From IMG/VR virus record IMGVR_UViG_3300031586_000008, positions 1 to 41,849 of that record: a stretch of 41,849 nt of DNA; one strand, written 5' to 3'. This stretch comes from a virus. This document shows positions 1-41,849 of the stretch, one piece after another. The notes below the pieces were generated by a model that made no database searches, was not told where the DNA came from, and was given only the letters and a program-made list of their open reading frames with translations. The position numbers were made by a program, and so were the translations under genes. Each line of letters begins with the position of its first letter. The stretch's first letter is position 1.

Positions 1-126
1 TCTGTATCATTATGGACACCCCGGGCTCGCCGTCAACGTTGAACGCCGAGGTCGGTTCAGTCTTCGACCATCGGACCTCTGCCACTTCACTCAGGTATAC
101 CGGCATCTCGCCTTTTTGCCCCACGA
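1..126 (-). pseudogene. Host RND efflux transporter gene fragment (interrupted)
   Basis: The minus strand is open from the phage boundary through base 1. It encodes about 41 residues including a YLSEVAEVRW segment followed by FNVDGEPGVSIMIQ. This matches the periplasmic segment of AcrB/CusA-family RND pumps, where a conserved LxDVAxV motif precedes an NGxPAVxLxI strand. Neither end of the gene is in the window; the reading frame runs directly into the phage end at 127. I infer that the phage inserted into an RND transporter gene. The family call rests on two short motifs, so it is reasonable but not certain. Confidence 0.6.
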
Positions 127-180
127 TGTCGAACACTATGTAACTTGGTAAGGGGGAATGTTCGAACACTATGCATTTGT
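127..180 (+). repeat. Left terminal transposase-site repeats
   Basis: The box CGAACACTATG occurs twice, at 130-140 and 163-173, exactly 33 bp apart. The first copy is followed by a TTGGTAAGGGGG segment. The reverse complement of the right end has the same arrangement, including TTGGTAAGGGGG and a 33-bp spacing of its ACTATGCA boxes. In Mu-type phages such end repeats are bound by the MuA transposase. The function is inferred from position and inversion. Confidence 0.8.
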
Positions 181-198
181 CTAGGGTGCTAACATTCC

Positions 199-322
199 AA
201 AAGGTTACATGGGGAGGTGGGTGCAGGGGCTAGGTTATCCTCAAAAAGGTTACAAGGAAGGGGGACGGGAAGGGACCGAAAAGGTCTTACCGAGCAGGGT
301 TCGTTCCTCGAAAAAGGTTACA
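199..322 (+). repeat. Three AAAAGGTTACA direct repeats near the left end
   Basis: AAAAGGTTACA occurs at 199-209, 244-254 and 312-322. Related sequences in inverted orientation lie near the right end (AAAAGGTCAG around 41640-41648; AAAGGTTAGGG at 41721-41731). These are candidate secondary transposase sites. The second copy contains the TAA stop codon of the 219-aa gene, and the third lies inside that gene. Confidence 0.6.
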
Positions 323-909
323 AGCGCAGGGGGCCAGATGGAGTCTAAGGTGAAGGGAACCCGGATCGTCTGAGCCTGGGGGAACATCTCTCTGAGTGCC
401 CTGAATCCCTCGACCCTTAACCCTTGATAATCTTTCCCCGGCCTGCTCAATAGACCGTTCAGCGCCTGGCGTTCGCGGTGGCGGGCGACTTTAAGGGAGC
501 TCACAGTGTATTCCCGCTCGTCTTCAATCGAAATCACCAGGCGGGCTTTATCCGCCCCTACCCTGAACCGCCGCCTGAGTAGTTCATAACGCCAGTTGAG
601 GCCGGTGCCTCGTGGAAAGAAACGCCGAGATACAAAAAGGGGCTTAGCACGTCCGTATCCTCGAGACTGGAGCCAGACGTAGAGGCGGCTTCGTGCGCCG
701 CCCGGATTACCGGTTGAGATGGGATCGGATGGAACGGCCCACGCGCCGCCGTCCCAGTAGGTTTGAGGAAGGGTTATGCGGTCGCCGAATCGGTAAGGCG
801 GGAGGTCTTTACGAGGTGCCCCTTTCCGGTCGCTGCGGTATAGCTGGTCGGCATGTATTCGCCGCGCCAAGGCAAACCAAACCCAAAAGGGGAAATTAGG
901 GTGCTGCAT
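250..909 (-). CDS. Hypothetical protein, left-end gene
   Basis: I do not recognise this 219-aa, Arg- and Trp-rich basic protein. It is the last gene of the left arm. It lies downstream of the terminase but is separated from it by about 150 bp carrying a promoter (1014-1041), so it can be expressed independently. The ATG at 909 is the first in the frame, because a TAA occurs just three codons upstream; its Shine-Dalgarno is weak (aaag). Its stop codon lies inside an AAAAGGTTACA end repeat. Position next to the phage end suggests an accessory or cargo role, as in other Mu-like phages, but that is inference only. Confidence 0.55.
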   Translation of the reverse strand: MQHPNFPFWVWFALARRIHADQLYRSDRKGAPRKDLPPYRFGDRITLPQTYWDGGAWAVPSDPISTGNPGGARSRLYVWLQSRGYGRAKPLFVSRRFFPRGTGLNWRYELLRRRFRVGADKARLVISIEDEREYTVSSLKVARHRERQALNGLLSRPGKDYQGLRVEGFRALREMFPQAQTIRVPFTLDSIWPPALVTFFEERTLLGKTFSVPSRPPSL

Positions 910-950
910 CTTTATTTATCAACCAGTCCTTATTGGCCTTATGAGGGGGC

Positions 951-992
951 TTATAAATTCCAAACCCACGTGAAATCATATCCATCTGTCAT
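951..992 (-). CDS. Possible 13-aa leader peptide
   Basis: Directly after the promoter at 1014-1041, a strong AAAGGAGGAGTC ribosome site precedes an ATG at 992. The frame (MTDGYDFTWVWNL) stops at 951. It is the only strong initiation site upstream of the 219-aa gene. It may be a leader peptide or the remnant of a former start. Small size makes it uncertain. Confidence 0.3.
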   Translation of the reverse strand: MTDGYDFTWVWNL

Positions 993-1013
993 GACTCCTC
1001 CTTTGAATACCCC

Positions 1014-1041
1014 ACCATAGCCCCTTTCGTTATTTTGTCAA
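1014..1041 (-). promoter_or_regulatory. Promoter for the left-end gene
   Basis: On the minus strand TTGACA (1036-1041) is followed after 16 bp by TATGGT (1014-1019). It lies between the terminase stop and the 219-aa gene and reads toward the left end. Confidence 0.6.
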
Positions 1042-1057
1042 CCCCCTTCCTTAGCTT

Positions 1058-2599
1058 TCAGCTCAAGAAAGCCTCTCTAATTCTTCGCCCTACCCGGGTG
1101 GCGGTAGCGAACAGCCGGTGCTTGCCGGATACGTATCGCCCGTGCCTGCCGGTTCCGATCCCTACCTGCTTAAGCTTCTGCGCTCCGGCTATCAGTGCGT
1201 CCGGGAAGTGGTCGTCCTTCTTGACGATGTGCCCGGCCTGATCCCTGCGCCATGAGCGGAACTGGCGCAGAAGCGCATATTCCAAAGGTCTAATTCCGAT
1301 CCGGCCTTTCTCAAAGAGATACGAAAGGATCGCCACCCCCTCCTCTTTGAACTTCACGAACGGCACGCCCAGGGTGCTGGGGCCTTCTTTCTTTCGTTCG
1401 CTCCACACCGCAAAGCCCTCCTCCCGCAGACGGTCGTTTTCGAACGGATGCGAGGCGTCGGCATATACCTCACGAAATCCCAACGTCCCTCGCAGTTCCT
1501 TGAGTTTAGCGACTATCACGTCGATCCCGTGCCTCGTGAACATCTCGGTATGCCGCACGAAGACTCGCTCTCCGGCCATGCCTACGATCACGATAGCAGT
1601 CATTCCGGCAAAGCCCCAGTCTATGCAGCACCAGGAGTAGTCAAATTCTTCAGGGAAGGCCCGCTCGCCGAGGTCCACGGCGCGCTCCAGATCACCAGGC
1701 TGGATCACGAGTCCTGCAGACGCAGGCCGCATGCCCATTACCTCGACTTCGAACGTCTCGCGGTTCGTATCCCGCCACTCGGTTAAAATCTCGTCTATAG
1801 ATACCCAACCTTGCGAATGCTTGGCTTTGCCCTTGCAGTATTTATCCCGGAACTCCGGCTCAGGACAGTTTTCGCATTCGTAAGGACAGGCCTTGGCGAT
1901 GTCAAAACTGTCCCATTTATAAGAAGTGTAGCCTTGGCTCTCGTGATTTTCTACCAGATCGGCAAACGAGCCGGTAATGCGGTGATAGGTGGACTGTCGC
2001 AAGATGAGCGGAGGAGCGGCTGTTCTAATGATAAAACGCGCCGCACGGACCACGTCCGGTTCGGCCTCCGCTTCCTCATCTACGATGAGCAAGGCGCCGC
2101 GCACCTTGCGGCCAAGATGTAGCCCGCGAATCGATTTGGGAGACGCCGTCCGCGCCACGATCCGATTCTTACGCGCGCTTACGAGATAGGTGCTGGTAAG
2201 CTTCTCGATGGTTACGAACGCCTCCGCCTCAGGACGCTCGAGCCAATCGGTGATGTAGGAATAAAGGGTCAGGGCCTGGGTCTCGGAACCTGCAACGATT
2301 CCTACGTCGAAGTTTTTGAACAGGAAAAGCGCGGTGGCCAGCACGGCAGCGCCATAGGTTTTGCCTCCGCCGCGCGGAGCGAGCGCCACGGCCTTCTGGA
2401 TGCGGAGGCTGTAGAGATCGTCGAACAGCCGCGCCGCTTCGGGAAAGAAGACGGCTCCCCGCTCGGTAAAAAATCGCTTGGGATCGCCCCGGTATTCGGC
2501 AATCGGGGCATGGCGTTTTTTGAGGATGGCCGCAACGTCAATCAGGACGGCGGTTTCAAGCTCGCGGGTAGGAAGCGATTTAATGTTTTGCTCCGCCAC
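1058..2599 (-). CDS. Terminase large subunit (Mu gp28-like)
   Basis: This is the DNA-packaging motor ATPase and nuclease. From a GTG start, Walker A APRGGGKT is at about residues 74-81 and Walker B LLIVDEE at 170-176. The C-terminal nuclease domain has acidic residues in CIDWGF (D327), YADAS (D381) and KKDDHFPDA (about 462-467). A four-cysteine cluster (about 238, 242, 245, 255) may bind zinc. GTG at 2599 is preferred: it has AAGGAG ten bases upstream and overlaps the small subunit by only 20 bp, whereas the frame further upstream offers only a TTG at 2641. It closes the long leftward operon. Confidence 0.9.
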   Translation of the reverse strand: MAEQNIKSLPTRELETAVLIDVAAILKKRHAPIAEYRGDPKRFFTERGAVFFPEAARLFDDLYSLRIQKAVALAPRGGGKTYGAAVLATALFLFKNFDVGIVAGSETQALTLYSYITDWLERPEAEAFVTIEKLTSTYLVSARKNRIVARTASPKSIRGLHLGRKVRGALLIVDEEAEAEPDVVRAARFIIRTAAPPLILRQSTYHRITGSFADLVENHESQGYTSYKWDSFDIAKACPYECENCPEPEFRDKYCKGKAKHSQGWVSIDEILTEWRDTNRETFEVEVMGMRPASAGLVIQPGDLERAVDLGERAFPEEFDYSWCCIDWGFAGMTAIVIVGMAGERVFVRHTEMFTRHGIDVIVAKLKELRGTLGFREVYADASHPFENDRLREEGFAVWSERKKEGPSTLGVPFVKFKEEGVAILSYLFEKGRIGIRPLEYALLRQFRSWRRDQAGHIVKKDDHFPDALIAGAQKLKQVGIGTGRHGRYVSGKHRLFATATRVGRRIREAFLS

Positions 2600-3143
2600 G
2601 GTTTCCGATCTCCTTCTGCAGCGCGGCGAGGACTTTTTCAATCTCGTTATCGCTCAATGGCCGCCCGAGAACTTTTTGCTCGAAGATATTGATCAAAGGC
2701 TGCAGCACGCCCTTCAGGATTTTGGCGATGTCCGGTCCCTGAGCGCCTTCGGCAAAGAGTTTGTGGCGGAAGGCCTCGAGCTGAATCAACGCATATACGG
2801 CCTGGCTCGGCGGGATTCGCACGCCCTCGTCTACCTGCTCCATGTATTGCCGGAAGGTAGTATCGGCGATAGTCCCCAGCCGCTCAAGGATTCCCTGCTT
2901 TTCTTCAACAAGTTCGCTGCGCCGTTGTTCGGCAAGCTGGGTCTTGAGTAACTCATCCTGTGCAGTCCAGTTGTCGGTTTTCCGCCACGTGTGCAAGACG
3001 CGCAAAGAAGGCCCGGGGCGCTTTAGATGCTTGCGGCAGTATAGATCGAGCTCATGAACAATATCTGCATACGAAGGTCTTTTAACGTGTAACTCGTAGG
3101 CCAGGTTGCGGATCTCAACCGGGAACTTCTCTGTTTTGCCCAT
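2580..3143 (-). CDS. Terminase small subunit-like (Mu gp27/DUF1804-like)
   Basis: This 187-aa protein has an N-terminal helix-turn-helix-like part in which YADIVHEL is followed by LRVLHTWRK. A helical middle and a C-terminal ILKGVLQPLINIFEQK-type segment follow. The architecture and the position immediately upstream of the large terminase fit the DNA-recognition subunit of packaging. A GGAGG site precedes ATG 3143. It overlaps the upstream membrane-protein gene by 29 bp and the large terminase by 20 bp. The family assignment is by pattern and synteny rather than a diagnostic motif. Confidence 0.7.
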   Translation of the reverse strand: MGKTEKFPVEIRNLAYELHVKRPSYADIVHELDLYCRKHLKRPGPSLRVLHTWRKTDNWTAQDELLKTQLAEQRRSELVEEKQGILERLGTIADTTFRQYMEQVDEGVRIPPSQAVYALIQLEAFRHKLFAEGAQGPDIAKILKGVLQPLINIFEQKVLGRPLSDNEIEKVLAALQKEIGNRGGAKH

Positions 3144-3378
3144 CTTGCTTCCTCCGTTTCAGGCGTTTACGCACTAGCTTGTTCAGGTCGGCGAGCGCAA
3201 GCTCTCGATACAGGGAATACAGTTCCGCTTCCCTTTCGGCGAGCCTTGCGGCTCGATCAGTTAGATCCTTTTCTCTCAGCCGTCGTTCTATTTGCCATGC
3301 GCGCCACAAGACGACTACGGCGACGATAAGCAGGGCAAGAGGCAGCCCGAAGTTTCGGGCAAGCTCAAGAAGATCCAT
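3115..3378 (-). CDS. Small membrane protein, lysis-region
   Basis: An 87-aa protein with one N-terminal transmembrane helix (about residues 10-27, LPLALLIVAVVVLW) and a long charged helical tail rich in Arg, Glu and Lys. The gene sits just downstream of the endolysin, so an inner-membrane spanin or holin-accessory role is possible. It begins 4 bp after the preceding gene and its ribosome site is weak, suggesting translational coupling. Confidence 0.6.
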   Translation of the reverse strand: MDLLELARNFGLPLALLIVAVVVLWRAWQIERRLREKDLTDRAARLAEREAELYSLYRELALADLNKLVRKRLKRRKQDGQNREVPG

Positions 3379-3382
3379 CGCG

Positions 3383-3646
3383 TCATTTCTGGGCGAAGAA
3401 CTTGAGGATGTCGGCGATGTTGTCTCCGAGCTCGGCTTTCTTCGAGAGCGAGTATTTCAAGACCGCATCGTAGAACTTGCGATCGTCGGACTGAGAAGAC
3501 GAGAGGTCCGTCAACGCCGTGTTCAGATTCTTTGTCGCCGAATCGAGCGCCGCGCGCACGTCGCCGTTGATGGCTTTGCGCTCGCAGCGCTTCTTTGCCA
3601 GATCGATTGCCTCAAGGGCCCTGGCGATCTGTTCGACAGAAGGCAT
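3383..3646 (-). CDS. Hypothetical helical protein
   Basis: This 87-aa soluble, predicted all-helical protein (SVEQIARALEAIDLAKKRC... ending ILKFFAQK) matches no family I know. A GGAGGATAA ribosome site immediately precedes ATG 3646, and the endolysin stop codon is adjacent. It belongs to the lysis/packaging segment of the leftward operon. A role in packaging or lysis timing can only be guessed from position. Confidence 0.6.
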   Translation of the reverse strand: MPSVEQIARALEAIDLAKKRCERKAINGDVRAALDSATKNLNTALTDLSSSQSDDRKFYDAVLKYSLSKKAELGDNIADILKFFAQK

Positions 3647-4561
3647 TTATCCTCCGTAGTTGAGAAGTTTAAGCTTCGCCCAACTCTTCGGGCCGCAGAT
3701 TCCGTCCACGGCCAGGCCTTCGGAGCGTTGGAACTCCAGGAACGAGTGCTGGGTGCTGTGCATCCAATCGCCATCTACCTTTCCCGGACTGCAACCCGCA
3801 CCGGCGAGAAGCCTCTGAAGTCTACGCACCGGGCCGTAACCGGTGAGGTCCCGAATCCCCATGCGGAGGGTGAGATCGAATTGAAGCGGCCCTGTTTGAT
3901 GGCGATAGTCGGCGTGGAATTTGCAGTAGTCCGCGAGGCCCCAGAGCGTGAGAACTACGTGCTTGCCTTTGGGATGCACGTTCAACCACTCCAGGACCTT
4001 CTGCCAGGCGGGACCTCCGTATCCACCGCGTGGCCCTATACAGCCAGCTGACCACTTGCCGATGCTTTTACCTTTGCCCATCGCGTGAAACCATTGCCCG
4101 ATAGCCTGAGTGAAAACCGGCTCGGCAAGCCCCTGCCGTGCGTCCTTATCTGGATCACGCCAGAACCGGGTCACGTTGTTGATACCGCGCAGCACTAGGC
4201 GATTGTCTTTTTGCCTGCGGTAAGGCTCCATCTGGTGTTGGCCCCAGCACAGGTGGGCGGCGCCTTCGGGATGCGGGTGGCCCACGGCATAATACTTGCC
4301 CGGGTCCACCGTGCCCTGGGCGGCATATATTTCTCCTTTGTAGGATTTAGGATTGCGCCGGGCAATAACTATGGTGTCGTTATACTCGTCCAGTCGGTTT
4401 AAATTCCGGGTGATGCGCGAGGCATCAGGACCTTCCTTATCCAGCGTGCCTGCAGGAAAGCATACGATATTGATAGAGCCAAACCCCTCAAGCCATTGCC
4501 CGCCCAGCGCTAATTTGATAAAGTTCTTCAAGTAATGAAAGTCAAGATTCTCCGAGCGCAT
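3647..4561 (-). CDS. Endolysin with C-terminal peptidoglycan-binding domain
   Basis: The N-terminal two thirds contain a WSAGCIGP segment (SAGC about 171-174). This resembles the Ser-x-Gly-Cys active-site motif of YkuD-like L,D-transpeptidase-fold enzymes and related phage lysins. The C-terminal 65 residues match a PG_binding_1 repeat: GYGPVRRLQRLL, VDGDW, FQRSEGLAVDGICGPKSW. The enzyme should cleave or modify murein at lysis. ATG 4561 has a GGAGG site five bases upstream and overlaps the TGA of the preceding gene. The exact bond attacked cannot be told from sequence. Confidence 0.75.
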   Translation of the reverse strand: MRSENLDFHYLKNFIKLALGGQWLEGFGSINIVCFPAGTLDKEGPDASRITRNLNRLDEYNDTIVIARRNPKSYKGEIYAAQGTVDPGKYYAVGHPHPEGAAHLCWGQHQMEPYRRQKDNRLVLRGINNVTRFWRDPDKDARQGLAEPVFTQAIGQWFHAMGKGKSIGKWSAGCIGPRGGYGGPAWQKVLEWLNVHPKGKHVVLTLWGLADYCKFHADYRHQTGPLQFDLTLRMGIRDLTGYGPVRRLQRLLAGAGCSPGKVDGDWMHSTQHSFLEFQRSEGLAVDGICGPKSWAKLKLLNYGG

Positions 4562-5190
4562 CAAAACCTCCAGATCGCCTCGACGTCAAGTGCGACGCCG
4601 TGCAGAGTGATGCGGGGCCCCACGTTCACAGGTCCCCAGCCCGCATAGGCCTTCACGTATGGATCGAGGAACGGCATCAAGGAATCGCCCCAGACCTTGA
4701 AGCTTGCACCAGCCGAGAGGCTTCCCGAAAACTTGGTCCAGAACGGACGCCGACTCTTTACGAAGAACCCGTCGCCGGTCGTGTGAATCGAGAAATCGTT
4801 GCTAACTCGGTAGACGTAGTCCTTGACGATCGCGTTCTCTAACCCGGAATCAACGGGGGTAAGCGTTACGAAACGCAGCCTGGTGCCGCGCTTGAATAAG
4901 AAGGTAATGCTCTCAGGCCAGCGCCCCCAGACGGCCTCTACGTTTACGGTGTCGGGCGAGACCCGCACCGTCTCAGGCTTTGCTTCCTTCCAGACGATCT
5001 TCTCTTGCCAGCACAGGACGGTGTCGCGGAGAAGCTCTTCTATCCGGATGGTGTCGGTAACGTAAACGGTTTCCTTCTCCGGCTCGGAACGCCCGCACCC
5101 ATCCTGGAACAGCCATACCGCGAGAAGCGTCAGAACTACGGTTACGAGCGCCGTCCAAAAGATAACCCGAAAAGTTCTATGCTTCATCAT
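4561..5190 (-). CDS. Membrane-anchored protein with OM-barrel-like C-terminus (spanin candidate)
   Basis: The protein has an N-terminal transmembrane helix (VIFWTALVTVVLTLLAVWLF) and a periplasmic linker rich in V, T, D and E. Its C-terminal half alternates polar and hydrophobic residues like beta-barrel strands and ends in aromatic Phe (DVEAIWRF), a usual outer-membrane-protein signature. It is directly upstream of the endolysin, so I infer an envelope-spanning lysis role. Start: the ATG at 5190 shares its A with the TAA of the upstream 63-aa frame (TAATG), which favours it over the ATG at 5211; neither has a good Shine-Dalgarno. Confidence 0.65.
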   Translation of the reverse strand: MMKHRTFRVIFWTALVTVVLTLLAVWLFQDGCGRSEPEKETVYVTDTIRIEELLRDTVLCWQEKIVWKEAKPETVRVSPDTVNVEAVWGRWPESITFLFKRGTRLRFVTLTPVDSGLENAIVKDYVYRVSNDFSIHTTGDGFFVKSRRPFWTKFSGSLSAGASFKVWGDSLMPFLDPYVKAYAGWGPVNVGPRITLHGVALDVEAIWRF

Positions 5191-5381
5191 TAAAAGAATA
5201 GTGGGTTCCATGTCGTTGTCGAGACCGATATGACGCGGGCCTGCGCCGGGGCTATTTTTCTACCGTTGTCAAACATTACGAGACAAGAGGTGAATCCCGG
5301 GGCGATATTGCCCAAGCCCCGACGCGCTTGGCCCATCGAGCCAAGGGGCCTAAGCCCCTTGTCGTGTCTAAAGTATCCCAT
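5190..5381 (-). CDS. Possible small protein between MuF and spanin candidate
   Basis: A 63-codon frame begins at an ATG overlapping the last codons of MuF and ends in TAATG with the next gene, so both junctions look translationally coupled. The C-terminal part (GFTSCLVMFDNGRKIAPAQ) looks protein-like, while the N-terminal part is encoded by one copy of the CAAGGGGC palindromic repeat (5342-5361). No family was recognised. The alternative is a 156-bp non-coding gap. Confidence 0.45.
   Translation of the reverse strand: MGYFRHDKGLRPLGSMGQARRGLGNIAPGFTSCLVMFDNGRKIAPAQARVISVSTTTWNPLFF
5342..5361. repeat. CAAGGGGC-type palindromic repeat, copy 1
   Basis: CAAGGGGCCTAAGCCCCTTG is a 20-bp near-perfect palindrome just downstream of MuF. 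The same element recurs at 15406, 15465, 18015, 24743 and 35669. Confidence 0.8.
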
Positions 5382-6423
5382 AAGCCGCGGCCCTTTCCAA
5401 ATACTGCGGCGGTAGGCCCTGGGCCGGGTGGTGCTCGAAGCCTTTGTCAGGATGTCTATCCGGCATCGCCGGGCTTGCGACCAGGCCGTATTCCTGCGCC
5501 ACGTAAGGAGTAATCGGGAGCACGATGCACCTGCAGTTGTAGCCGTTCGGCGGATACCACTCGCTCCAAACGGGAGCGTCTATCGGAGCCTTGACCCCGT
5601 GCATGGCGCGGTGATCCGGTCGGGTTCTCTCGTCGAGCACCGCGTGATATTCAAGCAGTTCTACCAGATCCGCGTTGCGCTGCGTCTGCTCCCAGCGGCC
5701 GAGGTTATAAGCCGAGGCCACGTTCGTCCGGTAAACGGTTCTCAGATATCGAGGATCCAACCGCCCGACACCACGCCGGATAAGAAGCGCGTCAATTCCG
5801 GCCTGCCACTCGGCAAAGGTGCCGCCCTTGGCTATGTGCGCGGCAAGGTCTTGCTTGATATATTCAATCAGGTCTGCGGATGAGACCTTGGCTATAGTAA
5901 ACGCCTGCGCGCGGTAGCGCTCTTCGAGCACTTTTATTTCCGCTTCCGTCAACGGCACCTTACGCTGTAAGGCGCGCACCGCCTCCTCGTTCAGAAGCGG
6001 CTCATCGAACCGGGCTACGTAGCCGCGAGTCAATTCCGCAAACTTCGACTTCTCGCGCAGCAACTTAGCTGCCTGCTCTACGCCCATGAGATTGGCGAAG
6101 AACTGGCCGCGCCCCAGGTGCGGCGCCACCTCGTCCCAGACGTCGCCCGCGAACCGCCAGTCAAGGTCTACAAGTTGGCGCTCGGATTCAAGATCCCCGA
6201 TGCGATTGCCGAGTGGTTCTACAATACGCTTGCGGAACGCGGCGTAGAATCTGGCTGCCTCGCCTTGCGCCCTGGCAGGATCGGTAAGCCCTACCGCGCG
6301 CTCGAGCTGAAAGGTCTCCTCCTCGGCAAGGCGGTCGCGCTGGAGAAAATCAGGGGAATCCGTGTGCTCCTCGCCTAACAGGTTTTCTGCGAAGTAGACT
6401 ATGCTGTGCTCCCCGGTCCGCAC
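5368..6423 (-). CDS. MuF-like minor head protein (Mu gp30)
   Basis: The C-terminal third is the Phage_Mu_F domain: YRTNVASAYNLGRW, a central ERTRPDHRAMHG, and the closing YPPNGYNCRCIVLPIT motif. This minor capsid protein sits at the portal vertex and helps assembly or DNA transfer. The frame starts at GTG 6423 but remains open upstream across an AAGGAG site without an ATG, so the precise start is uncertain. It follows the portal gene, as in Mu. Confidence 0.88.
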   Translation of the reverse strand: MRTGEHSIVYFAENLLGEEHTDSPDFLQRDRLAEEETFQLERAVGLTDPARAQGEAARFYAAFRKRIVEPLGNRIGDLESERQLVDLDWRFAGDVWDEVAPHLGRGQFFANLMGVEQAAKLLREKSKFAELTRGYVARFDEPLLNEEAVRALQRKVPLTEAEIKVLEERYRAQAFTIAKVSSADLIEYIKQDLAAHIAKGGTFAEWQAGIDALLIRRGVGRLDPRYLRTVYRTNVASAYNLGRWEQTQRNADLVELLEYHAVLDERTRPDHRAMHGVKAPIDAPVWSEWYPPNGYNCRCIVLPITPYVAQEYGLVASPAMPDRHPDKGFEHHPAQGLPPQYLERAAAYGIL

Positions 6424-6446
6424 CAGGCGGTAAGGTTTACCGCTCC

Positions 6447-7733
6447 TTACGATGCGTCCGGGGGCTTGGGAAAAGGGGAGTGTTCCTCGAACGGTATGCC
6501 GCCGCCCCCTTGTGCCTGTAGGATTTCTTCGTCTTCTTCGGGTTCCGGGATCCCGAACGCCTCGTGGATAAATCGCTCCCCGATCCGGGTTCCTATTTCG
6601 ACGAGCGTTTTCAAGGTCGCGGCGAACTCCGGAGTGCCGCGCACGAGCTTATAATCAATTCTGAATGAAGGCGCCAAGACGTCCTGGCCGTAGTTGAAGT
6701 CGGTAAGCCAGCGGAGAAGCGTAGAGCCGATAGTGGTTTGCAGAAGCAGGGCGTCGGAGGCAATGAGCTCCTGTCGGACCTCCTGGTGGGTGCGCGCGGC
6801 GGAGTAGGAACCGACCTTGCCAACTTCCTGCGTCAACGTGCCGCCCAGCACGCACTTGGAGATCTCCGCGTTGCAGAAGTCTAAAAGCTCGCGGAAGAAG
6901 TTGCCCTTTTCACCTACCTCGACCTTGGCAAGCGTGGTTTCTATCTCGGTGTCCGAAGGTACGGCGGCGACCGAGTCCTGCTGCAGGTTTACGAGCGCCT
7001 TGATCAGGGCGGAGATGTCTTCATCGGTAAAATGCGCAGGGTACTTGCCGATTATCGTAGGCACGCCGAACTTCTCGGCAATTATCATCCAGAATCCGTG
7101 CGCGTGTTTCTTGAAGTACCAGGGCCAATAGAGAGAGAAAAGAAGCGGACTTGCAAAGGGCGCGTCGTCCTGTGGGTCGTGGCGGTGGCAGATGAACTTG
7201 CGATCGGGCAAGCCTTGCGGCTGGCCGGTATCCGGATTCAAAAGCTGCAGCGTGTTTTGAGACCCTAACGTGAATCTGTCCGCTCGCCGGGTCCGCAGCG
7301 CCTCGACCCCTATCCTGTCCGCCTCGATGCGCCACATGATTTCGATTACGCTGTGCCCGTACGGGGTAGCCTTGAGAAGATGGGCGAGCGCGTGCTCGAA
7401 GTTAGGGACCGAGGCCAGGATCGATTTGATGCGTTCTGCGACCTCTTGACCTTTTGTCGAATCCTCCCCGGCCACTATCTCCCAATTCCGCCCGGCGACC
7501 CCGGCGCGGCGCGACCGGAACACGCTCTGGATGTGCGGGTCGCGCATCATCTCCTCGGCTATGTCCCAGAAGTTCTTGCCCGCATGCCGTTCGAAGAACT
7601 CAGGGGTTGCCACCGGCATGTTCTGCAGCGTCGCGCTGAAGAACCCCCAAAAACCCTTGGCGACTTCTATCTTTTTCGGTGCGGAAACTTCGCCTACCTG
7701 CGGCGTTGGTTTAACCTTTTTGTCTTCAGTCAT
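6447..7733 (-). CDS. Portal protein (Mu gp29/DUF935 family)
   Basis: A 428-aa protein with DUF935 features: PHIQSVFRSRRAGVAGRNW near the N-terminus, a central FGVPTIIGKYP segment, and the SYSAARTHQEVRQ stretch toward the C-terminus. It should form the dodecameric portal at the unique capsid vertex. ATG 7733 overlaps the preceding stop (ATGA) and has AAGGAGG upstream. MuF follows downstream. Confidence 0.9.
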   Translation of the reverse strand: MTEDKKVKPTPQVGEVSAPKKIEVAKGFWGFFSATLQNMPVATPEFFERHAGKNFWDIAEEMMRDPHIQSVFRSRRAGVAGRNWEIVAGEDSTKGQEVAERIKSILASVPNFEHALAHLLKATPYGHSVIEIMWRIEADRIGVEALRTRRADRFTLGSQNTLQLLNPDTGQPQGLPDRKFICHRHDPQDDAPFASPLLFSLYWPWYFKKHAHGFWMIIAEKFGVPTIIGKYPAHFTDEDISALIKALVNLQQDSVAAVPSDTEIETTLAKVEVGEKGNFFRELLDFCNAEISKCVLGGTLTQEVGKVGSYSAARTHQEVRQELIASDALLLQTTIGSTLLRWLTDFNYGQDVLAPSFRIDYKLVRGTPEFAATLKTLVEIGTRIGERFIHEAFGIPEPEEDEEILQAQGGGGIPFEEHSPFPKPPDAS

Positions 7734-8104
7734 CTGACCTCCTTAACGAATTCAAAAACTGCCTGTGGCCGGATGCGCCAGCCGGTGCGTAATTTCTTTG
7801 CAAAGGGCGGCCTGCACCTGCGCTGGACCCACCGGGGAGAGACTTGCAGCTTTTCGGCAACTTGTTTCACCGATAGGGTTTCAAGGATAAATCGCTGTAC
7901 GGCTTTCTTTTTTTCGATCAGAGCCGCTACGTCCGAACGCCTGATGCGTGTTAGCTTACCTGCCTTGGAGTAGGGTAATCGCCCTTCGAGGATGTATTTG
8001 CGAACGGTGCTGGGCGCGGTCTTGAATCCGGCCTGGGTAAGCATGGCCGCGGCTTGCGAGACGGAACAGAAGGGAACGAAAAACGGGACAAAGTGACCCA
8101 TCAT
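7730..8104 (-). CDS. Double helix-turn-helix (excisionase/MerR-type) protein
   Basis: A 124-aa protein with two winged-HTH units in tandem. The first is VSQAAAMLTQAGFKTAPSTV followed by YSKAGKLTRIRRSDV. The second is LSVKQVAEKLQVSPRWVQRR followed by GWRIRPQAV. Each has the HTH plus wing of the MerR/Xis superfamily. It probably binds DNA, perhaps at phage regulatory or packaging sites. ATG 8104 overlaps the preceding TGA; a second ATG follows at 8101. It lies just before the portal gene, where a late regulator or packaging factor would fit. Confidence 0.7.
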   Translation of the reverse strand: MMGHFVPFFVPFCSVSQAAAMLTQAGFKTAPSTVRKYILEGRLPYSKAGKLTRIRRSDVAALIEKKKAVQRFILETLSVKQVAEKLQVSPRWVQRRCRPPFAKKLRTGWRIRPQAVFEFVKEVR

Positions 8105-8289
8105 AAAGCATCCTTCAATTTGCTTTGCCTGCGATACTCTTGCCGCCGCAGCCAGTTGATTGCCTTGCGTCGGGATAAGCGCTCGTACGTAATCCACCCC
8201 TTGCGAAGTCCTATCCAGATGATGCCAGCGATAGCGAGCGGGGCCGCGAAGAGGAAGACGAGGAACGCAACGTCCCATATCGTAATCAT
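8101..8289 (-). CDS. Small membrane protein
   Basis: A 62-aa protein with an N-terminal transmembrane helix (VAFLVFLFAAPLAIAGIIWI) and a basic cytoplasmic tail (RRKAINWLRRQEYRRQ). It is coupled by ATGA overlaps to both neighbours. The role is unknown; it may be lysis-related or act as an anti-holin. Confidence 0.65.
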   Translation of the reverse strand: MITIWDVAFLVFLFAAPLAIAGIIWIGLRKGWITYERLSRRKAINWLRRQEYRRQSKLKDAL

Positions 8290-9044
8290 GGCTTCTTCTC
8301 CTCCGCCGGATCCTTACATCCTGCGCGCCTCGCCGCCTCCTCTAAGCTGGGAATCTTTTCGGCAACTTCACCCAGCCGGCGCGGTCCATGAAAGGTGCGG
8401 GGCTTAGCTCGTTGGAACGCCAATTCCGCAGCCGCACGCTCCTCGGCCACCCTCGTTTGCATACGGCGCATCCTGAAGATGTAGCGGTTAAAGGACTTGG
8501 CTAATACCCAGAAGTCCCAGCCCTGTCCGTTATAATAAGCGAAATCCTTTTTGTCGTCGGTATAAATCATGGCACGCAGGGTCTGCTTGGCAAACTCCAG
8601 AACACGCTCAGGGGAATTCCCTTGGACTTGAGGTGCAATAGCGGCTGCCTGAAGTATCTTCTGGGCGGCGCGGCTATAACTTCCCCATTCCGATTGACTC
8701 CACGCTTTTGCAGGATCGATATGGAAGCGCTCCGTCATCAAATCCCGATAAGCCCCGATCAGCGTTTGTATGCGGGAGTCCGGCTCTTTCTTCTCGGTAG
8801 CCTCGAGGCCGATGAGTTCTACCGTGCTTTTGCAAAGCCGCAGGTGGCCGGTTTTTGTCTCTTCGATCCAGCCGCCTCGGATAAGCTCGTCAACCGGCGC
8901 GAACTTTCCTACCTGCCGCTTACCGCACCGGGCCAGAACCGCAAGCAGAGCCAGCTTGCCTTCGTTCGGAAACGACTCGCCCGGCGGGTATTCAAAGGTA
9001 AGTACCCGCTTAAGGTTCTCGCGTGAGATCCTAATCGGTTTCAT
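8286..9044 (-). CDS. Hypothetical protein with N-terminal wHTH-like region
   Basis: A 252-aa protein. The N-terminal third (KLALLAVLARCGKRQV...VDELIRGGWIEETKTGHLRL) has the form of a winged helix. The remainder is helical and positively charged (FNRYIFRMRRMQTRVAEER). ATG 9044 lies within the 3' end of the preceding gene and has an AAGGCGG site. The frame upstream adds only overlap. A DNA-binding or replication role is plausible from its operon, but I do not recognise the family. Confidence 0.6.
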   Translation of the reverse strand: MKPIRISRENLKRVLTFEYPPGESFPNEGKLALLAVLARCGKRQVGKFAPVDELIRGGWIEETKTGHLRLCKSTVELIGLEATEKKEPDSRIQTLIGAYRDLMTERFHIDPAKAWSQSEWGSYSRAAQKILQAAAIAPQVQGNSPERVLEFAKQTLRAMIYTDDKKDFAYYNGQGWDFWVLAKSFNRYIFRMRRMQTRVAEERAAAELAFQRAKPRTFHGPRRLGEVAEKIPSLEEAARRAGCKDPAEEKKP

Positions 9045-9396
9045 CACCGCCTTCAATCGGTTCGCTCGTGTCCGGGGCAAGGGGCTGCGGCAGTCTTTGA
9101 AGCTCCTTGACGGCCTGTCCTTGTATGGCCATCGCGTCGATCAGCACCGCATAGTTTTTGAGGTGAAGGATCTCGGTCTCGAGGTCGGCGGCCTTTGCCT
9201 TGAGCACACTGGTCTCGGCGTAGAGGTTCGCAGTTTTTGAAAACGCCAGGCCGTATCCGGCGATGAACGCGCCTGCCCCGACGGCAAAGACCAGGGCAAT
9301 TACCGCAGCGATCCACGACACCTTAACCCAGATCGGCGAGCCTGCCTTGATAGTGATCCCGGACGCCGTATCGGTCTTGACTCTAGGCAAGTTCAT
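9031..9396 (-). CDS. Membrane protein with coiled coil
   Basis: A 121-aa protein with one central transmembrane segment (VSWIAAVIALVFAVGAGAFI) followed by a coiled coil (SVLKAKAADLETEILHLKNY) and an acidic tail. ATG 9396 has an AAAGGAG-type ribosome site and overlaps the stop of the 40-aa gene. An i-spanin-like or envelope role is possible. Confidence 0.65.
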   Translation of the reverse strand: MNLPRVKTDTASGITIKAGSPIWVKVSWIAAVIALVFAVGAGAFIAGYGLAFSKTANLYAETSVLKAKAADLETEILHLKNYAVLIDAMAIQGQAVKELQRLPQPLAPDTSEPIEGGDETD

Positions 9397-9515
9397 TTCT
9401 TCAACTCCTTTAGTGCTTCCTTTACCGTCCGCTGCCAGCATGTCCATATCACAAAACCGCCGACGAGGAACCCGACCAGAAAACTTAACAAGACGAGAAA
9501 GAGCTTGTCTATCAT
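9393..9515 (-). CDS. Small one-helix membrane protein (40 aa)
   Basis: ATG at 9515 overlaps the TGA of the PolX-like gene (ATGA), and its own TGA overlaps the next ATG (ATGA). A GAGGAGA ribosome site lies upstream. The product is almost entirely one transmembrane helix (LFLVLLSFLVGFLVGGFVIW) followed by a short basic/acidic helix ending ALKELKK. Double coupling plus the hydrophobic pattern make it a credible gene. Holin, antiholin or other membrane function is unknown. Confidence 0.65.
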   Translation of the reverse strand: MIDKLFLVLLSFLVGFLVGGFVIWTCWQRTVKEALKELKK

Positions 9516-10099
9516 GGCTCAAACTCTCCTCGTGCTAATGCGCCTGCGGCCTTGTCCCGCTCAACCGGCTCGACGTAAGGCAGGCCCAGGGCTTTGAGGA
9601 TTTCCTCTTCGGTCCGGGAGGCGATGCACTTGCCGTCTTTGATAAGTCCGATCTGCGGGTTCAGGTGCATACCCAGCCCCTGCGCGCGTTTGCATAGCTC
9701 GATGTTGAACTCTTTGGGCCCGGTCTTGATCAGCATCAGCATTCCCCAGGTCTCCTCGGTAGCACAGTAAAGGTCTCCCTGAATGCCTCTCACCTCGGCC
9801 GTGATTATCGCCGGGCCTTTCCTGATAATGCGTCCGCCCATATCGTTAATCAATCGCGGGATGTCGAACCAGTGACTGAGTCCGGGCGTAGGCCGCGGGT
9901 TGCCTTTTGCGTCTTGGATCCATTCGCCCTGTGGAATCAGCACCAGATCTATGTCGTGCACCCAGAGTCGCCTGCGGCGGATCGAACCGGCTACCTCAAT
10001 CCGTTCGGCAACTACCTCTAAGGCTTGCCTGATCTTCTCGGCCGCCACCTGAGCCTCGCCAAGCTGGTGCTCTTTTTGTTTTGCCCCGGCGTCGTTCAT
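9512..10099 (-). CDS. Compact DNA polymerase X-family nucleotidyltransferase
   Basis: A 195-aa protein with palm motifs of family X polymerases: AGSIRRRR (37-44), the DID pair (D49, D51) and a third Asp in IQGDLY (D109). A TGPKEFNIELC stretch (126-136) and a thumb segment (GLGMHLNPQIGLIKDG, TEEEILKALGL, YVEP, R181) follow. It lacks the N-terminal HhH lyase domain. The catalytic triad looks intact, so short-gap filling or nucleotide addition is plausible, perhaps repairing gaps left by transposition. ATGA-coupled on both sides. Confidence 0.82.
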   Translation of the reverse strand: MNDAGAKQKEHQLGEAQVAAEKIRQALEVVAERIEVAGSIRRRRLWVHDIDLVLIPQGEWIQDAKGNPRPTPGLSHWFDIPRLINDMGGRIIRKGPAIITAEVRGIQGDLYCATEETWGMLMLIKTGPKEFNIELCKRAQGLGMHLNPQIGLIKDGKCIASRTEEEILKALGLPYVEPVERDKAAGALARGEFEP

Positions 10100-10482
10100 G
10101 CCGCCGCCTCTGGTGTGCGTTGCGTTTTTCCTCGTAGCGCCTCGATAGGAGAGGGCTGCAGGAATGCGTCCTGGCAGCCGACGTGATTGAAGCCGTGCTT
10201 ATGTTCTTTTGCCGCAAAGCATTTAACGCATTCCTCGAAGCTAACCGATTCTTTACGGTATTCGCAGAACGCCTTGCGTGGGAACTCTATCCCATCGCCA
10301 GGTGCGCGTCCCAGTTCGGGCAGCCGCTTCTGGAACATTCCCATCAGGAGATGCTTCTCGCATAAGGCTCTGCTCATGCGTATGACTTTGATGCGTGTCG
10401 TAAAGAAGGCGGTTTTGACCGTAAAATGTGGTGGGGCTACGGGGTTATCGCAGCCCGGATACTCGCATTTGATTTGACTCAT
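10096..10482 (-). CDS. Cys-rich protein with shared C-x11-C-x2-C motif
   Basis: A 128-aa protein. It has an N-terminal CEYPGCDNPV zinc-ribbon-like start and a C-terminal CEYRKESVSFEECVKCF segment followed by H and C residues. The second motif recurs in the 197-aa and 481-aa early proteins. Metal binding is inferred from the cysteines; the function is unknown. ATGA-coupled to both neighbours. Confidence 0.6.
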   Translation of the reverse strand: MSQIKCEYPGCDNPVAPPHFTVKTAFFTTRIKVIRMSRALCEKHLLMGMFQKRLPELGRAPGDGIEFPRKAFCEYRKESVSFEECVKCFAAKEHKHGFNHVGCQDAFLQPSPIEALRGKTQRTPEAAA

Positions 10483-10694
10483 CTTCTTGCTCCATGTTCA
10501 TGGCGGACTGGCCAGGGCTGATTGCCGAGCCAATCGAGATACCGGCCTTTGCCCTGCAGTTCCTCGTCCGACCATTCGTTCATGCTTATTACTCCCGTGC
10601 GCGCCTTGAACTCCTCGCGCGGGATTCCTAACTCTTTTAACTGAGCGTGAATCCAACGCAAAATCCTGGTGCGTAGGGAATAGCGTTTATTCAT
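10479..10694 (-). CDS. Small protein, possibly GemA-like
   Basis: A 71-aa protein in which LRWIHAQLKELGIPREEF is followed by a G-x-I-S-M motif and WSDEELQGKGRYLDWL. This resembles the core of the Mu gp16/GemA family (DUF1018: helix, LG, S-x-x-L/W, helix). It follows the MuB-like gene by ATGA coupling, which fits the early region. The resemblance is short and weak. Confidence 0.5.
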   Translation of the reverse strand: MNKRYSLRTRILRWIHAQLKELGIPREEFKARTGVISMNEWSDEELQGKGRYLDWLGNQPWPVRHEHGARR

Positions 10695-11611
10695 GCGTTC
10701 GCAGGAACCTTTGATTTAGCACGGGGCGGGATAGACCGCCGTCCCGTAACACCCGGACCACCCGTAACACCCGTAACACCCGCACCAGCCGTGATCGGTT
10801 TGCCGAGGTGGTGAAACTCTTCGGCAAGGTCGAGCGCGACCGCGTTGATGTAGCCGGGGAATCGGGAAAGACCGTTGTCAACGAGGTAGGCATTCTGGAG
10901 TGCCTGCGTAAGACGGGTAAGGAAACCTGGATGGAACTGGAGCCCGTCGCGTGCGCCCTGGAAGGCGACGTAGTCCGAGACTTCGTCCACGCCAAGACCG
11001 GCCAGCTTGAAGCTTACCCTGCGCGCCATGTTCGGGGCTTGGCTTTCCGCAACGATATCTTCCGGCTTGAAGCGCGCGATCTTATCCTTGAGGTTCGCCA
11101 CCAGCACTACGCCCGGGCCGTAAGCCCGGCCTTTGGTCCGCACCGAAGCCATCACCCTCAGCATTTCCCAGATGCAGTTAGGGAGAGAGAGCGCGTTATC
11201 TACGCAGACGAGCACCGACTTTCCTTGCGTATAGAACTCCGCGAGCTTGTATTGCAGCTGCTTATTGCGCCCCTGGTGGACGTTGCCTTTCGCGTCTTTC
11301 CAGTCAGACCAGCGCCATGCAGGCCGTTCACCCAGCTCCATCAGAACTTCGTGCCACAGCATCGTTTGGGACATCCGCGCATAGGGAGAAATGTCGGCAA
11401 GGATAACGTCCGGATCGGTGCGTGCGTATTGTTTGAGCACCTCGAGCGCGATGGTTGCACCGACTCCGTGCTCGGCGTCGAGCACCAGAAGTCCGTGATG
11501 CCGCGCCGCGCGCAGGCCCCTGGTAATTACGGACTTGATTTCCTTCGAGACGAAAAAGCTCCCGTCCTCTATTGATTCGATCGGGCTAAACGCTTTTAAC
11601 TCTTCTTGCAT
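10691..11611 (-). CDS. MuB-like AAA+ ATPase (transposition target protein)
   Basis: A 306-aa protein with the layout of MuB/ExeA AAA+ ATPases and the right neighbourhood. It should bind target DNA and deliver it to the transposase. The Walker A position reads AEHGVGAT (46-53), with Ala52 where Lys is expected. Walker B reads VLVCVDN (133-139), with Asn after the Asp. Both degenerate motifs are unusual. The C-terminal tail has VTG repeats from GTAACACCC tandem DNA (10743-10782). A good AAAGGAG site precedes ATG 11611. Confidence 0.75.
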   Translation of the reverse strand: MQEELKAFSPIESIEDGSFFVSKEIKSVITRGLRAARHHGLLVLDAEHGVGATIALEVLKQYARTDPDVILADISPYARMSQTMLWHEVLMELGERPAWRWSDWKDAKGNVHQGRNKQLQYKLAEFYTQGKSVLVCVDNALSLPNCIWEMLRVMASVRTKGRAYGPGVVLVANLKDKIARFKPEDIVAESQAPNMARRVSFKLAGLGVDEVSDYVAFQGARDGLQFHPGFLTRLTQALQNAYLVDNGLSRFPGYINAVALDLAEEFHHLGKPITAGAGVTGVTGGPGVTGRRSIPPRAKSKVPANA

Positions 11612-11713
11612 TCTGACTCTCCTTTCAGTCCGCCGTGCCGCCGGGTGTAGAAGCCACCAGTGACATTTGGTTTAAGTTTGCTTCGACGCTCCACGGCGGC
11701 AGGCGGAACATGA

Positions 11714-12007
11714 TTATTGGTTCTTTCGACTTAGCGTGCGTGCGGCTTTCCAAAGCCCGGCCGCGACGCCGCCTGAGAAGACGCCCTGGATTACGTAGAT
11801 CCACCAGGGGAACGCGGTGGTTGCCATGGCGGTGAGTATTCCGAAGAGCGCGCCGCCCAGGGCCGCGCCGACCAGCAAGGCCAAGGCGGTATTTATCCAC
11901 CCTTCAGTCTTAAGCCAGACCTTGAGCTTTTCTACGATTGCGGCGACTATCACGCTTCCTAAAAGCGTGATGCCGAATAGATTGACTGTGAGTTCTTGTC
12001 CCCACAT
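11714..12007 (-). CDS. Holin-like membrane protein
   Basis: A 97-aa protein with three hydrophobic segments: LFGITLLGSVIVAAIV, ALALLVGAALGGALFGILT and WWIYVIQGVFSGGVAAGLW. A basic C-terminus ends RKNQ. This is the pattern of small phage holins of the Gly/Ala-rich type. It lies between the transposase and MuB-like genes rather than next to the endolysin, which is unusual, so a different membrane role is possible. Confidence 0.6.
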   Translation of the reverse strand: MWGQELTVNLFGITLLGSVIVAAIVEKLKVWLKTEGWINTALALLVGAALGGALFGILTAMATTAFPWWIYVIQGVFSGGVAAGLWKAARTLSRKNQ

Positions 12008-12010
12008 AGT

Positions 12011-12253
12011 TTAGCCTCCTTTCTGTAGTTTGACCTCAAATACTTGAGGCTCTTCGTTTGCTGCTTCCAGATCCTCTGTCGTCAGGCCCAGCGCTATGGC
12101 ACTGCGTACGAACAGCTCGACTCCTACGCCGTGTCCGATAAAGTCTACCATAACGGTAGGCTCTTTTGATCCGGACTGGCCTGCCGGTTCCAATATCGCC
12201 AGCTGCTCGGCAAGGAACGCCCCTCGCGGATAGACTCTGACGCGTGCCTTCAT
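12011..12253 (-). CDS. Hypothetical protein
   Basis: An 80-aa protein of no recognised family. The middle contains VMVDFIGHGVGVELFVRSAIALGLTTEDL, a compact alpha/beta pattern. It lies four bases upstream of the holin-like gene. A GGGAG ribosome site precedes ATG 12253, and an A/T-rich repeat (TTTAAAATTTAAAATTT, about 12270-12286) lies upstream. Confidence 0.55.
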   Translation of the reverse strand: MKARVRVYPRGAFLAEQLAILEPAGQSGSKEPTVMVDFIGHGVGVELFVRSAIALGLTTEDLEAANEEPQVFEVKLQKGG

Positions 12254-12294
12254 GCTACGTCTCCCTCAATTTAAAATTTAAAATTTGCACTGTT

Positions 12295-12732
12295 CTACAC
12301 CTCGTCCACCGCCGGCCCGTCACCGGATCGCAGCGATTTCATTAGTTCGCGAAACGTCTTTGCCTCAGCCTCAGTCAGTTCCGGTTCCCCTTCCCTGAGC
12401 CTGTCCAGATGCTCGGCTGGCGCGGTATCCTTTACGTCAAGCCGGAGCTTGGGTTGCTGCATCACTTTACTCTTGGCAAACCAATCGATTATCCGTTTTG
12501 CACAGTCCTCGCAGAGCCAGGCGTCGTCAGTGAGCTTGCGGAGCTGGTGCAGTTTGTAATAAACTGTCTGCGGGATCTCGCCCTTATGCTCTTCCATGAT
12601 TAGGGATATACCTTGCTTAATAAAACTGGACGCGTAGAGGAGCGTTGCCCCGCGGATCCCCGCTTCCTGTAAATTCTTTATCGGAATCTGGCAGACTATA
12701 CAGCGCTTCACCGGCTGTTTCTTCTTACTCAT
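12295..12732 (-). CDS. Zinc-ribbon-like early protein
   Basis: A 145-aa protein with two CxxC pairs, CIVC near residue 11 and CEDC near residue 74, enclosing a helical segment; this is a likely zinc-binding fold. The C-terminus is charged and acidic. The gene overlaps the end of the transposase gene by 8 bp and probably belongs to the same transcript. It has no named family that I recognise. Confidence 0.6.
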   Translation of the reverse strand: MSKKKQPVKRCIVCQIPIKNLQEAGIRGATLLYASSFIKQGISLIMEEHKGEIPQTVYYKLHQLRKLTDDAWLCEDCAKRIIDWFAKSKVMQQPKLRLDVKDTAPAEHLDRLREGEPELTEAEAKTFRELMKSLRSGDGPAVDEV

Positions 12733-14341
12733 TACCGCTCCTTAATTTTTCTTCGATCTCCGAAGGGGCAGGCCTGGCAAGGGTCTTGCCGATGCGTTCG
12801 GCCTGGCGTTTCACCTCGGCTTTCGAGTGCGGACTTGCAACGAACGGATCTATCATTTCCTCGCGCAGTTCGGCTGGTAGGTTGCCGAGCGCCGTGTTCA
12901 GGAGCTCGGCCAGAAGCGCTCGCTGCGCGTCATCACGTAATAGCTCTATGCCCGGCCCTTCAACTTTCGTGTGCCGCGTAGGCGGCGGCGGGGTAAGCGA
13001 TACGCCTTCGATGCGTGAATCGAGCACCGCTTCCACCTGTGCCACGCTTGCAGGCGGAACGTGTATCTGCCCGATTTGTTCCCTGATCCGGGCGGCCTTC
13101 TCGTCTACCGGCGGCGCTACGTTGAGCTCAGCCTCTTCGAGCGGCAGCCTGCGCGATAGGGCAAATGCGGTCCTGGGTAAATAGATATAGAGTTGCTCAT
13201 CGATCTCGATAATCTCGATTCGTTCACCGTCCGGGATCTCAGGTGGTGCGTAGTAGAGCTTGCGTTCGTATTGGATCAGCCCGCGCCGCACCGTTGCTAC
13301 GTGCTGTTTATAGGCAAGCTCGCGGAAGTTATCAGGGAACCACAAATCGCCTACGTGGTTGAGCCAGTAGTCGAGCCGCGTTCCTTTCGTCCCCGCATGC
13401 TGACGCAGGTTGAGTTTCATGCAGAACTTTTCAAGCATATCGTTCGCCTGCACCAATGAGAGCACCGTTCCGTATGCTATTCGGCCTATATCGAACCGTT
13501 CGAACTCCTCCTTGATGGGCCGGAACGAACGCTCGACTTTGCCCTTTTTCCAGGGTTGCCTCGGCGGCGTAAGGATTGGCTTGACGTCAAGCTTTTCAAG
13601 AAGATGCTGGACCGCTTCGGTTTTAGCCCAGCCTACCTGATCGGCGTACGTGCCGCGCGGCACGCCCCAGAACGGATAGCGAGGTTTGCGTCGCCAGGCG
13701 CTTTCAAGAAACTTGATTGCCAGCTCAGTATCCTCGCCCTTGGAAAGGAAATATCTGGCGAACATGACACCCGATGCATCGTCTACTATCGAGCCGATCC
13801 ATACCTTCTTCTTTCCGCCATCGAGCCTGTTCTCGTAAGGAATTTTATGATGGCTCCGCACCTGGACTCTGCCTTCACCGGCATAGGCAAGTGTGCGCGA
13901 GCAGGAGAAATCTATCTGATGCAGTGCGCCCGCTTCGTTTCTCTTGAACCTGCCCGTCGTCCGGTGCTGAGCGCCAAGCCGGAACCGGCGCATGAACTTT
14001 GATAACTCGCGCGGCTTGACCGCGCCGCGTGGGATGAACCCGAAATCTTCAGCCGACCCGATAGCCGCAGAGAGCGGCAGGCTCCGGGTCTTATTCGATA
14101 CGATGCAGGTCTCCAGATACCTGCTTGCTCTCTTCAACTGTGCAGCCTGGGCCTCGGTGAACTCGTACCGCCCCGGCTTGACGATGTACCCGCGCCGGAT
14201 CGCGTTGCGCAGCGCTCCGGGATGGCAGCCTGCACGTTCAGCCCATTTCACGAGCACTTCCTGCTTGCGGCCCCGGGCGGCGGAAAGATATTCTTCGCGC
14301 GCCCTGGCAAATGCCTGCGGCTTGAGCGAGATCGGCCTCAT
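12725..14341 (-). CDS. MuA-like DDE transposase
   Basis: A 538-aa transposase of the Mu/rve type. An N-terminal HTH (WAERAGCHPGALRNAIRRG, about 33-51) is followed by the RNase H-like core with catalytic D144 (HQIDFS), D234 (TYADQVG) and E270 (KKGKVERSF). The D-to-E distance is the usual D-35-E. A Mu-transposase C-terminal beta-barrel follows (VRRGLIQYERKLYYAPPEI) and then a tail that would contact the MuB-like partner. It catalyses end cleavage and strand transfer of the phage. ATG 14341 overlaps the preceding TGA. Confidence 0.92.
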   Translation of the reverse strand: MRPISLKPQAFARAREEYLSAARGRKQEVLVKWAERAGCHPGALRNAIRRGYIVKPGRYEFTEAQAAQLKRASRYLETCIVSNKTRSLPLSAAIGSAEDFGFIPRGAVKPRELSKFMRRFRLGAQHRTTGRFKRNEAGALHQIDFSCSRTLAYAGEGRVQVRSHHKIPYENRLDGGKKKVWIGSIVDDASGVMFARYFLSKGEDTELAIKFLESAWRRKPRYPFWGVPRGTYADQVGWAKTEAVQHLLEKLDVKPILTPPRQPWKKGKVERSFRPIKEEFERFDIGRIAYGTVLSLVQANDMLEKFCMKLNLRQHAGTKGTRLDYWLNHVGDLWFPDNFRELAYKQHVATVRRGLIQYERKLYYAPPEIPDGERIEIIEIDEQLYIYLPRTAFALSRRLPLEEAELNVAPPVDEKAARIREQIGQIHVPPASVAQVEAVLDSRIEGVSLTPPPPTRHTKVEGPGIELLRDDAQRALLAELLNTALGNLPAELREEMIDPFVASPHSKAEVKRQAERIGKTLARPAPSEIEEKLRSGNE

Positions 14342-15783
14342 AGTTTAGGGTCGGGTTCCTGGCCATCTTCTTTTTTCCCGTCTTCCATCCCGGTGATGCC
14401 CATCAAGTCAGTCATGCGCCCGCGCTCATCATAGGCGGCTTGTTGCGCGAGATCAGGATCGTGAGCGGAAAGCATCAAGGCGGAGGACAAGGCGCAAAGT
14501 ATCCCTTCGATCTTGCGGTATTCCTCCTGAATTTCGGGCGCCACCCCAAAGATTTCTGTCGAATCTTTTGGCCAACCCTTGAGGCGCTGGATGAACTCGT
14601 CGCGCACCTCGATGAGCTTGAGACGAATCGAGAAGTAGTCCGTAGCGATCAACTGAGCCTTCTTGCCGAGCGGCACGTTCTTGAACGGATCGTTCTTTTT
14701 CCATTCCTCCAGCGACTCCCGGGACGTCTTTTTCTCAAGCGCATGGTGCGTCTTGGGTCCGGCAAACTGGTTAATCAGGTTCGGGAACTCGGCGATGCCG
14801 TGCTGCAAAACCCAGCCGGTTGTTACTTCATCGCCTGACGCCAACCGGGCGCAGCCTTGCGTGCACAACGCCTCAAAGAATCGGGGAGCCTTCAAAAGTT
14901 CGCGAAGCTTGTAGTAAGGGATTTGAGCTATGCCCATCTCCTCAGCCTTTGCTATCACGTTCTCCTTGCCGTAATGCTTGATAAGGGCTCTGCCTATGGC
15001 GGCGCGGTAAAAAGCAGGTCGCCGAACAAGGCCAAAGGTATCCTTCATGGCTTCCTCGAAAGTGGCGTACCCGTCTATGGCCCAGGGGTATTTTCCGTTA
15101 ATCTGGCGCTCTAAGTTACGCAAATGCGATGAGGGGAGTGCCCCATCGGGCACTCTCTCCTCTTTTAGCCCGTCGGGCAATGCCCCGAGGTTTTCGTAAT
15201 CACCCAGTTCCTCGGTGGAGAAACTTGAGTCCCCGGCATACAGCGCTATTGCCACGCTCAAAAGTATCTCGCCGCGCATCTTGTCGTGTGCGGCCTGAGC
15301 CGCGTATTTGAACGCCGTCTCGTGGTCGTCCATCAGCTCCTGCGTTATCTGAACACGAATGGGGTATTGGCCTTTGCCTTTAACCTCAACTTCAGTGCCG
15401 ATGGCCAAGGGGTTTAAGCCCCTTGTCTGGTCGGACTTATCTGGGACAGGGGACTCGCTTGAAGCAAGGGGCTTAATCTCTTTGTCTGGAGGTAAGGGGT
15501 TCTCTTTCACTATCTTTCCTTTCGCGGCCTTCGGCTTGAGTTTGTTTTCTTCGATGCAGTTCTGCCGGTTTTCGTGGTATTTGAATCGCTCGGTATAGCT
15601 CTTCGCTTCAAAGCAATCCGAGCATTGCGCCGGGCTGACCTCACGGCCCCGGCGTTTACAGACAAAGCTCTGGCGTTTGATAGCCGCGGCTCCGTCCGGG
15701 TTGTCCTGCGCGCGGGCCTTATCCATTGCCGCCTCGCAGGCCTCGGTAGTTATTGCAGTCATGTGACTCTCCTGTGTTGACAT
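14338..15783 (-). CDS. 481-aa early protein with Cys motif; paralogue at right end
   Basis: The N-terminus has CKRRGREVSPAQCSDCF followed by H and C, a motif shared with two other early proteins. A spacer built partly from palindromic repeats follows. The core from YAAQAA to about GDEVTTGWVLQ is roughly two-thirds identical by eye to the 173-aa gene at 41121. The C-terminus is helical and acidic. The function is unknown; the FEEAMKDTFGL...AAIGRALI pattern may be HTH-like. It sits just upstream of the transposase, coupled by ATGA. Start is ATG 15783 (GGGAGGC site) or ATG 15762 (AGGAG site). Confidence 0.65.
   Translation of the reverse strand: MSTQESHMTAITTEACEAAMDKARAQDNPDGAAAIKRQSFVCKRRGREVSPAQCSDCFEAKSYTERFKYHENRQNCIEENKLKPKAAKGKIVKENPLPPDKEIKPLASSESPVPDKSDQTRGLNPLAIGTEVEVKGKGQYPIRVQITQELMDDHETAFKYAAQAAHDKMRGEILLSVAIALYAGDSSFSTEELGDYENLGALPDGLKEERVPDGALPSSHLRNLERQINGKYPWAIDGYATFEEAMKDTFGLVRRPAFYRAAIGRALIKHYGKENVIAKAEEMGIAQIPYYKLRELLKAPRFFEALCTQGCARLASGDEVTTGWVLQHGIAEFPNLINQFAGPKTHHALEKKTSRESLEEWKKNDPFKNVPLGKKAQLIATDYFSIRLKLIEVRDEFIQRLKGWPKDSTEIFGVAPEIQEEYRKIEGILCALSSALMLSAHDPDLAQQAAYDERGRMTDLMGITGMEDGKKEDGQEPDPKL
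15131..15187. repeat. Two hairpins inside the 481-aa coding sequence
   Basis: GAGTGCCC-CATC-GGGCACTC (15136-15155) and GGGCA-A-TGCCC (15175-15185) are adjacent inverted repeats. They encode the in-frame peptide ALPDG...VPDGALP, which is absent from the right-end paralogue. Confidence 0.7.
15406..15425. repeat. CAAGGGGC-type palindromic repeat, copy 2
   Basis: CAAGGGGTTTAAGCCCCTTG, in frame inside the 481-aa gene. Confidence 0.8.
15465..15484. repeat. CAAGGGGC-type palindromic repeat, copy 3 (decayed)
   Basis: CAAGGGGCTTAATCTCTTTG: the left arm is intact and the right arm has diverged. It lies 59 bp from copy 2 in the same gene, and both are followed by TCTGG. Confidence 0.7.
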
Positions 15784-15886
15784 GGCTGCCTCCCTTGATA
15801 GAATCTGGATCTTCGTTTGAGTGCGGTTGAAGCAAAGCTTGCACCAGATCCTTCACGTCCTGAACGGTAAAGTGGCTTTGTCCCAT
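15719..15886 (-). CDS. Small protein, 55 aa
   Basis: ATG 15886 is preceded by AAAGGAGCGAT, a good ribosome site. The N-terminal part (GQSHFTVQDVKDLVQALLQ) looks like a real helical protein; the last part overlaps the 481-aa gene and looks less protein-like. A second frame in the same DNA (ATG 16001 to TGA 15759) also shows ATGA coupling at both ends but is very Arg-rich. One of the two is probably translated; I favour this one. Confidence 0.45.
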   Translation of the reverse strand: MGQSHFTVQDVKDLVQALLQPHSNEDPDSIKGGSHVNTGESHDCNNYRGLRGGNG

Positions 15887-15997
15887 ATCGCTCCTTTCGT
15901 TGTGAGTAATTAAACCCCCGCCCCCGGACACGGAGAGTCAGTCTGATGACTGCCGCGCCGGGGACGGGTTGCGAGGTGATTACGCTAGTATCCTTTT

Positions 15998-16591
15998 TCA
16001 TTCCTGCGCCCTCGCTGTTTTTATTCCTAAATGACCAAGCTGTTTGCCTGGCGGGTGGATGAATTCCATGCACACCTCTTGCCGCGCATCGAGCGCGTGT
16101 TTACGTGCCGCAAGGTTGCCCATGTAAGCAATCACCTCCTGCTCGTCTTTTGGGATAAAGAACCCGAACGGCTTGTGCACGGTGCTTACGATGAGGTGTC
16201 CCTTTGCCGCCATCCGCAGAATACTGTCGCGCAACGATCTATCGTTGAGAGGAAACGCGCCGCGCTCCGGGGCCTTTAGCTTGCCGATAATCTTATCGGC
16301 AACGATCGCCTCCTCTTCGCCGACCGCCTTCAGCTCATCGTAAAGCAGCGTCCAGATTGCCTCTTCCACCGGATCGAGCGTGCCTCTATTAAATGCTCGT
16401 ATGGCGATTACGCGAAAGGATTCGATACATTCAGCATGAGTCCGGATGAACCCCGGCGCCTTCCCCGTGAGCCAACAGCGCTGGCAGGCGTCGGGACTAA
16501 CTCCCTCGCAGCGGTGCCTGCAATAGAACGCCCGCTTAACGTGAGCCAGCGCTTGTTTGCGGGTGTCGAACGTCAAAGGCGCCTGAGGCAT
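15998..16591 (-). CDS. Cys-motif and winged-helix early protein
   Basis: A 197-aa protein. The N-terminus has CRHRCEGVSPDACQRCW followed by H and C, the same spacing (C-x11-C-x2-C) as in the 481-aa and 128-aa proteins. The C-terminal half reads as a winged helix: LNDRSLRDSILRMAAKGHLI, FGFFIPKDEQEV, then a helix with RKHALDARQE. DNA binding is likely; targets are unknown. It starts 2 bp after the Gam-like gene. Confidence 0.62.
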   Translation of the reverse strand: MPQAPLTFDTRKQALAHVKRAFYCRHRCEGVSPDACQRCWLTGKAPGFIRTHAECIESFRVIAIRAFNRGTLDPVEEAIWTLLYDELKAVGEEEAIVADKIIGKLKAPERGAFPLNDRSLRDSILRMAAKGHLIVSTVHKPFGFFIPKDEQEVIAYMGNLAARKHALDARQEVCMEFIHPPGKQLGHLGIKTARAQE

Positions 16592-16593
16592 GG

Positions 16594-17055
16594 CTACCGG
16601 AGCGGATTTGGTTTGACGATGACTTCGGTATGCGTCTTGCGCTGCATGCCGTAGCTCGCGAGTTCTGAGTCCGTAAGATTCGCCAGGGCAGACTTGAGCA
16701 CACTCTCCGTAACCTTGACCGCGTCTATCTTCCCGGCGTCCTTGAGCGCCTCGATAGTCCGGGCGGCATTCGGGATCTCGATCTGGGTAACGTAGCGCAG
16801 CTTGATGATGCCGGCGCTGAGTTCACGAGACCGTTTCTTTTCGAACTCGGCTTCTCTCGATAGCGCAAACGCCTTCACAGCCTTGTCGAGATCGAACAGC
16901 TCTTCCTTTGCGAACCGGGTCTTTTCTTGAAACTTCTTGTTGAGCTCCGCGGTCTTGGCGTTGCTCTCGTCCGCGGCTTTGCGGATCTCGCGCTGTAACG
17001 CCCCTATCCGGGCCAGCGCCCGATCTGCGTCTTCCCACGATTTAATCTCTGTCAT
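16594..17055 (-). CDS. Gam-like host-nuclease inhibitor
   Basis: A 153-aa protein with the Mu Gam/eukaryotic-Ku-like layout: a long N-terminal coiled coil (ADRALARIGALQREIRKAADE), a KKRSRELSAGIIKLRY segment equivalent to the 'G.i.fR' core of the family, and a C-terminal domain ending THTEVIVKP. Mu Gam binds DNA ends and protects them from exonucleases. Position in the early operon supports the call. ATG 17055 has an AAAGGA site. Confidence 0.78.
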   Translation of the reverse strand: MTEIKSWEDADRALARIGALQREIRKAADESNAKTAELNKKFQEKTRFAKEELFDLDKAVKAFALSREAEFEKKRSRELSAGIIKLRYVTQIEIPNAARTIEALKDAGKIDAVKVTESVLKSALANLTDSELASYGMQRKTHTEVIVKPNPLR

Positions 17056-17065
17056 GGTTTTCCTT

Positions 17066-17116
17066 TCTCCCTCACCTCAACCCTCTCCCATTGGGAGAGG
17101 GAATAAGGGTGAGGGA
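17066..17116. repeat. CCCTCTCCC-type palindromic repeat
   Basis: Nested inverted repeats between the XRE and Gam genes: CCCTCAC ... GTGAGGG outside and CCCTCTCCCATTGGGAGAGGG inside. A related hairpin is inside the cargo gene near 40441-40478. Confidence 0.7.
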
Positions 17117-17123
17117 ATAAACT

Positions 17124-17185
17124 CAGGCCGCTCCTGGCGATGACTGAATTGGGCGATTCTGCCAGCCGAACCAAGGAGCGGCCTG
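17124..17185. repeat. Long inverted repeat between XRE and Gam genes
   Basis: CAGGCCGCTCCTGG (17124-17137) pairs with CCAAGGAGCGGCCTG (17171-17185) with one extra base, around a 33-nt loop. On the leftward transcript this would be a strong hairpin. It may attenuate or stabilise the early mRNA, or be a remnant of an insertion. Confidence 0.6.
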
Positions 17186-17212
17186 CCCCAAAACTAAAGG
17201 AGGTGTTGGGTT

Positions 17213-17530
17213 TCACTTTTCTTTTCCTTTGGGGTCCCCGCGAAGATGCGTAGCAGGTTCGTGGGGTAATCTAGGGAACGCCGCGTCCAGCTTCAGCCCC
17301 AGCACACGGGCAATAGCACGCTGTAGGCTAATGGTCCGCCACTTTCCGCTGACGATCCTGGATAACGTGGAATCTTGTATCGGTCTCCCGATGAGTTCCC
17401 CAACCCTGTCGCCAAGCTCCGGAATCGTCCTGATCCCGCGCTCCGCCATCCTCTGCCTGATCAGTTCAGGGTTCGCAGTCCTGTCCGCACGCGGCCTGCC
17501 GCGCCCGCGCTTCGGGATCGCTACCGTCAC
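17213..17530 (-). CDS. XRE-family regulator (Cro/Ner-like)
   Basis: A 105-aa protein with a basic AT-hook-like N-terminus (KRGRGRPRADR) and one HTH_XRE domain at about 33-80: TIPELGDRVGELIG, then QDSTLSRIVSGKWRTISL, then RAIARVLGLKL. GTG 17530 has AAGGAGCAAGG upstream. As the second gene of the leftward early operon it is in the place of Mu ner, and probably represses early promoters. Confidence 0.75.
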   Translation of the reverse strand: MTVAIPKRGRGRPRADRTANPELIRQRMAERGIRTIPELGDRVGELIGRPIQDSTLSRIVSGKWRTISLQRAIARVLGLKLDAAFPRLPHEPATHLRGDPKGKEK

Positions 17531-17551
17531 CCTTGCTCCTTTTTTGTAAAC

Positions 17552-17579
17552 TTGACAGCCGAACCTTTACGGATAATAT
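17552..17579 (+). promoter_or_regulatory. Rightward promoter
   Basis: TTGACA (17552-17557), 16 bp, then TAATAT (17574-17579). A GCGCCC/GGGCGC hairpin (17586-17603) follows in the leader. It could serve the 21-aa frame below or, through a long leader, the S24 peptidase gene. Confidence 0.5.
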
Positions 17580-17622
17580 CACGGAGCGCCCCCTCAAGGG
17601 CGCAACGAGAGGAGTCAGTTTG

Positions 17623-17688
17623 ATGCAAGTTTTGGTTCCCCATGATAAAGGCCGGTGTGTTGCGTGCGTTCATTCTATCTTTTGTTGA
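17623..17688 (+). CDS. Possible 21-aa CxxC peptide
   Basis: Downstream of the promoter at 17552, a GAGAGGAG ribosome site precedes ATG 17623. The product (MQVLVPHDKGRCVACVHSIFC) has a CxxC and a terminal Cys. Its 3' end overlaps the convergent 60-aa gene. Initiation signals are good, but size makes it uncertain. Confidence 0.3.
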   Translation: MQVLVPHDKGRCVACVHSIFC

Positions 17689-17852
17689 GGCGGTGGAGGA
17701 TCTTGAGCAGCAGCAGCGGCTTTAGCGCGACGCTTTTCGTAGTTGTTCAGGGACTGAATCATGATGCCGCGGGCAGACACAGCGAAAACGTTTGCGATCT
17801 CTTCGATGTCCTTGTCGAAGAGGATAGTCCCGGATTTAAGGATTAAAGCCAT
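17670..17852 (-). CDS. First gene of leftward operon, hypothetical 60 aa
   Basis: ATG 17852 has a strong AAAAAGGAGG site; the frame also extends upstream to other Met codons without ribosome sites. The product has a short helical domain (DKDIEEIANVFAVSARGIMI) and an Ala/Pro-rich tail (AAAAAQDPPPPQQ). I do not recognise it. As the first gene after the early promoter it may be regulatory. Confidence 0.6.
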   Translation of the reverse strand: MALILKSGTILFDKDIEEIANVFAVSARGIMIQSLNNYEKRRAKAAAAAQDPPPPQQKIE

Positions 17853-17892
17853 GGCATCCTCCTTTTTTTGGCTTGTTACTCGCATGAGTAGA

Positions 17893-17920
17893 ATTGTAAC
17901 CAATTTGGTTCACTTGTCAA
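17893..17920 (-). promoter_or_regulatory. Main leftward early promoter with operators
   Basis: On the minus strand TTGACA (17915-17920), 16 bp, TACAAT (17893-17898). The spacer contains AACCAAATTGGTT, a perfect inverted repeat with one central base (17898-17910). The -35 is embedded in ACTTGACAAGT, also a perfect inverted repeat, which recurs at the rightward promoter (18810). Both are likely repressor sites. Confidence 0.8.
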
Positions 17921-17947
17921 GTCTTTTGACACCTACCTTCGGCCACC

Positions 17948-18009
17948 CCCCTTATCGAAGGGGGGCACCCCGAACAAGCCCCCCTTATTAAGGGGGGACT
18001 AAGGGGGGA
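17948..18009. repeat. CCCCCC/GGGGGG palindromic cluster
   Basis: CCCCCTTATCGAAGGGGG and CCCCCCTTATTAAGGGGGG lie in tandem, followed by a GGGGGGATC half-element. They abut the 5' end of the S24 peptidase frame. Confidence 0.75.
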
Positions 18010-18014
18010 TCAAA

Positions 18015-18034
18015 CAAGGGACTTAAGCCCCTTG
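18015..18034. repeat. CAAGGGGC-type palindromic repeat, copy 4
   Basis: CAAGGGACTTAAGCCCCTTG; its last bases include the TTG at which the S24 frame could start. Confidence 0.75.
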
Positions 18035-18427
18035 CCCCAGGCGCTGCCCGTACGCTGGATCCCGATCCTCGGCGTGGTCCCCGGTGGGCCACCGTTCGAA
18101 CCTTCGGTCGTGCCCATGGGCACGCTGCCGGTTTCTCCCGCGCTCGTTCGTCATATCCGCGCCTTTGCCCTGCGCGTCATGGGCTACTCGATGATCCCGG
18201 TCATCGAAGACGGTGACTTGATCGCGTGCGAGCCTTACGAAAGCGAACACCTTGCTCCGGGCACTATCGTTATCGCGCTGGTCGAGGGCGAGACGACCGT
18301 CAAAAGCTATGTGCATCGAGGCACCGAGCACCTGCTCGTTGCCATCTCCGGTTCCATCAAACCTATCCTGCTCCGCGAAGGCGATAGCATCCTTGCCCGC
18401 GTGGTGAGCGTGCACAAGCCCGCGTAA
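18032..18427 (+). CDS. Orphan S24 peptidase (repressor C-terminal domain or UmuD-like)
   Basis: The frame encodes a complete LexA/CI/UmuD S24 domain: IPILGVVPGGPP hinge, catalytic Ser in MGYSMIP (S53), the GDLIACEP strand, and catalytic Lys in GETTVKSY (K91). There is no HTH domain upstream; the open frame before TTG 18032 is made only of palindromic repeats and has no ribosome site. The usual Ala-Gly cleavage pair is replaced by Pro-Gly/Gly-Gly. It may be a UmuD-like stand-alone protein, a truncated repressor, or a regulator that acts with the XRE protein. The start is uncertain (TTG 18032 or ATG 18116). Confidence 0.65.
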   Translation: MPQALPVRWIPILGVVPGGPPFEPSVVPMGTLPVSPALVRHIRAFALRVMGYSMIPVIEDGDLIACEPYESEHLAPGTIVIALVEGETTVKSYVHRGTEHLLVAISGSIKPILLREGDSILARVVSVHKPA

Positions 18428-18811
18428 TCCGCGCAAGCTGCGCCCTTACGGAACTTAACGACTTTCCACGATCGCTCAGAATGCCCCAAGACGCGTTCTA
18501 AAAGGCGGGGTAGGGCTATAGCACCTTGCTTTTGCTACAGAGCGTCTACAGCGATGGTTAAATCACGCATTTACTTGGGTTATAGGCTTTTGGGAATTTC
18601 CCGAAAACCGGCTCTATAAGTTACGCATCTGCGTGCCGTTTTACTTCGAGTTGGCCGAGCGGCTCTGATTATGGGATGATTGTGCTGTGGTTAAGGGGGG
18701 AAGGACCGAATAATGCGACTCCTGGCAAACCCGCACCAGCATTGCGTTTGTGCAAGTTCGAGGCCAAAAAATAAGTTACGCTTCTACGCGATTTAATTAG
18801 GGCAAAAGGAC
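18428..18811. other. Intergenic control DNA between S24 gene and rightward promoter
   Basis: There is no convincing gene in about 380 bp. It contains ATAAGTTACGCATCTGCGTG (18616-18635) and ATAAGTTACGCTTCTACGCG (18771-18790), matching at 17 of 20 bases. It also holds an inverted repeat TTTTGGGAA-T-TTCCCGAAAA (18588-18607). Its position resembles the Mu operator/enhancer region. Function is inferred. Confidence 0.5.
18588..18607. promoter_or_regulatory. Inverted repeat, possible operator
   Basis: TTTTGGGAA and TTCCCGAAAA are near-perfect arms around a single T. There is no T-tract typical of a terminator, so an operator is more likely. Confidence 0.4.
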
Positions 18812-18845
18812 TTGACAAGTGCTCTGATTTAACTATAATTATAGT
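18810..18845 (+). promoter_or_regulatory. Rightward promoter overlapping a 14-bp palindrome
   Basis: TTGACA (18812-18817), 16 bp, TATAAT (18834-18839). ACTATAATTATAGT at 18832-18845 is a perfect palindrome covering the -10 and ending at the base before ATG 18846. The -35 lies in ACTTGACAAGT as at the leftward promoter. Transcription would start at or next to the ATG, giving a leaderless mRNA. Confidence 0.8.
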
Positions 18846-19163
18846 ATGAAGAGGAAGACAACGAGCCGCAGAAAATTCTCAGAGCGCAAGGAGATCGCGG
18901 TGTATCTTGATGCCGTTGAGCTCAAAGCCCTCGACGAATTTATTAAGAACTACAATGCGCGTGCGTTAGTTCAAGCGTCACGGAACGACATGATTCGTCT
19001 AGCCGTGCGCAAGCTCGTTGTCACAAATCCAGCCGCGAGTGTGGCTGAAACCCCGGGGCAAGTGCCCCAGGAGGAAAGAAATGAAAGACCACAAAAACCA
19101 AACACGCCTTCAGGCGGCCCTTCAAGAATACCAGAATCGCCAAGCCCGGGCGAGTCATCCTGA
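18846..19163 (+). CDS. Ribbon-helix-helix-type DNA-binding protein
   Basis: The N-terminal 60 residues fit the RHH/CopG fold: basic tail, strand EIAVYLDA, helix ELKALDEFIKNY, turn, then ASRNDMIRLAVRKLV. The C-terminal 45 residues are disordered (Pro, Ser, Glu) and are encoded by repeat-containing DNA that overlaps the next gene by 83 bp. It is the first gene of the rightward early operon on a probable leaderless mRNA. The palindrome at its own promoter suggests autorepression, an inference from RHH biology. Confidence 0.7.
   Translation: MKRKTTSRRKFSERKEIAVYLDAVELKALDEFIKNYNARALVQASRNDMIRLAVRKLVVTNPAASVAETPGQVPQEERNERPQKPNTPSGGPSRIPESPSPGESS
19055..19068. repeat. GGCAAGTGCC hairpin next to ribosome site
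   Basis: GGGGCAAGTGCCCC directly precedes the AGGAGG site of the gene at 19081. The same core recurs at 19693. Confidence 0.65.
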
Positions 19164-19392
19164 CGGAACGTTCGACAAAGCCCAGCGTTGGTATCCGAGC
19201 GAAGAGGAGCACCAGCCCTGCTGTGCTGTGATCCGCTCCCCGTCCCGCGCCTGGCCCTACACCCTGAACAAACACTGCCGTTCGATCGAGCACGTAGCTC
19301 ACCTTTACAACGTTGATGCCCCCGCGCTTCGCAAGCTTGTCCGCGCGGAAAGAACTCAAACCCAGAGCCAGCCGACCCTAGCGACTGCCTGA
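19081..19392 (+). CDS. Hypothetical 103-aa protein
   Basis: ATG 19081 has AGGAGG at the right distance; the frame upstream of it is the overlap with the RHH gene. The sequence includes HQPCCAVIRSPSRAWPYTLNK followed by a helical segment (VAHLYNVDAPALRKLVRAE). The family was not recognised. It may be a small regulator or an anti-host factor in the rightward early operon. Confidence 0.6.
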   Translation: MKDHKNQTRLQAALQEYQNRQARASHPDGTFDKAQRWYPSEEEHQPCCAVIRSPSRAWPYTLNKHCRSIEHVAHLYNVDAPALRKLVRAERTQTQSQPTLATA

Positions 19393-19405
19393 AGGAGAAG
19401 AAAAA

Positions 19406-19594
19406 ATGGCACGCAGCTTTGAAGTTATCGTTTACTCTAAAAAAGACGTTGAGGAAGCAGAAAAAGAGAATACACTCCCGCAGGCCCGCATTTTTCTTTC
19501 ACTATACGACGATGCGTGGTGGGGGAATGAAGCAAACATCGCTGTTCAACTACTAAAAGAAGAAATAGAACGCGCACTCAAGGAAGTACGATGA
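19406..19594 (+). CDS. Hypothetical 62-aa protein
   Basis: A strong GAAGGAGAAG ribosome site precedes ATG 19406. The small acidic alpha/beta protein (FEVIVYSKKDVEEAE ... LSLYDDAWWGNEANIAVQLLK) has no recognised family. It is expressed with the flanking small genes of the rightward operon. Confidence 0.6.
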   Translation: MARSFEVIVYSKKDVEEAEKENTLPQARIFLSLYDDAWWGNEANIAVQLLKEEIERALKEVR

Positions 19595-19629
19595 TTCACC
19601 CCCTGAGGAGCCGGTGTGATTCCGGCGAA

Positions 19630-19706
19630 ACGGGAGCTTGCGCTCCCGTCGGGATTCACAAACCCAGATCGGGCGAGTGCCCGATCACAAACGCGGCAAG
19701 TGCCGC
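19630..19706. repeat. Three tandem hairpins in an operon spacer
   Basis: ACGGGAGCTTGCGCTCCCGT (19630-19649), GATCGGGCGAGTGCCCGATC (19667-19686) and GCGGCAAGTGCCGC (19693-19706) occur in series. The last one abuts the AAGGAG site of the next gene. They could control translation or mRNA stability. Confidence 0.7.
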
Positions 19707-19717
19707 AAGGAGCTAAA

Positions 19718-20527
19718 GTGAAAATCGAATACAAGCTCAGCAAAGAGGCGCAGAAAAAGCGCTTCATCGAAACCGCCGATAAGAGCGAGAGGATCAAAGT
19801 CGAGTTCAATCCTGCCGATCTTACGAAAGGACAGCGCAAGATTCTGACAGAAGCTCACCTCCCTAACTGGAACGAACTCGGCATCTACTACGTAGATTAC
19901 GAACATTATCGTGCCCCAAGCCTGGAGCACGTAGAAGCAGAATACGATCACGAACTCTCGATCGAGGACATCTTCAAAGAGATCACCAAGCAAACTCGTA
20001 GTTACGAGAAGAAAAATACCGAGTATCTGGAAGCCCGCAAGGCTTACGACGCGGAGTGTGAGAAGGAACGCAAAGCCGAGGAAAAACGCAAGGCTGAGAA
20101 AAAAGCTCAACGCAAGGCCGAGATCGAGAAGGAACTCAAGGAGTGTGAAACCTGGATCGCCGAGCACGGCTCGGATTACCTTAAGCGCGCCTGTGGCGCG
20201 GGCCACGATTGCACCCGAGGCTACCTTACCGAGCGTGCGGCAAAGGAGTATCCTGATGCGATTCTTGATTTCAACGATCACGCCGATTGGCGTACCCGTT
20301 CTTGCCCCTCGGTCAAGGCTCTCGACCTCCGCGATGAAATCCTCAAAGAACATTCAGACGCCGAGGTGGAGATCGTCTGGCTGACCGCAGAACCGCTTAA
20401 CGAAACCGGCCTTTCCAAGGAAGACCTCTACGATCGCGATCAGGAATTCACCTCACACGAAGCAGTGAAGGTGCTCGATCCCAACTTCGGCGAGGATAAT
20501 CTACTCTTCTACGGGATCGCGGATTAA
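19718..20527 (+). CDS. Hypothetical coiled-coil early protein
   Basis: GTG 19718 follows an AAGGAG site; an in-frame upstream extension to 19616 would be made only of hairpin DNA. The 269-aa product has a long Lys/Glu-rich coiled coil in the middle (EKERKAEEKRKAEKKAQRK) and a C-terminal domain containing CETWIAEHGSDYLKRAC, CGAGHDC and DWRTRSCPSVKAL motifs with several Cys/His. The family is unknown. It is the last gene of the rightward operon before a strong terminator. Confidence 0.6.
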   Translation: MKIEYKLSKEAQKKRFIETADKSERIKVEFNPADLTKGQRKILTEAHLPNWNELGIYYVDYEHYRAPSLEHVEAEYDHELSIEDIFKEITKQTRSYEKKNTEYLEARKAYDAECEKERKAEEKRKAEKKAQRKAEIEKELKECETWIAEHGSDYLKRACGAGHDCTRGYLTERAAKEYPDAILDFNDHADWRTRSCPSVKALDLRDEILKEHSDAEVEIVWLTAEPLNETGLSKEDLYDRDQEFTSHEAVKVLDPNFGEDNLLFYGIAD

Positions 20528-20545
20528 CGAAACGCCTAGACCTTT

Positions 20546-20571
20546 AGCCCGGCTCCGGCCGGGCTTTTTTT
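20546..20571 (+). terminator. Intrinsic terminator of the rightward early operon
   Basis: AGCCCGG (20546-20552) pairs with CCGGGCT (20559-20565) and is followed directly by a run of Ts to 20571. This is a classic Rho-independent terminator. Confidence 0.9.
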
Positions 20572-20873
20572 ATACCACCCAAAACCCAGGGCAGGGCGCC
20601 GACGTAGAATATCGCCCTGAGGCGCGGCAGCGGGGTCGCGCTGCGCGGACTGCCTCGCAAACGGCCTAACACCCTTAACTACCAACGCGTTTCACTCAGG
20701 CAATTTGCACACTTACGACACTAGGGTCTCGACAACGACACGCTCAGGCGCATAATTTTAAGTATGTTTGAAAATCCTCAGGCTTTATATCCGGCGGCAG
20801 GGCACCTAAAGATAAATTCCTCGCTCATGGGTTTTTGTTTTGCCCTGCCGACCGCGCCTGGGGGTATTGCTAA
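20572..20873. other. Spacer before the late right arm, probable late control region
   Basis: There is no credible gene. TCGACA (20729-20734), 16 bp, CATAAT (20751-20756) is a weak promoter-like pair that could need an activator. CGGCAGGGCA (20795-20804) and TGCCCTGCCG (20841-20850) are perfect inverted arms just upstream of the first late gene. Two ACGACAC copies flank the -35-like box. Confidence 0.45.
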
Positions 20874-22283
20874 TTGGGCGGTGAGGCTTTGAAAAAGAAA
20901 CTAGCGGTATTCCGCGCAGGGGCATATCCGCAAGGGGACTGGTCCGTCGAGCGAGTGGCAAAGGCCGTTGCCGCATACGATCCTAAGCTGCTCCGTGCCC
21001 CGCTTACCGACGACCACCGGCAGCAAGGACCGGCCTTTGGCTGGTTCGACGAGTTCTTCCTCGAAGGCGATCGACTCTTTACGAATCTGGACACTGCAAA
21101 CGTTACCCCTGAAGGCTTTGCCGAGATCCAGTCCGGCAGGTGGGGGCCGCCTTCCATCGAAATCTACACCGAAGACCATCCCTCGAACCCTGTTCCCGGT
21201 ACACCCTACTTCAAGGCCGTCACCATGCTGGGGGCCAAGCCGCCCCAGATCAAAGGGCTAGACCCGGTGCGCTTTTCCGAGGCCGAACTTCGAGCCGTTA
21301 AAAGCGAAGGCTCGCTGGCCGGGATCGTGATTTTCGAGGAGGAGCCGCCCGATCTGGATACCCTCAAGATCGCCGCGCCGCTGGGTGTATGGGACGAGGC
21401 TCGAGCTAAAGAGCGCGTTAAGGACAGATTCGGCTGGTGGGGACTTTCGAGATACAGCCTTTACCGTGATTACAAAAAGCATTGGGAATCGCTCGATGCT
21501 TACTTCGCCCTGATCGTTGACGTCGTGGCTAATGAGCCCCAGATAGTTCCGGCAGCCGTAGACGCGGCTATCGCGGTAATCCCTACGCTCCCTGCGGTAG
21601 ATCAATTCGAAAAACAAGATCGGGACGCAGCGCTGGCTCATGCGCAGGAGATTAAGAAACGAATCGAGAAAGAACAAGTAACCGCGGGGTTCTCCGACCC
21701 CCGCACCAACCCAGGAGGCAAAGTGAACAAAGAGAAACTGCTCAAGTTCTTCACAGACCTGGCAAAGGGGAAGATCCCGGAGACCGAAGTCGCTTCGTTC
21801 GCGGAGCGGCTTACCGATCTGATCTTCGCCGACACCCCTGACTTTGCCAAGTTCAAGGAACAGGCCGCAACGACCTTTGCGGAGCAGCTTTTTGAAGCAA
21901 AGATCGAGGGCTACAAGGCGAAGGCGGAGGCCCAGGCGGCGAAGGCAAAGCTCGCAACCGAGTTCGCCGAGCGGCAAAAGGCTCAGTTCGCGGAGCGAGT
22001 CGCCAAGCTCGTCAGCGGCGGTAAGTTCCTGCCTGCGAACAAGGATCGTCTGGTAAACGCATTGACCGCCATCTCCGGTGAAAACGCGCCTACGGTGCAG
22101 TTCGCGGAGGCGGGCAAGCAAGAGACCCGGCCAGCAGCTGACGAGATCCTTGCGCTCTTCGAGGCCCTGCCCAGGTTCGTGCCTGAGGGAGAGATTGCCA
22201 AGCCCGACGACTCGGAGCACACAGAGTTCTCCGAGTACCGGGATGCCGGGAAACAGATCGCCGACGCGGTCAAGCCCGCGTAA
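20874..22283 (+). CDS. Mu gpI-like prohead protease/scaffold
   Basis: The N-terminal part matches the Mu I protease: DDHRQQGPAFGWFDEFFLEG, GRWGPPSIEI, and KAVTMLGAKPPQIKGL. The C-terminal part from about residue 284 is the helical, charged scaffold with repeated AKAEAQAAKAK-type segments. It would cleave itself and the scaffold during prohead maturation. The start is uncertain: TTG 20874 or TTG 20889 (GGTGAGG just upstream); there is no ATG. It is the first gene of the rightward late arm. Confidence 0.82.
   Translation: MGGEALKKKLAVFRAGAYPQGDWSVERVAKAVAAYDPKLLRAPLTDDHRQQGPAFGWFDEFFLEGDRLFTNLDTANVTPEGFAEIQSGRWGPPSIEIYTEDHPSNPVPGTPYFKAVTMLGAKPPQIKGLDPVRFSEAELRAVKSEGSLAGIVIFEEEPPDLDTLKIAAPLGVWDEARAKERVKDRFGWWGLSRYSLYRDYKKHWESLDAYFALIVDVVANEPQIVPAAVDAAIAVIPTLPAVDQFEKQDRDAALAHAQEIKKRIEKEQVTAGFSDPRTNPGGKVNKEKLLKFFTDLAKGKIPETEVASFAERLTDLIFADTPDFAKFKEQAATTFAEQLFEAKIEGYKAKAEAQAAKAKLATEFAERQKAQFAERVAKLVSGGKFLPANKDRLVNALTAISGENAPTVQFAEAGKQETRPAADEILALFEALPRFVPEGEIAKPDDSEHTEFSEYRDAGKQIADAVKPA
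21723..22283 (+). CDS. Nested scaffold protein (Mu Z-like)
   Basis: Inside the protease frame, GTG 21723 is preceded by AGGAGG with a 4-base gap. It would yield a 186-aa helical protein identical to the protease C-terminus. In Mu, gene Z is made the same way within gene I, giving free scaffold. The internal ribosome site is strong evidence here. Confidence 0.6.
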   Translation: MNKEKLLKFFTDLAKGKIPETEVASFAERLTDLIFADTPDFAKFKEQAATTFAEQLFEAKIEGYKAKAEAQAAKAKLATEFAERQKAQFAERVAKLVSGGKFLPANKDRLVNALTAISGENAPTVQFAEAGKQETRPAADEILALFEALPRFVPEGEIAKPDDSEHTEFSEYRDAGKQIADAVKPA

Positions 22284-22292
22284 GGAGTAGGC

Positions 22293-23225
22293 ATGGCAGA
22301 AGATTACGGCAAAACCGAAACCCCGCTTACCGCGGATAACCTGCTTGCAGGCACGCATCCGCGGGTAGAGATTCCGGTAACCATCATCTCCGGTGCCGGT
22401 ATCCTCAAGCGCGGCGCGCTTCTTGGCCGCAGGATTTCGGATCTCAAATACGCGCCTATCACGCCCGGGGTAACCTATGCCGATGAGGATCTCGGAGACG
22501 GCAACGCTTCTACCAAGACCTTCTCCGGCACCCTGGCCCAGCCCGGAGTCAAGCCCGGGTCATTGGTAATCGCGGCGGTAGTAGTCGGCGGAGCAACCGA
22601 GACGTTCATCGATAACGGCGACGGCACCCTGACCTCGGACGGCGCAACGCCTGGAACGGGCACTATCGTTTACGCGACCGGCGCTTACAGCGTTACCTTC
22701 TTCGTCGAGCCCGACACGGGCGAAGACATACTGGCGACCTACATCGGCGACCTGACCGCACATGCAGCCGAGGCCATCGGCACCGGTGACGGCTCGATAG
22801 TAGAGTGGGCCGGTTATCTCGCGCTTACCAAGGTAATCGAGCGCTCCCTCTACGTTTACACGAACGATAGCTCAGCCAAGGAGCTGCACGACGACGGCAA
22901 TGGTAATCTGGTAGGCGACGACGGACATGGAACGATCAACTACGAGACCGGTGAGTACGAGATAGTGTTCGACACCGCACCTGCGAGTCCCAAAACAGTC
23001 AAGGCCGATTACTGCTCTACCGATGGCGTTGACGTTCCACGCGCGATTCTTGCTAAGGCCATAGACGCAACCAGCGCCGACGCCAAGGTACCGGCCTACG
23101 TGCACGGCGAGTTCAACTACGATTTCGCCGACCTGTGGCCAACCGGACTTTCAACCGCGCAGAAAGATGGAATCGCGCGCGCCTGTATGGAGCGCGCCAT
23201 CTTCATCAAAAAGCGCATCGTTTAG
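22293..23225 (+). CDS. Head decoration protein with two inserted beta-domains
   Basis: The ends resemble phage head decoration proteins (HDPD, lambda D-like): VEIPVTIISGAGILKRGALLG at the N-terminus and a C-terminal VPAYVHGEFNY, then ACMERAIFIKK. Between them lie two similar beta-domains of about 80 residues (about 67-152 and 162-239), each ending GTIxYxTGxYxxxF and a short A-x-Y. A related domain is inserted in the tail sheath. It would stud the capsid surface. An AAGGAG site precedes ATG 22293. Confidence 0.75.
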   Translation: MAEDYGKTETPLTADNLLAGTHPRVEIPVTIISGAGILKRGALLGRRISDLKYAPITPGVTYADEDLGDGNASTKTFSGTLAQPGVKPGSLVIAAVVVGGATETFIDNGDGTLTSDGATPGTGTIVYATGAYSVTFFVEPDTGEDILATYIGDLTAHAAEAIGTGDGSIVEWAGYLALTKVIERSLYVYTNDSSAKELHDDGNGNLVGDDGHGTINYETGEYEIVFDTAPASPKTVKADYCSTDGVDVPRAILAKAIDATSADAKVPAYVHGEFNYDFADLWPTGLSTAQKDGIARACMERAIFIKKRIV

Positions 23226-23234
23226 GAGGATTAG

Positions 23235-24257
23235 ATGGCAGTTGATTTACTTCACTGGCGGTCCATGACCGAGGCCATCAACCAGATCCCGGCCCCGCCT
23301 TCGTTTCTTTTGGACAAGGTATTCACCCAGCGCCGCCAGGCCCTGGCCGAGGATATTGACGTTGACATCGTGATCGGCGGCAAGAACCTTGCGCCGTTCG
23401 TTTCTCCTATAGAGGCGGGCGTAGTGGTTGACACGCTGGGCCGCAAAATGCAATCCATCAAGGCCCCGCGCATCAGGCTCAAGAAAGAACTCGGCGCGGC
23501 GGAGCTGATGTCCGTACGCGGCGTGGGCGCCGAGCTTTACGTAGCAGGCGGCGGAAACATCGATGCCTACAAGGCGCAGAAGATCGGCGTAGAGCTGCAG
23601 GATCTCCTCTCCCAGATTACTCGCACTAAGGAATGGATGGCCGCCCAGGCGCTGCAAGGCAAGCTCACCGTAGCTCAAGAAAACCTCGCGTTCGAGATAG
23701 ACTACTTGCTCCCCCCCACACACAAGAAAGTCCTTACCTCGACCGACCTCTGGTCCGATACCACCAACTCCAACCCTATCGGAGACATCCGCACCTGGAA
23801 GAGCCTCATTGCTAACGCTACCGGCTTTACCGCCGACATCGCCATCTGCGGAAGTTCCGTAGCTCAGGCGCTCATCGATCACCCCAAAGTGCAGGCCGTA
23901 ATCAAAACCTCGTCCGGTATTGCCGCAGGGGCCATGACCCTCGAACAGGGCGGAAACTTTATCGGCAGGTTGGCCGGTGTGAACATCTTCGAGTACAGTT
24001 CAGAATACACCGACGCCTCCGGCGTTGCTCAGAAGTTCATCCCTGACAACTCCTTCATCCTCGTAGCTTCCCAGGGCCCGTTCCGGCTCTACCATGTGCT
24101 TATCATGGATCTCGATACCGGCGCTTCCGTAGCCTCCCCGTTTTTCTCCAAGTCCTGGGTCGAAAAGGATCCCAGCGTCATGTGGATTCTTGCCGAGTCC
24201 CGCCCGCTTCCTGTCCCGCACTGGCCCGAATGCATCGTGTTCGCGACCGTGCTTTGA
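23235..24257 (+). CDS. Major capsid protein (phage_cap_E-like)
   Basis: A 340-aa HK97-fold type capsid protein of the lambda gpE family. Features are the N-terminal WRSMTEAINQIPAPPSFLLDKVF, a middle P-loop/spine region (LGAAELMSVRGVG), ADIAICGSSVAQALIDHP, and a C-terminal WVEKDPSVMWILAESRPLPV. It follows the decoration protein as in lambda-type head operons. It has an AGGAGG ribosome site. Confidence 0.85.
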   Translation: MAVDLLHWRSMTEAINQIPAPPSFLLDKVFTQRRQALAEDIDVDIVIGGKNLAPFVSPIEAGVVVDTLGRKMQSIKAPRIRLKKELGAAELMSVRGVGAELYVAGGGNIDAYKAQKIGVELQDLLSQITRTKEWMAAQALQGKLTVAQENLAFEIDYLLPPTHKKVLTSTDLWSDTTNSNPIGDIRTWKSLIANATGFTADIAICGSSVAQALIDHPKVQAVIKTSSGIAAGAMTLEQGGNFIGRLAGVNIFEYSSEYTDASGVAQKFIPDNSFILVASQGPFRLYHVLIMDLDTGASVASPFFSKSWVEKDPSVMWILAESRPLPVPHWPECIVFATVL

Positions 24258-24265
24258 GGTGAGTG

Positions 24266-24754
24266 ATGGCGGTAGAGAAAAAGACCTTTGCCGACTGGTG
24301 TAAACGGTTCGGTATCGAGGAAAGTAAGGCGGCCTCTATCGCGGAGGCCGCCGCGGTCGAGCTCACTGACGCACTGACCGAGGTTCAGTTCAGACAGGTC
24401 GCACCTCAGACCGTAGAGGACTTTCTCAAATACGCATCAGGCCTCAAGAAGGATGAGCGCATCCCCTTCTGCGAAAAGTCCGGATGGGATTTTGACGATT
24501 CCATTTCCGGCGAGGAATTCCAGGAGAAGCTCGCGCAGTACAAACAAGAACAAGAATCGGCAAAGCCGGCATCCAAGTCTGAACTTCCTGCGGAACCGAA
24601 ACCTGCCAAATCCCTACGGCTGCGCGTTACCGGCTGCACGGTTATCTATGATCACAAGGAGTACCCGTCCGGTTCGACTCTCCCTTCCGATTTCCCTGCC
24701 CCCGAGCGCGAACGGCTGTTGAAACTCGGAGCGGTAAAGGAGCAAGGGGCTTAA
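24266..24754 (+). CDS. Head-region hypothetical protein
   Basis: ATG 24266 follows a GAGGTGAG site. The N-terminal helical part (SKAASIAEAAAVELTDALTE) is followed by a C-terminal beta domain (RLRVTGCTVIYDHKEYPSGSTL) similar in size to small head-completion proteins. Its C-terminus is ...EQGA, encoded by the palindromic repeat at 24743, which supplies the stop codon. The family was not recognised. Confidence 0.6.
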   Translation: MAVEKKTFADWCKRFGIEESKAASIAEAAAVELTDALTEVQFRQVAPQTVEDFLKYASGLKKDERIPFCEKSGWDFDDSISGEEFQEKLAQYKQEQESAKPASKSELPAEPKPAKSLRLRVTGCTVIYDHKEYPSGSTLPSDFPAPERERLLKLGAVKEQGA

Positions 24755-24762
24755 GCCCCTTG
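24743..24762. repeat. CAAGGGGC-type palindromic repeat, copy 5 (contains stop codon)
   Basis: CAAGGGGCTTAAGCCCCTTG, a perfect palindrome. The TAA at its centre terminates the upstream gene (QGA-stop), and it sits where the Shine-Dalgarno of the next gene would be. Confidence 0.85.
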
Positions 24763-24769
24763 GCTACCC

Positions 24770-25249
24770 ATGGCAGCGAGCGACGGGCGCTACATAACCA
24801 TCGCCGACGTCAAGGCGGAGATCCCTGAAGCCATCCTGGCACGCCTTACCGACGACGACACGTCCAAGGACGCCGACCAGAAGGTAGTTGACGATGCCAA
24901 GATCGCCTCTGCCATCCGCTACGCTGAAGCCCGTATAGACAACGCCCTTGCCAAACGCTACAAAGTCCCGATAAAACTTTCCGAATTAGAGGAGGCGGCG
25001 GCCAGGGATGCAATCGTCCAGGCCGCCGTCAACCTCGTTTATCACAAGCTTTTCTCCCGCATAGGCAAGCCGGACGCGCATTCGGACAAGAAAAAGATGG
25101 CCGATGCATTCCTTGCCGAGGTAGCTTCAGGCCAGCGCGAGCTGGTAGGAGCAAAGGCAGTAAGCCGTACCCGAATCCACTACGTAGCACCTAAGTCAAA
25201 GTTCAGCACTACTGACGATGCGGATTACGACCAGGAGCGCAACCCATGA
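24770..25249 (+). CDS. Head-tail connector (Mu gp36/DUF1320-like)
   Basis: The 159-aa sequence shows the DUF1320 pattern: YITIADVKAEIPEAILARLTDD, AIRYAEARIDNALAKRYKVP and AAVNLVYHKLF. It fits the gp36 connector protein between capsid and tail genes. No Shine-Dalgarno precedes ATG 24770; a palindromic repeat lies immediately upstream, so reinitiation after the previous gene is likely. Confidence 0.82.
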   Translation: MAASDGRYITIADVKAEIPEAILARLTDDDTSKDADQKVVDDAKIASAIRYAEARIDNALAKRYKVPIKLSELEEAAARDAIVQAAVNLVYHKLFSRIGKPDAHSDKKKMADAFLAEVASGQRELVGAKAVSRTRIHYVAPKSKFSTTDDADYDQERNP

Positions 25250-25734
25250 GCGTAAGGCACCGCATTACGATAGACCAGCTGCCCGGCGTTCTTGACCGTG
25301 CGGCTAATCAATTCGGCGACCTGCGCCCTTTGATGGAATCGGTAGGCACCTCGCTCGTCGCTACTACGACTCGCCGTCTGGAGCGGGGCGTCGCGCCTGA
25401 CGGCACAAGGTGGCCCAAGAAATGGAGCGGCACGCCTTCTTTCCTTAGTAAGGATGGTACGCTCAAATCTTCGATCGGCCACCGCGTCGAGGGCGATACT
25501 CTGCACATCGGCTCGCCCGTTAAGTATGCGCGTATCCACCAGGAGGGCGGAACGATCAGGCCGCGCACGGCGCGGTTCCTGGTATTCAAGGGCGCGGATG
25601 GGCGGACGGTATTCGCCAAAAAGGTTAAAATCCCGTGCAGGCAATGGCTGCCTTCGGAGCGCACCGGACTCCCTGCCGACGAGAAGCGCATCATCAAAGC
25701 TACGGTCAAGGATTTCCTCCAGGGAGCGTTTTAA
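25246..25734 (+). CDS. Virion morphogenesis/tail completion protein (Mu gpG-like)
   Basis: A 162-aa protein with the hallmark GVAPDGTRWPKKW segment, then LKSSIGHRV and GSPVKYARIHQEGG, and a basic C-terminus. These features define the gpG/phage virion morphogenesis family that joins head and tail. ATG 25246 overlaps the previous stop (ATGA). Confidence 0.87.
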   Translation: MSVRHRITIDQLPGVLDRAANQFGDLRPLMESVGTSLVATTTRRLERGVAPDGTRWPKKWSGTPSFLSKDGTLKSSIGHRVEGDTLHIGSPVKYARIHQEGGTIRPRTARFLVFKGADGRTVFAKKVKIPCRQWLPSERTGLPADEKRIIKATVKDFLQGAF

Positions 25735-26657
25735 TGAGCCTGCCCTACGGCCCTATCAAGCGCGGCTTAACGATTTCCTGGATCGCGGGTCACGTCCGCG
25801 CCGAGCTGGCAAAGCTTCAAAACGTCAAGGGCGCGCATCCCTTGAAAGGCAACCCCCGTCTGGTCGGTCTGCACGTCATAGATCCCCGGATTACTACCCG
25901 GGTAAACGAGCCGATCGCACGGATAACTTTTGGCCGTGCGGATATGACGAACTCGCCCATCAGGGGCGTGCCGGAAGTGATTTACGAGAAAGGCACGATC
26001 GTTCATGAGGGAACGGGAACGGAAGCCGTTGAACTGCAAGGCAAGCATCAGGGAAACAATCATTACGTGGTTGAGATCACCGAATCCGGCACGGTCGGCA
26101 CTTCGGGCGCTTACGTACTGCTCAATGCCCCCTGGACAGGGGAAGACTGGGGCGAAGAAGAACTCGTCTCCTCGGGCGCGATCCCCGAGTCAGGCGAGAT
26201 TGAAACCGGAGACGGGACGCTAAAGATTGTCTTTACTCCGGGCGAGGATGTAGTCCAAGGCGACACCTATTCCTGGGAGACCGAGGCGTATCGCGTCTCC
26301 AACGTCAACGGGCGCGCCATCAGACAGCGCGTAACGATCGATCTCTCTATCATGTTCGCGGACGAGTCCTCGATTGACGAGGGCTACTTAGATCAACTCT
26401 TTAACTTCTTCAGCGAGCGCCAGCTTGCGGTAGAGATCTTCTCTGATCACTACCTCGTCGTGGAACAGGAGCTGCGCGCCCTGCAGCCGCAGGTGTTTCT
26501 CTCCGGCGAGGAGAAGGGACCGAATACCGAGATGTTCATTACCTTAGAGCTTGAGTATCGGGGTCCTAACGCCGGTGCGGAACCGGTAGCATTTACCGCG
26601 GAGATCGGCCCGCTCGTGCGCAAGCTCGAGACAGAAGAACCGACAATTCCAGATTAG
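25734..26657 (+). CDS. Neck/tail-terminator region protein (Mu gp37 position)
   Basis: ATG 25734 shares its A with the previous stop (TAATG). The 307-aa product has an N-terminal helical part (ISWIAGHVRAELAKL) and a beta-rich C-terminal part with RQRVTIDLSIMFADESSIDEG. The central region (about 95-185) looks like an inserted beta-domain (GDGTLKIVFTPGEDV). By order it corresponds to the tail-terminator/neck proteins of Mu-like phages. The family is not certain. Confidence 0.6.
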   Translation: MSLPYGPIKRGLTISWIAGHVRAELAKLQNVKGAHPLKGNPRLVGLHVIDPRITTRVNEPIARITFGRADMTNSPIRGVPEVIYEKGTIVHEGTGTEAVELQGKHQGNNHYVVEITESGTVGTSGAYVLLNAPWTGEDWGEEELVSSGAIPESGEIETGDGTLKIVFTPGEDVVQGDTYSWETEAYRVSNVNGRAIRQRVTIDLSIMFADESSIDEGYLDQLFNFFSERQLAVEIFSDHYLVVEQELRALQPQVFLSGEEKGPNTEMFITLELEYRGPNAGAEPVAFTAEIGPLVRKLETEEPTIPD

Positions 26658-26665
26658 GAGGATTT

Positions 26666-26998
26666 GTGATAGATACAGACAAAAAGAATAGCCCCTTTAA
26701 GGGTAAGGATAAGCATGTAGATGTCTCTAAGGCGGACGCAAGCGAACCCTTCTCTCGGGGTCCCCGCACGGCGACGGGAAAGCCCGCATCGGGCACGGAG
26801 TCGCCGGGTGGGGTGAAAAAGGAGGAAGTAGTGGCAAGAGAAAAGAAGCAGTCCCTCAACCGATGGGCACAGGAGCGCAAATTGACGCGCCCACGCGTGG
26901 CGGTGCTTTGCAACGCCATGGGCTGGGACGAGCGGTCGAAAATCACCAAGGCGGAACTTCAGGCCGCAATCAACAAACACCTTCTCAACAAGGAGTAA
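26666..26998 (+). CDS. Small protein before the sheath, repeat-containing N-terminus
   Basis: GTG 26666 has GGAGG upstream and gives 110 aa. An internal GTG at 26831, with AAAGGAGGAAG upstream, gives 55 aa, close to the size of the small protein that precedes the sheath in Mu-like phages. The N-terminal half is disordered and encoded by a compound palindrome (26769-26806). The C-terminus is a compact helical domain (PRVAVLCNAMGWDERSKITKAEL) resembling SAP/HeH folds. Confidence 0.55.
   Translation: MIDTDKKNSPFKGKDKHVDVSKADASEPFSRGPRTATGKPASGTESPGGVKKEEVVAREKKQSLNRWAQERKLTRPRVAVLCNAMGWDERSKITKAELQAAINKHLLNKE
26757..26806. repeat. Compound palindrome inside a coding sequence
   Basis: CGGGGTCCCCG (26757-26767), then CGGCGAC (26769-26775) pairing with GTCGCCG (26800-26806), enclosing GCCCG-CAT-CGGGC (26782-26794). 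Confidence 0.7.
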
Positions 26999-27001
26999 TG
27001 G

Positions 27002-28834
27002 ATGCCTATAAAAGATTTACCCGGCTACTATCCTACCATTAAAGAAGGCGGGCTTGGCGTTCTACCGCCTTCGCTGGCCGGACTGTTCTGCCTGGTAGGA
27101 ACGTCAGAGCAAGGCACAACGGACGTTAAGTTCACGGGCGACGTAGGCGACGTTCTGGATGAATACGGCTACGGAATCCTGACCGCGCATGCCTACGATG
27201 CGTTCAGCTCAGGTGCGAGCCAGATAGGCATCGTTCGCGCGACCGCGGCCAAGGTTGCGACTGACATCACCGTACCGGAGCAGAAGAAGTACGGCGACCC
27301 GACCGGCGGGGGCGCCGCCGTAGTCGCTGTCGGCTACGTTTCCCCCCACACCCAGGTCGGCTATAACCGCCGCTACAGACTCCGCATCGTCAAGGGCGGC
27401 TCGTTTACCACCGCTACCTATCAGGTCTCGGCAAACGACGGCCTTACCTGGAGTGCGGAAAAGAGCTTCGCAGTTACTACCGCAGGGCCGCCGAAAAAAT
27501 CTAAGCTCGAACTGGATAACGGCACGTACATCGAGTTTACCGAAGACGGAACCCCTGCCGATAGCTTCGTTGCCGGTGACGAATACCGCTGGTGGTGCTA
27601 CGAACCGCGCGCTACGCTCGATGAGATAATCACCGCGTGTGAAAAAGCCGCTGCATGGAAGGATCCTACGTCGGGGATGGGCTTCGAATACGTTTACGTT
27701 TCCAACCTGCCCGCCGAGATCTGGACTACCCGGGACCAGACGACCGTCACCAACTTCTGGACCGCGCTCATTACCATTGCCGAGAACCTGTGGACGGACG
27801 AACAGCGCCCGATCTTCTTCATCTGCAACGCGCCGCCCATGCTGCCTTTGAAGGATGCCGACGCGCTCGAAGAGGTTGACGACTGGATAGATCTTCTCGT
27901 CGCCTGTGCCGGTGCCAAGAACTCGGCCCGGCTCGTCGTGAACGCGGCTCAGGCCTCGCTGACCGATACGCGCGGCAATCTGCAAATCCGCATGGCTGGG
28001 GGCTCCGCCGCAGGACTCGTCTCCAAAGCGGACCTTCATCATTCCATCGGCTGGGTGCGCTACATGAGCATCGCCAACTCGCTCGCTGTCTATCCTTCGA
28101 AACCTCCGTTCGCAGTAGAGGCCGAGTCTCTCGGTGCGGGTGATGACACCGAAAAGACCTTCGAGGGGTTTTTTGCCAAAGCGCCCGTCATTCCCTGGTC
28201 CGTCGTAATCACCTCGGACGATACCGCTCCCGAGGAGTTCGTGGACGGCGGGGACGGAATCCTCTACGACTCGACTTCAGGCGCAGAAGCCGGAACAATA
28301 GAGTACTCGACCGGCAAATACTCGGTGACTTTCGCTACGGCTCCGGCAACGGGCAAAACTGTCTCAGCAGACTACTACTACGTTACCAATGCCGTGATGG
28401 GTCCTTCGAACGTTGCCCGGCTCAACGACGCGCGGTATCTAAGCTTCAGGCACTTCATCGGCTACGGCATCAGGTTTACCGACGACTGGACAAGAGCTTC
28501 ACCAACTTCGGATTACTACTGCATCCGCTTCCGCAGGATAGTGGATGAGTCGATGCGCCAGGTAGGCATAGCGAACATGCCCTACATCAACTCGCCCGGT
28601 ATCACGGAGAAAGACCTGGGCGCTTACAAGGCCGATCTCTCCCGTCCGCTCGAAGCCATGAAGGTAACCGAAGACGATACCGATAAGCCGATCATGGATT
28701 ACGTTCTGACGCTTACGCCTGACGCGAACATCTGGTCGAACGGAATCGTGCACTGCAAGGTAGAGATAGTGCCTACGCCTACCAAAAAGAAGCTGGTAGC
28801 CACGTTTCAGTTGACGACCGGCGTCAAGGAATAG
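27002..28834 (+). CDS. Contractile tail sheath protein (Mu gpL-like)
   Basis: A 610-aa sheath protein. The N-terminus reads DLPGYYPTIKEGGLGVLPPSLAGLFCLVGTS, the middle is a large beta/alpha domain, and the C-terminus (PDANIWSNGIVHCKVEIVPTPTKK) carries the conserved strand that interlocks subunits. An extra beta-domain at about residues 380-460 (GDDTEKTFEGF ... GTIEYSTGKYSVTF ... VSADYYYV) resembles the two inserts in the decoration protein. AAGGAG precedes ATG 27002. Confidence 0.85.
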   Translation: MPIKDLPGYYPTIKEGGLGVLPPSLAGLFCLVGTSEQGTTDVKFTGDVGDVLDEYGYGILTAHAYDAFSSGASQIGIVRATAAKVATDITVPEQKKYGDPTGGGAAVVAVGYVSPHTQVGYNRRYRLRIVKGGSFTTATYQVSANDGLTWSAEKSFAVTTAGPPKKSKLELDNGTYIEFTEDGTPADSFVAGDEYRWWCYEPRATLDEIITACEKAAAWKDPTSGMGFEYVYVSNLPAEIWTTRDQTTVTNFWTALITIAENLWTDEQRPIFFICNAPPMLPLKDADALEEVDDWIDLLVACAGAKNSARLVVNAAQASLTDTRGNLQIRMAGGSAAGLVSKADLHHSIGWVRYMSIANSLAVYPSKPPFAVEAESLGAGDDTEKTFEGFFAKAPVIPWSVVITSDDTAPEEFVDGGDGILYDSTSGAEAGTIEYSTGKYSVTFATAPATGKTVSADYYYVTNAVMGPSNVARLNDARYLSFRHFIGYGIRFTDDWTRASPTSDYYCIRFRRIVDESMRQVGIANMPYINSPGITEKDLGAYKADLSRPLEAMKVTEDDTDKPIMDYVLTLTPDANIWSNGIVHCKVEIVPTPTKKKLVATFQLTTGVKE

Positions 28835-28844
28835 GAGGCCGAAA

Positions 28845-29306
28845 ATGGCAGATAGCATCCTGATCAACGGCGAGGTCCACGACTGGACCGACGTCGTAGT
28901 CAAGTTCATGGGCGGCGTCGAGTTCCGGGGCCTTTCTTCCATCAACTATTCGGAAGCGAAAGAAAAGGAACCGCAATACGGAACCGGCTCCCGGACCATC
29001 GGCGTAGGCTACGGGCACCGAAGCGCCAAGGTGGACTTCACAATGTCCCTGGCCTCGGCGCAGAAGTTTGAGGCCATTGCAAAGGCCGCAGGCAAAAGCG
29101 CGCTCGACTACGCGCCGTTCCTGATCGTAATCAGCTACGCCGATAAACAGGTCGCAGGCGACTTCGTCGAACAGAAACATGGAACCAAAATCGTCTCGCT
29201 TTTTGACGTGGACGTCACCGACTGGGAAGTCTCGCATGACGAAGGCACCAAGAAGATCGAGCGCAAGTACACGGCCATAGCCGGCGACATCAAAGGAACT
29301 GTGTAA
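28845..29306 (+). CDS. Tail tube protein (Mu gpM-like)
   Basis: A 153-aa protein typical of Mu-type tubes: SILINGEVHDWTDVVVKFMGG at the N-terminus, YGTGSRTIGVGYGHRSAKVDF, and a C-terminal DVDVTDWEVSHDEGTKKIERK. It forms the inner tube inside the sheath. An AGGAGG site precedes the ATG. A strong hairpin follows the gene. Confidence 0.85.
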   Translation: MADSILINGEVHDWTDVVVKFMGGVEFRGLSSINYSEAKEKEPQYGTGSRTIGVGYGHRSAKVDFTMSLASAQKFEAIAKAAGKSALDYAPFLIVISYADKQVAGDFVEQKHGTKIVSLFDVDVTDWEVSHDEGTKKIERKYTAIAGDIKGTV

Positions 29307-29312
29307 ATAACC

Positions 29313-29340
29313 GAGAGCGGGGGCGCGATTCCCCGCTCTC
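29313..29340 (+). terminator. Hairpin after the tail tube gene
   Basis: GAGAGCGGGG (29313-29322) and CCCCGCTCTC (29331-29340) form a perfect 10-bp stem with an 8-nt loop. No T-tract follows, so it may be a partial terminator or an mRNA processing or stability element between the abundant tube and the scarce chaperone. Confidence 0.55.
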
Positions 29341-29360
29341 TTAAACTTTAGGAGGACGCA

Positions 29361-29765
29361 ATGTCTGATGGACAGCCAAGTCCAACCAAGCAAACGTCCA
29401 CCGCGGGCGCAGATACAGATTCTATGCTGCTTTCAAAGCAGGAGATAGAGAAGCTTCAACGAGAACACGACGGGCGCGTGCTTCTTATCAAAACGGCAGA
29501 CCAAAAAGACAAGCCCTGCCATCTGGTATTTGCCTACCCCTCGGAACAGCAGTACCAACGCTTTATGGCCGAACTCGGAATGGACGCGAGAGGAGACGTA
29601 ATCTATCGCGCCGGTAAGACCCTGCTTGCCGATACGCTCCTGCATCCAGGATTGAACAAGTTCAATGAGCTGGTTTCATTGATGCCCGGCCTGGTCGCAG
29701 ATTTCACCGGACGGCTGCAGGCCAAAGCCGTCCCGAAGCTGGTTGAAGAAATAAAAAACGTATAG
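29361..29765 (+). CDS. Tail assembly chaperone, short form (gp41-like)
   Basis: A 134-aa helical protein between the tube and tape-measure genes, the place of gpG/gp41-type chaperones. It contains LLIKTADQKDKPCHLVFAYP and ends just after a slippery A AAA AAC. The chaperone coats the tape measure before tube polymerisation. AGGAGG precedes ATG 29361. Confidence 0.75.
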   Translation: MSDGQPSPTKQTSTAGADTDSMLLSKQEIEKLQREHDGRVLLIKTADQKDKPCHLVFAYPSEQQYQRFMAELGMDARGDVIYRAGKTLLADTLLHPGLNKFNELVSLMPGLVADFTGRLQAKAVPKLVEEIKNV

Positions 29766-29953
29766 AGCGGCGGCTGGAATGGCTCCGTACCGATGGGACC
29801 GCGCAAGCCCGAACTTTGCAGCGGATTTTCTTCGACACGTTCGATCCTTCCACCGTCGCGGACGACTATGCGACGATACTCTGGTTCGCGGAATGGCTCG
29901 CAGAACACGTCATCGCCTACGGGATAAGCATGGCCTTTAAGGAGCGCAAATAG
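29361..29953 (+). CDS. Tail assembly chaperone, -1 frameshift fusion (gp41-gp42)
   Basis: At 29753-29759 the frame reads A AAA AAC, the classic X-XXY-YYZ slippery heptamer. A -1 shift continues with CGT ATA GAG and stays open for 64 codons to TAG 29951-29953, just before the tape-measure ATG. The fusion is 197 aa. The added part (RRLEWLRTDG ... TILWFAEWLAEHVIAYGIS) is helical and has no start codon of its own. The same arrangement (lambda G/GT, Mu gp41/42) makes chaperone pairs in most long-tailed phages. Confidence 0.85.
29753..29759 (+). promoter_or_regulatory. Programmed -1 ribosomal frameshift site
   Basis: Slippery heptamer AAAAAAC in the phase A AAA AAC, four codons before the end of the zero-frame chaperone gene. 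A GC-rich stretch follows; I see no certain stem-loop. Confidence 0.85.
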
Positions 29954-32548
29954 ATGCCTGACCAGGCTTATACCGTAGAGATGCTCCTCAAATGGATCGC
30001 GGATAACCGCGCACTCGTAGCGGGTTCCACGCAGGCCCGCGCCCTGAAAAAAAACGTTAAGGCACTGCGCGCTGAGATCAAAATGCTCGGCGCGCAGGCG
30101 CTTACTCAATTCAATCTCATCTGCGGCGGGCTGACGCGGATGGGTAAGAAAGCGATGCTCGCGGGTGGCCTTATCCTGGGCGCGTTGGGAGCATTGTTCT
30201 ACAAGATGATAAAAGTAGGGGCCAAATTTGAGAATTTCCGAGTTACCTTAGATCAACTCTATGGAAGTGCTGAAGAAGGGAAAAAGGCCTTTGATTGGAT
30301 CATGGAGTTGCAGGTCAAAACTCCTTATAAACCGACCGAGCTTATGGGGGCACTCCAACAACTTAAATCGTTCGGGGTAGATGCCCGCAAATGGCTGCCT
30401 GTCATCGGCGACATGGCGGCTACTATGGGTAAAAGCATTGAGGAAGCCGCAAAAGGAGTCGGGAAGGCTCTTACAGGCGGAGCGGGAGCCGCAGACGTTC
30501 TCCGAGAATCATATGCGGCCTCGGTCCAAAATATTGCCAAAGTAACAGGATACGCTGAAAAAGAGATTAAAGGGAACATTGAGGTTTACAAGAAAGCCCT
30601 ATTTGAATTTATAAAGCAAAAGAAATTTGCCGGGGGGATGATGCGCCTTTCGGCTACCCTTACTGGGATACTTTCCTCGATTGGGGGAGCGTTCGAACAG
30701 TTCTTTGGAGCCGTAGGGAGAATGATAAACGAGGTGATGAAGGGCGATTTGACAAAGATACGAGATTGGATGGTGGGAATGTTCGAGGGGTGGGCAGAAG
30801 GAACGAGCAAAGCACAAAAACTGGCCGAGCGTGTGGCCAAAGGGTTCAAAATGATCTACGAAGGGCTAAAAAAGGCAGGCGCGATAATCTGGAAGTTCAT
30901 CAAGCCGTTCGTAGAGTTCTTCAAAAATCACCCCCAGATGGTGAAGTGGGCGATTGCCGGTGTCGCGGTTTCAGGCGCGCTCCTGCTGGTCGGCGGCGGG
31001 ATCATGTTCGTGGTCGGCAAGCTCGGCCAGATGGGAGTAGGGCTCGTGCATGGGATAGGCACGCTCAAGAAGTTCGGCGGCACGCTGATGGCGCTGTTTA
31101 CGAAGACCAAAGCCGCAGGCGGGCTCGGCAGTCTCATGGGCGGCCTGACGGCCAAGGGCGGAATCATGGGCAAGATAGGCGGCCTGTTCGCCGGAGGCGG
31201 TGCGGCAGCCGGAGGGGGAATTGCAGCCACGCTGGCCACTGCGCTTCCGATCATCGGGGGCGTCATTGCCGGGCTTGCTTTGCTCGCCACCGCATGGAAA
31301 AAGAACTTTGCGGGCATCCGTGAAGCCGCAGCTAAAGCGCTCAAGCCTTTACTCGACATAGTGCGCGCCATCTTCGGGATCGGCAAGAAAGCTACCATCC
31401 TCAAGACCATCGGTGCAGTGCTAAAGGCCGTATGGCTTGGGCTTGCCAAGGCCGTAGCCCCGGTCTTCAAGCTCATCTTTACGGTAATCGGCGCGGTGTT
31501 CAGAATCCTCAAGGCCGTGCTTATGCCAATTATCAAGGTGCTCGGCAAGGTCTTTGAGATGCTCGGCCTTGGCGGGAAAGGCGCGGTAGAAGGGATCACC
31601 GGCGCGTTTGATATCCTGGCAAAGGTAATCGGGTTCGTGGCGGACGCAATCGGCTGGGTAGTGGACGCGATAGCCACGGGAATCGAATGGACGATAGGGC
31701 TGGTATTCAAGGGCGTTAAGGAGATGGTAAAAGGCACGTCAACCGTCGGCAAGGTTTTGCGCGTTATCTTCTATCCGCTTACCTTAATCATCTTATACAT
31801 CAAAGGCATCATCGCAATCATAAAGGCGGTCGTAGGCTGGTTCCGCAAGACTGGCGACGAGGGGGTCTCGAACTGGCAGAAGATCGGCAATGCGGTCAGG
31901 TTCGTGTGCGGTTTCATCAAGCTCATAGTGGAAAAGACGATCGGCAAGGTGATTGAGATATTTACCAAGCTGTGGGGGGGTATCAAGCAAGGCGCCGCCG
32001 CGGCATGGAACTGGATAAAGACAAAGCTGATTGACCCCTTAGCGGTTGCATTCAACTGGCTCAGGGATAAGGTATTCAAGCCTATCGGCGATTTCTTCGC
32101 CCACCTGTTCGACCCTCTGGTTAACGCTTTCCGAACGGCAATAGATTGGATCAGAACAACGGTAGGCAAGCTGTTCTCAGGCAAGGGGTTTGAGAAAATA
32201 GCCAAGGCCTTTGGCATGTCCGAAGAGGAACTTGAAGCCCTGAAGGAATGGGCCAAAGCCCCGTCCGGCGTAGGCGCGCGGGCAGGCAAAGCCGGCGCGG
32301 GTGGCGGAGGGTTAGCGCCGATTGCGCCCGGTGCAGGCGGTGCCGGTGCGGTGGCAGCCGGTGCAGAAACCGGTGCGGGAGCAGGCGGTGCGGCTGGCGG
32401 CGGTGCAGGCGGGCCGCAGATTCAGAACGTCTACTACCATTTCCACTTCACGCAGGATGCGATAAAGATCCTCACAGCAAAGCTTACGCCGCAGGAATTC
32501 CTTAAGCTCCTTGGCACGAACCTTTCTTACGAGACGGCGGTGCCGTAA
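29954..32548 (+). CDS. Tail tape measure protein
   Basis: 864 aa. The N-terminal helical region is followed by MLAGGLILGALGALFY. Multiple hydrophobic, Gly/Ala-rich membrane-like helices (VSGALLLVGGGIMFVVG; LATALPIIGGVIAGLALLAT) come next, with amphipathic repeats between 470 and 700. The C-terminus is low-complexity, dominated by Gly and Ala. Its length sets tail length; at about 1.5 Angstrom per residue it implies a tail near 130 nm (inference). AAGGAG nine bases upstream of the ATG couples it to the chaperone fusion. Confidence 0.85.
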   Translation: MPDQAYTVEMLLKWIADNRALVAGSTQARALKKNVKALRAEIKMLGAQALTQFNLICGGLTRMGKKAMLAGGLILGALGALFYKMIKVGAKFENFRVTLDQLYGSAEEGKKAFDWIMELQVKTPYKPTELMGALQQLKSFGVDARKWLPVIGDMAATMGKSIEEAAKGVGKALTGGAGAADVLRESYAASVQNIAKVTGYAEKEIKGNIEVYKKALFEFIKQKKFAGGMMRLSATLTGILSSIGGAFEQFFGAVGRMINEVMKGDLTKIRDWMVGMFEGWAEGTSKAQKLAERVAKGFKMIYEGLKKAGAIIWKFIKPFVEFFKNHPQMVKWAIAGVAVSGALLLVGGGIMFVVGKLGQMGVGLVHGIGTLKKFGGTLMALFTKTKAAGGLGSLMGGLTAKGGIMGKIGGLFAGGGAAAGGGIAATLATALPIIGGVIAGLALLATAWKKNFAGIREAAAKALKPLLDIVRAIFGIGKKATILKTIGAVLKAVWLGLAKAVAPVFKLIFTVIGAVFRILKAVLMPIIKVLGKVFEMLGLGGKGAVEGITGAFDILAKVIGFVADAIGWVVDAIATGIEWTIGLVFKGVKEMVKGTSTVGKVLRVIFYPLTLIILYIKGIIAIIKAVVGWFRKTGDEGVSNWQKIGNAVRFVCGFIKLIVEKTIGKVIEIFTKLWGGIKQGAAAAWNWIKTKLIDPLAVAFNWLRDKVFKPIGDFFAHLFDPLVNAFRTAIDWIRTTVGKLFSGKGFEKIAKAFGMSEEELEALKEWAKAPSGVGARAGKAGAGGGGLAPIAPGAGGAGAVAAGAETGAGAGGAAGGGAGGPQIQNVYYHFHFTQDAIKILTAKLTPQEFLKLLGTNLSYETAVP

Positions 32549-33066
32549 TGGGTATCCCGTTTACCGCCGACAAATCCACCGGGCGCCTGTATCGCATACC
32601 CAGGGCCACTTTGCGGCTGGGCGGTGTGCTGGATGGAATTGGGTTCAAGCTCCCCTGCTGGATAAGCCTGCGGCCCCGCAAACAGATAGTCGTGACGCAA
32701 GTGCAAGGTCTCGAGGATACGGTTAAAGAAGCCATGGACATGCAAGGGTATGAGGTTGACATCCAGACCCAGACCGGCAACTGGGAGATCCGCACGATCT
32801 GGAAGGGGGTTTACAAGCCGATAGAAAGTATAGATGATATCCGCAATCTGCTTGCCATGTTCCGCGATAAGAAAAAACCTCTGTACGCGACTGACGAGGA
32901 AGGTATCCTGGCCGCGGCAGGAATCGGCTACCTGGTCATTCACGCCGTATCCATAGAGCCTATCCGCGAAAAGCCGCACGCCTTCACGATCTCGCTCGGC
33001 TGCTACTCCGAGCTTAACCCGGACGTGACCATCGTAGACTTGATACCGGAGGAGGGATTGATCTGA
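32548..33066 (+). CDS. DUF6046-like tail protein
   Basis: A 172-aa protein beginning at TAATG after the tape measure. The central LEDTVKEAMDMQGYEVDI segment, IESIDDIRNLLAMF, and a terminal HAVSIEPIREKPHAFTISLGCYSE follow the order of DUF6046 proteins common in Bacteroidota phages (VKE motif, 'Y.I.I', 'i.dv.i.....v..f.i'). A tail-baseplate structural role is inferred from position (Mu gp43 place). Confidence 0.6.
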   Translation: MGIPFTADKSTGRLYRIPRATLRLGGVLDGIGFKLPCWISLRPRKQIVVTQVQGLEDTVKEAMDMQGYEVDIQTQTGNWEIRTIWKGVYKPIESIDDIRNLLAMFRDKKKPLYATDEEGILAAAGIGYLVIHAVSIEPIREKPHAFTISLGCYSELNPDVTIVDLIPEEGLI

Positions 33067-33509
33067 TGGAACAGCTATTCGTCGAGCACGCGCTGGGCGC
33101 GAGCGAGGACTTGTTCTTTTTGGCCGAGTTCTACTACGGCAACGCAGGCCTGTGGTGGGTGATTTATCATGCGAACGTTGAGGTGATCGGCGACGACCCC
33201 GAAGACTTAGCGCCCGGCACGGCGCTGCGGGTTCCTCTGCTCGCGGTCAAACGGCAGCGCATGGACATGCCCGCCTACATCCCGGCGACCCCTTACGAGG
33301 CGTCGAAAGACCCGCTTATCCATCTCTGCGAAGATCGCTACGGCGATGCGGCGCTTTACTTCGATCTGCTCGAGATCTCGGGACTCGAAGGCGATGAGGT
33401 GCTTGCGCCCGGAACCAGACTCACGCTCCCGCCGCGCGGGAATCCATACGACCTGAAAAAAGCCGAGTCCTATCGCGAGAAGTTTTACTCGGCGCGGAGT
33501 AATTACTGA
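33066..33509 (+). CDS. LysM-like tail/baseplate protein
   Basis: A 147-aa protein with two LysM-like units: LFFLAEFYYGNAGLWWVIYHAN ... APGTALRVPL and LIHLCEDRYGDAALYFDLLEIS ... APGTRLTLPP. Single-LysM proteins act next to baseplate hubs in many myophages (T4 gp53, P2 X). It is coupled by a TGATG overlap at both ends. Confidence 0.7.
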   Translation: MEQLFVEHALGASEDLFFLAEFYYGNAGLWWVIYHANVEVIGDDPEDLAPGTALRVPLLAVKRQRMDMPAYIPATPYEASKDPLIHLCEDRYGDAALYFDLLEISGLEGDEVLAPGTRLTLPPRGNPYDLKKAESYREKFYSARSNY

Positions 33510-34597
33510 TGCCCGTGCTCATTCCTCAATTCAAGTTGAAGCTGGGACGCTGTAACGTGCGCGCGGTGGCCAACATCCGGGTAACGCTCTCGCGCAACCT
33601 GTTGTGCGACGTGGCTGAAATCGAACTGCCTCTACTGCGTGAGACCGATCTTTCCAAGCTTAAAGAAGGGGGTGCGGCCATCGACGGCGAAGTTGAGATC
33701 TCGCTCGGTTGGGAAGGTACGGAACCTGAGCCGGTGTTCACCGGCATGATCGTCGAGGTATCGCCGGAGCAGCCTTTAAAGATCAAGGCCGAGGACTTCG
33801 GCTGCCTGCTCAAACAGACCCGGTTCAAGGAACTGTTTGAGGAAAAGAATATCGGTCCGCGAGGTAATCCAGCGTCCTGGTACTCGGAGATCGCCGCTTA
33901 CGCCATCGCCAAGGCCGGGCTTACGCCAGTGATCCCGGAGTTGTATGTTGGAACGGAGAGCGACGATGTGGACAAGAGCGTTACTGTAGATCGTCAGACC
34001 TGCATGCAGGTAATGGAGAAACTGCGGGAAAACGGCTGGGACTCCTTCGTAATCCCATGCACGAAGGAATTCTACTATGGTCCCGATCACCCGTGGGCAT
34101 ACGAGGTCCTCAAACAAGACAGAGTTTTCAGGTTCTCGTTTGGCGATCTTCGAGTAGGCGGTGAGATTCAATACGCACCTATCATCGAGCCGGACGGGCT
34201 CAAATTTACACCCGGCGCCAAAATCGGCAAAGTAATCGTCCACCTCACCGATTCCGAGTTTACCAAGAAAGCGGTCTCAGGCTCCTACGGGGACGGGGAG
34301 CCGGTCAAGGAATTCAATTTTGACGTAAGCGATCCTACGAAGGAGAAGGCCGAGACGCGGGCGCGGAATTTGTATTTTAAACACAATACACCATCAGTAG
34401 AAGGAGCAGTCAAGATATTCGGCAACCAGTTCATCAAGCACTCGGAGCGGGTAACGATACGAGATCCCGATCACCCTGAACGCTGTGGCAAAGGGAAGGA
34501 TTTGTCTTTTATAATTGATGAAGTAATCCACGAATTTGGGCCAAGTGTAGGGTTCAAGACCAGTTTAACCCTTTGTGAGAAACAGGAATCAAGATGA
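33509..34597 (+). CDS. Baseplate hub protein (Mu gp44/P2 D-like)
   Basis: A 362-aa protein. The N-terminal region is RVTLSRNLLCDVAEIELP, the middle has YSEIAAYAIAKAGLTP, and the later part carries GSYGDGEPVKEFNFDVSDPTKEKAETRARNLYFKHN. These are typical of late-control D/gpP hubs, which form the ring that receives the spike. Overlaps both neighbours by 1-4 bp. Confidence 0.8.
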   Translation: MPVLIPQFKLKLGRCNVRAVANIRVTLSRNLLCDVAEIELPLLRETDLSKLKEGGAAIDGEVEISLGWEGTEPEPVFTGMIVEVSPEQPLKIKAEDFGCLLKQTRFKELFEEKNIGPRGNPASWYSEIAAYAIAKAGLTPVIPELYVGTESDDVDKSVTVDRQTCMQVMEKLRENGWDSFVIPCTKEFYYGPDHPWAYEVLKQDRVFRFSFGDLRVGGEIQYAPIIEPDGLKFTPGAKIGKVIVHLTDSEFTKKAVSGSYGDGEPVKEFNFDVSDPTKEKAETRARNLYFKHNTPSVEGAVKIFGNQFIKHSERVTIRDPDHPERCGKGKDLSFIIDEVIHEFGPSVGFKTSLTLCEKQESR

Positions 34598-35268
34598 GCG
34601 GACCGAGAGAGGCAACCCAGCCGGGGACAGTAAAGGCCGCCCTGCAGAATCTGATGGGGTCAGACCTTAATCAGGATGCGATCGTAGGCAAGGTAACGGC
34701 GCGGCAGTTCCTGACGCCTGCAGGCTGGTCGTTGCCGGATCGTAAGCCTTACGGATTCTGGTGCGACGTGCAGCCGGAGAAGGAAGGCGAAGAGGAGCTG
34801 CAGCACGTGCCGATGGGCTTTCGAGTAATGAACTATGCGGACGATCTGGGTTTTATCCTGGTGCCGAAAGCCGACACCGAAGTCCTGGTCGCATGGGTTG
34901 ATGGCAGGCCGACCATCGAGAAATGCCAGGAATGGGAATGGCTGATCCTCAAAAAGGGTGAGGGTTTTTACGTGATAGTGGACGCCATGAATAACGTAGA
35001 GGCGCAGATCTCGGGCGAGGTCAACGTCACGGTGCTTAAGAGTTCTACGGAAACGGTCGCGATTCAAAAGCACATCAAGGCCCCAAAGATTTTGCTCGGC
35101 CCTGCAGGCTTAGAGCAGGCGGTTAAGGGCAATACCTGGCTGGGGGTGTTTACCTCTCATACCCACGTGGTCTCGCCCGCGGTGACCCCGCTCGGCCTGG
35201 TCTCCGGCCCGCCTATGAACGCGCCAGCCGCAGCAGCCGCGCTATCGCTAATCGTGAAACTGGATTAG
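34594..35268 (+). CDS. Baseplate spike/central puncturing protein (Mu gp45-like)
   Basis: A 224-aa protein. An OB-fold-like N-terminal domain (GKVTARQFLTPAG ... YGFWCDVQPEKEGEEEL) is followed by a beta-rich stem (NNVEAQISGEVNVTVLKSSTETVAI). The end is SHTHVVSPAVTPLGLVSGPP, resembling the His-containing metal-binding tip of phage spikes. Order and tail-tip motif support the call. Confidence 0.8.
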   Translation: MSGPREATQPGTVKAALQNLMGSDLNQDAIVGKVTARQFLTPAGWSLPDRKPYGFWCDVQPEKEGEEELQHVPMGFRVMNYADDLGFILVPKADTEVLVAWVDGRPTIEKCQEWEWLILKKGEGFYVIVDAMNNVEAQISGEVNVTVLKSSTETVAIQKHIKAPKILLGPAGLEQAVKGNTWLGVFTSHTHVVSPAVTPLGLVSGPPMNAPAAAAALSLIVKLD

Positions 35269-35278
35269 GAGAACTTAA

Positions 35279-35680
35279 ATGATTGATTTAGGCAGAGACG
35301 TCAAGCTCGAAGTGGACGCCGATACCGGCGAGATCCTCGACGTGGTTATTGCCGACGGTGACTTTGCTTTGCAGGAAGGGCGCGAGTGCCTGAAGCAGGA
35401 TCTCCTCAACGAGCTGTGGTGTCAATACTACGACTGGGCGCTGGCTTATACGGTAGGGACGCGGCTGCCGGAGTTCGTGAATATGCCGGCCTCAGGGCTC
35501 GAGCTTGCCGATCTTACGAACGCCATCCGTGAGCCTTTAGAACGCGAGGACCGGCTCGTGCGCGGCCGCTATACGATTGAGTTTACGGACACGGGATTCA
35601 TCTGCGAGGTAATCCCCGTATCCCTGGTCCAGCCGCAGAAGATGAGCCTGGAGATAAAACGCATCGGACAAGGGGCTTAA
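35279..35680 (+). CDS. Baseplate wedge protein (gp25/W, Mu gp46-like)
   Basis: A 133-aa protein: an acidic N-terminus (DTGEILDVVIADGDFALQEG), central ECLKQDLLNELWCQYYDWALAY, and a C-terminal NAIREPLEREDRLV of gp25 proteins. The last residues QGA and the stop are encoded by the palindromic repeat at 35669, exactly as in the gene ending at 24754. Confidence 0.75.
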   Translation: MIDLGRDVKLEVDADTGEILDVVIADGDFALQEGRECLKQDLLNELWCQYYDWALAYTVGTRLPEFVNMPASGLELADLTNAIREPLEREDRLVRGRYTIEFTDTGFICEVIPVSLVQPQKMSLEIKRIGQGA

Positions 35681-35688
35681 GCCCCTTG
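35669..35688. repeat. CAAGGGGC-type palindromic repeat, copy 6 (contains stop codon)
   Basis: CAAGGGGCTTAAGCCCCTTG, identical to copy 5. It supplies the TAA of the upstream gene; an AAGGAGG site for the next gene follows. Confidence 0.85.
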
Positions 35689-35702
35689 TCTAAGGAGGCA
35701 GT

Positions 35703-36248
35703 ATGAGTTTACATTTTAAGACCCAGGATGAGATCTTCACCGACATGAAGGTCCAGATGCAGGCCGAGGCCCCGGAGGTAACCAACTGGCGGACACGCGG
35801 CGTAGTGCGCTCGGTTCTGGCAGTAGTCGCTGCGGCTGTGGCCATGCTCTGGGACAGGCTCAAGCTCATGTATCTGGGCATCTGGGCGCAGTATGCGGAT
35901 AGGCTGACCCTGCGCCGCTACTACGAACTGTGGGGTCAGACCTGGTCGGAGAACGTGGACACCGAAACCGCGCGCGAGACCGTGCTGGGCATGTATCGCC
36001 AGAAGGGCAAGGGCACAAAGGCCTGGTATCGGGCGGTAATACTTAGCAATAGCAATTTCAAGGAGCACGTAACCGACGCGGCAGTAACCCTTCGCGCGCG
36101 CGGCCCGAACACCATTGACATCGAGGTCTCCTATAACGGCGGCCCGGTGCTTGCCGACGACGAGTTCAGTGTTCAGGATATCCAGGACTTCTTCGACGAC
36201 GACGAGAACAACGTGGTCGGCGCGGAAGTGCTGGTGGCATCGGTATGA
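35703..36248 (+). CDS. Short baseplate J-like protein
   Basis: 181 aa. The N-terminal part (FTDMKVQMQAEAPEVTNWRTRGVVRSVL ... RLTLRRYYELWGQTW) and the C-terminal part (ARETVLGMYRQKGKGTKAWYR ... GPNTIDIEVSYNGG) fit the ends of baseplate J/gp47 proteins. The central beta-domain, typically 100-180 residues, is missing. It may be a minimal J; the order gp25-J-gp48 is kept. Confidence 0.65.
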   Translation: MSLHFKTQDEIFTDMKVQMQAEAPEVTNWRTRGVVRSVLAVVAAAVAMLWDRLKLMYLGIWAQYADRLTLRRYYELWGQTWSENVDTETARETVLGMYRQKGKGTKAWYRAVILSNSNFKEHVTDAAVTLRARGPNTIDIEVSYNGGPVLADDEFSVQDIQDFFDDDENNVVGAEVLVASV

Positions 36249-36326
36249 TTAGCAGATTAGAAAATTTGAAGATTGCAGATTCTCCGAATCCCAATCTGCG
36301 AAATCTGTGTAATCTGTGGATGTTCT
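36249..36326. other. A/T-rich repeat spacer
   Basis: The spacer between the J-like and gp48-like genes consists of imperfect repeats of AATCTG(C/T)GAAATCTGTGTAATCT type, unlike the rest of the operon, where genes overlap. I see no promoter in it. Confidence 0.45.
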
Positions 36327-36947
36327 ATGGGTAGGTTCCGTTTCAACTTCGCCATCCTCACCGGGCGCAAGACGTTCAGAAACTTAAAAGCGGATAGTCC
36401 GCTGCGGAAACTACTAGAGACGATCCGCAGCGAGTTGACCGAACGGACCGGCTCTACGTATGAGTTCGTCTCCGACGGCCTGAACCCGGTTTACGACTCG
36501 CGGTTCATTACCCTGGCCTCGGGTGACGATCTGGATAAGTGGGGCGAGACGCTCGATCTTCCCCGCAACGCATCGGAACTCGACGAGGCCTACCGCGCCA
36601 GGCTCTTGATCGAGCTGCGCGACTTTACCGCATGCCTGACCGCAGATGCTATCAAAGACGCGGTCGAATCCATCTCCGGGGTCTCGAGGCCGGACATCGA
36701 GGAGATTCATCCCTTAGCCCCGGACTGGCCCCTGGAGTGGTGGGAGAACGTAGGCGCGGAGCACGTTACCTGGTGCAACTGGGATGACCTGGTGGACTTC
36801 CTGCTGGTACTGGACTCCGCACCTTCAGGTGAGACCCTGGAAGACATCGCAGAGAAGATTATACAAACCAAGTTCGCTCCGGCGCGGTGCCTCGTGGTCA
36901 CCGACTCCGGGAGCGGGTATTACGTGCTGCAGAAGCTCGTAGAGTAA
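36327..36947 (+). CDS. Baseplate/tail protein (Mu gp48-like)
   Basis: ATG 36327 is preferred over an upstream ATG at 36273, whose codons are repeat DNA. The 206-aa protein contains LASGDDLDKWGETLDLPRN and DEAYRARLLIELRD, a pattern seen in gp48/YmfQ-type wedge proteins, then a Trp-rich C-terminal domain. It follows J as expected. Confidence 0.68.
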   Translation: MGRFRFNFAILTGRKTFRNLKADSPLRKLLETIRSELTERTGSTYEFVSDGLNPVYDSRFITLASGDDLDKWGETLDLPRNASELDEAYRARLLIELRDFTACLTADAIKDAVESISGVSRPDIEEIHPLAPDWPLEWWENVGAEHVTWCNWDDLVDFLLVLDSAPSGETLEDIAEKIIQTKFAPARCLVVTDSGSGYYVLQKLVE

Positions 36948-36956
36948 GGAGTTTAG

Positions 36957-38963
36957 ATGAGTAACAGGTTTAACCGCAACGACGCGAATGTCAAAGACGA
37001 TAGGATGTTCTGCACCGATTTCCAGGTAGACCAGAACGGCCAGGACGCCGATCTGCTGCAAACCGCAAAGGACTTCGGCTGCCTGCCGTGCATAGGCGCA
37101 GGGCTTGACGTTGCGAGCCTTTCGGAGCCTGATCACAAAGTGCAGATCGCGGCAGGCTGGGCTTACGACACCGATGGGCACCGGATCACCATTTCCTCGG
37201 TGCAGGAGGCGGTGCTTACCGATACCGCAGGCGGGAATAACTACGTCATCCTCTCGCATCAGTTCGTCACTTCAGACAATCGCAACGCGCACCGCACCGG
37301 CGTTTCGTATCCCACACGCAAGGCCTCATCGTTCGTGCTCACCGTCCAGGGCGCAGCTCCGGGCGTGGACGACATCTGCCTCGCTAACTGCAAACAGACC
37401 GGCACCGGAACCATCACCATTGACGTTACCGAACGCTTGAGCAGGGAGTGCAAGCTGGTGTCCCAGGACAAGGTCCCGGGCGTTATCCCTGAAGGCGAAG
37501 AGGCTGCGGGACCGCCGCCGCCGCCAGGCTCGAAACCGGAACTCCCGGACTATCCCAAAGGCCGGGACGTGCCCATGCCTATCATTCTCTCCGGCACGCG
37601 CTCGGGCGAAGCATGGGGCGGCATCGAAACCATCATGCCCGAAGAGCTTGGCCGCACTACGGCTGCTCAATCCGCACTTACCCTTGAACGGGTGAACCTG
37701 AAGTCCGGCACCCCTTTGGCCGACGTCAAGGTCTGGATAGGTGACTGGGGAACCGGTATACGCGACGCCGTCAACCTCAAGAAGTGCAACTTCACCATGC
37801 CCGCGAAATCCGGCGTCACCGCCTGGGATGCAGACCTCTGGGTCACCGATCCGCCCGGTTATTATTACTTGGTTCTCGGCGACGAAAGCTGGTATTCAAA
37901 AATCACCGCATCGGACGGGAACTCGGTAACCTGCGAGGATGACCTGCCTGATGTCAGTTCCCATACGTTCTACGTCTGCCCTTATGCGGAGCTATACCGC
38001 TCACAGGTGATCCCGTATAAAACCGACGCGGAGCCGGATACCACGAATCTCCAGACCACGCTGGATTATAGCCGCATCGCCTCACCAGTGGCTCCGATAG
38101 TGCTTATCAAAAGTCTCAACCTGGGCGGCAAGTATAAAATCAAGGTAGCGTCGGTGATCTCCGGCGACAACTACACCAAATGGGCGGAGGCTGACTTTAT
38201 CGTAGGGTCAGATTTCGTAACTTGCTGGCAGCCTTCTTCAGGCTACCTCAACGTGATCCCGGTTGACGGCGGGGTTGAGGTAATCATCCCTGCGCCGACC
38301 GGCGGGACCATAGAGCCTGAAGCATACGAACTCTGCTATACCTACGGCACGGACGCCGTCCCGGACCCGCCTACGCCGGATTTCGACAACGCGGAGCACG
38401 CTACGATCCGTACCAAGGAGCGCAAAGTCAAGATAGACGCGCCTCCCGGTCGGAAGGTGAAAATCAAATGCCGCGCTATTTACCGCCGCGCGGTGATGCG
38501 CTGTTCGGGCGAGGATAAGATCCTTGCCTCCGAAGACGCCTACGTCACCGCAGGCGGCGTCTCGATCCGGCGCAACCGCAAGGCGTTTACCAATCCCATC
38601 AAAGAGACCAGCCTTGCCGCCGGAGCCACTGCCCTTGCAGATCAACAGAAGCTCCCCAACTCTATCTGGCCGGAAAACATCTCGCTCTTTAATCCTACCG
38701 CCGCGGAGCAGAAGGATTTTGAGGTCTATATCCACGGCTCCAACGAGGATTACCTGGCAGGCCGCAAGATTCAGATAGGAACCGGCGGCGACGCGGGCAC
38801 CATCGGCGCCCGGGGCTGGGTCGAAAAGGCGATCTCCGATTACCGCATCTCCGATCCGGCCATGAAAGTAACCGTCAAAAACATCCACGCAACGAACGCG
38901 CAAAGCTTTGACCTGCGCTATACCGTCGAGTACCGCGAAGATGCCGCGGGCGAGCTTGCATAA
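36957..38963 (+). CDS. Tail fibre/adhesin-type protein
   Basis: 668 aa. The N-terminal domain (about 1-160; VQIAAGWAYDTDGHRITISS) resembles baseplate-binding fibre domains. A Pro-rich linker (about 178-195; GPPPPPGSKPELP) follows, then several fibronectin-like beta-domains. The C-terminal domain ends FDLRYTVEYRED. It likely contacts the host surface. AAGGAG site upstream. Confidence 0.68.
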   Translation: MSNRFNRNDANVKDDRMFCTDFQVDQNGQDADLLQTAKDFGCLPCIGAGLDVASLSEPDHKVQIAAGWAYDTDGHRITISSVQEAVLTDTAGGNNYVILSHQFVTSDNRNAHRTGVSYPTRKASSFVLTVQGAAPGVDDICLANCKQTGTGTITIDVTERLSRECKLVSQDKVPGVIPEGEEAAGPPPPPGSKPELPDYPKGRDVPMPIILSGTRSGEAWGGIETIMPEELGRTTAAQSALTLERVNLKSGTPLADVKVWIGDWGTGIRDAVNLKKCNFTMPAKSGVTAWDADLWVTDPPGYYYLVLGDESWYSKITASDGNSVTCEDDLPDVSSHTFYVCPYAELYRSQVIPYKTDAEPDTTNLQTTLDYSRIASPVAPIVLIKSLNLGGKYKIKVASVISGDNYTKWAEADFIVGSDFVTCWQPSSGYLNVIPVDGGVEVIIPAPTGGTIEPEAYELCYTYGTDAVPDPPTPDFDNAEHATIRTKERKVKIDAPPGRKVKIKCRAIYRRAVMRCSGEDKILASEDAYVTAGGVSIRRNRKAFTNPIKETSLAAGATALADQQKLPNSIWPENISLFNPTAAEQKDFEVYIHGSNEDYLAGRKIQIGTGGDAGTIGARGWVEKAISDYRISDPAMKVTVKNIHATNAQSFDLRYTVEYREDAAGELA

Positions 38964-39064
38964 TGGCATGGACACTGCGTCCTTCCCCCGGCGGGCGGCA
39001 GACTTCCGACTCCTGCCCGTGTTCTGTCGCCCGTCGGGGATTAACATCATGGAGGCATAGATGA
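38963..39064 (+). CDS. Possible 33-aa coupled peptide
   Basis: A short frame starts at the TAATG that ends the fibre gene and ends at ATGA overlapping the next gene. The peptide is Arg/Ser-rich with a CPC motif. Double coupling is suggestive, but the composition looks non-coding and hairpins are present. Probably spacer; recorded for completeness. Confidence 0.2.
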   Translation: MAWTLRPSPGGRQTSDSCPCSVARRGLTSWRHR

Positions 39065-40335
39065 ACACGAGCGGCAGCTCCACGCGCACCGTTGAAGTCA
39101 TCAGGGTCGGAACTATCGGCCTGGAGAAGGACTATCCAGGCAAGCAGGTCGTGCGCCTGCGCGACGTCTCTAAGCTCTACGAAGGACCCCTGCGGGGACT
39201 GGCAACCGCCAAGCGGTGTGCATTCAGGACAGGGCACGGCATCACCATGGCCGAGTTCTGTCGAATCACGGGGCTTTCCGACGAGAACCTGGCACAGCAA
39301 TCCGGAGAGCCGAACCCTAACGTGGAAAACCTCAAGAGCCGCCACATCATAGACATGCGATTCCTGGTCCCCACTTTACAGGCTACGACCATCGCGGTGG
39401 AAGATCTGTTCGATCGCATCAGGGGCAAGCGGCTTGCAGGCATCAACGTGGAGATGTGGGACCAGATCTCAGGCGCGTATCTGGGCACGTTCAATACCGA
39501 TAAGCACGGGACTTTGATTTTGCCTACCGACCGTGAGTTCGTAGAGGTTCTGCAGTGGAAGCTTGCAGGCGGCGGGTATTCAGACTGCTTCAACGGCGAG
39601 CGCGCCGCAGGGATGCCCGGATTATTCTTCTACTTCCCCTGCAATGAAGGCGCAGGCACCACTATCAAGAGCTTCTCCGGCGTCAGTGGCCAGCAGGCCG
39701 AATTGCCGGGTGGTGTCTCGCCGTTCTGGGGGTGGTATGACTCCGGCTTCTTCCACCGCCCGGCATTAAGGATTTTGCAAGACGCCGAGCCTTTACAGCT
39801 TATGGGCGCTGACCCATTAGGCAGACGAAGTTTTCAGTTCTTGTGGTATTGTGCGGATCCCAGCCGGGCGCATCCCCTTTTCGCCTACTCCCTGGATGCG
39901 TTCAAGTTGCAAGTTAATAATACGGGCGTGCTTGAAGGAAGCGTCCTGGGCGGCCAGGAATCCACGCAAGGCAGGACCCCTTTGCAGCCTGAAACTTGGT
40001 ACCTGATTCAAATCAATGCCGAGCTGGTCGGCGGCTGGAACCCGCAAGGAGGTGGCGGGTCTGGTGCTTACGAATACCAGGTTACGATGCAGGTTTATCT
40101 CGGCGGGGCACTGGAGTTGAGCATAGTACCTGCCGGATCCTTAAGCCCCCTAATGGGGGTACCCGGGTCGAGCACTCTGGCTCTGCTTACGGGCGTAGAA
40201 AATGACGGGTTCGATGAGATACGGCATCTCCCCAGATGGTTGTATCCTACCGAGATAACGAGCTACGCGACGTTCCTAAAGAACGGGCGTGTAGAAAGCA
40301 AATCGCAAGGCTCGTTAGGATCCCCAGGATGGTAA
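39061..40335 (+). CDS. Second tail fibre-type protein, LamG-like domain
   Basis: 424 aa. The N-terminal part is a mixed domain (TMAEFCRITGLSDENLAQQ). Residues about 180-400 look like a concanavalin/LamG jelly roll: FYFPCNEGAGTTIKSFSGVSGQQAEL, then FQFLWYCADPS ... LFAYSLDAFKLQVNNTG, then TWYLIQINAEL. Such modules bind carbohydrates, so receptor binding is plausible. A GGAGG site precedes the ATG. It is the last late gene, followed by a separate cargo promoter. Confidence 0.65.
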   Translation: MNTSGSSTRTVEVIRVGTIGLEKDYPGKQVVRLRDVSKLYEGPLRGLATAKRCAFRTGHGITMAEFCRITGLSDENLAQQSGEPNPNVENLKSRHIIDMRFLVPTLQATTIAVEDLFDRIRGKRLAGINVEMWDQISGAYLGTFNTDKHGTLILPTDREFVEVLQWKLAGGGYSDCFNGERAAGMPGLFFYFPCNEGAGTTIKSFSGVSGQQAELPGGVSPFWGWYDSGFFHRPALRILQDAEPLQLMGADPLGRRSFQFLWYCADPSRAHPLFAYSLDAFKLQVNNTGVLEGSVLGGQESTQGRTPLQPETWYLIQINAELVGGWNPQGGGGSGAYEYQVTMQVYLGGALELSIVPAGSLSPLMGVPGSSTLALLTGVENDGFDEIRHLPRWLYPTEITSYATFLKNGRVESKSQGSLGSPGW

Positions 40336-40344
40336 AACAAAAAC

Positions 40345-40372
40345 TTGACAGGCAGGGCAACGAGGCTATAAT
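40345..40372 (+). promoter_or_regulatory. Cargo operon promoter
   Basis: TTGACA (40345-40350), exactly 16 bp, TATAAT (40367-40372): perfect consensus hexamers. The -35 is preceded by AAAC, giving the ACTTGACA half of the early operator. It lies directly after the fibre gene. Confidence 0.85.
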
Positions 40373-40377
40373 TAAGC

Positions 40378-40422
40378 ATGAGAATACGAATCGCCCTACG
40401 AGGGCATAAGGAGGACGCATGA
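40378..40422 (+). CDS. Possible 14-aa leaderless leader peptide
   Basis: ATG 40378 lies 5 bp after the -10, so the mRNA would start at or beside it. The frame MRIRIALRGHKEDA contains the AAGGAGG site for the cargo gene and ends in ATGA with its start. A GCCCT/AGGGC hairpin (40393-40405) precedes the ribosome site. It could couple or attenuate cargo translation. Confidence 0.35.
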   Translation: MRIRIALRGHKEDA

Positions 40423-41108
40423 AAAACCAAAACCATCTCCCTCTCCCTGGTGGAGGGGGATTAAGGGGGAGGGGGATCATACTCCTTCTCCTGCTCGCAG
40501 CGAGCCTTTCCGCCGCCCCAGTGCTGGTCGAGGCGTATCAGGAAGGGACCATCACGATCCCTGGGGATAAAATTGACACGGTCACGGTGGTTGAACTGTC
40601 GTTCTCCGTAGACACCGCGTGCTACGTGCAGTTTATGGCAGGGGGGTTGGTCGCACCTGCAAAAATGTTTTTGGAGTTAAACGACAATCGTTTATTCCCT
40701 GTCGCGATAGAACGAGGATATGGAGATCGAGCTATCCAGATTGGGTATGTTTATCCCCTTACCCCTGGCCAATATGCTGTCCATCTTAAAATGACTAATA
40801 TCCTGGGAGGTATCCTTGCTACTTGTCATAATGCCTACCTCCAGGCGCTTATCTTTTTGCCGGATGAACCGAGTGCAGTAGCCGAGCCGCCGCCTGATGG
40901 CGACCTTCAGCCGCAAGCGATGAAAAGTGTCGTAAGCAAAGGCCCCTGGGTTTCAGCGCCGGGCGCAACCGAGCTTGTGGACGCCTCTGGACGGGTGATC
41001 GAGAACGCCATAGTCGCGGAGCGCGTCCAGATCTCAACCCTGCCCGCAGGCACCTACTTCGCCCGGGACGGGGAACGCACCGTAGTTAAGATCGTAAAGG
41101 TGGAGTAA
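40419..41108 (+). CDS. Secreted cargo protein with T9SS-type C-terminal sorting domain
   Basis: 229 aa. The N-terminus has a signal peptide (GIILLLLLAASLSAAP, cleavage probably after SAA), preceded by Gly-rich codons from a CCCTCTCCC hairpin. The middle is a beta-rich domain of about 110 residues. After a Pro-rich linker, the last 45 residues (ATELVDASGRVI ... ISTLPAGTYFARDGERTVVKIVKV) match the type A sorting domain of T9SS cargo: 'D.sGr.v', 'L.aGtYf', 'g....Kivk'. It would be exported through the outer membrane. Own promoter and end position suggest lysogenic conversion. Confidence 0.75.
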   Translation: MKNQNHLPLPGGGGLRGRGIILLLLLAASLSAAPVLVEAYQEGTITIPGDKIDTVTVVELSFSVDTACYVQFMAGGLVAPAKMFLELNDNRLFPVAIERGYGDRAIQIGYVYPLTPGQYAVHLKMTNILGGILATCHNAYLQALIFLPDEPSAVAEPPPDGDLQPQAMKSVVSKGPWVSAPGATELVDASGRVIENAIVAERVQISTLPAGTYFARDGERTVVKIVKVE

Positions 41109-41120
41109 GGAGAGAAAGAA

Positions 41121-41642
41121 ATGCGACGTAAATCCTCACCAGCTCGTGATGCCGCGCTTGCATACGCGGCCCAGGCCGCAAAGAACAAGAGGCGCGGCGA
41201 GATACTACTATACGTAGGGATCGCACTCTATGCAGGGCAGCCATTGATAAACCACCACCACGGGCGTTTTAATGAATTGGTAGGACATTGTCCCTGGATC
41301 ATAGATGGATATAAGTCCTTCGAGGAAGCTATACAAGATGTCTTTGGAATGAAACGGGGGACTGCTTTTAACCGTGCTGCCATAGGTAGGGCACTTATCA
41401 ACCATTACGGCACGGAGAACGTAATCGAAGAGGCCGAACGTATGGGCATAGCCCGAATTCCTTTTTGGAAACTGCGCGTGCTTGTCAGGGCCCCCAAGTT
41501 CTTTGAAAGCCTTTGCACACACGGCTGTGCACGGCTGGCGAACGGTGATGAAGTATCGATCTCCTGGATACTAGAACAAACTATGGATAGATTAAAGAAA
41601 AGTATCCCTTTACAGCCTCCCAACAAAACTACAGCCACCTGA
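41121..41642 (+). CDS. Truncated paralogue of the 481-aa early protein
   Basis: 173 aa with an AAGGAGAG site, co-directional with the secreted-protein gene 12 bp upstream. From YAAQAAKNKRRGEILLYVGI to GDEVSISWILEQ it aligns with the core of the 481-aa protein at about two-thirds identity by eye. It lacks the N-terminal Cys domain, the palindrome-encoded insert and the C-terminal domain. A competing or regulating version of the early protein is one inference; a decaying duplicate is another. The end overlaps a right-end repeat. Confidence 0.65.
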   Translation: MRRKSSPARDAALAYAAQAAKNKRRGEILLYVGIALYAGQPLINHHHGRFNELVGHCPWIIDGYKSFEEAIQDVFGMKRGTAFNRAAIGRALINHYGTENVIEEAERMGIARIPFWKLRVLVRAPKFFESLCTHGCARLANGDEVSISWILEQTMDRLKKSIPLQPPNKTTAT

Positions 41643-41758
41643 CCTTTTCCCGTCTAGCGATGGGGGACACAAGCCACCCGATTCTGCCAAATTCTTAAAC
41701 ACAACACTACAGCGACCATACCCTAACCTTTCCATATCGCCCTAAACAAAACTACAGC
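41622..41758 (+). repeat. Three ACTACAGC repeats near the right end
   Basis: AACAAAACTACAGC is found at 41622-41635 and 41745-41758, and a 12-of-14 match lies at 41700-41713. The last two are 45 bp apart, the same distance as between the first two left-end AAAAGGTTACA repeats. The first copy overlaps the 3' end of the last gene. They may be transposase or host-factor sites. I cannot assign the binding protein. Confidence 0.5.
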
Positions 41759-41789
41759 AAGCTCTGGGAATAGTGAAGTAAAATGCATG
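41643..41789. other. Right-end non-coding region
   Basis: Between the last gene and the terminal repeats there is no gene; it holds inverted AAAGGTTAGGG-like sequences and ACTACAGC repeats, probable transposase or accessory binding sites. Confidence 0.5.
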
Positions 41790-41843
41790 GAAACTGCATA
41801 GTGTTTGGCCCTCCCCCCTTACCAAATTGCATAGTCGCCGACA
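41790..41843 (-). repeat. Right terminal transposase-site repeats
   Basis: Read on the minus strand from 41843, the sequence starts TGTCGGCGACTATGC, continues with TTGGTAAGGGGGG, and repeats ACACTATGC 33 bp further in (GCATAG boxes at 41829-41834 and 41796-41801). This mirrors the left end in sequence and spacing, as expected for inverted MuA-type binding sites. Confidence 0.8.
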
Positions 41844-41849
41844 CCGCCA

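Follow-up and report, generated by a model that had tools for sequence, protein, structure and literature searches.

The analysed stretch of DNA (41,849 nucleotides, an IMG/VR virus record, indicated below as the window) is, by its sequence, a nearly complete Mu-like transposable phage; its relevant features are reported in Table 1. The two ends consist of 55-bp inverted repeats, 75% identical, with an alignment score of 62, against a maximum of 37 obtained by shuffling. The left junction is exactly defined by the empty site, present in WOR-3 JAGMDF (L008) and in Stahlbacteria DAOVCF (L009), which reads GCCCCACGA/TTGTG. At the right end the host flank measures 6 bp and does not match a target duplication, so that it may derive from another insertion. 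The window also encodes tape-measure, tail and baseplate proteins, recognized by PHROG or Pfam models, while a MuB-like ATPase is weakly recognized (AAA_22, 25.7 bits; PHROG 296, E = 0.028). The gene order is of the Mu type and is common to the window and to a close relative (G001), whose sequence ends before the region discussed here.

Table 1. Location of the described features within the window, with the basis of each assignment.
Feature	Position	Strand	Basis
Host DNA flanking the left phage end, RND efflux gene fragment (gene on minus strand)	1..128		41-aa translation
Left terminal inverted repeat, starting with TGTCG	129..178		Alignment to right end
MuA-like DDE transposase	12725..14341	-	PHROG 310 (transposase), E = 7.5e-21
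Tail-fibre gene g39061, variable lectin-like C-terminus	39061..40335	+	Constant neighbour of cargo gene
Promoter TTGACA-N16-TATAAT	40345..40372	+	12/12 consensus match
Ribosome-binding site AAGGAGG	40408..40414	+	Sequence; short distance 5' of ATG 40419
Cargo gene, 229 aa	40419..41108	+	ATG at 40419; dN/dS 0.15-0.30 between homologs
Signal peptide, residues 1-33	40419..40517	+	Sequence and predicted helix 16-29
Repeat-like in-frame insertion in n-region (HLPLPGGGGLRGRG)	40434..40475	+	Alignment; missing in most homologs
Passenger, TNF/C1q-like jelly roll, residues 34-149	40518..40865	+	AlphaFold2 and Foldseek
Short T9SS C-terminal sorting domain, residues 173-229	40935..41105	+	TIGR04183 positions 24-71; motifs VDASGR, LPAGTYF, KIVK
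Downstream gene g41121	41121..41642	+	50% identity with a portion of early gene 14338-15783
Right-end group of three ACAAAACTACAGC-type repeats, candidate sites for transposase binding	41623..41758		3 found vs 0.42 expected
Right terminal inverted repeat, ending with CGACA at 41843	41792..41843		Alignment; 91% over 55 bp to L036 phage end

Because the terminal repeats enclose positions 129-41843, the gene indicated as "cargo", which encodes a putative substrate of type IX secretion (T9SS), falls within the phage, at 0.7 kb from the right terminus. The original prediction had described it as phage-borne, in agreement with its location internal to the two terminal repeats, where it is flanked by a tail-fibre gene and by a second phage gene. 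Mu carries the mom gene on its right side. As for the genes closest to the two ends, g41121 is the last one of the phage and is a partial paralogue of the early gene 14338-15783, while the gene adjoining the left end (250-909) has relatives in L010 (10647-11288) and in L109 (11889-12548). The former is located beside the core of a terminal repeat, the latter directly 3' of a cargo copy, within a broken tail gene.

The perfect promoter, reported upstream of the cargo ORF, is indeed present: the -35 box TTGACA (40345-40350) and the -10 box TATAAT (40367-40372) are separated by 16 nt and match the consensus at 12 positions out of 12. Two sites of this quality are found in the window, and none across 20 mononucleotide shuffles. 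A promoter matching at 11 or 12 positions precedes all the 11 complete homologs belonging to group A (see below), the window being counted and the loci not being independent samples. The definition of "strong promoter" needs caution, since such promoters are fairly common in the lineage: 37 out of the 234 ORFs of the fetched loci feature a site matching at 11 positions or more within 150 nt. A terminator follows the cargo copies in L036, L114 and L115b; none was found after the window copy, where cargo gene and g41121 are probably co-transcribed. The second 12/12 site of the window (18812-18839) lies before the ORF at 18846, and an 11/12 site on the minus strand (17920) lies before the minus-strand ORF of the 17670-17903 region, both with a 16-nt spacer.

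The cargo protein was modelled by AlphaFold2, starting from an alignment of 20 natural homologs (mean pLDDT 82). In the model, a helix (residues 16-29) precedes an all-beta domain (35-146); a linker with poor order then leads to a small beta unit at the C-terminus (177-227). The signal peptide is predicted from this helix and from inspection of the sequence: a basic n-region (R16, R18), a hydrophobic stretch (20-30) and the sequence S-L-S-A-A are recognizable, and cleavage by signal peptidase after A33 is plausible. The insertion found in the n-region contains short direct repeats at 40449 and 40465. Dispersed-repeat-like DNA, read in frame into the n-region of the cargo signal peptide, is observed in two separate copies (window, 40434-40475; L114, 9612-9680).

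The strands of the passenger are located between residues 35 and 146, with block pLDDT mostly ranging from 87 to 96. When compared by Foldseek to PDB structures, the passenger matches Pgp3 best, including its C-terminal TNF-like domain; other matches are BclA, C1q, EDA, ExsFA, CBMs and a phage spike, with E-values (0.002-0.02) indicating likeness at the fold level only. In a viral library, collagen-like and tail/J proteins are matched with E-values from 1e-4 to 3e-6. The modelled fold is one commonly seen in surface trimers and in the tips of phages.

The presence of a T9SS type A-like sorting domain, also part of the original prediction, is supported by the homolog family and not by the score of the window protein itself. 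TIGR04183 matches this protein with 18.9 bits (E = 0.0011), below the curated cut-off of 23 bits, and Pfam PF18962 with 12 bits (E = 0.26), below its cut-off of 27: the cargo is therefore filed, by homology, only as a short-CTD variant. The match covers positions 24-71 of the 72 of the profile; the domain, which spans about 57 residues counting from S173, is too short to match the first third. The same stretch is matched in 10 out of 10 members of the homolog alignment (A1). Ten homolog proteins, scanned singly, score 16-22 bits each, and the cut-off is passed by three more distant or recombined relatives (L043, 29.2; L117, 23.7; L040, 23.4 bits). Residues S173, D188, G191, R192, G211, Y213, K224 and K227 are invariant across the alignment, and the window protein features motifs B (G191 R192), D (G211 T212 Y213) and E (terminal basic residues K224 and K227). 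With I, V or L as the next residue, S173 is reminiscent of the small-residue/Ile pattern at which Prevotella cargo is cleaved, and may be a PorU site. In L040 the cargo-type tag is found on an unrelated passenger, a portability expected of a sorting tag; in two long host proteins (L047, L048) the same kind of tail, LYDASGR...LPTGVYF...KVVK, is located behind a canonical WPNPF start. A small HMM, built from strong host CTDs, barely detects the family (L109 only, E = 0.003); its seeds are partly faulty (wrong frame) and mostly of the long type, and it was not relied on.

Sub-threshold TIGR04183 and Pfam scores, such as those of the window protein, might result from a chance match or from a decayed domain, the cargo being in this case an ordinary secreted periplasmic protein. 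This is very improbable, as every scanned homolog matches at the same stretch, three of them above the cut-off, the motifs are invariant, the tag is reused on another passenger and the host is rich in T9SS components. The sorting tag may be regarded as credible, although the window protein itself scores under the threshold.

Short CTDs of 43-55 residues, composed of three strands, have been experimentally shown to be cleaved and glycosylated in Prevotella intermedia (PMC11969387), and surface transport of HBP35 depends on its last 22 residues, which include motifs D and E (PMC3120885). The cargo domain is similar to these short or minimal CTDs in length (about 43-60 residues), in the G plus basic residue of motif B, in the GxY of motif D, in the basic motif E, and in the small residue followed by Ile, Val or Leu at the presumed cleavage site. 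Differently from them, it belongs to a host of another phylum, and its cleavage and anchoring are predicted.

The host was searched by using a chimera of host flank and terminase pieces as the query of one genome scan, which matched WOR-3 and Stahlbacteria genomes only. The 41-aa translation of the left flank is 95% identical to the WOR-3 MAG JAGMDF and 90% to Stahlbacteria DAOVCF. From this match with MAGs, the predicted host is an uncultured WOR-3/Stahlbacteria family, composed of eight genomes as grouped by the search tool; all host genomes are MAGs. SprA scores over the cut-off in all eight of them and PorU in six. TIGR04183 matches range from 67 to 150 per genome, some of which may be related FlgD-like domains. 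Among 14 control genomes, the SprA, PorU and TIGR04183 models are matched in only one or two. The predicted host lineage owns a T9SS, as the original prediction had anticipated in suggesting a search for porU and sprA genes, and the presence of SprA, PorU and tagged proteins makes the description of a phage-borne T9SS cargo well supported.

Homologs of the cargo are found in 8 of the 147 genomes of the phylum, which are exactly the eight of the host family. Those of group A are 52-62% identical to the window protein, falling to 34-41% for L107, L109 and L119; those of group B are 27-31% identical. Scans performed with the cargo only, on viral and genome contigs, INPHARED phages and PDB sequences, found no homolog; these negatives say little, since the pattern scan missed relatives about 60% identical, later found by whole-genome search. 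The dN/dS values of group A (Table 1) indicate that the cargo gene is under purifying selection. Within the group, mean identity is 0.48 for the passenger and 0.70 for the tag.

The constant neighbour of the cargo is the tail-fibre gene g39061, defined as lectin-like by sequence inspection only, a poor structure model (pLDDT 46) not being used. A homolog of this gene, or its 3' end, is located just before the cargo in L035, L036, L107, L113, L114 and L115. The right terminal repeat follows the cargo in L036, and its 17-nt core is kept in L114, L037 and L044. The statement that phage structural genes do not need such a protein must consequently be revised: the cargo travels with g39061 in several phages and domesticated clusters, and this recurrence places it in a tail-tip/surface cassette, instead of marking it as an isolated random moron.

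A different reading would make the cargo a part of the virion, namely a tail-tip accessory of the fibre locus, whose signal peptide and CTD would be left over from the source host gene. In its favour are the position directly 3' of the fibre gene, in several phages and in domesticated clusters, and the similarity of the jelly roll to domains of phage J/tail proteins and fibre tips. However, signal peptide and tag would route the protein out of the cytoplasm, where virions are assembled, and most copies retain both of them under purifying selection, the tag being intact and conserved. Furthermore, all the group-A homologs examined possess a promoter of their own, and beside the stand-alone copies L034 and L116 no recognizable phage structural gene was found; a possible fibre remnant (IKGSLGTPGW) lies upstream of L034. 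A role within the virion appears, on the whole, distinctly improbable.

Fibre ends and passengers are swapped independently: L035 has 97% of the fibre end but 46% of the passenger in common with L115a, and 94% of the passenger but 50% of the fibre end in common with L114. In the cassette, promoter and tag are thus constant, and passengers can be exchanged. No covariation is observed between cargo type and g39061 C-terminus (rho 0.08, p 0.70; 8 loci, with partial fibre ends), which argues against a strictly fibre-cognate immunity protein, and leaves room for general glycan shielding or for an adhesin. The strictly cognate immunity protein was set aside on this result and on the L035/L115a comparison. 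At other right ends or tail-module ends, two further secreted genes are found after the cargo position (L114, 10430-11380; L044, 9900-11400; L040, 9263-10258). The first encodes an NLISYQGK-type protein, and is located in L114 behind its own TTGACA-TACAAT; the second encodes a 128-aa protein with a T9SS-like tail and a GTETSTLGQP passenger. This end of the phage or tail module seems to be a surface-protein island.

Structural genes of the window phage have counterparts in the genomes of the host family. A single homolog per genome is found in 8 out of 8 for the major capsid protein (59-61% identity) and the portal (63-67%), and the tail protein 36957-38963 has a homolog in 7 out of 8; a full-length transposase gene is absent from all eight. 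Capsid and portal distances follow those of the host SprA (Mantel rho 0.72 and 0.96, respectively, p about 0.001), with dN/dS of 0.02-0.15. The tail module ends beside one histidine-ammonia-lyase-like gene in G004, G006 and G010, and a cargo copy is beside the same gene in G005; the terminase module is at a separate locus, beside one 1670-aa gene in G004, G005 and G006. The tail module is closed by the cargo in G004 and G010, and a tag fusion is found at this place in G006. This vertically inherited, transposase-less structural cluster (loci L111, L141, L142, L144, L146, L107, L035, L040, L013 and L014, from genomes G004-G011) is a candidate gene transfer agent (GTA), or an otherwise domesticated phage. 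Capsid proteins of G004 and G005 are 99% identical, while the cargos beside the lyase-like gene are 54% identical; the G005 copy is 74% identical to the window cargo. Exchange of the cargo with infecting phages is the simplest reading of this contrast.

Group B homologs are located in host chromosomes, without phage genes (L042, L043, L117, L118, L120, L121). Together with the C1q/TNF-like and CBM-like fold matches, they would be in agreement with a gene for host fitness or adhesion (biofilm, substrate binding) carried by phages, which would give lysogens an adhesin unrelated to phage adsorption. Such a gene is unlikely in view of the link between the close group and tail-fibre ends, and of the hypervariability seen in G004 and G005 beside the same host gene, which looks more like phage-driven diversification than like a housekeeping adhesin.

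Phage morons are independently transcribed accessory genes of prophages. Like them, the cargo has its own promoter, sometimes a terminator, and is located at a variable phage end. Unlike sporadic morons, it is found repeatedly at the same site beside the fibre gene, and the window copy, having no terminator, may share a transcript with g41121. The best explanation for the described features, and a reasonably probable one, is a moron-like cassette at the phage right end, encoding a jelly roll which would be displayed by T9SS and would change phage adsorption. The sigma-70-type promoter would allow cargo transcription while phage late genes are silent; the product would be exported by Sec and would fold in the periplasm as a TNF/C1q-like jelly roll. 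The short CTD would then mediate handover to host SprA/PorU, with the tag cut near S173 and the domain fixed on the cell surface. Export and surface display are very likely, the steps of export, cleavage and anchoring being deduced from sequence features. Lysogenic conversion, as initially proposed, with expression in the lysogen, is plausible.

The most probable effect of the displayed domain would be a change in adsorption, obtained by shielding glycans or receptors used by the same or by competing phages; superinfection exclusion would follow, in a way similar to T5 Llp, and the lysogen surface would be altered. A role in exclusion or adsorption, drawn by analogy, is put forward tentatively, as a possibility short of an even chance; it is preferred to other functions in view of the tail-fibre gene link and of the diversified passenger. 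Llp is an outer-membrane lipoprotein, active in E. coli, which causes superinfection exclusion by acting on FhuA (PMC9586334). Both Llp and the cargo are small phage-encoded proteins of the outer membrane or surface, and the effect of the cargo on adsorption is proposed by analogy. Unlike Llp, to which it is not homologous, the cargo would be displayed by T9SS and shows no cognate covariation with the fibre.

A phage-borne T9SS cargo is, in itself, already known: Bellas et al. (2020, PMC7468147) reported one in Cryophage and described it as unique there, and T9SS-tagged ORFs are found in crAss-BACON phages (PMC6949934). These phage genes, as in the window, end in a T9SS type A sorting domain. 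In those reports the cargos (an endoglucanase, a GH39, a PA14 protein, or BACON-domain ORFs) come from genes described as variable or neighbouring. The window differs from them in the jelly roll joined to a short CTD, in its own conserved promoter, in the WOR-3 Mu-like phages involved, in the coupling to a tail-fibre gene and in the many homologous loci. As judged from the compared loci, the new features are a recurrent right-end cassette behind the fibre gene, with a near-consensus promoter in 11 out of 11 cases and a passenger whose exchange does not follow that of the fibre tip, and the presence of the cargo also at the end of a single-copy, transposase-less, vertically inherited phage structural cluster.

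Phage reshaping of the host surface via type IX secretion had previously been noted once or twice, for isolated genes. In the literature searched, no paper combining WOR-3 and type IX secretion was found; WOR-3 is a phylum without a cultured model, and no described phage was found for it in the papers retrieved. With the cargo family, a use of T9SS display by phages for superinfection exclusion becomes accessible to testing, and the same bacterial family also yields a candidate GTA. A broader hypothesis, rather doubtful at present, is that Mu-like phages and the vertically inherited GTA-like particle of the WOR-3 family share and exchange a surface-display cassette, which diversifies the host surface and controls docking. 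If so, the cassette would control which phages or particles dock on lysogens and sister cells, and would represent a dedicated, phage-evolved use of type IX secretion.

As a separate observation on the structural genes, the sheath-like protein (27002-28834) and the protein encoded at 22293-23225 have one repeated domain in common, which is also inserted within gpI of the domesticated clusters L035, L040, L107 and L110.
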